NCBI GenBank assembly: GCA_027449865.1
Contig: DAIDKV010000139.1
Span: 1-49,311 of the forward strand
Direction: 5' to 3'
DNA from: Planctomycetales bacterium
GTDB lineage: Bacteria > Planctomycetota > Planctomycetia > Isosphaerales > Isosphaeraceae
Length of the DNA stretch: 49,311 nt
A program made the translations under genes and the position numbers. The notes beneath the pieces were generated by a model. It ran no database searches and was not told where the DNA came from. It saw only the letters and a program-made list of their open reading frames with translations. Of the stretch, positions 1 to 49,311 are shown piece after piece (the first letter of the stretch is position 1; every line of letters starts with the position of its first letter).

Positions 1-1
1 C

Positions 2-58
2 GCGGCGATCCTGGCCGCGCGGGCGGCCGGGGTAGCGAAGCTGATCGAGGCCGCCTGA
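2..58 (+). CDS. C-terminal end of an unknown protein (partial)
   Basis: An open frame enters from the left edge and stops at TGA 56-58. The 18 visible residues are alanine-rich (AAILAARAAGVAKLIEAA), as at the end of an amphipathic helix. Of the three forward frames this one has the codon character of the other genes here: one other frame stops at 31-33 and the third reads on as unlikely Arg/Gly-rich sequence. The fragment is too short to assign a function. It is followed at once by a repeat-rich intergenic region. Confidence 0.5.
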   Translation, partial: AAILAARAAGVAKLIEAA

Positions 59-781
59 CTCCCGTCCCCAAGTCGAACCTCAGGCACGGCTTAGGAAATC
101 GTGTACGGCGTACAAGATTCTCAAAGTTAGTAGTACAGAGAGCACAGAGGGCACAGAGAAGAAGAGGAGATCGCGCGGCCAAGCCGTATCCCATCAGAAC
201 GTATTCACCACATATGGAAAAGAGAAGAATACTTTCATGGTAGACTGCCTGAAAAATGGGTTTGCGATTTGCCGTGATGAGACTGTGCACGGCGTACAAG
301 ATTCTCATAATTACTGATCGTCGCACAAAGAAGATCAAGTTCCCGAGACCGGAAACCGCTAGATTTCTGCGACAGAACGCTCCAATGACTTGACGCCCTT
401 TGCTCGACGATCAGTAGTAATATAGAGATTAAGATCAAGCGACAGACGGTTGTAAAAAAAATGGCTTGAAAATGCAGAGTTTTTGTGCGCTCTGTACTAC
501 TAACTTCGAGAATCTTGTACGCCGCGCACAGTTTCATCACGGCAACTTACACATCCAATTTTTCACGCAATGCACTATAGAATTATTCTTCCCTGTGACC
601 TCCGTGACTCTGTGGTGAATCCGTTCCGATGGGATACGGCTCGGCCGCGCGATCTCCTCTTCTTCTCTGTGCTCTCTGTGACTCTGTGGTGAATCCGTTC
701 TGATCGGATACGGCTCGGCCGCGCTGTGAATCTGTTGTGATGGATGCGGCTTGGCCGCGATGTGACTTTGTGGTGAATCCG
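59..781. repeat. Mosaic of inverted and tandem repeats, no gene
   Basis: This 720-bp gap holds no convincing gene. It has several interleaved repeat families. Segment 101-140 (GTACGGCGTACAAGATTCTC core) recurs inverted at 490-530. Segment 135-212 (CACAGAGAAGAAGAGGAGAT core, then CGCGCGGCC and CCGTATCCCATC) recurs inverted at 611-685 with few mismatches. Segment 271-340 recurs inverted at 395-545, where the right copy carries roughly 85 extra bases. Decaying tandem copies of a CTCTGTGGTGAATCCG / GGATACGGCTCGGCCGCG unit run from 604 to 781 and abut the start of the next gene. The open frame on the minus strand at 235-540 has no protein-like character and crosses these repeats. The CTCTGTG-type repeat resembles interspersed repeats common in planctomycete intergenic DNA. 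Confidence 0.85.
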
Positions 782-1900
782 ATGACGGTCTCGGTGGCGC
801 TGGTGATCACCGACCTGGACGTTGGCGGGGCTGAGCGGGCCCTGTCGGCGCTGGCCACCGGGCTTCCGCGCGATCGATGGCGGGTTGGGGTGTTCTGCCT
901 GGGTCGTCCGGGGGCGCTCGCGGAGGTCATCCAAGAATCGGGCCTGCCCTGCGAGTGCCTCGGCGTCGGCCGCCGCGACGCGATCGGCGCGGTCGCTCGA
1001 CTGACCAGGGCCCTCCGGCGGTTCGAGCCCGATCTGATCCAGTCGTTCCTCTTCCACGCCAACCTGGCCGCGAGGCTGGCGGCGCCCTGGGTTCGTCGGC
1101 CGAGGCCGGCCGTACTCGGCGGCATCCGGGTTGCGGAACGACAGAGGCGCTGGCACCTGACGCTCGATCGCCTGACCTTTTCTCTCACCGACGGCGCGGT
1201 CTGCGTCTCCGAGGGCGTGAAACGGTTCAGCCGCGATGTCGGCGGCCTGGACCCCTCGCGACTCTGGGTGATCCCCAACGGAATCGACCCGTCGCCGATC
1301 GACGCAGCGCAGCCCGTCCGGCGTGCGACGATCGGCATCCCGGATGAAGCCCACCTGGCGCTCTATGTCGGCCGGTTGGACCCTCAAAAGGGCCTGCCCG
1401 ACCTGCTCGACGCGGCCGACCGGCTCATCGCCGCACGCCCGAACTGGTATCTGGCGATCGCCGGCGACGGCCCCGAACGCCCTCACCTCTTGCACGCGAT
1501 CGAATCTCGCTCGACCCGTCGCGACCGCATCCGATGGCTCGGCCGTCGCGATGATGTACCCGGTCTCTTGAAATCGGCCGACGTGCTGGTCCTCCCCTCG
1601 CACTGGGAGGGAATGCCGAACGTCGTTCTGGAGGCGATGTCGGCGCGTCGCGCCGTGGTGGGAACGTCGGTTGAGGGCACTGAGGATCTGGTCGTCGCGG
1701 GCGAGACCGGCTGGCTGGTCCCGCCCCGCGATCCCACGATGCTCACCGCCGCTCTCGACGCGGCGGCGGACGACCCCGCGCGTCTCCGAAGACTCGGAGA
1801 GGCCGGCCGGCTCCGCGTCGAGCACGCGTTCTCAATGGCGGCCGTGGTCACGGCCTACGAACGCCTCTGGTCCACTGTCCTGAAATTCCAAAGTCGGTAA
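782..1900 (+). CDS. GT4-family glycosyltransferase
   Basis: A 372-residue GT-B-fold glycosyltransferase that would move a sugar from a nucleotide-sugar donor onto a lipid, polysaccharide or other glycan precursor; the substrate cannot be read from sequence. The N-terminal domain opens with a beta strand and glycine-rich loop (VALVITDLDVGGAERAL). The C-terminal Rossmann half begins near residue 190 (LALYVGRLDPQKGLPDLLDA). It carries the family signature EGMPNVVLEAM near residue 276, whose two glutamates contact the donor, and TEDLVVAGETGWLV after it. The frame is open to a GTG at 737, but residues encoded before 782 come from the CTCTGTGGTGAA repeat, so the ATG at 782 is preferred. No clear Shine-Dalgarno sequence precedes it. 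The gene stands alone; the next gene is convergent. Confidence 0.93.
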   Translation: MTVSVALVITDLDVGGAERALSALATGLPRDRWRVGVFCLGRPGALAEVIQESGLPCECLGVGRRDAIGAVARLTRALRRFEPDLIQSFLFHANLAARLAAPWVRRPRPAVLGGIRVAERQRRWHLTLDRLTFSLTDGAVCVSEGVKRFSRDVGGLDPSRLWVIPNGIDPSPIDAAQPVRRATIGIPDEAHLALYVGRLDPQKGLPDLLDAADRLIAARPNWYLAIAGDGPERPHLLHAIESRSTRRDRIRWLGRRDDVPGLLKSADVLVLPSHWEGMPNVVLEAMSARRAVVGTSVEGTEDLVVAGETGWLVPPRDPTMLTAALDAAADDPARLRRLGEAGRLRVEHAFSMAAVVTAYERLWSTVLKFQSR

Positions 1901-2021
1901 CCACGAAAAACACGAAATTCACGAAAAAAGGCCCGATCTCTGGCGGGATCCAACTCAAAGATGACCCCCGCTTCTTGGACCTTCTTTGGATTTTTCGTGT
2001 CCTCCGTGTATTTTCGTGGTT
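1899..2021. repeat. Inverted CACGAAAA-type repeat between convergent genes
   Basis: The stop codon of the glycosyltransferase is followed at once by CCACGAAAAACACGAAATTC and a further CACGAAAAAA. An inverted counterpart (TTTTTCGTGTCCTCCGTG, then TATTTTCGTGG) lies at 1991-2021. The arms are about 30 bp, imperfect, and separated by about 65 bp. The pair could fold into a long hairpin and serve both convergent genes as a terminator. The motif resembles a repeat seen between genes in planctomycetes and related phyla. Confidence 0.75.
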
Positions 2022-2070
2022 GCTCCCTGTCCGCGATCCACCTCGCGAGTCCTCGTGGTTTCTCGCTCGG

Positions 2071-2694
2071 TCATCCATTACCCGGGGTGCGGGCGACGGC
2101 GATGCCTAGGCGGTCCTCGGGGTTGGGGCGATCCACGTAGAGCCGGCGGATCGCGGCGGTGCAATCCTTCGGATCGAACGGGCTCATCGCCTGTCTTCGG
2201 ATCGCGTCGTGAAGCGCCCGGGTGAACGGTGGTGAGAGTGTCATCCCACGCTGGGCATGGATCAGCCCGTCGTTGGCTCCGACCAGGGTAATCCAGAGCA
2301 ACGCCCGGGCCTCGTCCGCCTCGGCCGCGGCCGGAATGATCTGGCGGAACTCAGGCTGGAGGTGCCAGCAATACGGCGTCTCTTCCCAACCAGCCGTCTT
2401 CCCAAATCGGAACGCCAGAACAATCACCGGCGCTTCGACAATCAGGGCAAACTCGGCCGGTCCCCGGCGGACATCCTCCACCAGCCTCGGCTCGATCGAT
2501 GGGTGGAAAATCGTCAGCTCGTGCCCACCCGGTCCAAAGGCAAACTCCGAGCCCGACGGCCAGGACCGCCGCCCCTTCTTCAACAACTCGCCGACCCGAT
2601 ACAACGGCATCGACGGCCGGTACGACCGGGGCGTCGCCATCGCCCCAAAGGACATCGTCGAATCAATCGACTCGGAACCCGGGAAACTGCTCAT
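2071..2694 (-). CDS. Conserved-looking hypothetical protein, 207 aa
   Basis: Function not recognised. Read from ATG 2694, the protein is soluble with no signal peptide or membrane segment. It has a hydrophobic beta-rich middle (ELTIFHPSIEPRLVEDV, then EFALIVEAPVIVLAFRFG) and an aromatic stretch (WEETPYCWHLQP). A helical C-terminal half (ARALLWITLVGANDGLIHAQ, then FTRALHDAIRRQ) and a final segment with YVDRPNPEDRLG follow. The frame is open upstream to 2970, but that extension is Arg/Gly-rich, lacks domain-like sequence and crosses a G9 run. ATG 2694 has GAGG about ten bases upstream. Other in-frame starts are at 2655 and 2640. It is convergent with the glycosyltransferase and shares a strand with the J-domain gene 555 bp upstream, so it probably has its own promoter. 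Confidence 0.75.
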   Translation of the reverse strand: MSSFPGSESIDSTMSFGAMATPRSYRPSMPLYRVGELLKKGRRSWPSGSEFAFGPGGHELTIFHPSIEPRLVEDVRRGPAEFALIVEAPVIVLAFRFGKTAGWEETPYCWHLQPEFRQIIPAAAEADEARALLWITLVGANDGLIHAQRGMTLSPPFTRALHDAIRRQAMSPFDPKDCTAAIRRLYVDRPNPEDRLGIAVARTPGNG

Positions 2695-3248
2695 GACACC
2701 GTACCTCGGTATCCATCGGTCGTCCCCAGCGCTCCGCGCCGGCCGGACGAACCCCCCCCCTACCGATCGCGCCGTCGCGCACCGGACCCCCCCGGACGGA
2801 CGTATCCCGGCGACCATCCCCGTTCTCCATCCTCTCGGAATCCGTCCCAGAGCAGGACACGCAACGCGGTCCCGTCCCCCCCATGAGGCGACCCCGAATT
2901 CACTCTCCATCCACGTCGATTTGCGTTCGATCGTTCCGGCTCGATCCAATCCCAGGCCATCCAGCCCCACGAACCACGGGTACGAATGTCCCGTGCCTGA
3001 TAGTCATCATGACATGAGTGCGTTCAATCAAACATTATTTCGGAGTATTTCCGGCCCTGAGAATCCGCTTTCAGGGCCAGGAAGCTTCAATGCAAGCAAT
3101 CAACGACTCGAAAGAGGTTTGATCCAACCATATGGGGATGGAATAGAAGATGCAGTATACTGAGTGACGAAGGAGAAGCAAGGGGATAACGGAGGAGGTT
3201 ATCGATTTTGTGCCGTGAAGGGATGGGCTGGGTTGGAGGCGTTTCGGA
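2695..3248. other. Intergenic region with a C9 run and a perfect hairpin
   Basis: No convincing gene is seen in these 554 bases. A run of nine C (G on the coding strand of the downstream minus-strand gene) lies at 2752-2760, 58 bp upstream of that gene's start. A perfect 8-bp stem GGCCCTGA/TCAGGGCC with a 10-base loop lies at 3053-3078. It has no following T-tract on either strand, so it is not a classical terminator. The stretch around 3000-3180 is more AT-rich than the flanking genes, which fits a regulatory region. Confidence 0.6.
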
Positions 3249-4067
3249 TCAGGACGCCTGGGACATGATGGGGGCGTGGGCCTCGGAGTGCCAGTCGAAG
3301 GGGATGCGTTCGTCGCGGGTCTGGAGTTTGATGGTGAGTCCTCGGGCGCGGAAGTCCTCGCGGACGAGGAGGATGGCGTCCTGAGCGGTGAGAACGTCGG
3401 GGTAGCTGAGCCAGCCGACGAACCGGCCGTCCTCGATCCGCGACCGGGCGGCGACGACCGAACGCTTGTCGCGGAGGTTCTCGAAGAGGTCGATGAGGGC
3501 GCGGAGTGTCTCGGCTGTGCCGGGAGAGCCCGACGCCTGGTCGACGACCTCGGCCTCGGGCCACGAGAGGACCATGCAGACGCTGAGTGTCGCGTCGTCG
3601 GGATCGCTCTCGGCGAGGATCCGTGCGGGTCCGTCCTTCTCGAAACGGGTCCAGATCAGCTCGACGTCGACGGATCGGAGACGCGTCGGATCGATGGGCG
3701 TCTCCTCGGCGCCGACCGGGGCCTCGGGTTCGGCGGGGTCGGATTCGGTCGTGGTGGCCGTGGGCGACGCGGAGGTGGCACCGGCCGCGGCCCAGGCGCG
3801 ACGATCGGACCACGGCCCCGCCGCGCTGGTCGCGGCGGACGCCCAGGCGGCGGGCGAGACGCTCCTTGAAGACGAGCCCACCTCGGTGGTCGTTTTCAGA
3901 ACCTCGTAGGCGCGGGCCACCATCCGAAACGCCCAGTCGTCCCCGCCCCGGTCGGGATGATGCTTCTTCGACTTCGACCGATAAGCCTCGTGGATCTCCT
4001 CCAGCGTGGCCCCGGGACCAACCCCGAGGATCGTTCGCGGATCCAGCGAGAACGCGTGAAAGCCCAT
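3249..4067 (-). CDS. J-domain (DnaJ-like) protein with unknown C-terminal domain
   Basis: A 272-residue protein with an N-terminal J domain at about residues 5-65. The invariant HPD tripeptide is present (KKHHPDRGGDDWAF), preceded by a typical helix II (TLEEIHEAYRSKSK) and followed by helix III (FRMVARAYEVL). J domains stimulate the ATPase of an Hsp70 (DnaK) partner. There is no Gly/Phe region, zinc finger or DnaJ C-terminal substrate domain. An Ala/Ser/Thr-rich linker (about 70-140) instead leads to an unrecognised alpha/beta region containing VELIWTRFEKDGPARILAES and GRFVGWLSYPDVLTAQDAIL. It is therefore a class C-type co-chaperone that probably directs Hsp70 to a specific client. ATG 4067 is chosen because GGCGGAG precedes it at good spacing; the upstream open frame lacks domain-like sequence. 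Confidence 0.88.
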   Translation of the reverse strand: MGFHAFSLDPRTILGVGPGATLEEIHEAYRSKSKKHHPDRGGDDWAFRMVARAYEVLKTTTEVGSSSRSVSPAAWASAATSAAGPWSDRRAWAAAGATSASPTATTTESDPAEPEAPVGAEETPIDPTRLRSVDVELIWTRFEKDGPARILAESDPDDATLSVCMVLSWPEAEVVDQASGSPGTAETLRALIDLFENLRDKRSVVAARSRIEDGRFVGWLSYPDVLTAQDAILLVREDFRARGLTIKLQTRDERIPFDWHSEAHAPIMSQAS

Positions 4068-4397
4068 GACGCTCCGCCTGTCTGATGTCTCGGTTTCGAC
4101 GACGCGACCGGGCGACGGCCGCCTTACCATTGCGATCGTCGAATCCCTGCCCACTGGTATTCGCCGCCGACGTGGTTTCTTTTCATCAACCCAACGGACG
4201 CAAATCTCTTGCCAATGGGCTCGCCCACTCCGTTCGGCCGTCACCGATCTCGACATTCCTCGCCGCCCCTGCGAAGGCGTTGGTCTTTCTAAAAAAACAT
4301 GACCGATTTGCCTTTTGCCAGATTTCAGGCACACTCAGAGGTGAAGTGTTGTATAAAAAGGCTTCTTTGGCAATCGGGCGGATGGTGATGGTTAGGC

Positions 4398-4447
4398 CGA
4401 GCGGCCGGGCTGGGCGTTTTGGATGGGTTCCCTGGCCCGGCCGCTCG
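4398..4447. repeat. 13-bp perfect palindrome (hairpin)
   Basis: CGAGCGGCCGGGC at 4398-4410 is matched exactly by its reverse complement at 4435-4447, with a 24-base loop. The stem is very GC-rich. There is no T-tract on either side, so a rho-independent terminator is not supported. A protein-binding or processing site, or a REP-like element, is possible. Confidence 0.7.
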
Positions 4448-4483
4448 ATGCGAACACCTGGGGGGAAGTGGCCCCTCGGGTGA

Positions 4484-4567
4484 CTCCTTGGCTCACGAAA
4501 ATTGCGCGAACGAACCCACCGTGGGCTCCTTGGCTCACGAGAATCGCGCGAACGAACCCACCGTGGG
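4484..4567. repeat. Two-copy 42-bp direct tandem repeat
   Basis: The unit begins CTCCTTGGCTCACGA and ends GCGAACGAACCCACCGTGGG. It occurs at 4484-4525 and 4526-4567 with only a few substitutions. There are no unique spacers between the copies, so it is not a CRISPR array. It is intergenic, between the J-domain and IorA-like genes. Confidence 0.8.
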
Positions 4568-4813
4568 CTTCTGAGACCCTCGATTTGAACAAACGAAGCC
4601 ACGATTGTGGGGAATAGTCCGTGTAAACCGATTCGATGGCATGTCGGATAAGTGCGAAAAGGGTGGAACTTGTGGATTATCGTGACGAGAGGGTGTCGGG
4701 TTGGCGGAATGCGGAGAATCGGCTTTTTCGGAATCGACGATTGGTCTCTTGCCTGATTGCTGGTGCGGCTTTTTTTGTCGGCCAATGATGGCCATCGAGG
4801 TGTCGGGCGGGTC

Positions 4814-6433
4814 TCAGTCGGTCCGGTTGCATCGGGTCCGGACGACGATCAGGGCGAGTCCACGACGGGCCAGACCGTCGTGGAAGAGCTCGGGCAGACG
4901 ATCGTCGAGGTTATCCGGTCCAACGGTCACGGCGCGTTCCACGCCGATGGCTCGCGCGATGGCCTCGATGTCGAGCGCGGGAGCTGGTTGGCCGAGGGCA
5001 TCAAGGGGTTGGCCGGGATGGGGTTGGAAGCCGGTCGTCACGGTCGATCCGTTGTCCAGAACGACCATCAGGAGGTCGCTCTGGTGGTGGACCGCGTTCG
5101 CGATCGCTGGCATCGTGAGATGGAAGAACGACGAGTCGCCGAACATCGCGACGGCCCGGTCGCGGATGCCGGCCCGCGCCAGGCCGTCGGCGACTCCGAC
5201 CGCCGATCCCATCGCGAACTTTGCGTCGATTCGGTCTCCGACCGGTGCCAGGCAGCCTGGATCGCCGACGATCACCGGGTTCTGGCCGATCCTGGCGGCG
5301 GCGGCTTTCAGGGCCTCGACGATCTCGCCGAACCGGCAGCCTGCGCAGTAGTTCTCGCGGGTCGGGCGTTCGGCGGGCTCGTCGGCTTCGAGATAAGTCC
5401 GCGCTGGGATGAATCCGGGTGCGAACCGTTCGAGGGCCCGAAGGATCTGCCAGCGGTACAGTTCCCCTTCGCGGGCGACGTGTCCCGACCGCTTGCCGAA
5501 GAGCCGGACCGGGAGCCCCCGCTCGTGAGCGATCGCCCCGATCGCGACCTCCAGAAGCGGCTCGTTTTCCTCGAGGATGAGGACCTCGTCGCACCCGTCG
5601 AGGAACCGCCCGACCACCTCGCGTGGGACCGGGAACAGGGTGCCGAGGCCGAGGACGCGAAGGTCGTCGCGAGGGGTCTCGCCGATCACGTCGAGCAGCT
5701 TCCGGCGGGCGAACCCCGCCGCGATCGCGCCGAGGCGCCCCTGCCCTTCGATCCGGTTGAAAGGGGCCTGGTCGGCCCAGGCTTCCATTTGACCCAGCCG
5801 CTGGTGCAGCTCGCGATGCTTCGCGACGACGTTCCTCGGTACCGGGACGAACCGCCAGGTCTGGCGGGCGAGGCCGAGGTCAGGTTTGGGAGGGTGACTC
5901 TCGTCGGGGAGTTCGACCGGCCCGGATTGCTGGGCGAAACTCCGGGTGATTCGGACGACGACGGCGGTATTCAGCCGCTCGGAGAGTTCGAACGCCGAGC
6001 CGAGCATGGCGAATCCCTCGGCGGGCGTTGAGGGTTCGAGCCAGGGCATTTCGAGCATCGGGGCGAGGGCCCGCGAGTCCTGGTCGTTCTGCGAGCCGTA
6101 TCCGCCGGGGTCGTCCCCCACCAGGATGACGAGCCCGCCGTGAACTGGTGTGAGGTTGAGGGCCATCAGGGGGTCGAGCATCACGTTCATGCCGACGCTC
6201 TTGGTGGCGACCATCGACCGGCGTCCCGCGATCGAGGCGCCGATGGCAACCTCCACGGCGACTTTCTCGTTGCTCGACCACTCGACGTGAATCTCGTGCG
6301 ACGGAGCCAGCGCGATCAACTCGGCGAAGACCTCGGAGGCGGGCGAGCCGGGATAGCTGGTCGCGAGGGTGATCCCGGCGGAGACGGCGGCCTCGGCGAT
6401 CGCGCGCGGGCTGGTGAGGTGCTGGGTCGGCAT
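4814..6433 (-). CDS. TPP-dependent 2-oxoacid oxidoreductase, IorA-like, lacking the ferredoxin domain
   Basis: A 539-residue protein resembling the alpha subunit of indolepyruvate:ferredoxin oxidoreductase. That enzyme decarboxylates aryl-pyruvates with thiamine diphosphate, passes electrons to ferredoxin and forms acyl-CoA. The N-terminal pyrimidine-binding domain is present (SYPGSPASEVF, EWSSNEKVAVEVAIGAS, MVATKSVGMNVMLDPL, GDDPGGYGSQNDQDSR). A central domain follows, then the diphosphate-binding domain with CAGC, GDPGCLAP, GDSSFFH and a late VLDNGSTVTTGFQPHPG. The protein ends right after this domain (LIVVRTRCNRTD). IorA proteins normally continue with about 60 residues carrying two [4Fe-4S] clusters, absent here. 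No iorB-like gene is nearby, so its electron acceptor is unknown. ATG 6433 begins the conserved sequence (MPTQHLTSPRAIAEAAVSAG). Confidence 0.88.
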   Translation of the reverse strand: MPTQHLTSPRAIAEAAVSAGITLATSYPGSPASEVFAELIALAPSHEIHVEWSSNEKVAVEVAIGASIAGRRSMVATKSVGMNVMLDPLMALNLTPVHGGLVILVGDDPGGYGSQNDQDSRALAPMLEMPWLEPSTPAEGFAMLGSAFELSERLNTAVVVRITRSFAQQSGPVELPDESHPPKPDLGLARQTWRFVPVPRNVVAKHRELHQRLGQMEAWADQAPFNRIEGQGRLGAIAAGFARRKLLDVIGETPRDDLRVLGLGTLFPVPREVVGRFLDGCDEVLILEENEPLLEVAIGAIAHERGLPVRLFGKRSGHVAREGELYRWQILRALERFAPGFIPARTYLEADEPAERPTRENYCAGCRFGEIVEALKAAAARIGQNPVIVGDPGCLAPVGDRIDAKFAMGSAVGVADGLARAGIRDRAVAMFGDSSFFHLTMPAIANAVHHQSDLLMVVLDNGSTVTTGFQPHPGQPLDALGQPAPALDIEAIARAIGVERAVTVGPDNLDDRLPELFHDGLARRGLALIVVRTRCNRTD

Positions 6434-6542
6434 CGTGGCAATCTCTGGCGGTTTTCGGGGTGGGCTCGGATTGGCTCGAATCCCATCCGCCCCATTACAC
6501 CAGCCGAGAAGCCCCAACGCCACGATCCCGGGACGAACGTAA

Positions 6543-6589
6543 CGAGGGCGCCCGCCCCTCGGGATGATCCCAGAGGAGAGGCGCCCTCG
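6543..6589 (-). promoter_or_regulatory. Strong hairpin upstream of the IorA-like gene
   Basis: A perfect 10-bp stem CGAGGGCGCC/GGCGCCCTCG (6543-6552 with 6580-6589) encloses a second inverted pair (CCTCGGGA/TCCC, then GAGG). It lies 110 bp upstream of the IorA-like start and downstream of the terminator of the small membrane peptide. No run of T follows on the minus strand. It may be a 5'-leader structure of the oxidoreductase mRNA or a barrier to read-through. Its role is inferred from position only. Confidence 0.5.
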
Positions 6590-6608
6590 ATGGTCTTTCC
6601 GGAAAACA

Positions 6609-6631
6609 GCGCCCCGATGTGCGCGGGGCGC
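6609..6631 (-). terminator. Rho-independent terminator of the 42-aa peptide gene
   Basis: On the minus strand GCGCCCC, a 9-base loop and GGGGCGC are followed by TGTTTTCC. The hairpin starts only 11 bases after the stop codon of the small gene at 6643-6771, which is where an intrinsic terminator would sit. Confidence 0.7.
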
Positions 6632-6642
6632 GTCGCGGAAGC

Positions 6643-6771
6643 TTACTTGCCGAGCGACTTGGCGACGACATAGACCACCGCGGCACCGAAGAGTCCGCCG
6701 CCGCAAAGGAGATAGAGGAGCGAGTACTGAGCCGCCGCCACCAGGACGGGCATCTGTTCGATGGCCTGCAT
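6643..6771 (-). CDS. Small single-span membrane peptide, 42 aa
   Basis: A short gene reading MQAIEQMPVLVAAAQYSLLY, then a segment ending VVYVVAKSLGK. Most of the peptide (about residues 8-37) is hydrophobic and includes a GGG turn, fitting one membrane helix or a tight hairpin with a short lysine-containing tail. Three signs support real expression: an excellent Shine-Dalgarno sequence (AAGAGGTGAAATC before ATG 6771), a hairpin plus T-rich terminator just after the stop, and clean codon usage. The function is not recognised; small membrane peptides often tune a transporter or stress complex. It is divergent from the UPF0175 gene and upstream of the IorA-like gene, from which the terminator would separate it. 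Confidence 0.65.
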   Translation of the reverse strand: MQAIEQMPVLVAAAQYSLLYLLCGGGLFGAAVVYVVAKSLGK

Positions 6772-7001
6772 GATTTCACCTCTTATGGATAAAGGGTCCG
6801 GTTTTTGGTCCGATTCGCGTTCGATGAGGACGAGTTCCGTTGTCTCATTCGGCCCGTCTCGACGGGAGGATACTAGTGCAGACGCCGTGCCAAAGGCGAG
6901 GATCGGCGGTTCGAGGCGAGGACGAATCGCGACGGATCGGATATCATGGGGGTGTAGGAAGCTGGGCTGATCGCCTGGTATGCAGGAACTGAGGTCACAC
7001 C

Positions 7002-7328
7002 ATGAGCGCTGCGGAAGGGACGAGCATTTTCACCATCGAGCTGCCCTGGGGCGTCCTGGAGCCGATCGCGGCGACGCCCGAGGCGGCCGCGCAGGAACTG
7101 CGTCTCGCGGCTGCGATTGAGCTGTATCGCCAGGGGCGGATCTCGCAGGGTCAGGGAGCCCTGATCGCGGGGATTGGCCGGTCTCAGTTCCTGGACGAGC
7201 TCTCGCGGGCCAGGGTGTCCGCTTGCCAGGTCACCGTCGACGAGCTGATGGAGGAGATGGATCGTGCCGTCTCGGCGCATCGTCAACACATCGCCCCTGA
7301 TCCTGCTGACTCGAATCAACCGGCTTGA
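7002..7328 (+). CDS. UPF0175 family antitoxin-like protein
   Basis: A 108-residue protein matching the UPF0175 pattern: an N-terminal beta segment (FTIELPWGVLEPI), then a helical core with ELRLAAAIELYRQGRISQGQ. ALIAGIGRSQFLDELSRARV and the acidic helix VTVDELMEEMDRA follow. UPF0175 proteins are usually encoded just upstream of DUF3368 PIN-domain toxins and are thought to be their DNA-binding antitoxins. GAGG lies 7 bases before ATG 7002. The 3' end overlaps the toxin-like gene by 65 bp and contains that gene's ribosome-binding site (GGAGGAGATG), so the two are translationally linked. Because the toxin is damaged, this antitoxin may be a remnant or now regulate something else. Confidence 0.85.
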   Translation: MSAAEGTSIFTIELPWGVLEPIAATPEAAAQELRLAAAIELYRQGRISQGQGALIAGIGRSQFLDELSRARVSACQVTVDELMEEMDRAVSAHRQHIAPDPADSNQPA

Positions 7329-7497
7329 TCTTCTCCGACTGGGCGGCGCCGAGGTGGTCGTCCCGGAGGCCGTCATCGCCGAGATCGAGGCGGGCGCCGG
7401 GCGCGACGCGACAGGACGCTCGAGGCCGCTCAAGCCAGAGGGCCCCTACCTCGACCACGAATTCGCCGCCGAGGTCCTCCGACGGATCGGCGAATGA
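7264..7497 (+). pseudogene. Internally deleted DUF3368 PIN-domain toxin remnant
   Basis: A 77-residue frame from GTG 7264, preceded by GGAGGAGATG inside the UPF0175 gene. The N-terminal part is a typical DUF3368 start (IVNTSPLILLTRINRLDLLR, then VVVPEAVIAEIEAGAG). The last 20 residues (YLDHEFAAEVLRRIGE) look like the family's C-terminus. DUF3368 proteins are about 150-160 residues; the middle ~70 residues with the later catalytic acidic residues of the PIN nuclease are missing, and the join falls near residues 50-60. The frame is intact, so this looks like an in-frame internal deletion that disarmed the nuclease. A genuinely short relative cannot be excluded. The ATPase gene starts 65 bp downstream. 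Confidence 0.65.
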
Positions 7498-7562
7498 CGG
7501 GGTCGGGGCTAAGGATTGGAGAATCGAGCGAAAGAGCCTGGCCCAATTCCGGAGGGATTCCC

Positions 7563-8720
7563 ATGATCGAGACCGTCGAGATCCATAATTTCAAGAGCAT
7601 CCGGGACCAGCGGATCGATCTGGAGCCGTTGACTGTCTTCGTGGGGGCGAATGGAAGCGGCAAGACGAGCGTGCTCCAGGCTATCGACCTCGTCTCTCGG
7701 GCGGCCATCACATCTCCGGGGCAGGTTCTCACAAACCAGCGGCATTGCGATTGGTTGTACACGCGTGGCGGAGAGGGGAATCTTTCCGTCGCATGTCGGA
7801 ATTCGGTGGCAGAAGTCAAGATGTTTGCGACTCCGCCGGATCCATCACTCTCGGTGTCGCCGCCAACTCCTGGGAAAAGGAACTGGGAGCCTCGAATCCA
7901 GACCCTCACTCGCAACGAACACGGGAATTTTAGTGCCGAGAATTCCGAGAACCACTTACTCGGGCCGGTGCGACAGCAAGAAGCTTTCGATGTCGTAAGA
8001 TCTCTTCAATATCTGGGAATCGAACCAAAAAGGATGGCCAGGGCGTCATACTCTGATCACGATCCCCCTCGACTCGGACGCGACGGCAGGGGCCTCGCGT
8101 CTGTGTTGGCCTTCATGGCTCTCAACGATCCAGATTCGTTTGGTGAATTGGTGCATCACATGAGGAGCCTGATACCGAATCTCAGGCGGATTCGGTTCAG
8201 GAAGGCGGGCGTGAATCGAACCGAGAAGGAATTCATCCGTGTCGGCGATGGCCCCGCGGTCGAGCGGCGAACGAATCGAGTCTATAATGGTGAGGCTATA
8301 ATCGTCGATTTTGCGAATGCGGAGGGCATCCCGGCCCATGCGGTCAGCGAAGGCACATTGATCATGCTCGGACTTCTGACGGTCCTTGTGGGCCCTTCGC
8401 ACCCCAGGATCGTCCTGATGGATGACATCGAACGGGGCCTCCACCCGATGGCCCAGAAGTCGTTGCTGGGGGTGATCCGGAAGGTGATGGAGAAGTTCCC
8501 CGATCTCCAGATACTTGCCACGGCGCATTCGCCCTACCTGCTCGATGACCTCCGTCCCGAGGAGATCCGCCTCATGACCCTCGGCGAGGATGGTTCCTCG
8601 ATCTGCGGGCGGTTGGACCAGCATCCCGAATTCGAGAAATGGAAGGACGAAATGGCCCCCGGCGAGTTGTGGAGCCTCTTCGGGGAGAAGTGGTTGTTGC
8701 AGGGAGGTAACGCCAGGTGA
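7563..8720 (+). CDS. AAA/OLD-like ATPase of a two-gene module
   Basis: A 385-residue ABC/SMC-type ATPase of the AAA_15/AAA_21 group. The N-terminus is typical (MIETVEIHNFKSIRDQRIDL), Walker A is GANGSGKTS (28-36), and Walker B is PRIVLMDDIERGLHP (about 279-293). The following ATAHSPYLLDDL carries the His switch. There is no long SMC coiled coil and no fused TOPRIM nuclease, so a partner would supply effector activity. ATG 7563 has GGAGGG at correct spacing. The next gene starts inside this one (GTGA overlap at 8717-8720), showing translational coupling. ATPase plus small nuclease-like partner pairs of this kind occur in anti-phage systems such as PARIS. A defence role here is inference from architecture and from the neighbouring toxin-antitoxin remnant. 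Confidence 0.88.
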   Translation: MIETVEIHNFKSIRDQRIDLEPLTVFVGANGSGKTSVLQAIDLVSRAAITSPGQVLTNQRHCDWLYTRGGEGNLSVACRNSVAEVKMFATPPDPSLSVSPPTPGKRNWEPRIQTLTRNEHGNFSAENSENHLLGPVRQQEAFDVVRSLQYLGIEPKRMARASYSDHDPPRLGRDGRGLASVLAFMALNDPDSFGELVHHMRSLIPNLRRIRFRKAGVNRTEKEFIRVGDGPAVERRTNRVYNGEAIIVDFANAEGIPAHAVSEGTLIMLGLLTVLVGPSHPRIVLMDDIERGLHPMAQKSLLGVIRKVMEKFPDLQILATAHSPYLLDDLRPEEIRLMTLGEDGSSICGRLDQHPEFEKWKDEMAPGELWSLFGEKWLLQGGNAR

Positions 8721-9499
8721 GCCGACGATTCTTCGTCATCCACGAGGCCCGGGCCGATTTCGAACTTGCGACCGAGCTTGCCGATCGCGTCCTGATGAAT
8801 CGCGTTAGGTGGCTCGACCATAAGGATCTGCTCGACTCGCAACGCACCTGGATCGGCGAGGACCGCCCCGGCGAGGCCCTGACCTGGACAGGACTAGGGA
8901 AACGGGCCAAAGAGATGGGGATCCAGGTACATGGGCATTTCGATGGAGAGCCTGGCCTTGAGGATGCCAAGACGGCCCGGCGTGCCATCCGTTACGTGTT
9001 GCGCCAGCATGAATCGGTCGAGGCGATCCTACTGATCCGCGACCAGGACAATCGCCAAGAGCGATGCCAAGGGCTCGAACAGGCGAGGAAAGCCTTCGAA
9101 TCGCGAGTCCCCGTCGTTATTGGCCTGGCGATCCCGGAGCGCGAGTGCTGGGTCCTCAGCGGATTCGATCCGAAGGATGAAGCCGAGCGCCAAAAGCTCG
9201 AAGCGGAGAAGCAAACTCTCGGGTTCCACCCCTGTCGGGAATCCCACCAACTGACCGCTTGCAGTGACGATCAGGACAACCTGCGGCTTGGGATCAAACC
9301 GCCGGCGGATTTCGCTCGACGTAGAGACGCTGGTGCCAGGTCGGATAGCTCGGCGGGACCTCGCTCGCCGCGTCCAAACGCGCGACTTGCTCCGGGGTCA
9401 GCTCCCAGCCGATCGCGCCCAGGTTCTGACGGAGCTGCTCCTCGTCGCGCGCCCCCAGGATCGCCGAGCAGACACCCGGTCGCCTTAGCACCCAGTTGA
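8717..9499 (+). CDS. Partner of the ATPase, TOPRIM/DUF4276-like, 3' end apparently replaced
   Basis: Starts at GTG 8717, overlapping the ATPase stop. Residues 1-185 look like a real alpha/beta protein: RFFVIHEARADFELATELAD, IQVHGHFDGEPGLEDAKTAR, AILLIRDQDN (an acidic DxD after a beta strand, as in TOPRIM-like folds) and VVIGLAIPERECWVLSGFDP (compare the DUF4276 PxxExW region). From about residue 190 (position 9290) the frame becomes Arg/Pro/Ser-rich and runs 206 bp antisense through the aldo/keto reductase gene, whose own 3' end looks complete. The natural C-terminus therefore seems to be lost and replaced by antisense read-through. With the ATPase it would form a nuclease-like effector pair, now possibly inactive. 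The family assignment is tentative. Confidence 0.7.
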   Translation: MSRRFFVIHEARADFELATELADRVLMNRVRWLDHKDLLDSQRTWIGEDRPGEALTWTGLGKRAKEMGIQVHGHFDGEPGLEDAKTARRAIRYVLRQHESVEAILLIRDQDNRQERCQGLEQARKAFESRVPVVIGLAIPERECWVLSGFDPKDEAERQKLEAEKQTLGFHPCRESHQLTACSDDQDNLRLGIKPPADFARRRDAGARSDSSAGPRSPRPNARLAPGSAPSRSRPGSDGAAPRRAPPGSPSRHPVALAPS

Positions 9500-10322
9500 T
9501 CGCCACCTGCGGGATCGTCTTGCCGACCTCCTCCGCGATCGTCTCCAGCGCGTCGACGACCCGGAACAGCCACTCATCCTGGACGCTTGGCCCGCCTGAC
9601 ATGGCTCCGGCATGACGCAGGCGACTGGTCTCGGGGAGTGGTTGGCCGCGGCGGATCTTTCCCGTCAGCCGGGCGAATCCTAGCGGGCTCCAGGCGAGCA
9701 GCCCGACCCCCTCGTCCAGGCCGAGTGGCATCAGCTCCCATTCGTAATCGCGGCCGATCAGCGAGTAATACGCCTGGTGCGCCACGTATCGCGAAAGCCC
9801 GTACTCCTTCGAGATCGCCAGCGATTTCATCAAATGCCAGCCCGAAAAATTCGAACATCCGATGTACCGGATCTTCCCCGCGCGAACCAGGTCATCGAGC
9901 GCCCGGAGTGTCTCCTCCACCGACGTGCTCCGGTCGAAGGCGTGAAGCTGGTACAGGTCGATGTAATCCGTCCCGAGCCGCCGCAAGCTCCCCTCGACCG
10001 AGCGGATCAGATGATACCGCGACGATCCGACGTCGTTCGGCCCCGGTCCGACTCGAAACGCCGACTTCGTCGACACGATCACCCGGTCGCGACGTCCCGC
10101 GATCGCCCGGCCCAGGATCTCCTCGGCCTGACCGGCCGAGTAGGCGTCGGCCGAGTCGAAGAGGGTCAGTCCGGCGTCGATGCAGAGATCGATCAGGCGG
10201 GTTGCCTCCCTGACGTCGGTCTGGCCGAATCCGGCGAAGTCGCCCGCACCGCCGAATGTCCCCGTTCCCAGGCCGAGGACCGGCACCGAAAACCCCGAGG
10301 CTCCGAGCCGTCGATATTCCAT
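9294..10322 (-). CDS. Aldo/keto reductase
   Basis: A 342-residue (alpha/beta)8-barrel NADPH-dependent oxidoreductase. The catalytic tetrad is readable: D56 (FDSAD), Y61 (AYSAGQAEEILG), K86 (VSTKSAFR) and H127 (YQLHAFD). The start is typical (MEYRRLGASGFSVPVLGLGT). The cofactor-binding end is present (RRPGVCSAILGARDEEQLRQ), as is the usual tail (YPTWHQRLYVERNPPAV). ATG 10322 is preceded by GGGGAG. Substrate unknown; the length and GLGTGTFGG motif fit the general oxidoreductases often annotated as YajO/Tas-like. It is convergent with the truncated ATPase partner, whose frame overlaps this gene's last 206 bp. It follows the WD40 gene on the same strand after a 145-bp gap. Confidence 0.95.
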   Translation of the reverse strand: MEYRRLGASGFSVPVLGLGTGTFGGAGDFAGFGQTDVREATRLIDLCIDAGLTLFDSADAYSAGQAEEILGRAIAGRRDRVIVSTKSAFRVGPGPNDVGSSRYHLIRSVEGSLRRLGTDYIDLYQLHAFDRSTSVEETLRALDDLVRAGKIRYIGCSNFSGWHLMKSLAISKEYGLSRYVAHQAYYSLIGRDYEWELMPLGLDEGVGLLAWSPLGFARLTGKIRRGQPLPETSRLRHAGAMSGGPSVQDEWLFRVVDALETIAEEVGKTIPQVAINWVLRRPGVCSAILGARDEEQLRQNLGAIGWELTPEQVARLDAASEVPPSYPTWHQRLYVERNPPAV

Positions 10323-10467
10323 GAGAGCTCCCCTTGATCGACCCGGCGACGTCCGTGGGATGGCCCGCCGCGGCTCGCGCCGGGATAGTTTAGGGGAGTC
10401 GAGCCGCCGGGATCAAGGCCGTGAAAGGCCCGACGCTCCCGCGAATTCCGATCCCATCCGAGCAGGC

Positions 10468-11529
10468 TCAATCCAGGGGGAGATCCCAGACGCGGATGTC
10501 GTCGTCGCTCGCGGTGGCCAGCAGGGTTCGGCCGTTGGGCATGAAGGTGACACCCGTGAGGCTCTCGGCGCCGGCGTCGAGTCGCCACCGCTGGCGCCCG
10601 GTCTCCGCGTCGAAGAGATACGTGAGGCCGTCGAAGCCGGCGGCGGCCAGAATCTGGCCGTCGGGAGAGAAGGCCAGTCCCGGGTTCGGAAACGGGCCGC
10701 CATTGGCCTCCATCACCATGGTGCCGGTGGCGAGGTCCCAGATGCGGATCGAGATCGACCCACCCATCGAGGCCGCCAGCCGTCGGCCGTCGGGAGAGAA
10801 AGCCAGGGCGTACACCGATCCGGTCACGGGAAAGAGCCGATGGCGCGGCCGGTCGCCAGACAGGTCCCAGACGACAACGGGTCCTCCCCGGCCGTGCTTT
10901 GCCCCGGCCAGCGACCGACCATCGGGCGACATCGCCAGGCGCCAGACCGGCTGGCCGGCCTCTCGCAGGATCATCCGCGGGCGATGCGCCTCCAGATCCC
11001 AGACGATGACCGTGTCGGTGGGCGAACACGCGACCGCCAGCGCCTTGCCGTCGGGCGTGAACCGCAGGTCGCAGGCGGTCCGTACAGGGATCTCCATCGA
11101 GCGCCCAGGCCCGTCCTGATCGAGATCGAAGATCGAGATGTCGCCCGCAATCCGGCCGATGGCGAGGCGCCGGCCGTCGGGCGAGAAGGTCAACGACCTC
11201 GCCTGGCCCTCGACCTCCAGCCGGCGCGGGGCGGGTCCGCCCTCGAAGATCGGTCGGATCACGACCCGATGTTGCTCGTCGATCGACGCCGCCCGACGCG
11301 CGGCCGGGTCGATCGCCGTGTACATGATCAGCCCCTTCGGCCGCCCGGCGGAACGCCGCATTGGCAGGTCGCCGGGAGTCTCGATCAACGGGACGATCCA
11401 CGGGAGCCCGGCCGCCAGAATGAGAAAAAGCCCGACTCTCGTCGACGTCAGAAGCCGGGCCCGCGGCCGGCCGATCCGATCCCGGCGCGGCCTGGACGCG
11501 ATCTCTTGACATGCCTCAACGCCTTGCAT
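10468..11529 (-). CDS. Membrane-anchored WD40-repeat protein
   Basis: A 353-residue protein with a short basic N-terminus and one membrane helix at about 31-50 (RVGLFLILAAGLPWIVPLI). About six WD40 blades follow, each showing the LxFSPDGRxLA...IxIWDL pattern (for example LTFSPDGRRLAIGR, FTPDGKALAVAC, LAFSPDGQILAAAG, DDDIRVWDLPLD at the end). The propeller is a protein-protein interaction platform, probably facing the periplasm. The downstream ATG 11529 (MQGVEACQEI) is preferred over 11589 because GGAGGGATTCCGCG precedes it. It lies downstream of the kinase-WD40-TPR gene on the same strand and resembles its propeller region, so it may have arisen by duplication. Confidence 0.88.
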   Translation of the reverse strand: MQGVEACQEIASRPRRDRIGRPRARLLTSTRVGLFLILAAGLPWIVPLIETPGDLPMRRSAGRPKGLIMYTAIDPAARRAASIDEQHRVVIRPIFEGGPAPRRLEVEGQARSLTFSPDGRRLAIGRIAGDISIFDLDQDGPGRSMEIPVRTACDLRFTPDGKALAVACSPTDTVIVWDLEAHRPRMILREAGQPVWRLAMSPDGRSLAGAKHGRGGPVVVWDLSGDRPRHRLFPVTGSVYALAFSPDGRRLAASMGGSISIRIWDLATGTMVMEANGGPFPNPGLAFSPDGQILAAAGFDGLTYLFDAETGRQRWRLDAGAESLTGVTFMPNGRTLLATASDDDIRVWDLPLD

Positions 11530-11820
11530 CGCGGAATCCCTCCATACGACGAGCGCGCACCCCGTCGGAATCGGCCCGATGTGCGGCACGACTGGTTCAC
11601 CGGCCCGGGACTGTCCGAACGCCCCCGATCCCGATGGTTCGTGGGTTGGACACGAGATGGGTTTGGGAAAAGGCTCGCCACCCGACGCGAGGCGATCGTT
11701 ATCGGTCCCGCGTTCGCGAGCTTCGATCAGACCTCGCCGGAGAATCTCACCTCACGTGACCGGGCGGCCCCGACGCCCCTGTTCCGGCCGGGACGATCGT
11801 CGGATTCATCGCCCGGTTAG

Positions 11821-11841
11821 ACATCTTGCGGGTCAAGATGT
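11821..11841. terminator. Perfect 8-bp hairpin downstream of the kinase gene
   Basis: ACATCTTG and CAAGATGT flank a 5-base loop, 66 bp after the kinase stop codon on the minus strand. The T-tract is weak, so termination is plausible but not certain. The rest of the 377-bp gap (11530-11906) shows nothing else recognisable. Confidence 0.45.
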
Positions 11842-11906
11842 TCTGGTCCGTATGATTTCCCCAGGAATAGGACTGCGCGCGGCCGGTCGTTCGGGACAGG
11901 TTTCGG

Positions 11907-14900
11907 TCAACGGTTTGGCGCGAAGACGTCGGCGGGGAGCTCGCCCGGCGGGCCGACGAGGACAGCCTCGGCCTCGGCGCGGAAGGCGGCCAGCTCTCGG
12001 GCGTTGCTGTTGAGCAGGAACTTCTGCGACCGTATCCACGCGACCGCCCGATCGAAGTCGGCCCGGGCGCGGGCGGCCTCGCCCAGGCGGTGGCGGGCCA
12101 TCGCCAGGAAGAACAGGTCGAAGGCGTCGAACCGGCCGAGCCCGGCGGCCAGGCTCCGCTCCAGGACCGGGACCGCCTCGGCGGGCCGGCCGTCTCGGTA
12201 AAGCGCGACGCCGAGCGTGTTGAGGTACATCGCTTCGAGGGGTTCATCGGCGACGGCGCGCCGGGCGTGGTCGACGGCCTCGGCGCCGTTCCGGCGTGGG
12301 GACTGGGTTGCTAGCAGCCAGGCCAGGGTATTTCGGGCCTCGGCGAGGGCCGGATAGCGGGCGACCGTCCGGCGGAGGGCGTCGATCTGCGCGGCCCCCT
12401 CGGTCCCCTGTGCCTGGCGGAGCATTCTCCACGCTTCCTCGTCGATCCCGGCGAACGGTCCAAGATCGACGGTGACCTTCAGCGGGCCGATCGTAGAGGC
12501 TGGACCGGGGGCGGGGATCGGCGGTGCCTCCCAGTCGAGCCCCATCGCGGCGAGCTGCGATCGGATCGCGCGGAGGTCCCAGACGCGGACGCAGTGGTCC
12601 TTCCAGTCGCGGGATGTTGTCACCAGGTGCGCGCCACCGGGGCCAAGAGTCATCCCCCAGACGCTGACGAGGTCGGGGCTCTCCAGCCGGGCCAGGGCTT
12701 TCCCCGTGGCGAACTCGACCAGGCGGAGGATTCGCCCCGGCTCGACGACCGCCGTGATCCGCCCCTCATCGGAGAAGCACGAGCCGCACTCGGGTGCCGG
12801 CAGGCGCTCGTGCCAGGTGTCCACTTCCCAGAATCTCGGCTGCGGCTTCAAGGTCACGAGCCATCGTCCGTCGGGCGTGAATTCGACGTCGGTGCCGTTT
12901 GCGATCGGCAGGTCGGCCGCCTTCGAGCCGTCGGCGATCCGCCAGACCTGAGCGCCCCGGCTCGCGACGTGGGTTCCGGTCGCCAGGTATCGGCCGTCGG
13001 GGCTAACGGCGACCGATCGGCAGTCGTCGAGCGAGCCGATGGCAAAGGTGCGGTCGGGGGTCGCAACGACCGCGTCGGTCCTGGCAGCCACGGCGACGAT
13101 CCGCCCGGATCGGTCCTGGGCCATCCCGCCGTGGGTCGCCGGCAGCGGGAGCCGGCGCGGCGGGCCGATCGCCAGCTCGCCCCTCGACTCGTCGAGCCGG
13201 ACCGGCCAGCGCCGGACACCCGCGTCACCGTTGGTCAGCAGGTCGCCGGAGGCTTCGAACCGCGAGTGCCAGGCCATGCCGATCGGCAGCAGGGCCAGCT
13301 CTCGGCCGTTGGCCAGGTCCCAGAGGATCACGCCGTGGCTCGTCCCGACGGCGAGGATCCGGCCCTCCTTGCGGATCGAGGGGTAGCCGTAGTTCATCGA
13401 GACGCGCGAGGCGTGGGCGAAGGTCCGGCACTCGCGGCCCGGCTCGACCCGGTAGGGCGCCATCCGATCCCCGATGCCGATGCCGATCCGCCCGTCGGGG
13501 GAGAACCGCGGCGCGCCGGCGCCGGAGATGCTCAACAGCGGGCGGCCCAGCACGGCGTCCCAGAGCCGAAGCTGGGACTCGAAACCGTTGCTCGCCAGCA
13601 GGAGCCCAGAGGGATGGAAGTCGGCCTTCAGGCCGCCGGGGTCGTGTCCCTCGGCCGTGGCGAGCAGGGTGCCGGTCTCGGTGTCCCAGAGGTCGAGCTT
13701 GCTGTCGAGACCGGCGGCGGCGAGCGTCCGGCCGTCGGGGCTCCAGGCGAGGTAGTTGGCGCGACCGCGCAGGGGGAACGAGCGGATCGGCCGGTCGGCA
13801 TCCGCGCCGAAGATCCGGCAGGTCGGTGGGTGGGTCGCGTCGTCGACGGCGGCGATCCGGGCTCCGTCGGGGCGGTAGACGGCGCGGGTCAGGCGACCGG
13901 GGAACCGGCGGACGAGCCGGCCGGTCTCCAGGTCGTACTCGCCGACCGAGCCCTCGCCGGCGAGGATCCACCGGGAATCGGGGCGGAACTCGGCCTGCAT
14001 CCCGACCGGGCCGGGGACGGCGAGGACCTCGGCGCCCCGGGCGATCTCCCAGACCCTGAGGTCGCGGCCGGTGTGGTCGTCGCTGGCGAGGTATCGGCCG
14101 TCGGGGCTGAACCGCACCATCCAGATGTCGCGGTCGCCCCGGGCGCGGAAGCGGGCGATCTCGCGATCGTCCCGGGCGTCGCGGACGAGGATCGTCCCGT
14201 CGTGGTCGCGGAGGGCGTATCGGGCCATCGCGCGGTCGAATTCGGCCTGGATCGTGCCCGGGGGGATGGCGATGGTCCGGCCCTCGGGGCGAAGGTCGGG
14301 CAGGGCCATCGCGGCGATCGCCTCGTCGCGGAGCCGGCCGAGTTCCGAGTCGGGCAGGCCCAGCTCCCGTGCGATCTTCGCCGCCTCCCGGATGGACTTC
14401 AGCGCCTCGAACCGCTGACCGGGTCGACGGCTCAGCCGGGTTCCTCGGGCCTCGGCGGCCAGGGCGTCGAAGAGGTGTTTCCGCGTCGCACGCTCGGCGT
14501 TACGGGTTCGGATCACCTGATCGTTAAGGACCAGGGCACTCCAGGTCGAACCGACGGCCAGGAGGACCGTGAGGACGGCCACCGCCGTGCAGGCGCCGGC
14601 GAGCTTCGGGTCGCGCTTGCACCACCGCCAGAATTGCTCGGCGATCGAGACCGGCCGCGACCGGATCGGCCGGCCCTCGACGAACCGCCGAAGCTCCGCG
14701 GCCATCTCGCCGGCTGAGGTGAACCGGTCCTTCGGGTCGCGCGCCATCGCCTTGAGGATGATCGTTTCCAGGTCGCGCGGGAGCTGCCGGTCGACCTCGC
14801 GCGGCGGGGTCGGCGAGCCCTCCCGGATCCGCTCCATCAATCCGAGCTGGTCCTTCCCCTCGAACGGCGGGCGGAGCGTCGCCAGCTCGTAGAGGGTCGC

Positions 14901-16043
14901 GCCCAGCGAGTAGACGTCGGCCGCCCGGATCGATGTCCCGTGGAGCCGCTCGGGCGCCATGTACTTGAGCGTCCCGACCAGCTCGTGCGACTGGGTCAAA
15001 TCGGCGCCCTCCTCCAGCTTCGCCAGGCCGAAGTCGGTCACCCAGGTGTTGCCCATCGCGTCGAGCAAAAGGTTCGACGGCTTGATGTCGCGGTGAAGGA
15101 CGCCACGGCGATGGGCGTACTCGAGTGCCTCGGCGACCTGTGCCGCGACCCGCGCCACCTCGCGGAAGTACCGGGGCGGCCGGCCAACGAACGAACTGGT
15201 GGCCACCGGCGCCGGCGCCGCGACCTCCTCGGCAACGTCGATCCCCTCGCACGCCGGCGGGGTGGGCATGGCGGCCGTGGCCCCGGGATCGGGGTCGTCA
15301 GGCGGGACAACAGCGGTCGCATCTGAGGTGCCGCCGGTGCAAGGGCCGTCGGCCGGCGCGGCGAACGGGCCGGACGTATCGTGTGGCAGGTCGTACCGCC
15401 CGGTGAGCAGGCCACGAGCGACGATTGGGGTCTCGACGGCGTCGGCGGTCTCGCCCTCCGCCCGGAGGCGGCGGAGGTCGTCGAGGACGAGGTCGAGCGG
15501 ATGGCCGCGGATGAACGGCATCGCGTAGTAGCAGACGCCGTTGTGCTCCCCGTAGTCGAAGACACCGACGATGTTGGTGTGGTGCAGACCGGCGGCGAGT
15601 CGGGCCTCGGCGCAGAATCGATCGAGGAACCTTCGCTCGCGGCGGAACCTCGGGTGCATCACCTTGAGCGCGACCCGGCTGCGGAGCGAGAGGTGCTCGG
15701 CCTCGTAGACGACGCCCATCCCGCCGCCGCCGATCGTCCGGAGGATCCGGTAGTCGCCCAGCCGTCCGAGGGGTGGGCGGCCCCCGTCGTCGTCCGGCCC
15801 CTCGCCCGATCGAGAGGGCATCTCGCCCCCGACCCCGCCGGCGCCCCCGACCTGCTCCAGCTCCACCAGCGCTGGCAGAAGCTCGCGGATCGGGCCGGCA
15901 AGATCAGGGTAGCGGGCGACCAGCTCGGTGAGGTCTGGCCGCTCGCCCCGACGATATCGGTCCAGGAACGATTCGATCAGCGGGCCGAGGCGGTCGTCCT
16001 CGATCGAGGAGACGGGCTCGGGTGAGTCGGGGCTCCGGCTCAT
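11907..16043 (-). CDS. Ser/Thr protein kinase with WD40 propeller and TPR repeats
   Basis: A 1378-residue Hanks-type kinase of the planctomycete architecture. Residues 1-95 form a helical N-terminal region (LIESFLDRYRRGERPDLTEL). The kinase domain follows: glycine loop GGGGMGVVYEAE (105-116), VALKV lysine 127, HRDIKPSN (317-324), DFGLA (337-341) and YMAPERL (361-367). All catalytic residues are present. About 90 low-complexity residues (200-290) are inserted between the hinge and the catalytic loop. One membrane helix lies at about 482-505, then a coiled segment, many WD40 blades (about 590-1190) and C-terminal TPR-like helices (about 1225-1360). The start ATG overlaps the sigma-factor stop (ATGA), so the two are co-translated. 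A sensing propeller coupled to a kinase and ECF sigma factor suggests one signalling unit. Confidence 0.95.
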   Translation of the reverse strand: MSRSPDSPEPVSSIEDDRLGPLIESFLDRYRRGERPDLTELVARYPDLAGPIRELLPALVELEQVGGAGGVGGEMPSRSGEGPDDDGGRPPLGRLGDYRILRTIGGGGMGVVYEAEHLSLRSRVALKVMHPRFRRERRFLDRFCAEARLAAGLHHTNIVGVFDYGEHNGVCYYAMPFIRGHPLDLVLDDLRRLRAEGETADAVETPIVARGLLTGRYDLPHDTSGPFAAPADGPCTGGTSDATAVVPPDDPDPGATAAMPTPPACEGIDVAEEVAAPAPVATSSFVGRPPRYFREVARVAAQVAEALEYAHRRGVLHRDIKPSNLLLDAMGNTWVTDFGLAKLEEGADLTQSHELVGTLKYMAPERLHGTSIRAADVYSLGATLYELATLRPPFEGKDQLGLMERIREGSPTPPREVDRQLPRDLETIILKAMARDPKDRFTSAGEMAAELRRFVEGRPIRSRPVSIAEQFWRWCKRDPKLAGACTAVAVLTVLLAVGSTWSALVLNDQVIRTRNAERATRKHLFDALAAEARGTRLSRRPGQRFEALKSIREAAKIARELGLPDSELGRLRDEAIAAMALPDLRPEGRTIAIPPGTIQAEFDRAMARYALRDHDGTILVRDARDDREIARFRARGDRDIWMVRFSPDGRYLASDDHTGRDLRVWEIARGAEVLAVPGPVGMQAEFRPDSRWILAGEGSVGEYDLETGRLVRRFPGRLTRAVYRPDGARIAAVDDATHPPTCRIFGADADRPIRSFPLRGRANYLAWSPDGRTLAAAGLDSKLDLWDTETGTLLATAEGHDPGGLKADFHPSGLLLASNGFESQLRLWDAVLGRPLLSISGAGAPRFSPDGRIGIGIGDRMAPYRVEPGRECRTFAHASRVSMNYGYPSIRKEGRILAVGTSHGVILWDLANGRELALLPIGMAWHSRFEASGDLLTNGDAGVRRWPVRLDESRGELAIGPPRRLPLPATHGGMAQDRSGRIVAVAARTDAVVATPDRTFAIGSLDDCRSVAVSPDGRYLATGTHVASRGAQVWRIADGSKAADLPIANGTDVEFTPDGRWLVTLKPQPRFWEVDTWHERLPAPECGSCFSDEGRITAVVEPGRILRLVEFATGKALARLESPDLVSVWGMTLGPGGAHLVTTSRDWKDHCVRVWDLRAIRSQLAAMGLDWEAPPIPAPGPASTIGPLKVTVDLGPFAGIDEEAWRMLRQAQGTEGAAQIDALRRTVARYPALAEARNTLAWLLATQSPRRNGAEAVDHARRAVADEPLEAMYLNTLGVALYRDGRPAEAVPVLERSLAAGLGRFDAFDLFFLAMARHRLGEAARARADFDRAVAWIRSQKFLLNSNARELAAFRAEAEAVLVGPPGELPADVFAPNR

Positions 16044-16663
16044 ATCCAGACCTCCTTCGAGCCGCCGGGCATCGCCGAGAGAGCGGCCTTCAATCGCCTC
16101 AGGGCCCGGAGGTGCCGTTTGGTCGCCGCCGACTCGCTCAGGCCGAGCACCCGGGCGCTCTCGCCGTTGGAGAGCTGCTCGAAGTGCCGGAGCGTCAGGA
16201 TCTCGCGGTCGATCGGGTCCATGGCGTCGAGGGCCTCCTGGAGCCGACGCTTCCGCTCGGCCCGGATCGCCGCCTCGCTGGCGCGCGACTCTCGGCCGAG
16301 GAGCCGCTCGGCCAGAGCCGCCGAGGTCGTCCCCCGCGAGGCGACGGCGTGGATCGAGACCTCGCGAGCCACGTCGCGCGCCTGGGTGCCAAGCTGCTTC
16401 CGGTGCAGAATCTGCAACTGCTGGAGCACCAGGAACCGCAGCCAGAGGAACGGCGGCATCGGGTCGTCCTGCTGCTCGTACTCATCGCGACGATCGGTCG
16501 CCTCGAGGTACGCCTCCTGGATCACGTCGGAAGGGTCGATCCGCCCGCTCAGCCGACGGTCCAGTCGAAGCGCCACCATCCGCCGGAGTCGCCCGCGATG
16601 GGCGGCCAGCAGCGCCCCCCAATCGGGGCCGGCATCCGGGTTGTCGGATCCGCTGGTGTCCAT
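16040..16663 (-). CDS. ECF-type RNA polymerase sigma factor coupled to the kinase
   Basis: A 207-residue sigma-70 family factor of the extracytoplasmic-function type. Region 2 reads LSGRIDPSDVIQEAYLEATD, followed by an FLWLRFLVLQQLQILHRKQL stretch. The C-terminal region 4 has a helix-turn-helix (LRHFEQLSNGESARVLGLSE, then SAATKRHLRALRRLKAAL). It resembles the planctomycete ECF groups linked to Ser/Thr kinases, in which the sigma factor is thought to be controlled by phosphorylation rather than by an anti-sigma factor. No anti-sigma gene is adjacent. ATG 16663 (MDTSGSDNPDAG) starts the plausible coding region; the 25 residues available upstream are basic and unconvincing. Its TGA overlaps the kinase ATG by four bases. 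Confidence 0.93.
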   Translation of the reverse strand: MDTSGSDNPDAGPDWGALLAAHRGRLRRMVALRLDRRLSGRIDPSDVIQEAYLEATDRRDEYEQQDDPMPPFLWLRFLVLQQLQILHRKQLGTQARDVAREVSIHAVASRGTTSAALAERLLGRESRASEAAIRAERKRRLQEALDAMDPIDREILTLRHFEQLSNGESARVLGLSESAATKRHLRALRRLKAALSAMPGGSKEVWI

Positions 16664-16721
16664 AAGAAAGAAGACTGCGCGACGGGCCGTTCTCGGGACC
16701 GATATTCCCGGACCGCCCTGG

Positions 16722-17309
16722 TCAAACCGCCGCCTCACCCGCCGCCACCGGCGGCAAGATCTCGCGGAGCGGGCACCGAAACCCGGGCAGAACGTCCTCG
16801 CCGGTCAGCTCGTCGTGCCCCGTGACCAGGGTGATCGGGCCTTCCAGCCGAAAGACCCGGGCCTTGCGCTGCTCGGGATAGATCACCCAGATCAGCGGAA
16901 CCCCAGCCTTCTGGTCATCTTCGAGCTTCTCCTCCAGCTCCACGACCGTATCGCCGGGCAAGACGACCTCAACCACCAGGTCGGGAGTGATCCGAATCCA
17001 TCCCTTTGGCACGACCTCCCGCGGCAATCGTTCCTTCTTCACGAAAGAAATGTCCGGCTTGCGGACCAGCACCGGTGCATGGGCGAAGCACTGGTAGCCG
17101 TTCTCGGCTGGGAAGACGGTCCCCCGATGAGGCTCCCTGGAGAACCCGTGGAGACCTGCGGAGAGCTCCATCCCGATCAGGCTCGATTCCGCTCCCATCT
17201 TCCGCTCCACGAGTCGGCCATCGACCAGCTCATCGCTCTTGCTATCCGGCAGCGAGAGCAAATCCTCGGGCGTGTAAAGCCGGGCCTCCTCGGCCATGGC
17301 AGGAGTCAT
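16722..17309 (-). CDS. Uma2-like (PD-(D/E)XK-fold) protein
   Basis: A 195-residue Uma2/DUF820-family protein, a restriction-endonuclease-like fold found in many copies in cyanobacteria and planctomycetes with unknown cellular role. Landmarks are YTPEDLLSLP, ELVDGRLVERKMG, RKPDISFV and the putative metal-binding core PDLVVEVVLPGDT. A lysine follows at the expected distance (EEKLEDDQKAGVPLIWVIYP). The D/E-x-K catalytic set therefore seems intact. ATG 17309 (MTPAMAEEARLY) is preferred, with GGGAG upstream; ATG 17297 and GTG 17354 are alternatives. It lies 58 bp upstream of the sigma factor on the same strand, so co-transcription is possible, but a functional link is not evident. Confidence 0.88.
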   Translation of the reverse strand: MTPAMAEEARLYTPEDLLSLPDSKSDELVDGRLVERKMGAESSLIGMELSAGLHGFSREPHRGTVFPAENGYQCFAHAPVLVRKPDISFVKKERLPREVVPKGWIRITPDLVVEVVLPGDTVVELEEKLEDDQKAGVPLIWVIYPEQRKARVFRLEGPITLVTGHDELTGEDVLPGFRCPLREILPPVAAGEAAV

Positions 17310-17596
17310 GGGATGGGCTCCCTGGAGCACGTGGATTCTCGTCCGTACCGGCACATTCTATCACCGCGGACGATCCCGAACGAGTCGAGGCCACCGACAC
17401 GCCGGCCTCGGGTTACGGTTCATCCTTTCACTTGTTGTCGATAAAATGTGCGGCCGGCGCCGAATTTGCGGGATGATCGACCACCATTCGGCGCGTTCCC
17501 ATGGCGGGATGCGTGTCGGAATCCTTCCCGGCGCGGCTGATCGGAACCGGCGGCGCCACCATTCTTCTTGAAATCTCACCGGTCTGCGCCTGCATT

Positions 17597-18490
17597 ATGA
17601 GTCCATCCGCTGCAACCGACGTACAGACCGACGAAGAACTCTCCTGGCCCGCGCGTCTGGCCTGGCTGGTTCTGAACCTGGCCTTCGGGGTGATTCCGGC
17701 TCTCCTTTTCTTCGCCTGGGTGGAGCAGGACGCCTCGCTCGACCCGTTGGGGCGGCGGCTCGGATGGCCGTGGGGTGATCCGGCGATGAATTCGCTGGCC
17801 GGGCGATGTTTCTGGGACGTTGGGTTGTTCTTCCTCTTCGGGTTCCTGCATTCGACCCTGGCGCAGGTGGGCGTCCAGGAGAAGATTCGACGGGTCGTCC
17901 CGGCGGCGGCCATCCGGACGCTCTTCCTCATGGCGACCGGGACGGCTCTCTTCTTGATGATGAGTCTCTGGCAGTCGACGGGTCGGATGATCTGGAGACC
18001 GCCCGTAGAGTTACCAGAGTGGGCCGAGGCGGTGATCCGAGGGGCGATCTTCGCGGTGCCGGCGGTGGTGATCCTCGGGATGCTGGTGCGGCTAGGGTTC
18101 TTCGAGTTCCTCGGCTGGGCGCAGCTCCTCGGAACACCTCCGGCCTGGGAACGTACGGCCGGCATGCCGGAACTGCGGACAGGCGGGATTTATGGATGCG
18201 TCCGTCACCCGATCTACACCGGGCTGCTCGCGATGTTCGTGCTGGGCCCGACGCTCTCGCTTGATCGATTGACACTCTTCCTCGCGGCGACGGCCTACCT
18301 GTGGGTTGGTATTCCGGTCGAGGAGCGTAAACTGGTCCGGCTATTTGGCGAATCATACCTCGACTACCGGCGCCGCGTTCCGGCACTCCTGCCCGATGAC
18401 GGATCGGGGCTCGTCACCGCTCTGGGCCGCGTGGGCGCCTCGCTTCGGCCCGATTTCGGGACGAACTCGATCTCCTTGCGGGACGGTTGA
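17597..18490 (+). CDS. Integral-membrane methyltransferase-like protein (ICMT/NnrU/MddA group)
   Basis: A 297-residue protein with six or so hydrophobic segments (for example LAWLVLNLAFGVIPALLFFA, FWDVGLFFLFGFLHS, GAIFAVPAVVILGMLV). The C-terminal signature of the isoprenylcysteine methyltransferase-like fold is present: GGIYGCVRHPIYTGLLAMF followed by EERKLVRLFGESYLDYRRRV. In this group those segments bind S-adenosylmethionine. The substrate may be a small thiol (as in methanethiol S-methyltransferase) or an unknown lipid; NnrU-like proteins share the fold. ATG 17597 is chosen just before MSPSAATDVQTDEELSWPAR. No strong ribosome-binding site is visible, and a longer frame from 17501 is possible. 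It is divergent from the Uma2 gene across a 287-bp promoter region. Confidence 0.85.
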   Translation: MSPSAATDVQTDEELSWPARLAWLVLNLAFGVIPALLFFAWVEQDASLDPLGRRLGWPWGDPAMNSLAGRCFWDVGLFFLFGFLHSTLAQVGVQEKIRRVVPAAAIRTLFLMATGTALFLMMSLWQSTGRMIWRPPVELPEWAEAVIRGAIFAVPAVVILGMLVRLGFFEFLGWAQLLGTPPAWERTAGMPELRTGGIYGCVRHPIYTGLLAMFVLGPTLSLDRLTLFLAATAYLWVGIPVEERKLVRLFGESYLDYRRRVPALLPDDGSGLVTALGRVGASLRPDFGTNSISLRDG

Positions 18491-18571
18491 ACATCGACGG
18501 GCAAGACGAATCATAAGAGATGCAAAACCGAACGAAATGCCCTGGGTGGACGGCACAAGGGAGGGGAACCG

Positions 18572-18853
18572 TTGGTGTCTCGGACGATCACGGTGTGGTT
18601 CCCGCGGGACACGACGCGTGACCGCTGGCGGGAGGGCCGGTTCTTCGCCGGTTATCGGATGCTCTGGCCGGACGGGCGCGAGGTGAACGTGGGACTGGAG
18701 GCGTTCTGCCGGTACAGAGAGCGTCTGCTGGGGCTGGACCAGCACCTGGCCGGTGCGTTCGCCGGGTCGCGGATCTGCCTCGACCTGGCCGCTCGTCCGG
18801 CTGCCGAGCCGCTTCCGGAAAGTATTCAAACCGAGGAGGGCCTGCACTCGTGA
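18572..18853 (+). CDS. Small hypothetical protein coupled to the SDR
   Basis: A 93-residue protein of unknown function. It is soluble and mixed alpha/beta, with VSRTITVWFPRDTTRDRWRE, an aromatic turn (FFAGYRMLWPDGREVNVGL) and a helix (EAFCRYRERLLGLDQHLAG). The start is TTG 18572 or GTG 18575, with GAGGGG a few bases upstream; GTG has the better spacing. The stop overlaps the GTG start of the next gene (GTGA at 18850-18853), so translation is coupled. This makes it a likely partner or accessory of the reductase. Confidence 0.7.
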   Translation: MVSRTITVWFPRDTTRDRWREGRFFAGYRMLWPDGREVNVGLEAFCRYRERLLGLDQHLAGAFAGSRICLDLAARPAAEPLPESIQTEEGLHS

Positions 18854-20004
18854 GCGAGATGATCCTGCTGACCGGGGCGACGGGTCTGCTGGGCCGCTAC
18901 CTGCTCCGCGACCTCACTGCGCGAGGGGCCTCGATGGCTGTTCTCGTGCGTGGCGACCGTCGGCGATCGGCCGAGGCTCGCGTGGACGAAATCCTTTCCG
19001 ACTGGGAGGCGGCCACGGGCCGGTCGATGCCGAGGCCGTATCTGCTCGACGGCGACCTGACGGCCCCTGGGCTGGGCCTCGACGGAGACGCGATCCGGTG
19101 GCTGGCTCGTCACTGCCGGGCGGTCCTCCATAACGGCGCCAGCCTGACCTTTCAGGGCGCCGACCGCGCTGGCGATCCCTGGCGCACCAACCTGGGCGGA
19201 ACGGCGAACGTCCTGGAGGTCTGCCGGGCCGCCGGAATCGCCGAGCTTCATCACGTCTCGACCGCCTATGTCTGCGGCCGGCGCGACGACCTGGTCCACG
19301 AGGACGATCCGCCGCGCCCGTCCGCGTTCCGCAACGACTACGAGGCTTCCAAGGCTGAGTCGGAGGGCCTGGTCCGTGCCGCCGCCGCCGACTTTCGCGG
19401 CGGCGTCACGATCTATCGACCGGCGGTGATTGTCGGCGACTCAACCACCGGATACACCTCAACCTACCACGGCCTCTACCGCTACCTGCAATTCGTGGCC
19501 CTGATGAGCCGATATGCCCCTCGAGACGCCGAGGGCCGGATCCAACTGCCGATCCGCCTCAACCTGACCGGTGAGGAGCGCCGTAATCTGGTCCCGGTCG
19601 ACTGGGTTTCCGCGGCGATCACCGCGATTGTCATGCGGCCTGAGCACCACCGGAAGACCTATCACCTGGCCCCGGAGCGGCCCGTCACGGCAGGCGAGCT
19701 GGAAGAGGCGATGGCCGCGCACTTCGGCTATAGCGGTGTGACCTTCGTCGGGCCCGGCCGTCTCGACGCGGCCGATCGCAACGAATTCGAGGCACAGTTT
19801 TACGAGTTCGTGGCCCAATACGAATTATACTGGGCCTCCGAACCCCGGTTCGACGCCGCGAACACCCGCGCGGCCATCCCGGAACTCCCCTGTCCGGCCG
19901 TCGACGCGGCGATGGTCGGCCGGCTGATTCACTTTGCCGACCGAGACGCCTGGGGCCGAGGCCGTCGCCGTCGTCCGGTCGCTGGCGCTGCTGCCGCGTC
20001 GTAG
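18850..20004 (+). CDS. NAD(P)-dependent SDR, thioester-reductase-like
   Basis: A 384-residue extended short-chain dehydrogenase/reductase of the NAD_binding_4 (thioester reductase / fatty acyl-CoA reductase-like) type. The Rossmann glycine motif is TGATGLLGRYLLRDL at the N-terminus, followed by VLVRGD. VLHNGASLTF, LHHVSTAYVCG and the catalytic YxxxK (DYEASKAESEG) are all present. The later RPAVIVGDSTTGYT and NLVPVDWVSAAITAI fit the family's substrate-binding part. Such domains reduce a thioester to an aldehyde or alcohol, or act on sugar/lipid intermediates; no carrier-protein or adenylation domain is attached. Translation is coupled to the 93-residue protein upstream through the GTGA overlap. 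Confidence 0.9.
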   Translation: MSEMILLTGATGLLGRYLLRDLTARGASMAVLVRGDRRRSAEARVDEILSDWEAATGRSMPRPYLLDGDLTAPGLGLDGDAIRWLARHCRAVLHNGASLTFQGADRAGDPWRTNLGGTANVLEVCRAAGIAELHHVSTAYVCGRRDDLVHEDDPPRPSAFRNDYEASKAESEGLVRAAAADFRGGVTIYRPAVIVGDSTTGYTSTYHGLYRYLQFVALMSRYAPRDAEGRIQLPIRLNLTGEERRNLVPVDWVSAAITAIVMRPEHHRKTYHLAPERPVTAGELEEAMAAHFGYSGVTFVGPGRLDAADRNEFEAQFYEFVAQYELYWASEPRFDAANTRAAIPELPCPAVDAAMVGRLIHFADRDAWGRGRRRRPVAGAAAAS

Positions 20005-20164
20005 CACCCTTCCGACGGTCAGCAGGCCGAGAAATCCCGATTTCCGGATTTCGAAAGAATCGGAAAATTCTGATCTGTTGTCTGGAACGCTGGCCCGGAA
20101 ACGGAAATCCCCGATCCCGGCCTCCGGCCGCGGCGCGGCCGATACGGAAAGGACTCAACTCGAT

Positions 20165-20521
20165 ATGCCGACCCGCCTGCTCTCTCGACCGATGCTGGCG
20201 ACCGCCGCGTTCGTTCTGGGCTCCGTTCTGACGCTGGCGCTGGCCGGCGGAGCCTACTACGCGTACCGGCACGCCAACGGTGGCCGATCGCCGTCGCCCG
20301 GACCGACCGTTTTCACCCGCCCCGAGTTCTCGAAGCTGGTGATGGGTAAATCCGAGGACCAGGTGATCCAGACCGTCGGCCGGCCCGACGAAACCACGGA
20401 GGATAACGATTCCCGCTACTGGCATTTCAAGAATCGCACCCGAGACCCGCTTACCGGCGAGGAGGATACCGACGTGCAGGTCGTCCTCAAGGGGGGGAAA
20501 GTGGCGGAGATCAATTACTGA
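20165..20521 (+). CDS. BamE/SmpA-like membrane-anchored protein
   Basis: A 118-residue protein with an N-terminal membrane or signal segment (MLATAAFVLGSVLTLALAGG, then AYYAY). No lipobox cysteine is present, so it is probably membrane-tethered. A small outward domain with the SmpA/OmlA/BamE pattern follows: FSKLVMGKSEDQVIQTVGRP, a WHF strand, then VQVVLKGGKVAEINY. That fold usually supports envelope assembly. ATG 20165 was preferred over the longer frame from 19934, which would overlap the SDR gene; the 160-bp gap after the SDR holds only an imperfect stem near 20040-20075. It is followed by a lipoprotein gene on the same strand. Confidence 0.78.
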   Translation: MPTRLLSRPMLATAAFVLGSVLTLALAGGAYYAYRHANGGRSPSPGPTVFTRPEFSKLVMGKSEDQVIQTVGRPDETTEDNDSRYWHFKNRTRDPLTGEEDTDVQVVLKGGKVAEINY

Positions 20522-20646
20522 TTGATCGCCTGAGACGCCCGGCTGTCTCAAGCCCGTGGGCGGGTTATGCCGATTTCTACATTCGAGGATCCGGCTCCGC
20601 GTGAGGCCCGGATGGTCTCTCGTCTCCGGTCATCACAGGAGGTCCC

Positions 20647-21252
20647 ATGCGCGCCAGGCCCCTGATCCTCGCCCTCGTTCTGATGGGCTCGACCGGATGC
20701 GCCTCGTTCAAGGAGCGGCTGTTCTCGCCGCTGACCCGTCGGCTCGACACGGTCAGCAGCCAGCTTGCCGAGACAAACGGCCACCTCGCCCGGGTCAACG
20801 ACCAGCTCGACGAGACCAACCGCCAGCTCGGGACGGTCAACAACAACCTCGAAGGGATCAAGAAGCGGCTCGACGGGACCAATGGCAAGCTCGACGTCAC
20901 CAATGGCCGACTGGGCAAGGTCGACGATCGACTGGGCGAGACCAATTCCCGGCTCGCCGGCGTGCTTGAGGCGCTCGGGACGACCAACCAGAAGCTTGCC
21001 GGGCTCGATCGAGTCGACGCCAAACTTGGGACAACCAACCAGAAGCTCGAGTCCGTCGACGCCAGGCTCGCCGGGACCAATACCAAGCTCGACACGACGA
21101 ACACGAGCCTTGGCGGCGTCGATGAGAAGCTCGGGACGACCAACCAGCGGCTTGAACGGGTCGAGACCCGCCTGGACGACACGAACAAGAAGCTCGATGT
21201 CGTTGTCCAGGGGGTCCTCAAGATTCCGGGCGTTCGGCCCCCGCAGCCGTGA
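20647..21252 (+). CDS. Heptad-repeat coiled-coil lipoprotein
   Basis: A 201-residue exported lipoprotein. The signal peptide MRARPLILALVLMGSTGC ends in a plausible lipobox with Cys18. From about residue 30 to 190 it is an almost unbroken series of heptads with L in one core position and alternating V and TN in the other (for example QLAETNGHLARVNDQ, KLDTTNTSLGGVDEK). This is a parallel, probably trimeric coiled coil, similar in principle to Lpp or trimeric-adhesin stalks. One three-residue phase shift occurs near GLDRVDAKLG. There is no aromatic residue beyond the first few and no further cysteine. The protein ends VLKIPGVRPPQP. It could be an envelope spacer; the function is inferred from shape only. 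AGGAGG precedes ATG 20647. Confidence 0.88.
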   Translation: MRARPLILALVLMGSTGCASFKERLFSPLTRRLDTVSSQLAETNGHLARVNDQLDETNRQLGTVNNNLEGIKKRLDGTNGKLDVTNGRLGKVDDRLGETNSRLAGVLEALGTTNQKLAGLDRVDAKLGTTNQKLESVDARLAGTNTKLDTTNTSLGGVDEKLGTTNQRLERVETRLDDTNKKLDVVVQGVLKIPGVRPPQP

Positions 21253-21280
21253 GCCGGTCGGGCTGGAATCGCCTCCCGGC

Positions 21281-22441
21281 TCAGACTCGCAGGAAGATCC
21301 GGTTGCGGTAGAGGTGCCAGAGGAACAGCCACTCGATCACGATCACGCCGAGCGGCACCATCACCGGGCCGAAACTCCCGGAGTGCGCGGCCGCGCCCTT
21401 GAGGAAGAACTCGGAGATCTCGTCGAACGGGATGATCCGGCAGGCCATGTAAATCGTGATCGCGTTGGCTCCGATCACGACGAACGGGAACGACCAGGCG
21501 CGGAGCCTCAGCACGTCGATGATCGTGTAGAAGAGCGCCAGCAGCAGGAGGCTCCATCCACCGGCGACCAGCACGAACGAGCTGGTCCAGAGGTTCTTGA
21601 TGATCGGGAACTCGCGGCCCCAGAGGATCCCCAGCCCCAGACAGGCGAGGCCCGCCGCCGTCAGGCCGAGCGCCTTGATCCATCGACCTCGGGCCGAGAG
21701 AAGCCACTGGCCCGCCAGGGTGCCGAGGATCGCCGTGGCGATCGCTGGGATCGTCGAGAGCAGGCCCTCGTTGTCGCCGTAGCCGTAGCAGCACCGCCGG
21801 GCGCCGGGGAGGTAATGGCGGTCGAGGTAGCCCGCCAGGTTGGTCATCGGCGAGTAATCGCCGGCCATGTGCGACTCGGGGGCGGGCACGAACCTCAAAA
21901 TGGCCCAGTATCCCAGCAGGATCGCGACGAAGAGGATGACCTGGGTGCGGGTCCTCGCGAACAGGAAGATCAGCGCCGCGGCGCCGTAACCGATCGCGAT
22001 CCGCTGCAAGACGCCGGCGACCCGCACGCCCCTGGGATCGAAGTTCAGCAGGCCGTTGACGATCATCCCGAAGATGAAGAGCACGACCACTCGCCGCCCG
22101 ATCCGCCAGAGGGCGTGCGCCCGGGGATGCTCGCCGGTGAGGTACTTCCGTAGCGAGAACGGCAGCACCACTCCGACCAGGAAGAGGAACAGCGGGAAGA
22201 TCAGGTCGTAGAATCGGAAGCCTTCCCAGTCGACGTGCTCGAACTGCTCGGCGAGCTGGCTGGCTTCGGGGGTGCCCCACCATTTGCAGAGGGCCGTCGC
22301 GGCGGCGTCGCCACCGGAGATCCAGAGCATGTCGAAGCCGCGGAGGGCGTCGATCGAGGTGAGGCGTTCGGTCGGAGGCGAGGTCTTCTTCGACGCGGTC
22401 TCGGCGGTCGGGGCGTCGGCGAGTTCGGGCATCGTGCTCAC
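21281..22441 (-). CDS. DUF5009/HGSNAT-like transmembrane acyltransferase
   Basis: A 386-residue polytopic membrane protein with about ten hydrophobic helices. The N-terminal LTSIDALRGFDMLWISGG is the hallmark of the DUF5009 / heparan-alpha-glucosaminide N-acetyltransferase group, which acetylates extracytoplasmic sugars using acetyl-CoA from the cytosol. Further landmarks are FRFYDLIFPLFLFLVGV, NGLLNFDP, VLQRIAIGY and the C-terminal FVVIGANAITIYMACRIIPF. GTG 22441 (M-S-T-M-P-E-L) is preferred because GGAG lies eight bases upstream; ATG 22432 is an alternative. It starts 24 bp after the dihydrouridine synthase stop, so the two probably share a transcript. It is convergent with the lipoprotein gene (28-bp gap). 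Confidence 0.9.
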   Translation of the reverse strand: MSTMPELADAPTAETASKKTSPPTERLTSIDALRGFDMLWISGGDAAATALCKWWGTPEASQLAEQFEHVDWEGFRFYDLIFPLFLFLVGVVLPFSLRKYLTGEHPRAHALWRIGRRVVVLFIFGMIVNGLLNFDPRGVRVAGVLQRIAIGYGAAALIFLFARTRTQVILFVAILLGYWAILRFVPAPESHMAGDYSPMTNLAGYLDRHYLPGARRCCYGYGDNEGLLSTIPAIATAILGTLAGQWLLSARGRWIKALGLTAAGLACLGLGILWGREFPIIKNLWTSSFVLVAGGWSLLLLALFYTIIDVLRLRAWSFPFVVIGANAITIYMACRIIPFDEISEFFLKGAAAHSGSFGPVMVPLGVIVIEWLFLWHLYRNRIFLRV

Positions 22442-22464
22442 GCGAGAGACTCCAGATTGACGGG

Positions 22465-23502
22465 TTACCACTTGTCGATGGCGCCCGAAGGAACGGGCAC
22501 GTGTACCTCATAATGCCCCGGCGGGGGCGAGTCGGGGCCCTCAACTCGGGCGATCGCCACCACCTCGTCGAACAGCGAGGGGCTCGACAGGTTGAGGAGC
22601 CGCCGGTAGAGCGGTTTGGGCATCCTCGTGAAGTGGAAGTACCACTTGAGGATCTTCCGGAATTGCAGGCAGCCGAATCGCTCGCCCCGGCGTGAGACCA
22701 GCCCGCGGAAGTGCCGCTCCATCAGGTCGATCCGCTCCTCGTAAGAGGGATTCGGTCCCGGGTCGCCGGTCCGCGCCCAGTGGTCGAGTTGCCGGAAGAA
22801 GAACGGGTTCGCCAGTGCCCCTCGGCCGATCGAGATCGCTGCGCAGCCGGTTTCGGTGAACATCGAGGCCGCGTCGACGATCGTCCGGATGTCGCCGTTG
22901 GCGACCACCGGAATCCGGTCGACCGCCTCGACCACCGCCCGGATGCCCTCGCGATTCACCGATCCCTTGAACCCCTGGGCGCGCGTACGTCCGTGGACGA
23001 TCACGCCGGCCACGCCCACCTGCTCGAAGGCCCGCGCCAGTTCGGGCGCCGAGAGCGTCTCGTCGTCCCAGCCCAATCGCATCTTGACCGTCACCGGCAC
23101 CTTCACCGACGCGACCACCGCGGCAACGAGGTCGACGGCCCGATCGACCTGGCACATCAGGGCCGATCCGCCGCCCCCCTTCACCACCTTGCGGACGGGG
23201 CATCCCATGTTGATATCGACGGCTGGAACGCCCTTCGCCTCGACGCAGCGTGCGGCGCGTTCCATTTCATCGATGACGGCACCATAGATCTGGATTGAGA
23301 GCGGCCGGTCTTCGTCGCAGGTCTCGGCCAGCTCCTGGGCGCGCGGCCGGCCCTCGATCAGCGACCGGGCGTTGACCAGGTCGGTCGTCGCCAGGCCGAG
23401 CCCGCCGCAGCCGCGGACCGCCAGGCGGAACGCCAGGCTCGTGTACCCGGCCAGTGGGGCCAGGAAGAACCGTGACGGAATTGGCAATGGGCCCAGCGAC
23501 AT
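22465..23502 (-). CDS. tRNA-dihydrouridine synthase
   Basis: A 345-residue FMN-dependent TIM-barrel enzyme that reduces uridine to dihydrouridine in tRNA. The N-terminal PSRFFLAPLAGYTSLAFRLA is typical, followed by DRPLSIQIYG. The active-site motif DINMGCPVRKVVKGGGGSAL (Cys101) is present, along with VPVTVKMRLGWDD, IVHGRTRAQGFKG and the FMN-phosphate region VANGDIRTIVDA and ISIGRGALANPFFF. ATG 23502 (MSLGPLPIPSRFFLAP) fits the domain start; ATG 23568 would overlap the neighbouring divergent gene. It is divergent from another probable RNA- or tRNA-modifying enzyme and is followed by the DUF5009 gene. Confidence 0.95.
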   Translation of the reverse strand: MSLGPLPIPSRFFLAPLAGYTSLAFRLAVRGCGGLGLATTDLVNARSLIEGRPRAQELAETCDEDRPLSIQIYGAVIDEMERAARCVEAKGVPAVDINMGCPVRKVVKGGGGSALMCQVDRAVDLVAAVVASVKVPVTVKMRLGWDDETLSAPELARAFEQVGVAGVIVHGRTRAQGFKGSVNREGIRAVVEAVDRIPVVANGDIRTIVDAASMFTETGCAAISIGRGALANPFFFRQLDHWARTGDPGPNPSYEERIDLMERHFRGLVSRRGERFGCLQFRKILKWYFHFTRMPKPLYRRLLNLSSPSLFDEVVAIARVEGPDSPPPGHYEVHVPVPSGAIDKW

Positions 23503-23654
23503 CGGGCATCGTACAATGTCGGGGACGTCGGGGACGATCTTCCCGGAATTCTCTCGCAAGGCTGGCACCCCTCAGGCTTCGGCGGATGTCGCATCGACTC
23601 GAACATTCTAGCCCCGATCCCGCCCGCACAGGAACCCGGGACGATCGCTCATCC

Positions 23655-24815
23655 GTGGACGAGGAATACCGCGTCCTGACCACCGACGAGGGCCGCCGCC
23701 TGCTCACCGAGGTCGAGGCCCTCGGAACCATCAACCCGGCCGGGCTTGATCGGCTTCGGAAGCTCGCCCCGCCCTCGACGGTCGCCGCGGCACTCCGGCT
23801 CGTTGAGGCCCGGCGCAAGGGTGCTGCCAAGTTCGACCGCGCCGGCGCGATGTGGCTCGATCCGGTCGGTGTCGAGCAGGCGACCGCCGGTCCGGTCGCG
23901 TGCCACAAGGCTGCGCGCTTCGAGGGCTCGCCGGTCGTCGTCGACCTTTGCGCCGGGATCGGCGGCGACGCGATCGCGATCGCCGATCGGACGCCAGTCG
24001 TCGCGGTGGACCTCGACCCGGGGAACTGTCGGCGGCTCCGATGGAACGCGCGCGTTCATGGAGTCGCCGATCGGATCGTCTCGGTCCGGGCGCGAGCTCA
24101 GAATTTCGTCATTCCCGAGCGCGCCCGGATCCATATCGACCCTGACCGCCGGGCCGACCGCGACCGACGCGCCCGGTCCCTGGAGGATTACGCCCCCGGC
24201 CCGGCGTTCTGGTCATCGATGATGGAGTCTGTGCCCGGCGGCGCGATCAAGCTCTCTCCGGCCGCCGACTTCGCCCGCGTCGCCCCGGCCGGCTCCGGGC
24301 GCGAGGTCGAGCTGATTAGCCTGAACGGCGAGTGCAAGGAGGCGACCGTCTGGTTCGGCGACCTCGCCACCTGCCGGCGTCGCGCGACCGTCCTCCCCTC
24401 AGGCGCGACCTGGACCGACGCCGATGGCGAGGCCGGCCTCGCACCGATCGCCGAGCCGTCCGGATGGATCTTCGACCCCGATCCCGCGATCCTCCGCGCC
24501 GGCCTGCTTGACGGCTTCGCGAGATCCCACGGCCTGTCGCGAGCCGGCGACGGCATCGATTACCTGACGGCTCCCGAAAAGATCGATTCGTCATTCCTCT
24601 CGGGATTTTCGGTGATGGACAGCACATCTCTCGATCCGAAGCGGATGAAGGAGATGGTCCGCAGGCATGGAATCGGCCGGCTGGAGATCAAGGTCCGAGG
24701 GATCGACCTCGCGCCCGAGACGCTACGCGCACGCCTCGACCTGAAAGGCAACGAATCGGCGACGCTGCTGATCGTCGGTCGATCGTGCGCGGTGCTCGCA
24801 CATCGGGCCGTTTAG
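23655..24815 (+). CDS. SAM-dependent methyltransferase with THUMP-like C-terminal domain
   Basis: A 386-residue protein. The N-terminal helical part (VLTTDEGRRLLTEVEALGTI) leads to a class I methyltransferase core with motif I VVVDLCAGIGGDAIAIAD, acidic motif II VVAVDLDPGNCRRL and IHIDPDRRADRDRRA. The last 60 residues (DPKRMKEMVRRHGIGRLEIK, then LRARLDLKGNESATLLIVG) match the THUMP-like module that ends this family. THUMP-type domains bind RNA, so an RNA or tRNA substrate is likely; the exact target is unknown. GTG 23655 (DEEYRVLTTDEG) is taken as start; ATG 23586 would add 23 residues. Neither has a strong ribosome-binding site. It is divergent from the dihydrouridine synthase with a promoter region of at most 150 bp. 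Confidence 0.85.
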   Translation: MDEEYRVLTTDEGRRLLTEVEALGTINPAGLDRLRKLAPPSTVAAALRLVEARRKGAAKFDRAGAMWLDPVGVEQATAGPVACHKAARFEGSPVVVDLCAGIGGDAIAIADRTPVVAVDLDPGNCRRLRWNARVHGVADRIVSVRARAQNFVIPERARIHIDPDRRADRDRRARSLEDYAPGPAFWSSMMESVPGGAIKLSPAADFARVAPAGSGREVELISLNGECKEATVWFGDLATCRRRATVLPSGATWTDADGEAGLAPIAEPSGWIFDPDPAILRAGLLDGFARSHGLSRAGDGIDYLTAPEKIDSSFLSGFSVMDSTSLDPKRMKEMVRRHGIGRLEIKVRGIDLAPETLRARLDLKGNESATLLIVGRSCAVLAHRAV

Positions 24816-24916
24816 CCGGAGAATTCAAAGACGCTTCCCAATCCACCCCTCCGGCCTGTTACAATCGGCCTAAATGTCCCCGCACCGACCTCATCCTCCC
24901 ACCACGGTGCCCGACG

Positions 24917-27900
24917 ATGATGCATCGACCCCCCTGCCCGCTCTCGGCGATCGTCGCGATCCTGGCTGCCTGGGCGACGGTGCCTGCCCTCGCCGATGAC
25001 GCGAAGCTGCCGCCCTCCGTCTCGCGGCCGATCGACTTTGCCCGGGATGTCGAGCCGATCCTGGCGAAGAACTGCCAGCGATGCCACGGACCGAAGAAGC
25101 AGAAAGGCGGCCTTGCGCTGCACGTCGTTGATCGGGCCATGGCCGGCGGCGACGGCGGCCCGGCGATCGTCGCGGGTCGATCGGCCGAGAGTCGCCTGAT
25201 CCGCTACGTGGCTGGGCTCGAAGACGAGCGGATGCCGCCCGAGGACTCTGGCGACCCGCTCTCGAACGAGCAGATCGGAATCCTTCGCGCCTGGATCGAC
25301 CAGGGAGCGAAGTGGTCGAGCACGTCGGTGGCCTCGACGAAAACCGCCTCCGATCACTGGTCGTTCCAGCCCCCGCGCCGGCCCGATCCGCCGAGCCTGA
25401 AGGATCGTTCCTGGGTTCGCAACCCGATCGACGCGTTTGTCCTGGCACACCTCGAAGGCCGGGAGATGCGGCCGTCGTCCGAGGCCGACCGAGCCACCCT
25501 GATCCGCCGCCTCAGCCTCGACCTGATCGGCCTGCCGCCCACGCCCGAGGAGGTCGACGCCTTCCTCGCCGATAAACGCCCCGACGCGTATGATCGTCTG
25601 GTCGATCGCCTGCTCGCTAACCCACGCTTCGGCGAATGCTGGGGCCGGCACTGGCTCGACCGGGCCCGATACGCCGACACCAACGGCTACGAGAAGGACC
25701 GTGAACGCTCGATCTGGCCCTATCGCGACTGGGTCATCCGCGCCCTCAACGCCGACATGCCCTTCGACCGCTTCACCGTCGAACAGCTCGCCGGCGATCT
25801 TCTCCCGAATCCGACGGTCGACCAGCTCGTCGCCACCGGCTTCCACCGCAACACGATGACCAACGAGGAGGGCGGCATCGATGTCGAGGAGTTCCGGTTC
25901 GTCTCGATGATCGACCGCGTGAACACCACGGGAGCCGTCTGGCTCGGTCTGACCATTGGATGTGCTCAGTGTCACTCACACAAGTATGATCCGATCAGCC
26001 AGCGCGAGTATTATCAATTTTTTGCCTTCCTCAACAACGCCGACGAGCCTGAGATTGCCCTTCCCGATTCGGAGATCGCCTCGCGTCGGGCGGCCATCGC
26101 ATCGCGGATCGCGGACCTCGAATCGGGTCTTCGCGATCACTACCCATCGGCCGGACCGGGCAGCCTGGCGTCGAAGCTGGAGGCCTGGGAGAAGACGATC
26201 CATCCGACTCGATGGAACGTGCTGACTCCCGCGAAAGTGACCTCGAAGAAGCACGCGACGATGACGGTGCAGCCGGACGGCTCGGTCCTCGCGACCGGCG
26301 ACAAGCCGAATAATGACGTTTACACCGTGGAATTGCCGGTCGACCGCGAGGGGATCACGGCGATCCGGCTGGAGGTTCTCACGGACCCGAGCTTGCCCGA
26401 GAACGGTCCTGGCCGGGCGCCTTTGTTTCAGGTTGGCGATTTCCTTTTGACCGAGTTCCGGATGGAGGCACACGACGCGAACGGCCCGTCGCGTCCGATT
26501 CGGTTCGCCGGCGCGACCCAGGACTACACCGCGCCAGGGCGATCGGCGGCGATGGCGATCGACGGGATCACCGACACGGGATGGAGCGTCAACGGGGCGG
26601 TCGGCCGCGATCACGCGGCGGTCTTCGAGCTGGCCGAGCCGGTCGCGGGAAAGCCGAGGCGGCTGGTGGTCAGCCTGCATCAGGAATACATCCACCAGAC
26701 GACGATCGGTCGGTTCCGACTCTCGGCGACGACCGATTCGAGGCCGGTCCGCGCCTCGGGGCTGCCGGCGGACGTCGAGTCGATTGTGCTGGTCCCCCGG
26801 AGCGATCGGACGGAGGATCAGATCCGGAGACTGCAAGATTATTACCTGTCGATTGCTCCCGAGCTGGCGAAGGCGCGCGAGCCGATCGCTGCCTTGCTGC
26901 GGTCGATGCCAGGGTTCCCGACGTCGATGGTGATACGGGAGCGCCGGCCCGAGCACGCGAGAACGACCCAGATTCACCGCCGAGGCGAGTTCCTCAAACT
27001 GGCCGACCCAGTCGAGCCGGGGGTGCCGTCGGTCTTGCATCCGCTCCCGAAGGGTGCCCCGCTCAACCGGCTGACGATGGCCCGATGGCTGGTGGATCCG
27101 GCGAACCCCCTGGTCGGGCGGGTCGCAATGAATCAGCTCTGGCAGGAGCTTTTTGGCCGGGGCCTGGTCCGCACAACGGAGGACTTCGGAACCCAGGGCG
27201 CCCAGCCCTCGCATCCCGAGCTGCTCGACTGGCTCGCCACCGAATTCGTTCGACAGGGCTTCTCCACCAAGGCGATGCTCCGGCTCATCGTGACGAGCGC
27301 GACCTATCGCCAGTCGTCGGGTGCCTCGCCCGATCAACACGCCCTCGACCCGACGAACGAGCATTTGAGCCGGGGGCCTCGGTTCCGGGTGACGGCCGAG
27401 GTGGTGCGCGACGTGGCGCTCTTTTCGTCGGGATTGCTGACCGATCGCCTGGGCGGCCCGAGCGTCTACCCACCGCAACCCGAGGGGGCCACGGCGCTCG
27501 CTTACGGCCAGTCTCGCTGGCCAACGAGCCGGGGCGCTGACCGCTATCGTCGGGGCCTCTACACATTCCTGAAGCGGACGGCTCCGTACGCCGCCTCGAT
27601 CGCGATGGATGCGCCGACCTCGGAGACGACCTGTGTTCGTCGCGAGCGCTCGAACACGCCGTTGCAGGCGCTCACGCTGCTGAACGACACGGTCTTCGTG
27701 GAGGCGGCGAGAGCGATGGCGCGTCGATCGATCGTGGAGAGTCCTGATCGCTCGATCGAGTCGCGTGCGCGTCGGATCTTCCGCCTGGCGCTCTCTCGCC
27801 CGCCGACGGATGAGGAGCTATCGCGCCTGGCCGCCTTCTACCGAAAGCAGCTCGAGCGCTTCCGATCGGGCAAGCTGGACGCCTCGAAGGTTGCCGGCCT

Positions 27901-28033
27901 GGACGTGAAGGACGCGCCCACCCCCCTGCTCGCTCCGACGCCGCCGGCCGGCTCCGACGCCGCCGAGCTGGCCGCCTGGACGACCGTGGCCCGCGTGCTG
28001 CTCAACCTGGACGAGACGGTCACGAAGGAGTGA
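24917..28033 (+). CDS. Exported cytochrome-c-domain protein with DUF1549 and DUF1553 (PSCyt1-PSCyt2-PSD1)
   Basis: A 1038-residue protein characteristic of planctomycetes. A signal peptide (about 1-26) is followed by a planctomycete cytochrome c module with haem motif CQRCH (53-57) and PILAKNCQRCHGPKKQKGGL. DUF1549 follows (RSWVRNPIDAFVLAHLEGRE, LIRRLSLDLIGLPPTPEEVD and TIGCAQCHSHKYDPISQREY). A central beta-sandwich-like insert (about 430-600) precedes the C-terminal DUF1553 (PLVGRVAMNQLWQELFGRGL, ATYRQSSG and RRERSNTPLQALTLLND). Such proteins are periplasmic, often expanded in number and linked to polysaccharide or sulfated-glycan catabolism, but their chemistry is unproven. A DUF1501 gene usually follows; none does here. 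ATG 24917 begins the signal peptide but has no obvious ribosome-binding site. Confidence 0.93.
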   Translation: MMHRPPCPLSAIVAILAAWATVPALADDAKLPPSVSRPIDFARDVEPILAKNCQRCHGPKKQKGGLALHVVDRAMAGGDGGPAIVAGRSAESRLIRYVAGLEDERMPPEDSGDPLSNEQIGILRAWIDQGAKWSSTSVASTKTASDHWSFQPPRRPDPPSLKDRSWVRNPIDAFVLAHLEGREMRPSSEADRATLIRRLSLDLIGLPPTPEEVDAFLADKRPDAYDRLVDRLLANPRFGECWGRHWLDRARYADTNGYEKDRERSIWPYRDWVIRALNADMPFDRFTVEQLAGDLLPNPTVDQLVATGFHRNTMTNEEGGIDVEEFRFVSMIDRVNTTGAVWLGLTIGCAQCHSHKYDPISQREYYQFFAFLNNADEPEIALPDSEIASRRAAIASRIADLESGLRDHYPSAGPGSLASKLEAWEKTIHPTRWNVLTPAKVTSKKHATMTVQPDGSVLATGDKPNNDVYTVELPVDREGITAIRLEVLTDPSLPENGPGRAPLFQVGDFLLTEFRMEAHDANGPSRPIRFAGATQDYTAPGRSAAMAIDGITDTGWSVNGAVGRDHAAVFELAEPVAGKPRRLVVSLHQEYIHQTTIGRFRLSATTDSRPVRASGLPADVESIVLVPRSDRTEDQIRRLQDYYLSIAPELAKAREPIAALLRSMPGFPTSMVIRERRPEHARTTQIHRRGEFLKLADPVEPGVPSVLHPLPKGAPLNRLTMARWLVDPANPLVGRVAMNQLWQELFGRGLVRTTEDFGTQGAQPSHPELLDWLATEFVRQGFSTKAMLRLIVTSATYRQSSGASPDQHALDPTNEHLSRGPRFRVTAEVVRDVALFSSGLLTDRLGGPSVYPPQPEGATALAYGQSRWPTSRGADRYRRGLYTFLKRTAPYAASIAMDAPTSETTCVRRERSNTPLQALTLLNDTVFVEAARAMARRSIVESPDRSIESRARRIFRLALSRPPTDEELSRLAAFYRKQLERFRSGKLDASKVAGLDVKDAPTPLLAPTPPAGSDAAELAAWTTVARVLLNLDETVTKE

Positions 28034-28129
28034 GATCGGACGGAAATCGATCTTCGCCGGATCGGCAACTGCTGCTAGGATGCGTCCGTGGGCGGTCGAA
28101 GGATTGGTCCGCATGGAGGAGCGCGACCC

Positions 28130-28870
28130 ATGGACGCGAGGAAGTCCGCGTGTCTGGCGGCCGTGCTGGCGGTCTGGGCCTGGGGCACCGATCCCGCCGA
28201 GGGCGGGGACGACGGCTGGAAGGTGACCGTGGTCCGGCACTCGCGCCGGGAAGCGAAGAATCTGGGCCTGGTGACGTCCGTCCTCCACCCGCGCGTGGCC
28301 CGGCTGGCCCGAGAGCTTGACGAGGCGGATGACCTCAACGATGCGGCCAGCGTCGCGCGCGAACTACTGCGCCTGAGCTCGCCGACGGCGCTGGACGTGG
28401 TCGAGCGGTACGCCAGCGACCACGCGCCGATGACCGCATTCGACCGCGGGCACCGCATTTTGATGATCCTCGGCCCGTCGGATGGCTCGGTCCGTCAAGC
28501 GCTCGGGACCGAGCCGCCGTTCGAGATGCCCGGGGACGAGTCCGACTCGCTTCTCATCCGGGCATTGAAGCTCATGCCCGATCGCTTGGTTCGGGTGCGA
28601 ACCGAGGCCACGTCGAGCTTGAAGATCGGGGATCCGACGATCCTGTGGTCGGGCGTGCATCGAGTGCCGGCCGAGGTACTCGCGCAGGACAGGGAAGGCG
28701 ATGGCGTCGGTTTCCTCGCGCGGGCGAAGGATCGGCCCGAGTACGTTCTCTTCTATTTCGGCTTCCGTGACGGGCGACTGGACGAGAGTCGATGGGTCTT
28801 TTCCGACGTCAAGGAAGACCAACTCCGCCGATGGCAGGCGAGCGCCTGGTGGCCGAAGGAGTGGCGTTGA
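28130..28870 (+). CDS. Exported hypothetical protein, 246 aa
   Basis: Function not recognised. A short signal peptide (MDARKSACLAAVLAVWAWGT, cleavage probably near GTDPAEG) leads to a mostly helical first half (RVARLARELDEADDLNDAAS, then VARELLRLSSPTALDVVERY) resembling one pair of HEAT/TPR-like helices. The second half is beta-rich with DPTILWSGVHRVPAEVLAQD, YVLFYFGFRDGRLDESRWVF and a Trp-rich end (RRWQASAWWPKEWR). ATG 28130 has GGAGGAG at good spacing. It is 96 bp after the DUF1549/DUF1553 gene on the same strand and might be co-transcribed with it. Confidence 0.8.
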   Translation: MDARKSACLAAVLAVWAWGTDPAEGGDDGWKVTVVRHSRREAKNLGLVTSVLHPRVARLARELDEADDLNDAASVARELLRLSSPTALDVVERYASDHAPMTAFDRGHRILMILGPSDGSVRQALGTEPPFEMPGDESDSLLIRALKLMPDRLVRVRTEATSSLKIGDPTILWSGVHRVPAEVLAQDREGDGVGFLARAKDRPEYVLFYFGFRDGRLDESRWVFSDVKEDQLRRWQASAWWPKEWR

Positions 28871-28992
28871 TCGCCCGGCAGGCGCGATCCACACCCATCG
28901 ATCCTTCCCCATCCGCCCCGCTGCCGGCTATCCTGGAAAAGGGTCGCTGGCGGTCGGCGTCCCGATCGACCCGGGGGACCAGGAGGTGGGCG

Positions 28993-29364
28993 ATGTCGAA
29001 GGTAGACGCCGAGGCCGTCGTCCCGACGTCCGTGGAGCGGGACGCGATGCACGCCCTCTACCGGCAGGGCGGCCGGGAGAGCCAGATGGCTCCTCATATC
29101 GTGTACACAGAGGCGTCGTGCCCCCACGACGATTACGATCAGCCGATGCAGGCGATCGATTTTCGCATGGAAGACCACGGCCGGGCGGTGCATGATGCTC
29201 TGGTCTGGGCCTGGTGGGATGATACCGGCTTTGCGGGTCGATGTCCGCGGTGCGGCGGGTGGATTCACTTCACGATCCGGGGCAAGCGGGCGATCTCGCC
29301 CGACGAGGCGGCCGGATTTCCGCAGTTGCCGGCTGATTGGTTCGATCGGGCGACGATCCTCTGA
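28993..29364 (+). CDS. Hypothetical protein with a CxxC segment, 123 aa
   Basis: Function not recognised. ATG 28993 follows AGGAGGTG at ideal spacing; the longer upstream frame overlaps the previous gene and is not protein-like. The protein has no signal peptide. It contains an acidic middle (YTEASCPHDDYDQPMQAIDF), an aromatic helix (AVHDALVWAWWDD) and a CPRCGGWIHFTIRGKRAI segment. That single CxxC plus nearby Cys and His residues could bind zinc. The C-terminal FPQLPADWFDRATIL is hydrophobic. It precedes the toxin-antitoxin pair by 26 bp, so co-transcription is possible. Confidence 0.78.
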   Translation: MSKVDAEAVVPTSVERDAMHALYRQGGRESQMAPHIVYTEASCPHDDYDQPMQAIDFRMEDHGRAVHDALVWAWWDDTGFAGRCPRCGGWIHFTIRGKRAISPDEAAGFPQLPADWFDRATIL

Positions 29365-29390
29365 TAAGGCGACGATCGGGAGGGCATTCC

Positions 29391-29699
29391 GTGCAAATTC
29401 AGGTGTTGATCGAGCCCATCCCCGGCCAGGGCTTCCGCGCGATCGGCGGCGAGCCCTTTTCCCTGGTCGCCGAGGGGCCGACCCGGGATGATGCCGTCCG
29501 GAACCTCCGCTCGCTCATCGAGGGCCGTGTCTCGGCGGGCGCCGAGATCGTCACCCTCGATATCCCGATCGCCGGGCATCCCTGGCTCCCCTACGCGGGG
29601 ATGTTCCGCGATGATCCGCTCGTGGAGGAGTGGAAGGAGGCAATAGCGGAGCGGCGCCGACGGGCGGATGACTCCGAGATCGATCGGGACGAGCCATGA
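29391..29699 (+). CDS. HicB-like antitoxin of a PIN-toxin pair
   Basis: A 102-residue protein from GTG 29391, preceded by GGGAGGG. The first 70 residues follow the HicB partial-RNase-H-like pattern: VQIQVLIEPIPGQGFRAIGG, a second strand (PFSLVAEGPTRDDAVRNLRS) and a helix (LIEGRVSAGAEIVTLDIP). The C-terminal part (GMFRDDPLVEEWKEAIAERR) is charged and helical and would wrap a toxin. The stop overlaps the downstream toxin start by four bases (ATGA). HicB-like domains normally pair with HicA; here the partner is a VapC-type PIN nuclease, a mosaic pairing. It would neutralise the toxin and probably repress its own promoter. Confidence 0.8.
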   Translation: MQIQVLIEPIPGQGFRAIGGEPFSLVAEGPTRDDAVRNLRSLIEGRVSAGAEIVTLDIPIAGHPWLPYAGMFRDDPLVEEWKEAIAERRRRADDSEIDRDEP

Positions 29700-30118
29700 G
29701 CCGGTATGTGCTCGATACCGACATGCTGACACTCTACGAAGAAGGACATCCCGGGGTCGTCGGGCGTGTGGCCTCCCATGCTCCGCAGGATCTGGCCACC
29801 ACCGTCATCACCGTTGAGGAGCAGCTCACCGGCTGGTTCACCTTGTTGCGGCGGGCCAAGGGCCCGGAAACCACGGCGCGGGCCTATCGCCGGTTGGTCC
29901 AGACGGTTGGCTTCCTCGGGCGGATGACGGTCCTCGAATTCACGGAGGCGGCAATCGGCCGATTCGAGGAGTTGCGGGCCTTGAAGCTCAACGTCGGGGG
30001 CATGGATCTCCGGATCGCTGCGATCATCCTTGAGAACCGGGCCATCCTCGTGACCCGCAATGCCCGGGACTTCCGCCGGATCCCGGGTATCGTGATCGAG
30101 GATTGGGCCTCTGGATGA
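29696..30118 (+). CDS. VapC-like PIN-domain ribonuclease toxin
   Basis: A 140-residue PIN-domain protein. The acidic catalytic residues appear intact: D7 (YVLDTDMLTLYEEG), E41/E42 (TVITVEEQLTG), the third Asp in GGMDLRIAAIILEN, and the last in LVTRNARDFRRIPGI. VapC-type toxins cleave tRNA or rRNA in the presence of Mg2+. ATG 29696 overlaps the antitoxin stop (ATGA), the usual arrangement of a type II toxin-antitoxin operon. Its length matches full VapC proteins, so this pair looks active, unlike the DUF3368 remnant at 7264-7497. Confidence 0.92.
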   Translation: MSRYVLDTDMLTLYEEGHPGVVGRVASHAPQDLATTVITVEEQLTGWFTLLRRAKGPETTARAYRRLVQTVGFLGRMTVLEFTEAAIGRFEELRALKLNVGGMDLRIAAIILENRAILVTRNARDFRRIPGIVIEDWASG

Positions 30119-30206
30119 GCCCCGAATCCCGTGAAGGGCCCACATTCCGTCTCGAGAACCACCCCCTGGTGGACGCAGGAGTGGCGTGGTTCGGACCGGG
30201 TCGTCC

Positions 30207-30722
30207 CTACCCGTTGAGCGTCAGGCTGGCGACGTTCGTCTGTGAGGGGCTGAGGTTCAGGTTGATCGATCCGGTTTCGGTCGAATGGGCAATAATGCCC
30301 GAACTGCTGATGACGTGCTGAAAATGCTGATAATAGACCATCTTCCCAGTTCGATGGACAGGTCCGGATGAGGCGTTACTGAAGGCGATCGTGAAGGCTC
30401 CATGCGCGGCTCGGATGGTGATCGTGTCTGGACCGATGTATGCCCCTGAGCTGTCGGAGTTTTCGAGCCAGAGGCCATGCACGGGCCCGATTCCGGCGAG
30501 CTGGCCGCGGATCGGGATCGACGTGGAGGTGCCTCCGAGTTGGTTCGAGTTCGATGCAGACGCCTGGTTCTCCACCGTCAGCGTCCCGCTCAATGAGAGC
30601 GGTTTCTGGGCCATGGCGACGGCCGGGTGTCCTCGGTGAACGTGGGCCCATGGGTGGTGCATCCGGGAGAGCAATTCCCTCCCTTCGAGCGGATCGAACA
30701 GCAAGGTACGGCGGCGGCTCAT
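30207..30722 (-). CDS. Exported beta-rich protein with LEPR-XLL-type N-terminus
   Basis: A 171-residue protein. It begins MSRRRTLLFDPLEGRELLSR, with a basic start and the LEGRELLS motif (12-19) found at the N-terminus of many large planctomycete surface or exported proteins. The remainder is Ser/Thr/Gly-rich and beta-like (LSGTLTVENQASASNSNQLG, DTITIRAAHGAFTIAFSN, TGSINLNLSPSQTNVASLTL). No enzyme motif is seen. ATG 30722 has GGGAGG upstream. It is convergent with the PIN-toxin gene (88-bp gap). The motif probably acts in sorting or anchoring; the function is otherwise unknown. Confidence 0.82.
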   Translation of the reverse strand: MSRRRTLLFDPLEGRELLSRMHHPWAHVHRGHPAVAMAQKPLSLSGTLTVENQASASNSNQLGGTSTSIPIRGQLAGIGPVHGLWLENSDSSGAYIGPDTITIRAAHGAFTIAFSNASSGPVHRTGKMVYYQHFQHVISSSGIIAHSTETGSINLNLSPSQTNVASLTLNG

Positions 30723-30870
30723 TCCAGGACCTCCCGCGACCCTCGACCGGTCGAAAGCGTCGGACGCCGGCCCAGGTCGCGGGTCGACGGCCTTCCCTTC
30801 CCTGTTTCGGCCGTCGATCGAGTCGCGGGTGAGGATTTTGTCGGTCGCAAGGAATCGAGGGGCCGGTGGC

Positions 30871-31821
30871 TCAGCGGGATTCCTCGCGTCCCTTCAGGTT
30901 ACGGAACTCGTCCAGCAGCCGGTCTACCTTCCGCTCGAGGTCGCGAATCCGTTCGTCGGAAGGTTCCGGGCGTGCCGGAGCTGGTCGGCGCTGGAGTTTC
31001 TCGATCCGCTCGTTGGCCGACCGAAGCTGGTCGCGTAGCTCTCGGATCTCGAGGCGGGCGGCGTCGAGGGACTCGCGATCCGACTCGGGACGGTCCTCGG
31101 GCCGCGATCGGGCGTCCTTCCGCTCGGCGCGTCGGGCGCGGAGCGCCTCGCGCCGGCGTTCCATCTCGCGGCGCATTTCGGATTGTCGGTTCTGCATTTC
31201 CTTGCGGATCTGCTCCATCGACTTGCGGTGCTGTTCGGCCTGCGACTGGGCCTCCTTGCGGTGCCGCTCATAATCCTCGTTCATCCGCTTTCGCATCTCG
31301 TCGGGGATACGAGCGGCGTCGTCGATGTTGCGTTCCATCGCCTCGGCCCAGTCTTTCCGTGCACGTTCGGCGGCCTCTCGCAGTCCCTTCTCGATCGCGC
31401 CGCCCTCACGAAGGGATTTCTCCATTTCGTCGCGCGACCGCTCCAGAGCCTTCTTGAGGTCGTCGGCGGTCATTTGATCCTTTTTCAGCGCGCCCTGGAT
31501 TTCTCCGAGCGCCCGGGCGAGCGACCGACGGACGGCGTCGCCGAGCGGTTCCAGGTCCTTGCCGATCCGATCGGCCAGTTCGTCGGCCTCGTCCCTGTCG
31601 TCGTCGCGGTCGCGGGGCTCGTCCTTGCGAGCTTCCTTGCGGGGTTGGTCAGCGAGGGCCTGGCTCTTTTTCGCCATGCAAGGACAGCCGTCGGCGTGTT
31701 TGGACGCGGCCGGATCAGCGGGTGCGTCGTCCTTCTGCGCCCAGCTTGCCGACATGGGGAGCAGCAGCATCGAGAGCCCGGCGGCGGCGAGGCGCGGGGA
31801 GATCCGCATTCGCGCGTTCAT
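30871..31821 (-). CDS. Exported charged coiled-coil protein
   Basis: A 316-residue protein with a signal peptide (ISPRLAAAGLSMLLLPMSAS, then WAQ) and a short CPC motif in the mature N-terminus (HADGCPCMAKK). From about residue 60 to the end it is one long, highly charged helix rich in Arg, Glu, Lys and Asp (for example MNEDYERHRKEAQSQAEQHR, RREMERRREALRARRAERKD). It ends in a second heptad segment (IRDLERKVDRLLDEFRNLKG). It is probably a periplasmic rod or spacer. ATG 31821 was chosen because GGAGG precedes it; residues upstream are not protein-like. It is divergent from the MFS transporter. Confidence 0.85.
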   Translation of the reverse strand: MNARMRISPRLAAAGLSMLLLPMSASWAQKDDAPADPAASKHADGCPCMAKKSQALADQPRKEARKDEPRDRDDDRDEADELADRIGKDLEPLGDAVRRSLARALGEIQGALKKDQMTADDLKKALERSRDEMEKSLREGGAIEKGLREAAERARKDWAEAMERNIDDAARIPDEMRKRMNEDYERHRKEAQSQAEQHRKSMEQIRKEMQNRQSEMRREMERRREALRARRAERKDARSRPEDRPESDRESLDAARLEIRELRDQLRSANERIEKLQRRPAPARPEPSDERIRDLERKVDRLLDEFRNLKGREESR

Positions 31822-32102
31822 CGGAGGCAACCTCCATCTTCCGGGGAGAGCGTCGGACGTTTCCGTTCGCTTCGAGGATAAATCCCGGATCGATCGAGTG
31901 TCCAGGGGTGGAACTCGTCGATGGGCGGGATCAGCGCGCCCAGGTGGGCAAAATCCGCCCGCTCCTTCCGCGATCGGGCGGAATACCCCCGAAAATCCCC
32001 AGGAAATCGTCGAGGATTCGGCCGGCATGCCGGTTGCCTCTGGCTCGATCGCGGCGAAGACTCATGCCATCACACGATGGTTCGTTCGAAGGATTTTCGA
32101 CG

Positions 32103-33401
32103 ATGATTGGCGCGAAGCGGACCCCATCCACCGAGAGCTTGCGGGCGCTTGACGCGCTCAACGTCTTCCTGGCCGATGTCCGAGACGGCCTCGGCCCCTA
32201 TCTGGCGATCTATCTGACTCTCCGGCACTGGGACCCCGGTCATATCGGGATCGCGATGTCGGCGATGGGGATTGCGTCGGTCGCCGCGCAGACGCCGGCC
32301 GGCGCCCTGATCGACCGGACCCGCTCGAAGCGGGCGGTGATCGTTGGGGCAGCGATCGCGGTGGGGATCGGATCGGTCGTGATGGTGCTCCATCCGACCT
32401 TTCCTACCATCCTCGGGGCGCAGGTGCTGATGGGGGTGGCCTCCTCGGTCTTCGCGCCGGCGATCGCGGCAATGAGCCTCGGGCTGGTCGGGCACCTCGC
32501 GCTCTCGCGACGGACCGGCCGGAACGAGGCGTTCAACCACGCCGGTAACGTTGGGGCGGCCGTGCTGGCGATGATCATCGGCGACTACATCGCGTATGAG
32601 GGGATCTTCTACCTTCTCGCCGTGATGTGCCTCGCGACGATCGTCGCCGTTGGCTTCATCCGCCCCGGCGAGATCGACCACGACCTCGCCCGAGGCGCTG
32701 ATGCCGTGATCGGCCCCGACGAGGAAATCGTCGGCAAGCGTCCTCTGAGGATCGCGTCCATCGGCGAGCTGCTGCGCGACCGTCGGATCGCGATCTTCTC
32801 GGCGTCGGTGGTGCTCTTCCACTTCGCGAACGCCGCGATGCTCCCGCTGGCCGGTCAGAAGGTCTCGCACGGACATCCCGAGGGAGCGGCCGGGGCGATG
32901 TCGGCCTGCATCATCGCGGCACAGCTTGTAATGGTTCCGGTGGCGCTGCTGGCGAGCCGGTTGGCCGTCTCGTGGGGCCGCCGGCCGGTCTTCCTTGTCG
33001 GGTTCGCGATCCTGCCGATTCGAGGCTTCCTCTACACCACGACGGCCAGCCCGTATGCGATGGTCGCCATCCAGCTTCTCGACGGCATCGGCGCCGGAAT
33101 CTTCGGAGTGGTCGGGACGCTCGTCATTGCCGACCTGACCCACGGCACCGGCCGGTTCAACCTGATGCAGGGCGCCCTGGCAACGGCCACAGGGATTGGC
33201 GCCTCGGCCAGTAATCTGATGACGGGCTACGTGGTGCAAGCCGGCGGTTACGACGCGGGGTTTCTTGTCCTGGCCGCGATCGCCGCCCTGGCGCTGGCGT
33301 TCTTTGGCCTGGCGATGCCCGAGACCCGGTCCGAGATCGCGACAGCTTTGGATCGAGCGGAATCCTCCGTCTCCGCCCTGGTGCTCGATCAGGTCTCGTG
33401 A
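32103..33401 (+). CDS. MFS transporter
   Basis: A 432-residue major-facilitator transporter with about twelve hydrophobic helices. Helix 1 (LNVFLADVRDGLGPYLAIYL) and the motif-A loop between helices 2 and 3 (GALIDRTRSKRAVIVGAA) are clear. A central cytoplasmic loop (about 195-230, acidic) separates the two six-helix halves. The second half includes AIFSASVVLFHFANAAMLPL and SRLAVSWGRRPVFLVGFAIL, the latter repeating the charged loop. The substrate is unknown; the pattern is drug- or metabolite-exporter-like. ATG 32103 (MIGAKRTPSTESLRALDALN) is the first start compatible with helix 1. The neighbours give no clear clue. Confidence 0.92.
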   Translation: MIGAKRTPSTESLRALDALNVFLADVRDGLGPYLAIYLTLRHWDPGHIGIAMSAMGIASVAAQTPAGALIDRTRSKRAVIVGAAIAVGIGSVVMVLHPTFPTILGAQVLMGVASSVFAPAIAAMSLGLVGHLALSRRTGRNEAFNHAGNVGAAVLAMIIGDYIAYEGIFYLLAVMCLATIVAVGFIRPGEIDHDLARGADAVIGPDEEIVGKRPLRIASIGELLRDRRIAIFSASVVLFHFANAAMLPLAGQKVSHGHPEGAAGAMSACIIAAQLVMVPVALLASRLAVSWGRRPVFLVGFAILPIRGFLYTTTASPYAMVAIQLLDGIGAGIFGVVGTLVIADLTHGTGRFNLMQGALATATGIGASASNLMTGYVVQAGGYDAGFLVLAAIAALALAFFGLAMPETRSEIATALDRAESSVSALVLDQVS

Positions 33402-33552
33402 GCCGATTCAGGAGAAGATTCAAGGATCATGATTGGTCGGCAGGATCAGGCCGGGCCGGCGCCGGAGATCCCTCGGGATGGACTCTATGATGAAATCCCT
33501 CGCATGGGACGGCACCGTCCCGAATCGCAACCCCAGCAACGAGGTTCTCTCC

Positions 33553-34605
33553 ATGTTCGACGAAGCAGTGATCGTGGCGATCCCAGGCGATCTGCACCTG
33601 ACTGAGCCCGGGCTTCCGAATCATCGGGCGGCCGAGCGGGTGGTGGAAGAGATCAACCAGTGCATCCGCCCGGATTTTGTGCAATTCATTGGCGACAACG
33701 TCCAGGACGCGACCGAGGAACAGCTTCACCTTTTCGACGAGCTGCGCGGGCGGCTCTCAATGCCGCACTTCGCCCTGGTCGGCGACCACGACGTCAAGGA
33801 CGACCCCGAAGCGAGCGGGTTTCGCGCGCACGTCGGTCCGACGTATGGCTCAACCTCTCTGCGCGGCTTCCGCTTCATCCGGCTCGACACCCAGCAGGCT
33901 CGGCCCCTGGGAATCTCGGCCGGTCAGATCGACTGGTTCCGCGCCGAGGTGGACGCGGCAATCGCCGCGGGTGAGCGAGTGGTGATCTTCCAGCACAACT
34001 TCCCGTACCAGATCTGGGAGACGTTCGACGGCCCTGGGATCGACGACTGGCGTGCGATCGTGCAGACGCGTCGGATCACGGCGATTGTTTGCGGCCACAC
34101 GCATTATGGTCAGGTTGTGAACGACGGCCGGAACGCCTGCGTCGCGACGCGGTCAATCGGTGATCCCGAGGGGGGCCCGGCGGGATACACGCTGGCCGTC
34201 CTTCGCGGCGACGACCTGGCGATCGCCTTTCGCTCGATCGAGGACCAGGGGCCAATCGCGATGGTTCTCCATCCGCGTGAGTCGATCCTGGCGACCGCCC
34301 CTTCGCACGTCGTCCGAGGTCTCGACCGGATCGTGGTCCGTGCGTGGTCCACGTCGGCCCTGGAGCAGGTCCGGGCGCGGGTGGATGCCGGGCCCTGGAT
34401 TCTGCTCGAGGCCGCAGGCAAGGAGTGGTCGGCCCCGCTCGACGGCGGCCGGCTCTCGAAGGGCGAGCACGACCTGCACGTCGAGGTCCGCGACCAGGAC
34501 GGCGGCCTCGCCACCCAGACGATTCGGTTCGTCGTTGACTCGACCGGTCGATACACGGCCGTCCCCCGCGCCGAGCCGAGGGTCGAGCAAACGGCCTTCT
34601 GCTGA
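33553..34605 (+). CDS. Calcineurin-like metallophosphoesterase
   Basis: A 350-residue protein with the dinuclear-metal phosphoesterase motifs in order: GDLHL (D13, H15), GDN (FVQFIGDNVQDA), GDHD (LVGDHDVKDD; the family usually has GNH[DE]), FQHNFP and GHTHYGQ. The last ~100 residues (from about 245) form a beta-sandwich, Ig- or fibronectin-like (LDRIVVRAWSTSALEQVRAR, DLHVEVRDQDGGLATQTIRF). That arrangement is common in phosphoesterases acting on nucleotides or envelope substrates. There is no signal peptide with start ATG 33553 (MFDEAVIVAIPGDLHL); upstream in-frame starts exist at 33478-33490. The gene stands alone between the transporter and a convergent exported-protein gene. Confidence 0.9.
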   Translation: MFDEAVIVAIPGDLHLTEPGLPNHRAAERVVEEINQCIRPDFVQFIGDNVQDATEEQLHLFDELRGRLSMPHFALVGDHDVKDDPEASGFRAHVGPTYGSTSLRGFRFIRLDTQQARPLGISAGQIDWFRAEVDAAIAAGERVVIFQHNFPYQIWETFDGPGIDDWRAIVQTRRITAIVCGHTHYGQVVNDGRNACVATRSIGDPEGGPAGYTLAVLRGDDLAIAFRSIEDQGPIAMVLHPRESILATAPSHVVRGLDRIVVRAWSTSALEQVRARVDAGPWILLEAAGKEWSAPLDGGRLSKGEHDLHVEVRDQDGGLATQTIRFVVDSTGRYTAVPRAEPRVEQTAFC

Positions 34606-34634
34606 GCGATTGGCACGTGTCTTCAAAACCGCCA

Positions 34635-34695
34635 ACGGCGTCGAGGGTGCATCCCCGGCGCCGTCGGTGGTCGTTCGTCTTTCGGAGCGAACTCC
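34635..34695. terminator. Hairpins between convergent genes
   Basis: ACGGCG/CGCCGT (34635-34640 with 34659-34664, with an inner GGG/CCC) and CGGAG-CGAA-CTCCG (34682-34695) lie in the 92-bp gap between convergent genes. The second sits directly after the stop codon of the minus-strand gene. The T-tracts are poor, so termination is only plausible. Confidence 0.4.
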
Positions 34696-34697
34696 GC

Positions 34698-36011
34698 TCA
34701 GAAGAGAGTGCCGGTGCTGGGGACCGGGCTGGGGTTGATCGGCGAGCCGGTGTAAGGGAGCGTCCCGTTGACAGGCAGCGGGTTGGGGTTGATCGGCGAG
34801 CCGGTGTAGGGCAGCGTGCCGGTAACCGAGAGGGGCGAGGGATTCGCTGGGGTGCCGGTGTAGGGGAGCGTCCCGTTGGTTGGCAGCGGCGACGCGTTGA
34901 TCGGCCCGACCGGGTAGGCCAGCGGGTTGATCGCGATCGGACTGTAGGCCAGTGGACCGAACGGTAAGGCACCCTGCACGCCGATCGTGCTCAGCGGGAA
35001 GGTCGCCGCGCTCCCGAGCACGGAGGTCGTGGCACCTGAGAGACCCGGCGTGGGAACCATTCCGCCGGTGTCCAGCGCCCCTAGCGGCGAGGTCGGCGTG
35101 ACCGAGGTCGGATACCCGGTGCTGGCGAATCCGGTCGTGCCGTAGCCGAGCAGGCCCGTCGTGCCGAAGCCAGTCTGGCCGGTCGTGCCGAAGCCGGTGG
35201 TGCTGTAGCCGAGTCCGCTTCCCATGTTCGAGCCGATCGTCCCAAAGCCTGTGGTGACCAGCCCGGTCGGACTGTACCCGGGAGCGACGTAGCCGAAATT
35301 GCCGCCGGTCGTCACGGTCGCGGCCGGAGAGGTGGCGACGAGCGTTGGCAGGGCGCTGCCCTGCGAGTTATTCACGACCGAGTAGGCTGGTAACGCCGTG
35401 CCAATGACCCCGCTGGTCGGAAGCAGTCCGGTCGCGAGCGTGTTGGTCGCTGCCGATGTTCCGAAAATCGCCGTCCGGTCCGCAAGGCCGCGGGCCAGCA
35501 GGTCGGCCCGTGCGGTGACACCCCGGGCCAGGAGGTCGGCTCTTGCCACGGCGCCTCGGGTCAGAGCGGATGTCACCGGTACCCCGGACGTCGTCGAAAC
35601 CCCGGTGCCCAGGTCGGTGACCGTCACGGCGCCGGTTGGGGAGACCGAAACCAGCGGATCCTTGGCCATCGCCGACTTCGAGAATGCCAGGGTCGCGACC
35701 CCTCGATGATGGCCCAGCGCCGCTCTGCCCGCATGGAGCCGATGATGAGCCGCGAAATGATGGTGAGCCGCACCATGATGATGGGCCGCGAATCGATGTT
35801 GGGCCGCGAGGCGATGCTCGACGGCAAGGCGGTGGTCGACCGCCGCGTGGTGGGCGACCGCGGCATGCGCCGCTGCTCCCATCCCCGAGAGCAACGATCG
35901 ATCTTCCAATTTCGACTGGTCGCCGCTCATCGACGGAACGAACTGGTGACGACGACGATCTGAGCGAACCGTATCGACCTCGGTCCGGTGGATTTTCAGG
36001 GCGCGCAACAT
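34698..36011 (-). CDS. Exported repeat protein with His-rich block, paralogue 1
   Basis: A 437-residue protein of an unrecognised family. Four zones are visible. (1) A basic start ending in LEDRSLLS (35-42), the LEPR-XLL-type motif. (2) A histidine-rich block (about 49-103) built of six-residue units such as HRLAVE and HRLAAQ plus HHH clusters. (3) A conserved strand, PLVSVSPTGAVTV (119-131), followed by Ala/Thr-rich repeats (ARADLLARGVTARADLLARG). (4) Low-complexity repeats, first TTGFGTTG-type, then an 18-residue unit GTLPYTGSPINPNPLPVN in about four copies to the end. The His block may bind divalent metal; the rest looks like an extended fibrous wall protein. GGAG precedes ATG 36011. A paralogue lies 334 bp upstream on the same strand. 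Confidence 0.82.
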   Translation of the reverse strand: MLRALKIHRTEVDTVRSDRRRHQFVPSMSGDQSKLEDRSLLSGMGAAAHAAVAHHAAVDHRLAVEHRLAAQHRFAAHHHGAAHHHFAAHHRLHAGRAALGHHRGVATLAFSKSAMAKDPLVSVSPTGAVTVTDLGTGVSTTSGVPVTSALTRGAVARADLLARGVTARADLLARGLADRTAIFGTSAATNTLATGLLPTSGVIGTALPAYSVVNNSQGSALPTLVATSPAATVTTGGNFGYVAPGYSPTGLVTTGFGTIGSNMGSGLGYSTTGFGTTGQTGFGTTGLLGYGTTGFASTGYPTSVTPTSPLGALDTGGMVPTPGLSGATTSVLGSAATFPLSTIGVQGALPFGPLAYSPIAINPLAYPVGPINASPLPTNGTLPYTGTPANPSPLSVTGTLPYTGSPINPNPLPVNGTLPYTGSPINPSPVPSTGTLF

Positions 36012-36157
36012 GACTGGATCTCCTCGGTGGAGTACGCGAGAACTCGTATTTTGATGCGTCCGGGCGGACGCTCGATCCCGGAAGGAGCCGCCTCATCCGA
36101 TTGGGGAGGCGATCGCTTATTGGTGTTCTAGATAAGGCAAGTGGTGTGCCAGGCGGG

Positions 36158-36339
36158 TTTCAGTTTTTCAGTTTTCAGTTTTCGGTTCGGATAATCGGTC
36201 GATGATGTTTCGCCGCGATTCACCGCATCTCGACAGGAAAACGTTTTCAACAAACAATCACAAGCTCTACCACCGTAAGCGTAACGGCCTACAATCCCAT
36301 TACTGAAAACTGAAAACTGAAAACTGAAAACGGAAAACT
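36158..36339. repeat. Paired inverted TTTTCAG microsatellite arms
   Basis: Between the two paralogous genes, a left arm (about 36158-36187) of TTTTCAG-type units is mirrored by a right arm of CTGAAAA units (about 36302-36339), separated by about 115 bp of AT-richer DNA. The right arm ends a few bases from the stop codon of the gene at 36345. The arms could pair into a hairpin of about 30 bp. The same design, larger, occurs at 48968-49311. Confidence 0.8.
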
Positions 36340-36344
36340 CTTCC

Positions 36345-37538
36345 CTAGGCCATATTCAGTCCCGAATAGAGGGAAGAAGCGGTGGTAAGGTAGGGATCGA
36401 CGGATGCGACGGCGGCCAGCGACGGGTTGACCGAGGCAATCGCGCCAACGTAGGGGTTGTATGTGGAGATGGTTCCGACGTAGGGATTCATGGCGTCGAT
36501 GGTGGCGAGATAGGGGTTGGCCGCGGCGATGCTGGCGAGGATTGGGGTGGTCGATTCGAGAGTAGCGAGGTACGGGTTCGCCAGGGTCGCGGAGGCCAAG
36601 TACGGGTTGACCGAGCGGATCTCGGCCAAATACAGATTGTTTGCGGCCCTCGAGATGGGGTAGACGCCAGCGGTTCCGATGGCGGAGGTGAGATACGGGT
36701 TGGCGGAGACGCTGCCGGTAAGGTCGGGAGTGATTGACGAGAAGGAACTCCCGGTAGCGGCCGTGGGCATATACGACGGTGCGGCGAAGGTTGTGAGCGG
36801 ACCCGTCTGGCCGATGGTGGCCGACGGGATGGTCGGCAGGCCGGAACTGTCGATCATGGCCGTCGGCAGGCCCGTTCCGAAGCCTGAGTATGGTGTGAGG
36901 GTGGAGAGCCCTGCGAGCATGCTGCCTCCGCTGCCGGTGCCAAGGGCGACGATGTTTGGCCCGCTCGGGGTAAACGCGGTGCCGCTTGTGCTGTAGGTCC
37001 GGCCGGTCGCGCCGAGGGCCGTACCGGTGGCGCCGAAATCGGCGCCCGTCGTGCCGAGACCCAGCACCGACGCGGGGATGGCAGTGCCTGTCGCACTGGC
37101 TCGCGTCTCAATCGCCGGAAAGCTGTAGACCCCGCCGACCGAGACCGCGCCCATTGGTGAAACGGAGACGATCGGATCGTGGGTGATCGCCGCGCTCGCG
37201 CCTGGCATGACCGCGAGCTTCCCTCGATGCGAGCGAACCACTGCGCCCGTATGGGTCGCGAAGTTGTGTCTGGCGGCGAGCCGGTGCTCAACCGCGAGAT
37301 GGTGCCGGGCCGCGAGGCGATGCTCGACCATGAGCCGGTGATCGACCGCGAGGCGGTGATCAACCGCGAGTCGGTGATCGACAGCCGCAAGATGGCCGGG
37401 GGTGGCGGGGGCTGCGGTGAGGAGCTTTCGATCCTCCAGTGGCGACGCGAATCCATCGAGCGACGGGCGGAACTCCCGCCGTGAGCGTCGCGACGAGACG
37501 GACGACAGGGACGGATCAAGGGCGATTCGGCGCGACAT
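36345..37538 (-). CDS. Exported repeat protein with His-rich block, paralogue 2
   Basis: A 397-residue paralogue of the protein at 34698-36011, with the same zones. A basic start ends in LEDRKLLT (34-41). A histidine block (about 49-95) of six-residue repeats HRLAVD, HRLMVE, HRLAAR follows, about seven copies, encoded by an 18-bp tandem repeat. Then comes a strand matching PIVSVSPMGAVSV (122-134) and Gly/Thr-rich sequence (TGADFGATGTALGATGRTYS). The C-terminal array has about nine ten-residue units of the type NPYLATIDAM or NPYVGTISTY. The conserved strand and block order show common descent, while the terminal repeats differ completely. GGAGGTCTCATC precedes ATG 37538. Surface location and metal binding are inference. 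Confidence 0.82.
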   Translation of the reverse strand: MSRRIALDPSLSSVSSRRSRREFRPSLDGFASPLEDRKLLTAAPATPGHLAAVDHRLAVDHRLAVDHRLMVEHRLAARHHLAVEHRLAARHNFATHTGAVVRSHRGKLAVMPGASAAITHDPIVSVSPMGAVSVGGVYSFPAIETRASATGTAIPASVLGLGTTGADFGATGTALGATGRTYSTSGTAFTPSGPNIVALGTGSGGSMLAGLSTLTPYSGFGTGLPTAMIDSSGLPTIPSATIGQTGPLTTFAAPSYMPTAATGSSFSSITPDLTGSVSANPYLTSAIGTAGVYPISRAANNLYLAEIRSVNPYLASATLANPYLATLESTTPILASIAAANPYLATIDAMNPYVGTISTYNPYVGAIASVNPSLAAVASVDPYLTTASSLYSGLNMA

Positions 37539-37872
37539 GATGAGACCTCCGTGGGTCGATGCCGGTCATTCCTGGAAGCCGAGAGCCCAGGCGGGCGCCC
37601 GGCCGTCGGATAGGTCCTCCGCGGGTCGGAGGGATCAGGTAGGAACATTCTGATGAGCCAGCAACCCCGATGCCGTTATCGCTCGTCGGACGAGGATGGT
37701 GGAGCCCGGTCGGACTCGTTTGGTCCTCGCTGTTGCCCCGTGCCGAGGGCTCGGGGGAAGATGGGTCGATCGGGCACTTCGATTTTTCCCCGGGAAAAGT
37801 TGGGACGCGCCGGCCGATCAGGTCCCAGTAAGAGGTAGAAGGCCTGAGAGCGGAGACGCGGGAGGTTCGTCG

Positions 37873-39798
37873 ATGGCGACCGGATCGGGATCGGCGCGAG
37901 ACGTCTGGAAGGGGCTCGAAGGGCTCTTTCGCTTCGGCACGTTGGGGGCGGTGGATGACGCCGAACTGCTCGGCCGGTTCGTCGACGCCGGACGCGGCGA
38001 GGCGGCCGAGGCGGCGTTTGCGGCGATGGTCGAGCGGCATGGGCCCATGGTCCTGGGCGTCTGCCGTCGCGTGCTGGGCGACCGCCACGAGGCCGAGGAT
38101 GCGTTTCAGGCGACCTTTCTGATCCTGGCGCGGAAGGCCCGGTGGATCGCCCGGCCGGAGCAACTGGCGAGCTGGCTGCACGGGGTCGCCGTCCGGACCG
38201 CCCGCGACGCCCGCCATCGCGACGACCGCCGCCGCGCCCGCGAGCGGAAGGCGTCGCTCCCGGCCGACGCTGCCGTCCCACCCGACGATTCCGCCGATCG
38301 CGACGAGCTGCGGGCGATCATCGACGAGGAACTGACGCGGCTGCCGGCGGCCTATCGAGGGCCGGTGATCCTCTGCGAGCTGGACGGCCTCTCGCGAAGG
38401 GCGGCGGCGGTCCGGCTTGGGATCTCGGAGGGAACGCTTTCGAGCCGATTGGCCCGGGCGCGTGGACTGCTCCGCGACCGGCTGACCCGGCGAGGCCTCT
38501 CGCCCTCGGCCTCGACGCTCGCGATCCTGGCGCGGCCGATCCGCGCCGTTCTGATCCCGCCGTCTCTGGCGGAGGTCACCATCACGGCCGCGGCTCGGGT
38601 CGCGGCCGGCACGTCTCTGGCCGGCGCCGCGGCGGCGCCGGTCGTCACGCTCACCCAGGGAGCCCTGAACGCCATGTTGTTCGCGAAAGTCAAGGGCGTC
38701 GCTTATGCGGTCGCCTCGATCGCCGTCGTGTCGACGGGGGTTGGCGTGCTCGCTCAGGCGCCGGATCGAGGCGGACCGCCCCGGCCGTCGCCTTCGCGGG
38801 ACGCTCGTCCCGAGGTCGTGGAGCAGAAGGTCGAGCGTCGCGATCGGCCCGGCCGGGGCTCGTCGCGGGAGGACCGCCTCGACGCCCTGGAGAGGAAGCT
38901 CGACCGGATACTTGAGGCCCTCGGCGACGGCCGACGAGGCGAGGGTCAGGGCGACTACTGGAAGAACCCGACGTTCGGAAAGGAGAAGAGTTTCGACACC
39001 TGGTCGGCCTCGGCGTCGCGGACGAATCCGGGTGCGCCCGCCCCGCCGCCGGCCGCGCCCCGACCACCGGTCCCGCCGTCGCCGGACGTGGCGGTTGCCG
39101 ACCTTCCGCCGGACGCGCCGGCCGTCGCCCCGGCCCCGCCGCTGCCGCCAACGGTGACGATCCCCCACGCGGGCATGGCCGCAGCGGGCGTCTTCGCCGT
39201 CCCCGAGCCGAACTCGCTCGAAGGGCGCGTCGCCGAGCTGGACCGTCGGCTGACCGCTCTGGAGAACCGCCTCAATTCGCCGACCGGCTGGATCCGACGG
39301 CTGGACCAGCGCCAGCGTCCGGATCAGGTCCCGAATCGCGCGGCTGGCCAACCTCCCATCGAATATTCGTACTACGAGGATGTCACCTACGAGGATGTCA
39401 CCACGGTTGCTGAGCCGACACCGCCTGTCGCGCCCCGATCCTCGGCCCGGCCGAGTCGAGCAGCCCCCGAGACCGACGGCGATTCGCCCCGGCCTTCGGC
39501 GAGGCCTCGCAACAACAGCAGGCCGGCGCGCTCGGCCCCCGAGGCCGATGTCGAGCCTTCCGAGCCGAAGGCGGGTGCCCATAGCGAGGCCAGCAGGCCG
39601 GTCGTCCGCCCCGGGCCCGAGAACCAGGAGGACAGCGAGACCTCGCCTCGCCGATCCTCGTCGAGCGACCGGGATGACGGTTCGACGCAACGCACAACGG
39701 ACAGCGAGACCTCGCCTCGCCGATCCTCGTCGAGGCCAGCGGGCGACCCGAACCGGGCCAATTCGTGGCCAGCGGGCGACCCGAACCGGGCCAATTGA
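37873..39798 (+). CDS. ECF sigma factor with membrane helix and long exported tail
   Basis: A 641-residue protein. Residues 1-205 form a complete ECF sigma factor: region 2 (MVLGVCRRVLGDRHEAEDAF, then QATFLILARKARWI) and region 4 (ELTRLPAAYRGPVILCELDG, then SRRAAAVRLGISEGTLSSRL). A linker follows, then one membrane helix at about 275-295 (GVAYAVASIAVVSTGVGVLA). The remaining ~345 residues lie beyond the membrane: a coiled segment (EDRLDALERKLDRILEALGD), Pro/Ala-rich sequence, a second short coil (EGRVAELDRRLTALENRLNS) and a Ser/Arg/Pro-rich repetitive end. Such sigma factors with built-in sensor tails occur in planctomycetes; regulation may be by proteolytic release instead of a separate anti-sigma. 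GGAGG precedes ATG 37873. Confidence 0.9.
   Translation: MATGSGSARDVWKGLEGLFRFGTLGAVDDAELLGRFVDAGRGEAAEAAFAAMVERHGPMVLGVCRRVLGDRHEAEDAFQATFLILARKARWIARPEQLASWLHGVAVRTARDARHRDDRRRARERKASLPADAAVPPDDSADRDELRAIIDEELTRLPAAYRGPVILCELDGLSRRAAAVRLGISEGTLSSRLARARGLLRDRLTRRGLSPSASTLAILARPIRAVLIPPSLAEVTITAAARVAAGTSLAGAAAAPVVTLTQGALNAMLFAKVKGVAYAVASIAVVSTGVGVLAQAPDRGGPPRPSPSRDARPEVVEQKVERRDRPGRGSSREDRLDALERKLDRILEALGDGRRGEGQGDYWKNPTFGKEKSFDTWSASASRTNPGAPAPPPAAPRPPVPPSPDVAVADLPPDAPAVAPAPPLPPTVTIPHAGMAAAGVFAVPEPNSLEGRVAELDRRLTALENRLNSPTGWIRRLDQRQRPDQVPNRAAGQPPIEYSYYEDVTYEDVTTVAEPTPPVAPRSSARPSRAAPETDGDSPRPSARPRNNSRPARSAPEADVEPSEPKAGAHSEASRPVVRPGPENQEDSETSPRRSSSSDRDDGSTQRTTDSETSPRRSSSRPAGDPNRANSWPAGDPNRAN
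39631..39796 (+). repeat. Direct repeats within the 3' end of the sigma-factor gene
   Basis: A ~35-bp segment beginning GACAGCGAGACCTCGCCTCG occurs at 39631 and 39700 (period 69 bp, 23 codons). A 30-bp segment beginning GGCCAGCGGGCGACCCGAAC occurs at 39734 and 39767 (period 33 bp, 11 codons). Both periods are multiples of three, so the frame is kept and the tail lengthened. The stop codon follows directly after the last copy. Confidence 0.85.
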
Positions 39799-39870
39799 TC
39801 CACCCCGGAAGATCGATCCTGGGACCGCGAGACGAACAGCCTCGTTCGCGCCCAGGATCGTCGGCGAGTC

Positions 39871-40094
39871 GGAGCCGGCTCCAGCCGGCAATTCCGCGCG
39901 TCACCTCTGGCTTCGTCCGGATCGATCCGTTGTAGGAGCCGGCTCCAGCCGGCGATCTTCGCGCCGCTTCGGCTTCGTCCGGGTCGCCAGCTGGAGCTGG
40001 CTCCTACATTGGTGTCCGCTCTGGTCCGACGCGAAGGACATGGCGATCACCCCTGTAGGAGCCGGCTCCAGCCGGCGATCTTCGCGTCCGGTTC
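39871..40094. repeat. REP-like GTAGGAGCCGGCTCC repeats, four copies
   Basis: The 617-bp gap between the sigma factor and the beta-helix gene holds four copies of a partly palindromic unit, TAGGAGCCGGCTCCAGCCGG followed by CGATCTTCGCG. They lie at about 39871-39898 (partial), 39931-39966, 39983-40008 (inverted and diverged) and 40054-40094. Each contains GGAGCCGGCTCC, a perfect palindrome. They alternate with a GGCTTCGTCCGG segment. No gene is recognised in the gap; the 40095-40415 part shows no other structure. Confidence 0.82.
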
Positions 40095-40415
40095 GACTCC
40101 GATTCGATGGCCGCTCGGTCCCCCGCCTTATTCCATCGCTCCACGGCGATCTCATCTCCGGACGGGCACTTCAACAGGAGGGCCCTGCGAAAATCCTGAT
40201 CCTCGATTTTTCGTCCCGGGTGTCTGATCCCGACACGATCCGGCAATCCACCGAGTGGGGCGAGACGGACGCGAGGCCCAATCTCATCGGCCTCTCGTCT
40301 CCCAGCGATCTCGGCGAAAACGGAAGCGGCCCGCGAATGCGGTGTGGTGGTCGAGCGACGGTCGTTCGACCTCTCCGATAGGGGTGCGCTCTCAAGCAAT
40401 CGAGGATCTACCGCC

Positions 40416-43400
40416 ATGTCTACCTCCTGGTTCCGCAGCCTCCGCAAGAACAACCGGGCCACTCTTCGCCAGCAGGAGCGCCGACGCCGCTTCCAGATTG
40501 AGTCGCTCGAGGGCCGCCAGGTGCTCTCAACCTTCACGGTCACCAGCCTCGCCGATAGCGGTCCGGGCTCGCTTCGCTCGGCGATCGTCGCGTCCGACGC
40601 CACGCCGGCCACGGCCAGCACTCCGAACTCGATCGTCTTCGATTTCAACACCTTGAGCGGTGGCAACGGCGACCAGCAGGTGACGATCAACCTGAACTCG
40701 GCCCTGCCCACCATCACGCAGCCCGTCCACCTGCTCGGAACCCTGCCGAACGCCACGCCGGGCGTCGTGCTCAACGGGACCAACGCCGGCTCCTCCGCTG
40801 TCGGCCTGCAACTGACCAGCACGGCCGCGGGCAGCGAGGTGACCGGATTCGTGGTCGATGCCTTCAGCGGCGGCGGCATCCTGATCGACGGGGCTCACGA
40901 TCAGATCAGCGGCGATTTCATCGGCGTCAACGGGGCCGGCACCACCGCGGCCGGCAACGGCGCCTTCGGTGTCCAGCTTACCAGCAACGCGACCGGGTCC
41001 ATCGTCGAGGGAAGCACCATCTCGGCCAGTTCCTACGGCGTCGAGATCGACGGAACAACAGGCGCTCTCGTTACGGCCGACAACATCGGCACCGACTCGA
41101 CCGGCACCCACGCCCTGGCCAACAACATCGGCGTCTACGTCTTCGACGGCGCGACGAACAACACAATCAGTAGCGACCTCATCTCGGGCAATACACTCTA
41201 CGGCGTGGAAATCGCCGACGCGGGCACAACCGGGAACGTCGTCGAGGGCAACGATATCGGTACCGACAGGACCGGCGCCGTTGCCCTTGGTAACGGCGAT
41301 ATCGGCCTGCTCATTACCAACGGCGCGTCGGACAATACGGTCGGTGGAACTGTCGCCGGGTCGGCCAACGTCGTCTCCGGCAACGGGGTTTACGGTGTCT
41401 ACATCTCCGGCACGGGGACAACCGGGAACGTCGTTGAGGGGAATTTCGTCGGCACCAACCCCGGCGGCACCACGGCCATAGGTAACGACGGTCGAGCGCT
41501 GGGCAACGACGACGGCGTGGAGATCGCCTACGGGGCCGCCGGCAACATCATCGGCGGAACCACGCCTGCCGCACGCAACATCATCTCCGGCAACCTCGGC
41601 GACGGCGTTCAGATCAGCAGCAGCGGCGGGAGCAACCTCGTCGAGGGCAACTTCATCGGCACTGCGGCCAGCGGTACCTATGCCCTCCCCAACGGCCGCA
41701 ACGGCGTGACGGTCCAGTACGGGACGAATCAGGACATCATCGGAGGCACAGCCCCCGGCGCAGGCAACGTCATCTCCGGCAATCGCAACGACGGTGTCTG
41801 GATTCTCAGCGCGAGCGACGCCACCGTCGAGGGCAACCTCATCGGGACGAATTCCGATGGGACGGGCGGACTGGCCAATCTTTCGGGCGTCTGGATCGAG
41901 GGCGGGTCGACGAACAACACCATCGGTGGGAACACGGCCGAGGCTCGCAACGTGATCTCGGGCAATACTCAGTGGGGCGTCTACATTACCGGATCGGGCA
42001 CGACCGGCAACGTCGTCGAGGGAGATTTCGTCGGCACCGACATCACCGGAAATGCCGCCCTGCCCAACGGCTACAACGGTGTTGATATCACCGCGGGAGC
42101 CCAGTACAACACCATCGGCGGGGCCACCGCCGCGACCCGAAACATCATCTCGGGCAACTCCAATAACGGTGTCGTGATCGCCTTCGCCGGAGCCTCGTAC
42201 AACACGGTCGAGGGGAACTGGATCGGCCTCGGCGCGGCCGGAAACGACCTGGCGAACGGGGCCAACGGTGTGGAGATCCTGGGCGGGGCCACCTCCAACA
42301 CCATCGGCGGGACGCCGAACGTGATCTCGGCCAACGCCCAGCAGGGTGTGTTGATCACCGACTCCGGCACCACCCACAACATCGTCTCGAGTGACCTCAT
42401 CGGAACGGACCCCACGGGCAATCTCGCGCACGATGCGAACAACAATTCCTTCGGCAACCGCGGCCACGGGGTCGTGATCACCAACGGGGCTCAGTACAAC
42501 CTGATCGGCGGGGTCACCGCCGCGACCCGGGACGTCATCTCGAATAACTTCAACAACGGTGTGGCCTTCTCCGGCTCCGGCACGGCGTACAACTTGGTGG
42601 AAGGAGACTTCATCGGCACCAACGCGAGTGGAACCGGCAGCCTGGGCAACGGCGGCAACGGCGTCTTCTTCTCAGGAGCCCCGGGCAACACGGTTGGCGG
42701 GACCACCGCCGCGACCCGAAACATCATCTCGGGGAATCAGTCAAACGGCCTCTGGCTCACCTCCGGCGCCTCGTCCGAGGTCATCGAGGGCAACTTCATC
42801 GGCACCGACGTCTCCGGCACGTACGCCGTCCCGAACCGCAACGATGGCGTGCTGATCAACGCGGCCTCGACGAACAACATCATCGGCGGGACCGACACGG
42901 GCGCGGGCAATGTCATCTCGGGCAACGCAAACGCGGGTGTGACTTTCTCCGACTCCGGCACAGCGTACAATGCTGTCTACGGCAACTTCATCGGCACCGA
43001 CGCCACCGGGAATTCCGCACTGGGCAATCACTACGGCGTCCAGGTCTTCTACGGAGCGTCGGCCAACACCATCGGCACAGCCTCGGGCCGCAACGTGATC
43101 TCGGGCAACGGCTGGGACGGCGTCCAGCTCTTCTACGGGGGCACCAGCAACAACACGGTCCAGTACGACAACATCGGCACCAACGCCGCCGGAACCGCCT
43201 CCGTGGCCAACGGCGGGAGCGGTGTGGCCATCGCCGGGTCGGCGAACAACAACTATGTTCAGTACAGCCTGATCTCGGGCAATACGTACGATGGCGTCTT
43301 CGTCAGCGACCCCGGAACGACCAACAACTGGATCTATGTGGACGACATCGGCACCGGTCCGGGCGGCTTCGGCGCCGTCTCCAACGGGACCAACGGCGTG

Positions 43401-43910
43401 GTCATCCAGTCCTATGCCTCCTCGAACTCCGTCGAGTACTCGACCATCTCGGGCAACCTCGAGAATGGCGTGCTGGTCCAGGGCTACGGGACCAACAACA
43501 ATGACGTGAAGTTCAACAACATCGGCGTCAACGCCGCGGTGTCCGGAGTCATTCTTCCGGTGGGTCGGCCTTACAGCAACTTTATCGGAGTGGAGATCTC
43601 CGACTCCGCCTACGGAACCGACGTGGCCGGCAACTCGATCTCGGGGAACGATGTCGGCGTGCAGATCGACGGATCGGCCACGGGAACCTCGGTCCTCTAC
43701 AACGCGATCGGGACGGTCACCTACAGCGTCGGCGGCGGCACTTTCGGCAACGCTCAGTACGACGTCTATGTCATCGGGTCTTCGGGCAACAACATCGACA
43801 ACAACACGATCGCCAACGCCGGCGTCGTCGGAATCCTGTTCCAGGGCTCGCCCAACCAGGATGGAGGCCACAACACCTTCAGCAACGATCTGACCAACGA
43901 ACAGTTCTGA
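40416..43910 (+). CDS. Giant exported parallel beta-helix (NosD/PbH1-like) protein
   Basis: A 1164-residue protein. The N-terminus is basic (SLRKNNRATLRQQERRRRF) and ends in LEGRQVLS (31-38), the LEPR-XLL-type motif, followed by TFTVTSLADSGPGSLRSAI, as at the start of CSLREA-type surface proteins. The rest consists of dozens of parallel beta-helix turns with consensus NVISGNxxxGVxI, then EGNFIGTDxxGT and ALxNGxNGV. Asparagine ladders and NTIGG turns repeat with a period of about 48-70 residues. Beta-helices of this type bind or cleave polysaccharides or act as adhesins; no catalytic residues can be singled out. No C-terminal anchor is seen (it ends FSNDLTNEQF). ATG 40416 (MSTSWFRSLRKN) is taken as start; an upstream ATG at 40344 is less likely. 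Confidence 0.92.
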   Translation: MSTSWFRSLRKNNRATLRQQERRRRFQIESLEGRQVLSTFTVTSLADSGPGSLRSAIVASDATPATASTPNSIVFDFNTLSGGNGDQQVTINLNSALPTITQPVHLLGTLPNATPGVVLNGTNAGSSAVGLQLTSTAAGSEVTGFVVDAFSGGGILIDGAHDQISGDFIGVNGAGTTAAGNGAFGVQLTSNATGSIVEGSTISASSYGVEIDGTTGALVTADNIGTDSTGTHALANNIGVYVFDGATNNTISSDLISGNTLYGVEIADAGTTGNVVEGNDIGTDRTGAVALGNGDIGLLITNGASDNTVGGTVAGSANVVSGNGVYGVYISGTGTTGNVVEGNFVGTNPGGTTAIGNDGRALGNDDGVEIAYGAAGNIIGGTTPAARNIISGNLGDGVQISSSGGSNLVEGNFIGTAASGTYALPNGRNGVTVQYGTNQDIIGGTAPGAGNVISGNRNDGVWILSASDATVEGNLIGTNSDGTGGLANLSGVWIEGGSTNNTIGGNTAEARNVISGNTQWGVYITGSGTTGNVVEGDFVGTDITGNAALPNGYNGVDITAGAQYNTIGGATAATRNIISGNSNNGVVIAFAGASYNTVEGNWIGLGAAGNDLANGANGVEILGGATSNTIGGTPNVISANAQQGVLITDSGTTHNIVSSDLIGTDPTGNLAHDANNNSFGNRGHGVVITNGAQYNLIGGVTAATRDVISNNFNNGVAFSGSGTAYNLVEGDFIGTNASGTGSLGNGGNGVFFSGAPGNTVGGTTAATRNIISGNQSNGLWLTSGASSEVIEGNFIGTDVSGTYAVPNRNDGVLINAASTNNIIGGTDTGAGNVISGNANAGVTFSDSGTAYNAVYGNFIGTDATGNSALGNHYGVQVFYGASANTIGTASGRNVISGNGWDGVQLFYGGTSNNTVQYDNIGTNAAGTASVANGGSGVAIAGSANNNYVQYSLISGNTYDGVFVSDPGTTNNWIYVDDIGTGPGGFGAVSNGTNGVVIQSYASSNSVEYSTISGNLENGVLVQGYGTNNNDVKFNNIGVNAAVSGVILPVGRPYSNFIGVEISDSAYGTDVAGNSISGNDVGVQIDGSATGTSVLYNAIGTVTYSVGGGTFGNAQYDVYVIGSSGNNIDNNTIANAGVVGILFQGSPNQDGGHNTFSNDLTNEQF

Positions 43911-43991
43911 TCGAGCGCCGGCTCGTGGCGCCCAGTGGCAATGCATGGCACAATTCCGACCTCAGTCTGCGGAAAATCCGACAGGCGAAAA

Positions 43992-44033
43992 GCCGGAGGC
44001 GGCGTCGAGGTTCAACTCGAAGCCGACTCCGGC
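43992..44033. terminator. Bidirectional terminator hairpin between convergent genes
   Basis: GCCGGAG...CTCCGGC (43992-43998 with 44027-44033) continues inward through CGGC/GCCG and TCGAG/CTCGA to a GTTCAA loop, giving a nearly perfect stem of about 16 bp with two mismatches. On the plus strand TGTTGTTTC follows. It lies in the 165-bp gap between the convergent beta-helix and thaumatin-like genes. Confidence 0.75.
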
Positions 44034-44075
44034 TGTTGTTTCGGCGGACAGCAATCGCATCAGCAGAATCATGAA

Positions 44076-46682
44076 TTAACGGCGCATCGCTCGCAACCGC
44101 GCGAGACCTGTCATCGGCTTCGCGCTGAACGTCAGCATCACCGGCTGACTCGTCGACGCCGCCTGCTGGCTCAGCACGAACTGGTTCTGGTCGATGATCG
44201 CGGTCGCCGCCAGATTCGTCCCGGGCTTGATGCCTGGCCCGTAAACATAGGCTCCCACCACCGAGTTCGCCGGATCATTTGCCGAGAGCTGGTTGTAAAC
44301 CGTCGGGTCCTGAAGCGAGATCACCGACTCCGTCGTCCCCTGCGGGGTTGTCACCTGCGAGATCGTCGCCAGGCTCGACACCGTCCCCCACTGGGCGCTG
44401 GCCCCCCATTGTGACGGATTGGGAAGCCCTTTCAGTCCGCCCACCGCCACCGAGAGCGTGCTCGTTCCGTTCGCTCCCACGTCGGCCGTGTCGTCGTCGA
44501 ACGAGAAGCCGTACCCCGAGAGGCCCAGCTCCTTGTGGACGAACCAGACGTATGGGTCGAGGTTGTACACGTTGTAACCCTGGCCCCCCGTCGCCACCGA
44601 CGGATCCGGATACCACTGCGACTCCGGCGTCGTCGTGAAATCCGCGACGCCCCGCAGCGCTGACTTTACCAGATCGCGAACATTTGCCGAAATGTTGACG
44701 TAGTTGGTCGGCGTCGCGGTCGGCAGGAAGCCCACGTTCCCGCCGATCGAGTTGCCGACCACCTCCATCGACCCCGGGAGCGCCGGGACCTGGCGGGGCG
44801 CGGTGCTGAAGACGCTCAGCACCTCGTAGACCGTCGCCGCGAAGGCCTTCGCCTCCGCCTGATGCGCCGGCGCGAACGAAAGCGGGATATTCTGCGTCTG
44901 GCCGGCGTACTCGATCGGCGGCGGCGGCGAGAAGGTCAGGCTCGCCTGCGTCGGGGCCGAGACCCCTGGCAGCGGAGCACTCAGGTAATAGGTCATCACC
45001 CCGTTCACGTCCTGGATCTTCACGATCGTCGTCAGCGCGTTGATTCCGCCGCCGGTCACCTGCATTCCCACGGCCAGTTGCGGCTGCGGTGTCGCGAAGG
45101 TGAGCACCCGGTAGTCGTTCCCCTTGTTATCGGTGTCGCTGGTGACGTTCGCCGTGAGCGTCTGCGGCGCCATGCCCTGGAAGAGCGACTGATAGTAGCT
45201 CGCCCATGAATACCAGAGGTTGGTCAACTGCGTCGCATACGGATCCGACGCGGGATTGAAGAGCACGAATGTCTCGGGTGTTCCGTTCGGGATGTTTGGG
45301 CTCTCGCTCAGCGTGACGGTTCGCGCCGCGACGTCGACGCTCTGAATCACACCCACCGGGGCCCCGTTGGCCGTGACGGACATCCCCGGCTGCAATCCTT
45401 GCAACACCTTGTCGATTCCCGGGACCGCGACCAGAACAGCCTGATTCGGCGCGACGAAGTTGCCTCCGAGCGCGTACTGGATCGGTCCGGTCCCGCCGCT
45501 GGAGAGCATCCAGTGATTGTTCGGGCCGTATGGGTCGGAGTACGACGACCGGATCCCCGCCAGCGGGCTCTCGAAGAGGATGTTCGCACCTCCCGGGATC
45601 CGGATCCCCGCCTGCGGGTTCGTCGCCGAGTAACTTGGGTTGAAGTACGTCGGCCAGCCCAGGCCCCCGAAGTACTTCCCCAGCCCGTTGGCCGGTGTGT
45701 GGCTGGTGAATTTCCCGATCGCCGCCTGGAGACTTCCCGTCCCCAGATACGCCTGCCGGGCGCCGATCCAGCCGTAATCCTTCTTCACCTTCGTGTTGGG
45801 CACCGGGACGCCCGTCGCCTCCATCGCGACCGGCAGCACCAGGTGATCGACATAAGAGACGTCGTAATTGATCAGCGTGACGAGCTGCGAGGAATCGAGC
45901 TTGTTGACGTACTGCGAAACGTTTGTCAGGAACGCCTGGTCCCGGATGGTGAACTCGATCAGTTGCGCCGGCGCGTCGGACCCCGGCCCGACCCCGGCGT
46001 TCGGGTCGCTGGTGTGATAGTACATCACGATCCCGTTGCCGCCGGTGCTGCTCGCCGCGTTCTCGACGAAGCGCGCTGTGTTCGTCCCGTTGAGGTTCTT
46101 GTAGAAGAAGAAGAATGGATTGGTGACCGGACTGGCCTTGCTCGTGTTCAGGTCGGTTGGCAGGTAGTGGCTGGCGTCGGTCGCGATCGCCGCCCGGCCC
46201 GAATCCCAGAACACCAGCGGCACGTCGATCGTGATCGAGTGCCCGGACTCCAGGCCCATGTAATCGACGCCGTTCTGCGTGTATCCGATGTAGGCCCGGT
46301 ATTGCTGCCCGTGGCCGTCGAACGGGTCGTAATAGCCGCCTGTTGTCGACCGCCCCGTGTTCGGGTCGTACAGGAACGGATAGATCGTGTGCTGCGTGTT
46401 GTTGTAGAGCGTGATCTGCTTGACCGGCACGTTCCCGACCGTCGCGTTGCCCGTGAAGAGCACGTCGCTGAGGCTGCTCACCGTGTTGTACGGTCCCGGG
46501 GAACCCGGGGGCGCCAGGGGCATTTGCACGCCCGCCGTCGCCATCAGCTCGCGCCCCTCCAGGCACGTGACCTCGGCCACGAGCCTCGACCTTGCCCGCC
46601 GTGCTCGCCTCGGCTGTCTCCCGAACCGGGACCAAGGCAAACTCCCCAACCGTTCGCTGGCCGTGGACCTGGGATCGATCAT
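44076..46682 (-). CDS. Large exported protein with thaumatin/GH64-like region and LEPR-XLL motif
   Basis: An 868-residue protein. Its N-terminus is basic (GRQPRRARRARSRLVAEVTC) followed by LEGRELMA (41-48). Residues about 75-330 resemble the thaumatin-like / GH64 beta-1,3-glucanase fold: KQITLYNNTQHTIYPFLYDP, SITIDVPLVFWDSGRAAIAT, QLIEFTIRDQAF and VTLINYDVSYVDHLVLPVAM. The last matches the VSxVDxxxLP signature of such proteins. Two copies of a beta domain (GMSVTANGAPVGVIQSVDVA; GMQVTGGGINALTTIVKIQD) follow, with a third near the end (VVGAYVYGPGIKPGTNLAAT). A glucan-binding or glucan-hydrolysing role is inference; catalytic acids were not assigned. The start may be ATG 46682 or 46709. It is divergent from the M13 peptidase. 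Confidence 0.72.
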   Translation of the reverse strand: MIDPRSTASERLGSLPWSRFGRQPRRARRARSRLVAEVTCLEGRELMATAGVQMPLAPPGSPGPYNTVSSLSDVLFTGNATVGNVPVKQITLYNNTQHTIYPFLYDPNTGRSTTGGYYDPFDGHGQQYRAYIGYTQNGVDYMGLESGHSITIDVPLVFWDSGRAAIATDASHYLPTDLNTSKASPVTNPFFFFYKNLNGTNTARFVENAASSTGGNGIVMYYHTSDPNAGVGPGSDAPAQLIEFTIRDQAFLTNVSQYVNKLDSSQLVTLINYDVSYVDHLVLPVAMEATGVPVPNTKVKKDYGWIGARQAYLGTGSLQAAIGKFTSHTPANGLGKYFGGLGWPTYFNPSYSATNPQAGIRIPGGANILFESPLAGIRSSYSDPYGPNNHWMLSSGGTGPIQYALGGNFVAPNQAVLVAVPGIDKVLQGLQPGMSVTANGAPVGVIQSVDVAARTVTLSESPNIPNGTPETFVLFNPASDPYATQLTNLWYSWASYYQSLFQGMAPQTLTANVTSDTDNKGNDYRVLTFATPQPQLAVGMQVTGGGINALTTIVKIQDVNGVMTYYLSAPLPGVSAPTQASLTFSPPPPIEYAGQTQNIPLSFAPAHQAEAKAFAATVYEVLSVFSTAPRQVPALPGSMEVVGNSIGGNVGFLPTATPTNYVNISANVRDLVKSALRGVADFTTTPESQWYPDPSVATGGQGYNVYNLDPYVWFVHKELGLSGYGFSFDDDTADVGANGTSTLSVAVGGLKGLPNPSQWGASAQWGTVSSLATISQVTTPQGTTESVISLQDPTVYNQLSANDPANSVVGAYVYGPGIKPGTNLAATAIIDQNQFVLSQQAASTSQPVMLTFSAKPMTGLARLRAMRR

Positions 46683-46930
46683 GGTGTGGAATCCTGAGAT
46701 CTTCGGCATGTCCTCGGACGGTTGCTCTGAAGATCGAGATCGTCCGGACAATCCGATATATTATCCACTCGGCAAGGTCCGGCAATGATGGCCTGGATGT
46801 TCCCAGGCGACGATTGACCTTGCCGACACCCGTCCGCTTGCCCACGATGTGAAGTCGACGCCCGAGGCGGGCCGGCACGATGGGAGGGCTGGCCGCCTCG
46901 GCGCGACCTTGCAATCCGAGACCGGCATCC

Positions 46931-48967
46931 ATGAGAACTTTGACTGGGAAAGCCACGCTCGCGGCGGTGCTGGCCGCGGGGCTGCTGGCCGCCGCCTTCG
47001 CACCCGCCGCCGACCGCGACCTCCGCTCCGGCATCACCAGCGATGGGATCGACGCCAGGGTTCGCCCCCAGGACGACCTCTTCCGCCACATCAACGGCGG
47101 CTGGATCGCCCGCGCCACCATCCCCCCCGAGTACGGCCAGTTCGGCAGCTTCATGCTGCTGCGCGACAACGCCCTGAAGGACCTTCGCGCCATCATCGAG
47201 GACGCCGCGAAGCAGGATGCCCCCGCCGGCTCCGACGCCCGGAAGATCGGCGACCTCTACAACGCCTTCCTCGACGAGGACCGCGCCGAGAAGCTGGGTA
47301 TCGATCCCATCAAGGACGACTTCGCGAAGATCGACGCCGTCTCTGACCGCACCGCCCTGCTCCGCCTGATCTCCAGCCTGGAGCCCGAGGGCGTCGGCGG
47401 GCCGTTCCGCTTCTATGTCTCCCCCGACGCCAAGCAGTCCGACCGGCAGACGATCTACCTCAGCCAGGGCGGCCTCTCGCTTCCCGACGAGTCGTATTAC
47501 CGAGACGAGCAATACAAGGAGATCCGCGAGGCGTTCGTCGAGCACGTCGCGAAGATGTTCGAACTGGCCGGGCGCAAGGATCCCGCCGGCTCGGCGAAGC
47601 AGGTGATGGAGCTGGAGACCCGGTTGGCGAAGCACCACTGGGACCGCGTCAAGAGCCGGAACCAGACCCTCGCCTATAACAAGAAAGATCGCGCAGCGCT
47701 CGATGCCCTGACGCCGGGCCTCGACTGGGCGGTCTACTTCGAGGGCGTCGGCGCGAAGGACGTCGCCGAGGTGATCGTCCGCCAGCCCGACTATTTCCAG
47801 GCGATGGCGAAGGCGCTTCAGGAGGTCCCGCTCGATCAGTGGAAGACCTGGCTGGCCTGGCACGCCCTCGACGGTGCCGCCAGCTATCTGAACAAGGCGA
47901 TCGTCGATGAGGACTTTGCCTTCGCTCGCAAGCTCACCGGCGCCACGGAGCTTCCCCCGCGATGGAAGCGTGGAGTGCAGGCCGTCGAAGGCGCGCTGGG
48001 CGAGTCCGCGGGCAAGCTCTATGTCGCGAAGCACTTCCCGCCCGCGGCGAAGGTTCGTATGCAGCAACTCGTCAACAACCTGATCGAGGCCTACCGCCGC
48101 GATATTCAGTCGCTCGACTGGATGAGCCCCGAGACGAAGAAGAAGGCGCTCGAGAAGCTGGCGAAGTTCACGCCCAAGATTGGATACCCCGACAAGTGGC
48201 GCGACTACTCGAAGCTGGAGATCCGCCGCGACGACCTGGTCGGCAACATCCGGCGGGCGAACGCTTTTGAGTTCAACCGCGACCTGGCGAAGCTGGGCAA
48301 GCCGGTCGATCGCTCGGAATGGGGAATGACGCCACAGACGGTCAACGCCTATTACAACCCGCTTTTCAACGAGATCGTCTTCCCGGCCGCGATCTTGCAG
48401 CCGCCCTTCTTCGACATGAAGGCCGACGACGCGGTCAACTACGGTGGGATTGGCGCGGTGATCGGCCACGAGATCGGCCACGGCTTCGACGACCAGGGGT
48501 CGAAGTACGATGGCGACGGTAACATGAAGAACTGGTGGACCGACGCCGACCGCGGCGAGTTCGAGAAGCGTGCGAAGATGCTGATCGAGCAATACAACGG
48601 CTTCGCGCCGGCTCAGCTTCCGGACAAGCACGTCAACGGCGCTCTGACGATCGGTGAGAATATCGGCGACCTCGGCGGCCTGACGATCGCCTACAAGGCC
48701 TACAAAATCGCGTGTGGCGACAGCCCGGCGCCGGTGCTCGACGGTCTGACGGGCGACCAGCGGTTCTTCATCGGCTGGGCGCAGGTCTGGCGGACCAAGT
48801 TCCGCGACGCCGAGCTGCTCCGTCGCCTCACCATCGATCCGCACTCGCCGGCCGAGTTCCGATGCAACGGCGTCGTCCGGAACCTCCCCGAGTTCTACGA
48901 GGCGTTCGGGGTGAAGCAAGGCGACAAGCTCTGGCTCCCGCCCCAGCAGCGCGTTCGGATCTGGTAA
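46931..48967 (+). CDS. M13-family zinc metallopeptidase (neprilysin/PepO-like)
   Basis: A 678-residue exported peptidase. A signal peptide (about 1-27, ATLAAVLAAGLLAAAFAPA) leads into the M13 N-terminal domain (RVRPQDDLFRHINGGWIART-like start, with A in place of T). The catalytic domain shows NAYYNPLFNEIVFPAAILQP, the zinc site HEIGHGFDDQG (HExxH at 513-517) and the third zinc ligand with its supporting Asp in GENIGDLGGLTIA. It also has FFIGWAQVWRTKFRDAEL, the VNG loop (DKHVNGALT) and the C-terminal RIW. The length is normal for the family. It cleaves oligopeptides in the periplasm. It has a ~250-bp divergent promoter region with the thaumatin-like gene, and its stop codon is followed at once by the TTTTCAG array. 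Confidence 0.96.
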   Translation: MRTLTGKATLAAVLAAGLLAAAFAPAADRDLRSGITSDGIDARVRPQDDLFRHINGGWIARATIPPEYGQFGSFMLLRDNALKDLRAIIEDAAKQDAPAGSDARKIGDLYNAFLDEDRAEKLGIDPIKDDFAKIDAVSDRTALLRLISSLEPEGVGGPFRFYVSPDAKQSDRQTIYLSQGGLSLPDESYYRDEQYKEIREAFVEHVAKMFELAGRKDPAGSAKQVMELETRLAKHHWDRVKSRNQTLAYNKKDRAALDALTPGLDWAVYFEGVGAKDVAEVIVRQPDYFQAMAKALQEVPLDQWKTWLAWHALDGAASYLNKAIVDEDFAFARKLTGATELPPRWKRGVQAVEGALGESAGKLYVAKHFPPAAKVRMQQLVNNLIEAYRRDIQSLDWMSPETKKKALEKLAKFTPKIGYPDKWRDYSKLEIRRDDLVGNIRRANAFEFNRDLAKLGKPVDRSEWGMTPQTVNAYYNPLFNEIVFPAAILQPPFFDMKADDAVNYGGIGAVIGHEIGHGFDDQGSKYDGDGNMKNWWTDADRGEFEKRAKMLIEQYNGFAPAQLPDKHVNGALTIGENIGDLGGLTIAYKAYKIACGDSPAPVLDGLTGDQRFFIGWAQVWRTKFRDAELLRRLTIDPHSPAEFRCNGVVRNLPEFYEAFGVKQGDKLWLPPQQRVRIW

Positions 48968-49311
48968 ACGGTTTTCCGTTTTCGGTTTTCAGTTTTCAGT
49001 TTTCAGTTTTCAGTTTTCAGTTTTCAGTTTTCAGTTTTCAGTTTTCAGTTTTCGGTTTTCAGTTTTCAGTTTTCGGTTTTCGGTTTTCGAGATCCCTCGC
49101 TCAACACCACCCCGAGCGACGGCCGGCGCCCCCGCGCACTGGTTTGGCCCTCGGGTCGCGCACACCAACCCGAAGCGCCAGCGAGGGGCCTCTCAGCTCG
49201 GTCCGCCGCGATCTCCGGAACCCTCGCTGGCGCTTCGGGTTAGTGTGGTGTGGTGAGCGAGGAGTCTCGAAAAACTGAAAACTGAAAACTGAAAACTGAA
49301 AACCGAAAACT
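48968..49311. repeat. Nested palindromic element with TTTTCAG microsatellite arms
   Basis: Starting one base after the peptidase stop codon, a heptanucleotide array (TTTTCAG with TTTTCGG variants, about 17 units) runs to about 49088. Next come CGAGATCCCTCGCTCAACAC, then a 27-bp segment at 49161-49187 (CCGAAGCGCCAGCGAGGG core). The order then reverses: 49221-49247 is the complement of the core with one mismatch, 49250-49270 the complement of the CGAG segment, and 49265-49311 an inverted array of CTGAAAA units that reaches the window edge. The whole is a three-layer inverted repeat. It is not a CRISPR array, as there are no spacers, and no gene is present. Confidence 0.88.

Follow-up and report, generated by a model that had tools for sequence, protein, structure and literature searches.

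Two adjacent genes on the minus strand of the window, the whole 49,311-nucleotide stretch that was analysed, encode the His-rich proteins P0001 and P0002 (Table 1). Ribosome-site-like leaders, identified by eye, precede both genes (GAGGAGATCCAGTC for P0001 and GGAGGTCTCATC for P0002). The two proteins are 36% identical across 284 alignment columns (E 2e-24 in a single comparison), confirming the paralogy proposed in an earlier, sequence-only reading of this DNA. The region of best agreement starts at LEDR, takes in the His block, and runs to DPxVSVSPxGAVxV. The common plan described in that reading was also recovered in both genes, namely a LEDRxLL motif, a His block with a six-residue period, a DP(L/I)VSVSP(T/M)GAV core, and Gly/Thr-rich sequence. 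When P0002 was searched against its own genome, the only matches were itself and P0001.

Table 1. Positions of the two His-rich protein genes, their parts, and neighboring features in the window.
Feature	Position	Strand	Description	Basis
P0001	34698..36011	-	437 aa, ATG start; probably exported His-rich protein; genus-conserved copy	Open ORF, orthologues, dN/dS
P0001 LEDRSLL	35889..35909	-	Planctomycete export motif; starts at residue 35	
P0001 His/Ala-rich block	35664..35888	-	Residues 42-116, 17 His; helix 45-105 predicted	
P0001 core DPLVSVSPTGAVTV	35619..35660	-	Two short strands predicted, low confidence	
P0001 C-terminal array	34701..34904	-	18-residue SPINPSPLPVNGTLPYTG units	
P0002	36345..37538	-	397 aa, ATG start; divergent paralogue; absent by loss from G017 and G018	
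P0002 LEDRKLL	37419..37439	-	Export motif; starts at residue 34	Weak PF07595 place, 11.6 bits
P0002 His hexapeptide block	37182..37418	-	Residues 41-119, 11 His; helix 47-105 predicted	
P0002 core DPIVSVSPMGAVSV	37137..37178	-		
P0002 C-terminal array	36363..36614	-	Ten-residue NPYLAT-type units	
ECF sigma factor	37696..39798	+	Long C-terminal extension; divergent from P0002; possible regulator	Association only
Beta-helix protein	40344-43910			PF05048 NosD, 35.5 bits (cut-off 23.6); stronger Beta_helix match
PSCyt1, PSCyt2, PSD1 domains	24512-28030			

Family membership and the export motif

P0001-like genes occur in all five genomes of the genus (this genome, G000, together with G016, G017, G018, and G019) among the 45 family genomes searched; the order-level search likewise covered 45 genomes. 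The G018 orthologue is split into two fragments on two contigs, with the middle missing. Two weaker members were found in G014, which belongs to another genus (C312 and C303). In a phylum sample of 392 genomes (21 rows listed by name, G000 included), matches came from G000 only, with none in the other 391; as four candidates were scored per genome in this search, distant members could be missed. A match in G008 (E 2.5e-5) covered little beyond the export motif of another protein, which appears FKBP-like by eye, and was dropped from the family. A G001 match to P0002 (E 1.8e-5) was also dropped, as it comprised only the Gly/Thr-rich residues 159-270, without the motif or His block. A scan of genome contigs gave one locus (L005), which was rejected because its matching frame is a 71-aa ORF lying antisense inside a 1241-aa Gln-rich frame.

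P0001 had no match in Pfam or NCBIfam, and a PDB profile search gave zero matches, so the sequence-only reading was essentially right in not recognizing the family. P0002 did match PF06583 Neogenin_C over residues 100-291 (27.4 bits against a cut-off of 25, E 4e-06). This domain was matched neither by P0001 nor by the proteins at L020, L021, and L022, and the matched stretch is Gly/Ser/Thr/Pro-rich with nearly all of it at pLDDT <50; we judged the assignment to be a low-complexity artefact. This kind of protein is already known in planctomycetes, and no description of such a His-rich, His-block/core family was found in the literature searched, which lies mostly outside subscription journals. 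Taken together, P0001 and P0002 belong to a real family of probably exported, mostly disordered proteins, with members in one genus and weaker ones in another.

LEDRxLL had been taken as a mark of the family; it is instead a planctomycete export motif (PMC8567305), and the family-specific features are the His block and the core. PMC8567305 gives the planctomycete consensus of PF07595 for Tuwongella immobilis as RRLxxExLExRxLLA, crediting it to Studholme et al. In T. immobilis, 52 genes carry the local form of the motif; 20 of the 52 proteins were detected, eight of them in the SDS-soluble fraction only (PMC8567305). LExRxLL or LExRxML also occurs in the G017, G019, and G016 relatives. Together with the PSCyt1, PSCyt2, and PSD1 domains at 24512-28030, the motif points to a planctomycete as the source of this DNA. 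By motif and position, P0001 and P0002 look like planctomycete motif-exported proteins, and it is through this motif that the proposed export would be supported.

Profile scores for the motif are low. A PF07595 scan of this genome gave 44 weak places, none of which reached the curated cut-off of 25.5 bits; P0002 is among them and P0001 is not listed. At E values up to 1, the Pfam scan matched neither protein to PF07595, and neither matched NF012209 LEPR-XLL (cut-off 17 bits), against which another motif-bearing protein of the same genome scored 16.8 bits. Because both proteins lie under the curated cut-offs, they were assigned to neither family. Weak matches to PF07595, a 20-position model, were also obtained in eight of 14 control genomes, so a single weak match means little. 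LEx[RK]x-type motifs were present at 26 of the 30 loci fetched from the 44 weak places, lying 33 to 164 residues into the open frame; among these 26, L055 looks like chance, L036 and L037 are alike, and so are L062 and L063.

The His block and the C-terminal tails

In the stretch that separates the motif from the DP core, His accounts for 17 of 75 residues in P0001, 11 of 79 in P0002, 12 of 75 in the G017 protein, 14 of 77 in G019, and 25 of 115 in G016, a density of 0.14-0.23, and no Cys is present in these five His-bearing proteins. By comparison, 26 other motif-bearing proteins average 1.46 His, with a maximum of 8, over the 75 residues that follow the motif. Over the same length, the two G014 members have 5 and 12 His, so that one of them cannot be called His-rich. 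His pairs at lag 6 number 10 in P0001 and 7 in P0002, values reached in none of 5000 block shuffles in either case. Lag 6 is strongest in P0001, P0002, and G017, lags 5 and 10 are strongest in G016, and lags 5 and 6 both rise above shuffles in G019. Given that the lag differs while His density stays in all five proteins, density is kept and spacing or register is not.

At finer scale, the second-position His is kept in eight of eight His-bearing units between P0001 and G017, and the residues at positions one and three alternate His with Gln or Arg. The P0002 hexapeptide units show synonymous variation (CAC/CAT, CGA/CGC/CGG) without losing their His. The G017 block contains three identical 18-base units, which would be a sign of recent homogenisation. 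The period-6 blocks would fit amphipathic strands (mu180 p 0.011 for P0001, 0.000 for P0002, and 0.003 for G017), and the G019 and G016 blocks would not (p 0.63 and 0.99). AlphaFold, applied to two sequences only, predicts the His block as one long helix, with a best ten-residue mean pLDDT of 84 in P0001 and 79 in P0002. We accordingly assign the block to neither geometry. Ten-residue blocks with mean pLDDT >=70 lie only inside the His block and almost all else is <50, although a low-confidence model from two sequences is weak evidence of disorder. Metal binding by the His block is plausible from its composition, with a spacing that varies between relatives.

The C-terminal tails were described as having nothing in common. 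Their periods do differ, at 18 for P0001 (a lag of 18 gives 38 identities over the final 90 residues) and 10 for P0002 (a lag of 10 gives 42 over the final 125), but the statement was slightly too strong, as both tails repeat Asn-Pro. This dipeptide occurs five times in the last 110 residues of P0001 (p 0.0096) and six times in those of P0002 (0 of 5000 shuffles). The enrichment is not significant in the G017, G019, G016, and G014 tails (p 0.06-0.44), which makes the Asn-Pro link between the P0001 and P0002 tails weak. All four genus-mates (G016, G017, G018, and G019) have a SPINPSPLPxNG-type tail (also SPxNPSPLPxNG), and a looser form of SPxNPSPLPxNG is found in G014. Repeat counts among relatives differ for G016, which has two full tail units against four in the others of the genus.

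Selection, gene loss, and conserved neighbors

Comparison of P0001 with its orthologues gave dN/dS values of 0.20 (0.15-0.28) against G017 over 410 codons and 0.15 (0.08-0.27) against G018 over 227 codons, the latter not including the His block. When P0001 was divided into parts, the tail gave 0.19 (0.10-0.32) against G017 and 0.10 against G018. The His block alone gave 0.41 (0.16-1.07) against G017, an interval that spans 1, so dN/dS is not clearly under 1 there. Between these close relatives, which form one clade, P0001 is under purifying selection, its tail included. The rapid turnover of terminal repeats previously suggested does not apply to P0001, as the tail type is genus-wide and tail dN/dS is low; turnover of that kind fits the difference between the paralogues, not that between orthologues. 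The G019/G016 pair gave 0.68 (0.51-0.90) overall, 0.39 (0.23-0.64) for the first 120 residues (N-terminus and His part), and 0.90 (0.65-1.24) past residue 120, where alignment is poor. Beyond its N-terminal part, this pair shows less constraint, and its values, partly a product of poor alignment, are compatible with relaxed constraint.

The P0002 site is spanned by a single contig in both G017 (C78) and G018 (C699). In G017, the scar consists of a 30-base match (96.7%) to the P0002 leader (window 37538-37567), with nothing of the gene itself. In G018, the end of P0002 is retained at 80% over 40 bases (window 36334-36373); this remnant reads LYSGLSMA where P0002 ends LYSGLNMA, and its local score of 49 compares with a maximum of 20 in 3000 other 80-base window pieces. 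The remnant is followed by the sigma gene, which lacks about the first 330 residues. Two different scars indicate that the ancestor shared by G000, G017, and G018 carried P0002, which was then lost twice; the G017 and G018 assemblies are fragmented (980 and 1430 contigs), which leaves room for misassembly. Silencing and decay are not supported for P0001, the maintained gene, and P0002, a divergent copy lost in two relatives, is dispensable.

In each of the five genus genomes, the neighbor of P0001 in tail-to-tail orientation is a calcineurin-like phosphoesterase gene, of which the G017 contig carries only the end. An MFS gene follows in four of the five; the G017 contig ends before this position. 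Paired inverted heptamer arrays were noted as a separate feature.

Possible roles and known systems

We favor, with a probability of roughly 0.45, a lineage-specific exported structural protein of the wall or surface matrix, with a His segment that could be switched via divalent metal or protonation. For P0001 and P0002, we infer export, surface location, a metal or pH response, and a role for the tail along the following lines. The N-terminus, Arg-rich and then FxPS...LExRxLLS, would be the planctomycete export signal. The mature part would comprise a His/Ala-rich, helix-prone segment of ~50-90 residues and a short DPxVSVSPxGAVxV-type core, followed by a disordered Gly/Thr-rich stretch and Pro/Asn-rich repeats at the end. 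The tail would associate with polymer of the wall or matrix, in contacts that the His segment would make switchable through divalent metal binding or protonation. A further proposal, which we consider improbable, is a bacterial surface-matrix family whose His/Ala helix would be a cross-linker switched by metal or pH, in which density is selected while the register shifts (from a period of 6 in G000 and G017 to one of 5 in G016), with an adjacent membrane-type ECF sigma factor matching production to the condition of the surface.

An unlikely alternative is that the protein is a dedicated metal buffer, in which the His block would serve as an extracytoplasmic store of zinc, nickel, or copper and the remainder as a tether. 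Blocks with 17 and 11 His in 75-79 residues, the lack of Cys in five proteins, and the His kept at the second position between P0001 and G017 would all suit such a store, as would the 25 His in 115 residues that G016 retains despite a different repeat. The neighboring beta-helix protein matches PF05048 NosD, which is named as a periplasmic copper-binding protein; we read this match as reflecting a shared beta-helix repeat. A buffer leaves the conservation of the tail unexplained, and the His spacing shifts between relatives from period 6 to 5. Furthermore, no metal transporter or regulator was recognized by Pfam among the 13 other window proteins, six of ten in one subset being matchless.

We also regard as doubtful that the His/Ala segment acts as a passive spacer or belongs to the export signal, with its His richness arising from repeat slippage and drift. 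Drift of this kind could account for a repeat type and block length that vary (75-79 residues in four proteins, 115 in G016), for the three identical units of G017, and for a block dN/dS not clearly below 1; the G014 member with only 5 His per 75 residues and the dispensability of P0002 also fit. It sits poorly with a His density that is high in five proteins through differing repeats, compared with <=8 per 75 in 26 others, and with P0002 units that vary synonymously while His is retained.

Less likely still is a signaling pair, in which the divergent membrane-type ECF sigma factor would sense the surface by its C-terminal extension and control the adjacent exported protein. The sigma protein contains sigma-70 regions 2 and 4 followed by an extension of about 430 residues. 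Its gene is divergent from P0002 here and, in G017, from the orthologue of P0001; in G014, a 48% homologue (537 columns) is likewise divergent from the gene of the related protein. The association breaks down elsewhere, as the loci fetched from G019 and G016 gave no sigma match, the G018 gene is truncated as described above, and in G014 the C-terminal extension has a better match than the adjacent sigma factor. The putative membrane segment in the extension comes from our own reading of the sequence, and sigma-factor control of P0001 and P0002 is offered as an idea.

Sortase-type anchoring through the repeated LPYTG of the P0001 tail, read as an LPxTG signal, is hardly credible: LPYTG occurs three times in P0001 and twice in G018, with LPFTG once each in G018 and G017, but the other G017 units are LLFTG and LPFTR, no LPxTG is present in G019 (LPFTL, LLFTR, LPFTR) or G016 (LPFTR), and the copies lie inside the array of a tail ending ...PSPVPSTGTLF, with neither a hydrophobic stretch nor a positive end.

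Little is understood of the planctomycete surface, and many export-motif proteins have no known role. This small family, in which one copy is maintained and the other is dispensable and the His block keeps its density rather than its spacing, provides a manageable case for low-complexity surface proteins. Should the proteins prove ordinary, the main gain would be one of correction, in that LEDRxLL is a known phylum-wide signal and turnover of the P0001 tail is not fast.

Among known systems, the planctomycete exported proteins (PF07595 Planc_extracel, NF012209) resemble P0001 and P0002 in having an N-terminal Arg-rich stretch and then a LExRxLL(S/A)-type motif; unlike them, P0001 and P0002 score under the curated cut-offs. 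Examples of motif-exported proteins from PMC8567305 have trypsin, glucose dehydrogenase, Ig-like, or integrin-beta domains, and this kind accounts for many of the longest proteins; in contrast to P0001 and P0002, none of these examples is His-rich. Annotation as a surface protein or a synthase is frequent among giant genes (PMC5352709). With Plasmodium histidine-rich protein 2, we draw an analogy only and claim no homology. That protein is exported and of low complexity, with short His/Ala repeats that include one hexapeptide, and it differs in export route, in flanks, and in its higher His content. A role with heme is described for it (PMC4232395). Suckerins offer a second analogy, in the pairing of His/Ala and Gly-rich modules, for which we claim no sequence relation and on which nothing in the literature searched had a bearing. 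In these suckerin-type structural proteins of animals, His/Ala-rich modules alternate with Gly-rich low-complexity modules.

Exported-type proteins and the sigma factor

Over the parts present in two other genomes of the genus (G017 and G018), the large beta-helix protein is 90-91% identical to its relatives. In the G018 relative, the ECF sigma factor lacks about the first 330 residues, sigma regions included. Two further motif-bearing proteins (loci L062 and L063), encoded in the same genome as the His-rich paralogs P0001 and P0002, carry 6 and 8 His within 75 residues after LEERxLL and have LLRSFGIPT in common; they perhaps constitute another small exported family.

Features of the window, with further loci
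Feature	Position	Remark
ECF sigma factor	37696-39798 (+)	long Pro-rich C-terminal extension
Large parallel beta-helix protein	40344-43910	IESLEGRQVLS, export motif of the same kind
GTTTTCA heptamer arrays	36165-36338; 48971-49311	also L078-L083
Inverted REP-like repeat, AACCCGAAGCGCCAGCGAGGG	49161-49247	nested within the paired heptamer arrays at the end of the window

Heptamer arrays and the REP-like repeat

The arrays form inverted pairs, (GTTTTCA)n ... (TGAAAAC)n, and some lie at contig ends. Paired arrays are spaced by roughly 115-290 bases, and the stretches they bracket look intergenic; judged by eye, several arrays appear to begin near a stop codon. Overlapping matches to a 22-mer of the array numbered 124 in the genome of the window, 58 in G016, 51 in G018, 6 in G019 and 0 in G017. 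For the REP-like repeat, AACCCGAAGCGNNAGCGAGGG matched 11 times across the window's genome; the reversed pattern returned 0 matches in both counts.

Eight elements, all picked as pairs, showed no mutual similarity at E 1e-3 once the heptamers were masked, so they lack a common transposon-like interior. Heptamer repeats occur in cyanobacteria, and the GTTTTCA arrays bring them to mind.
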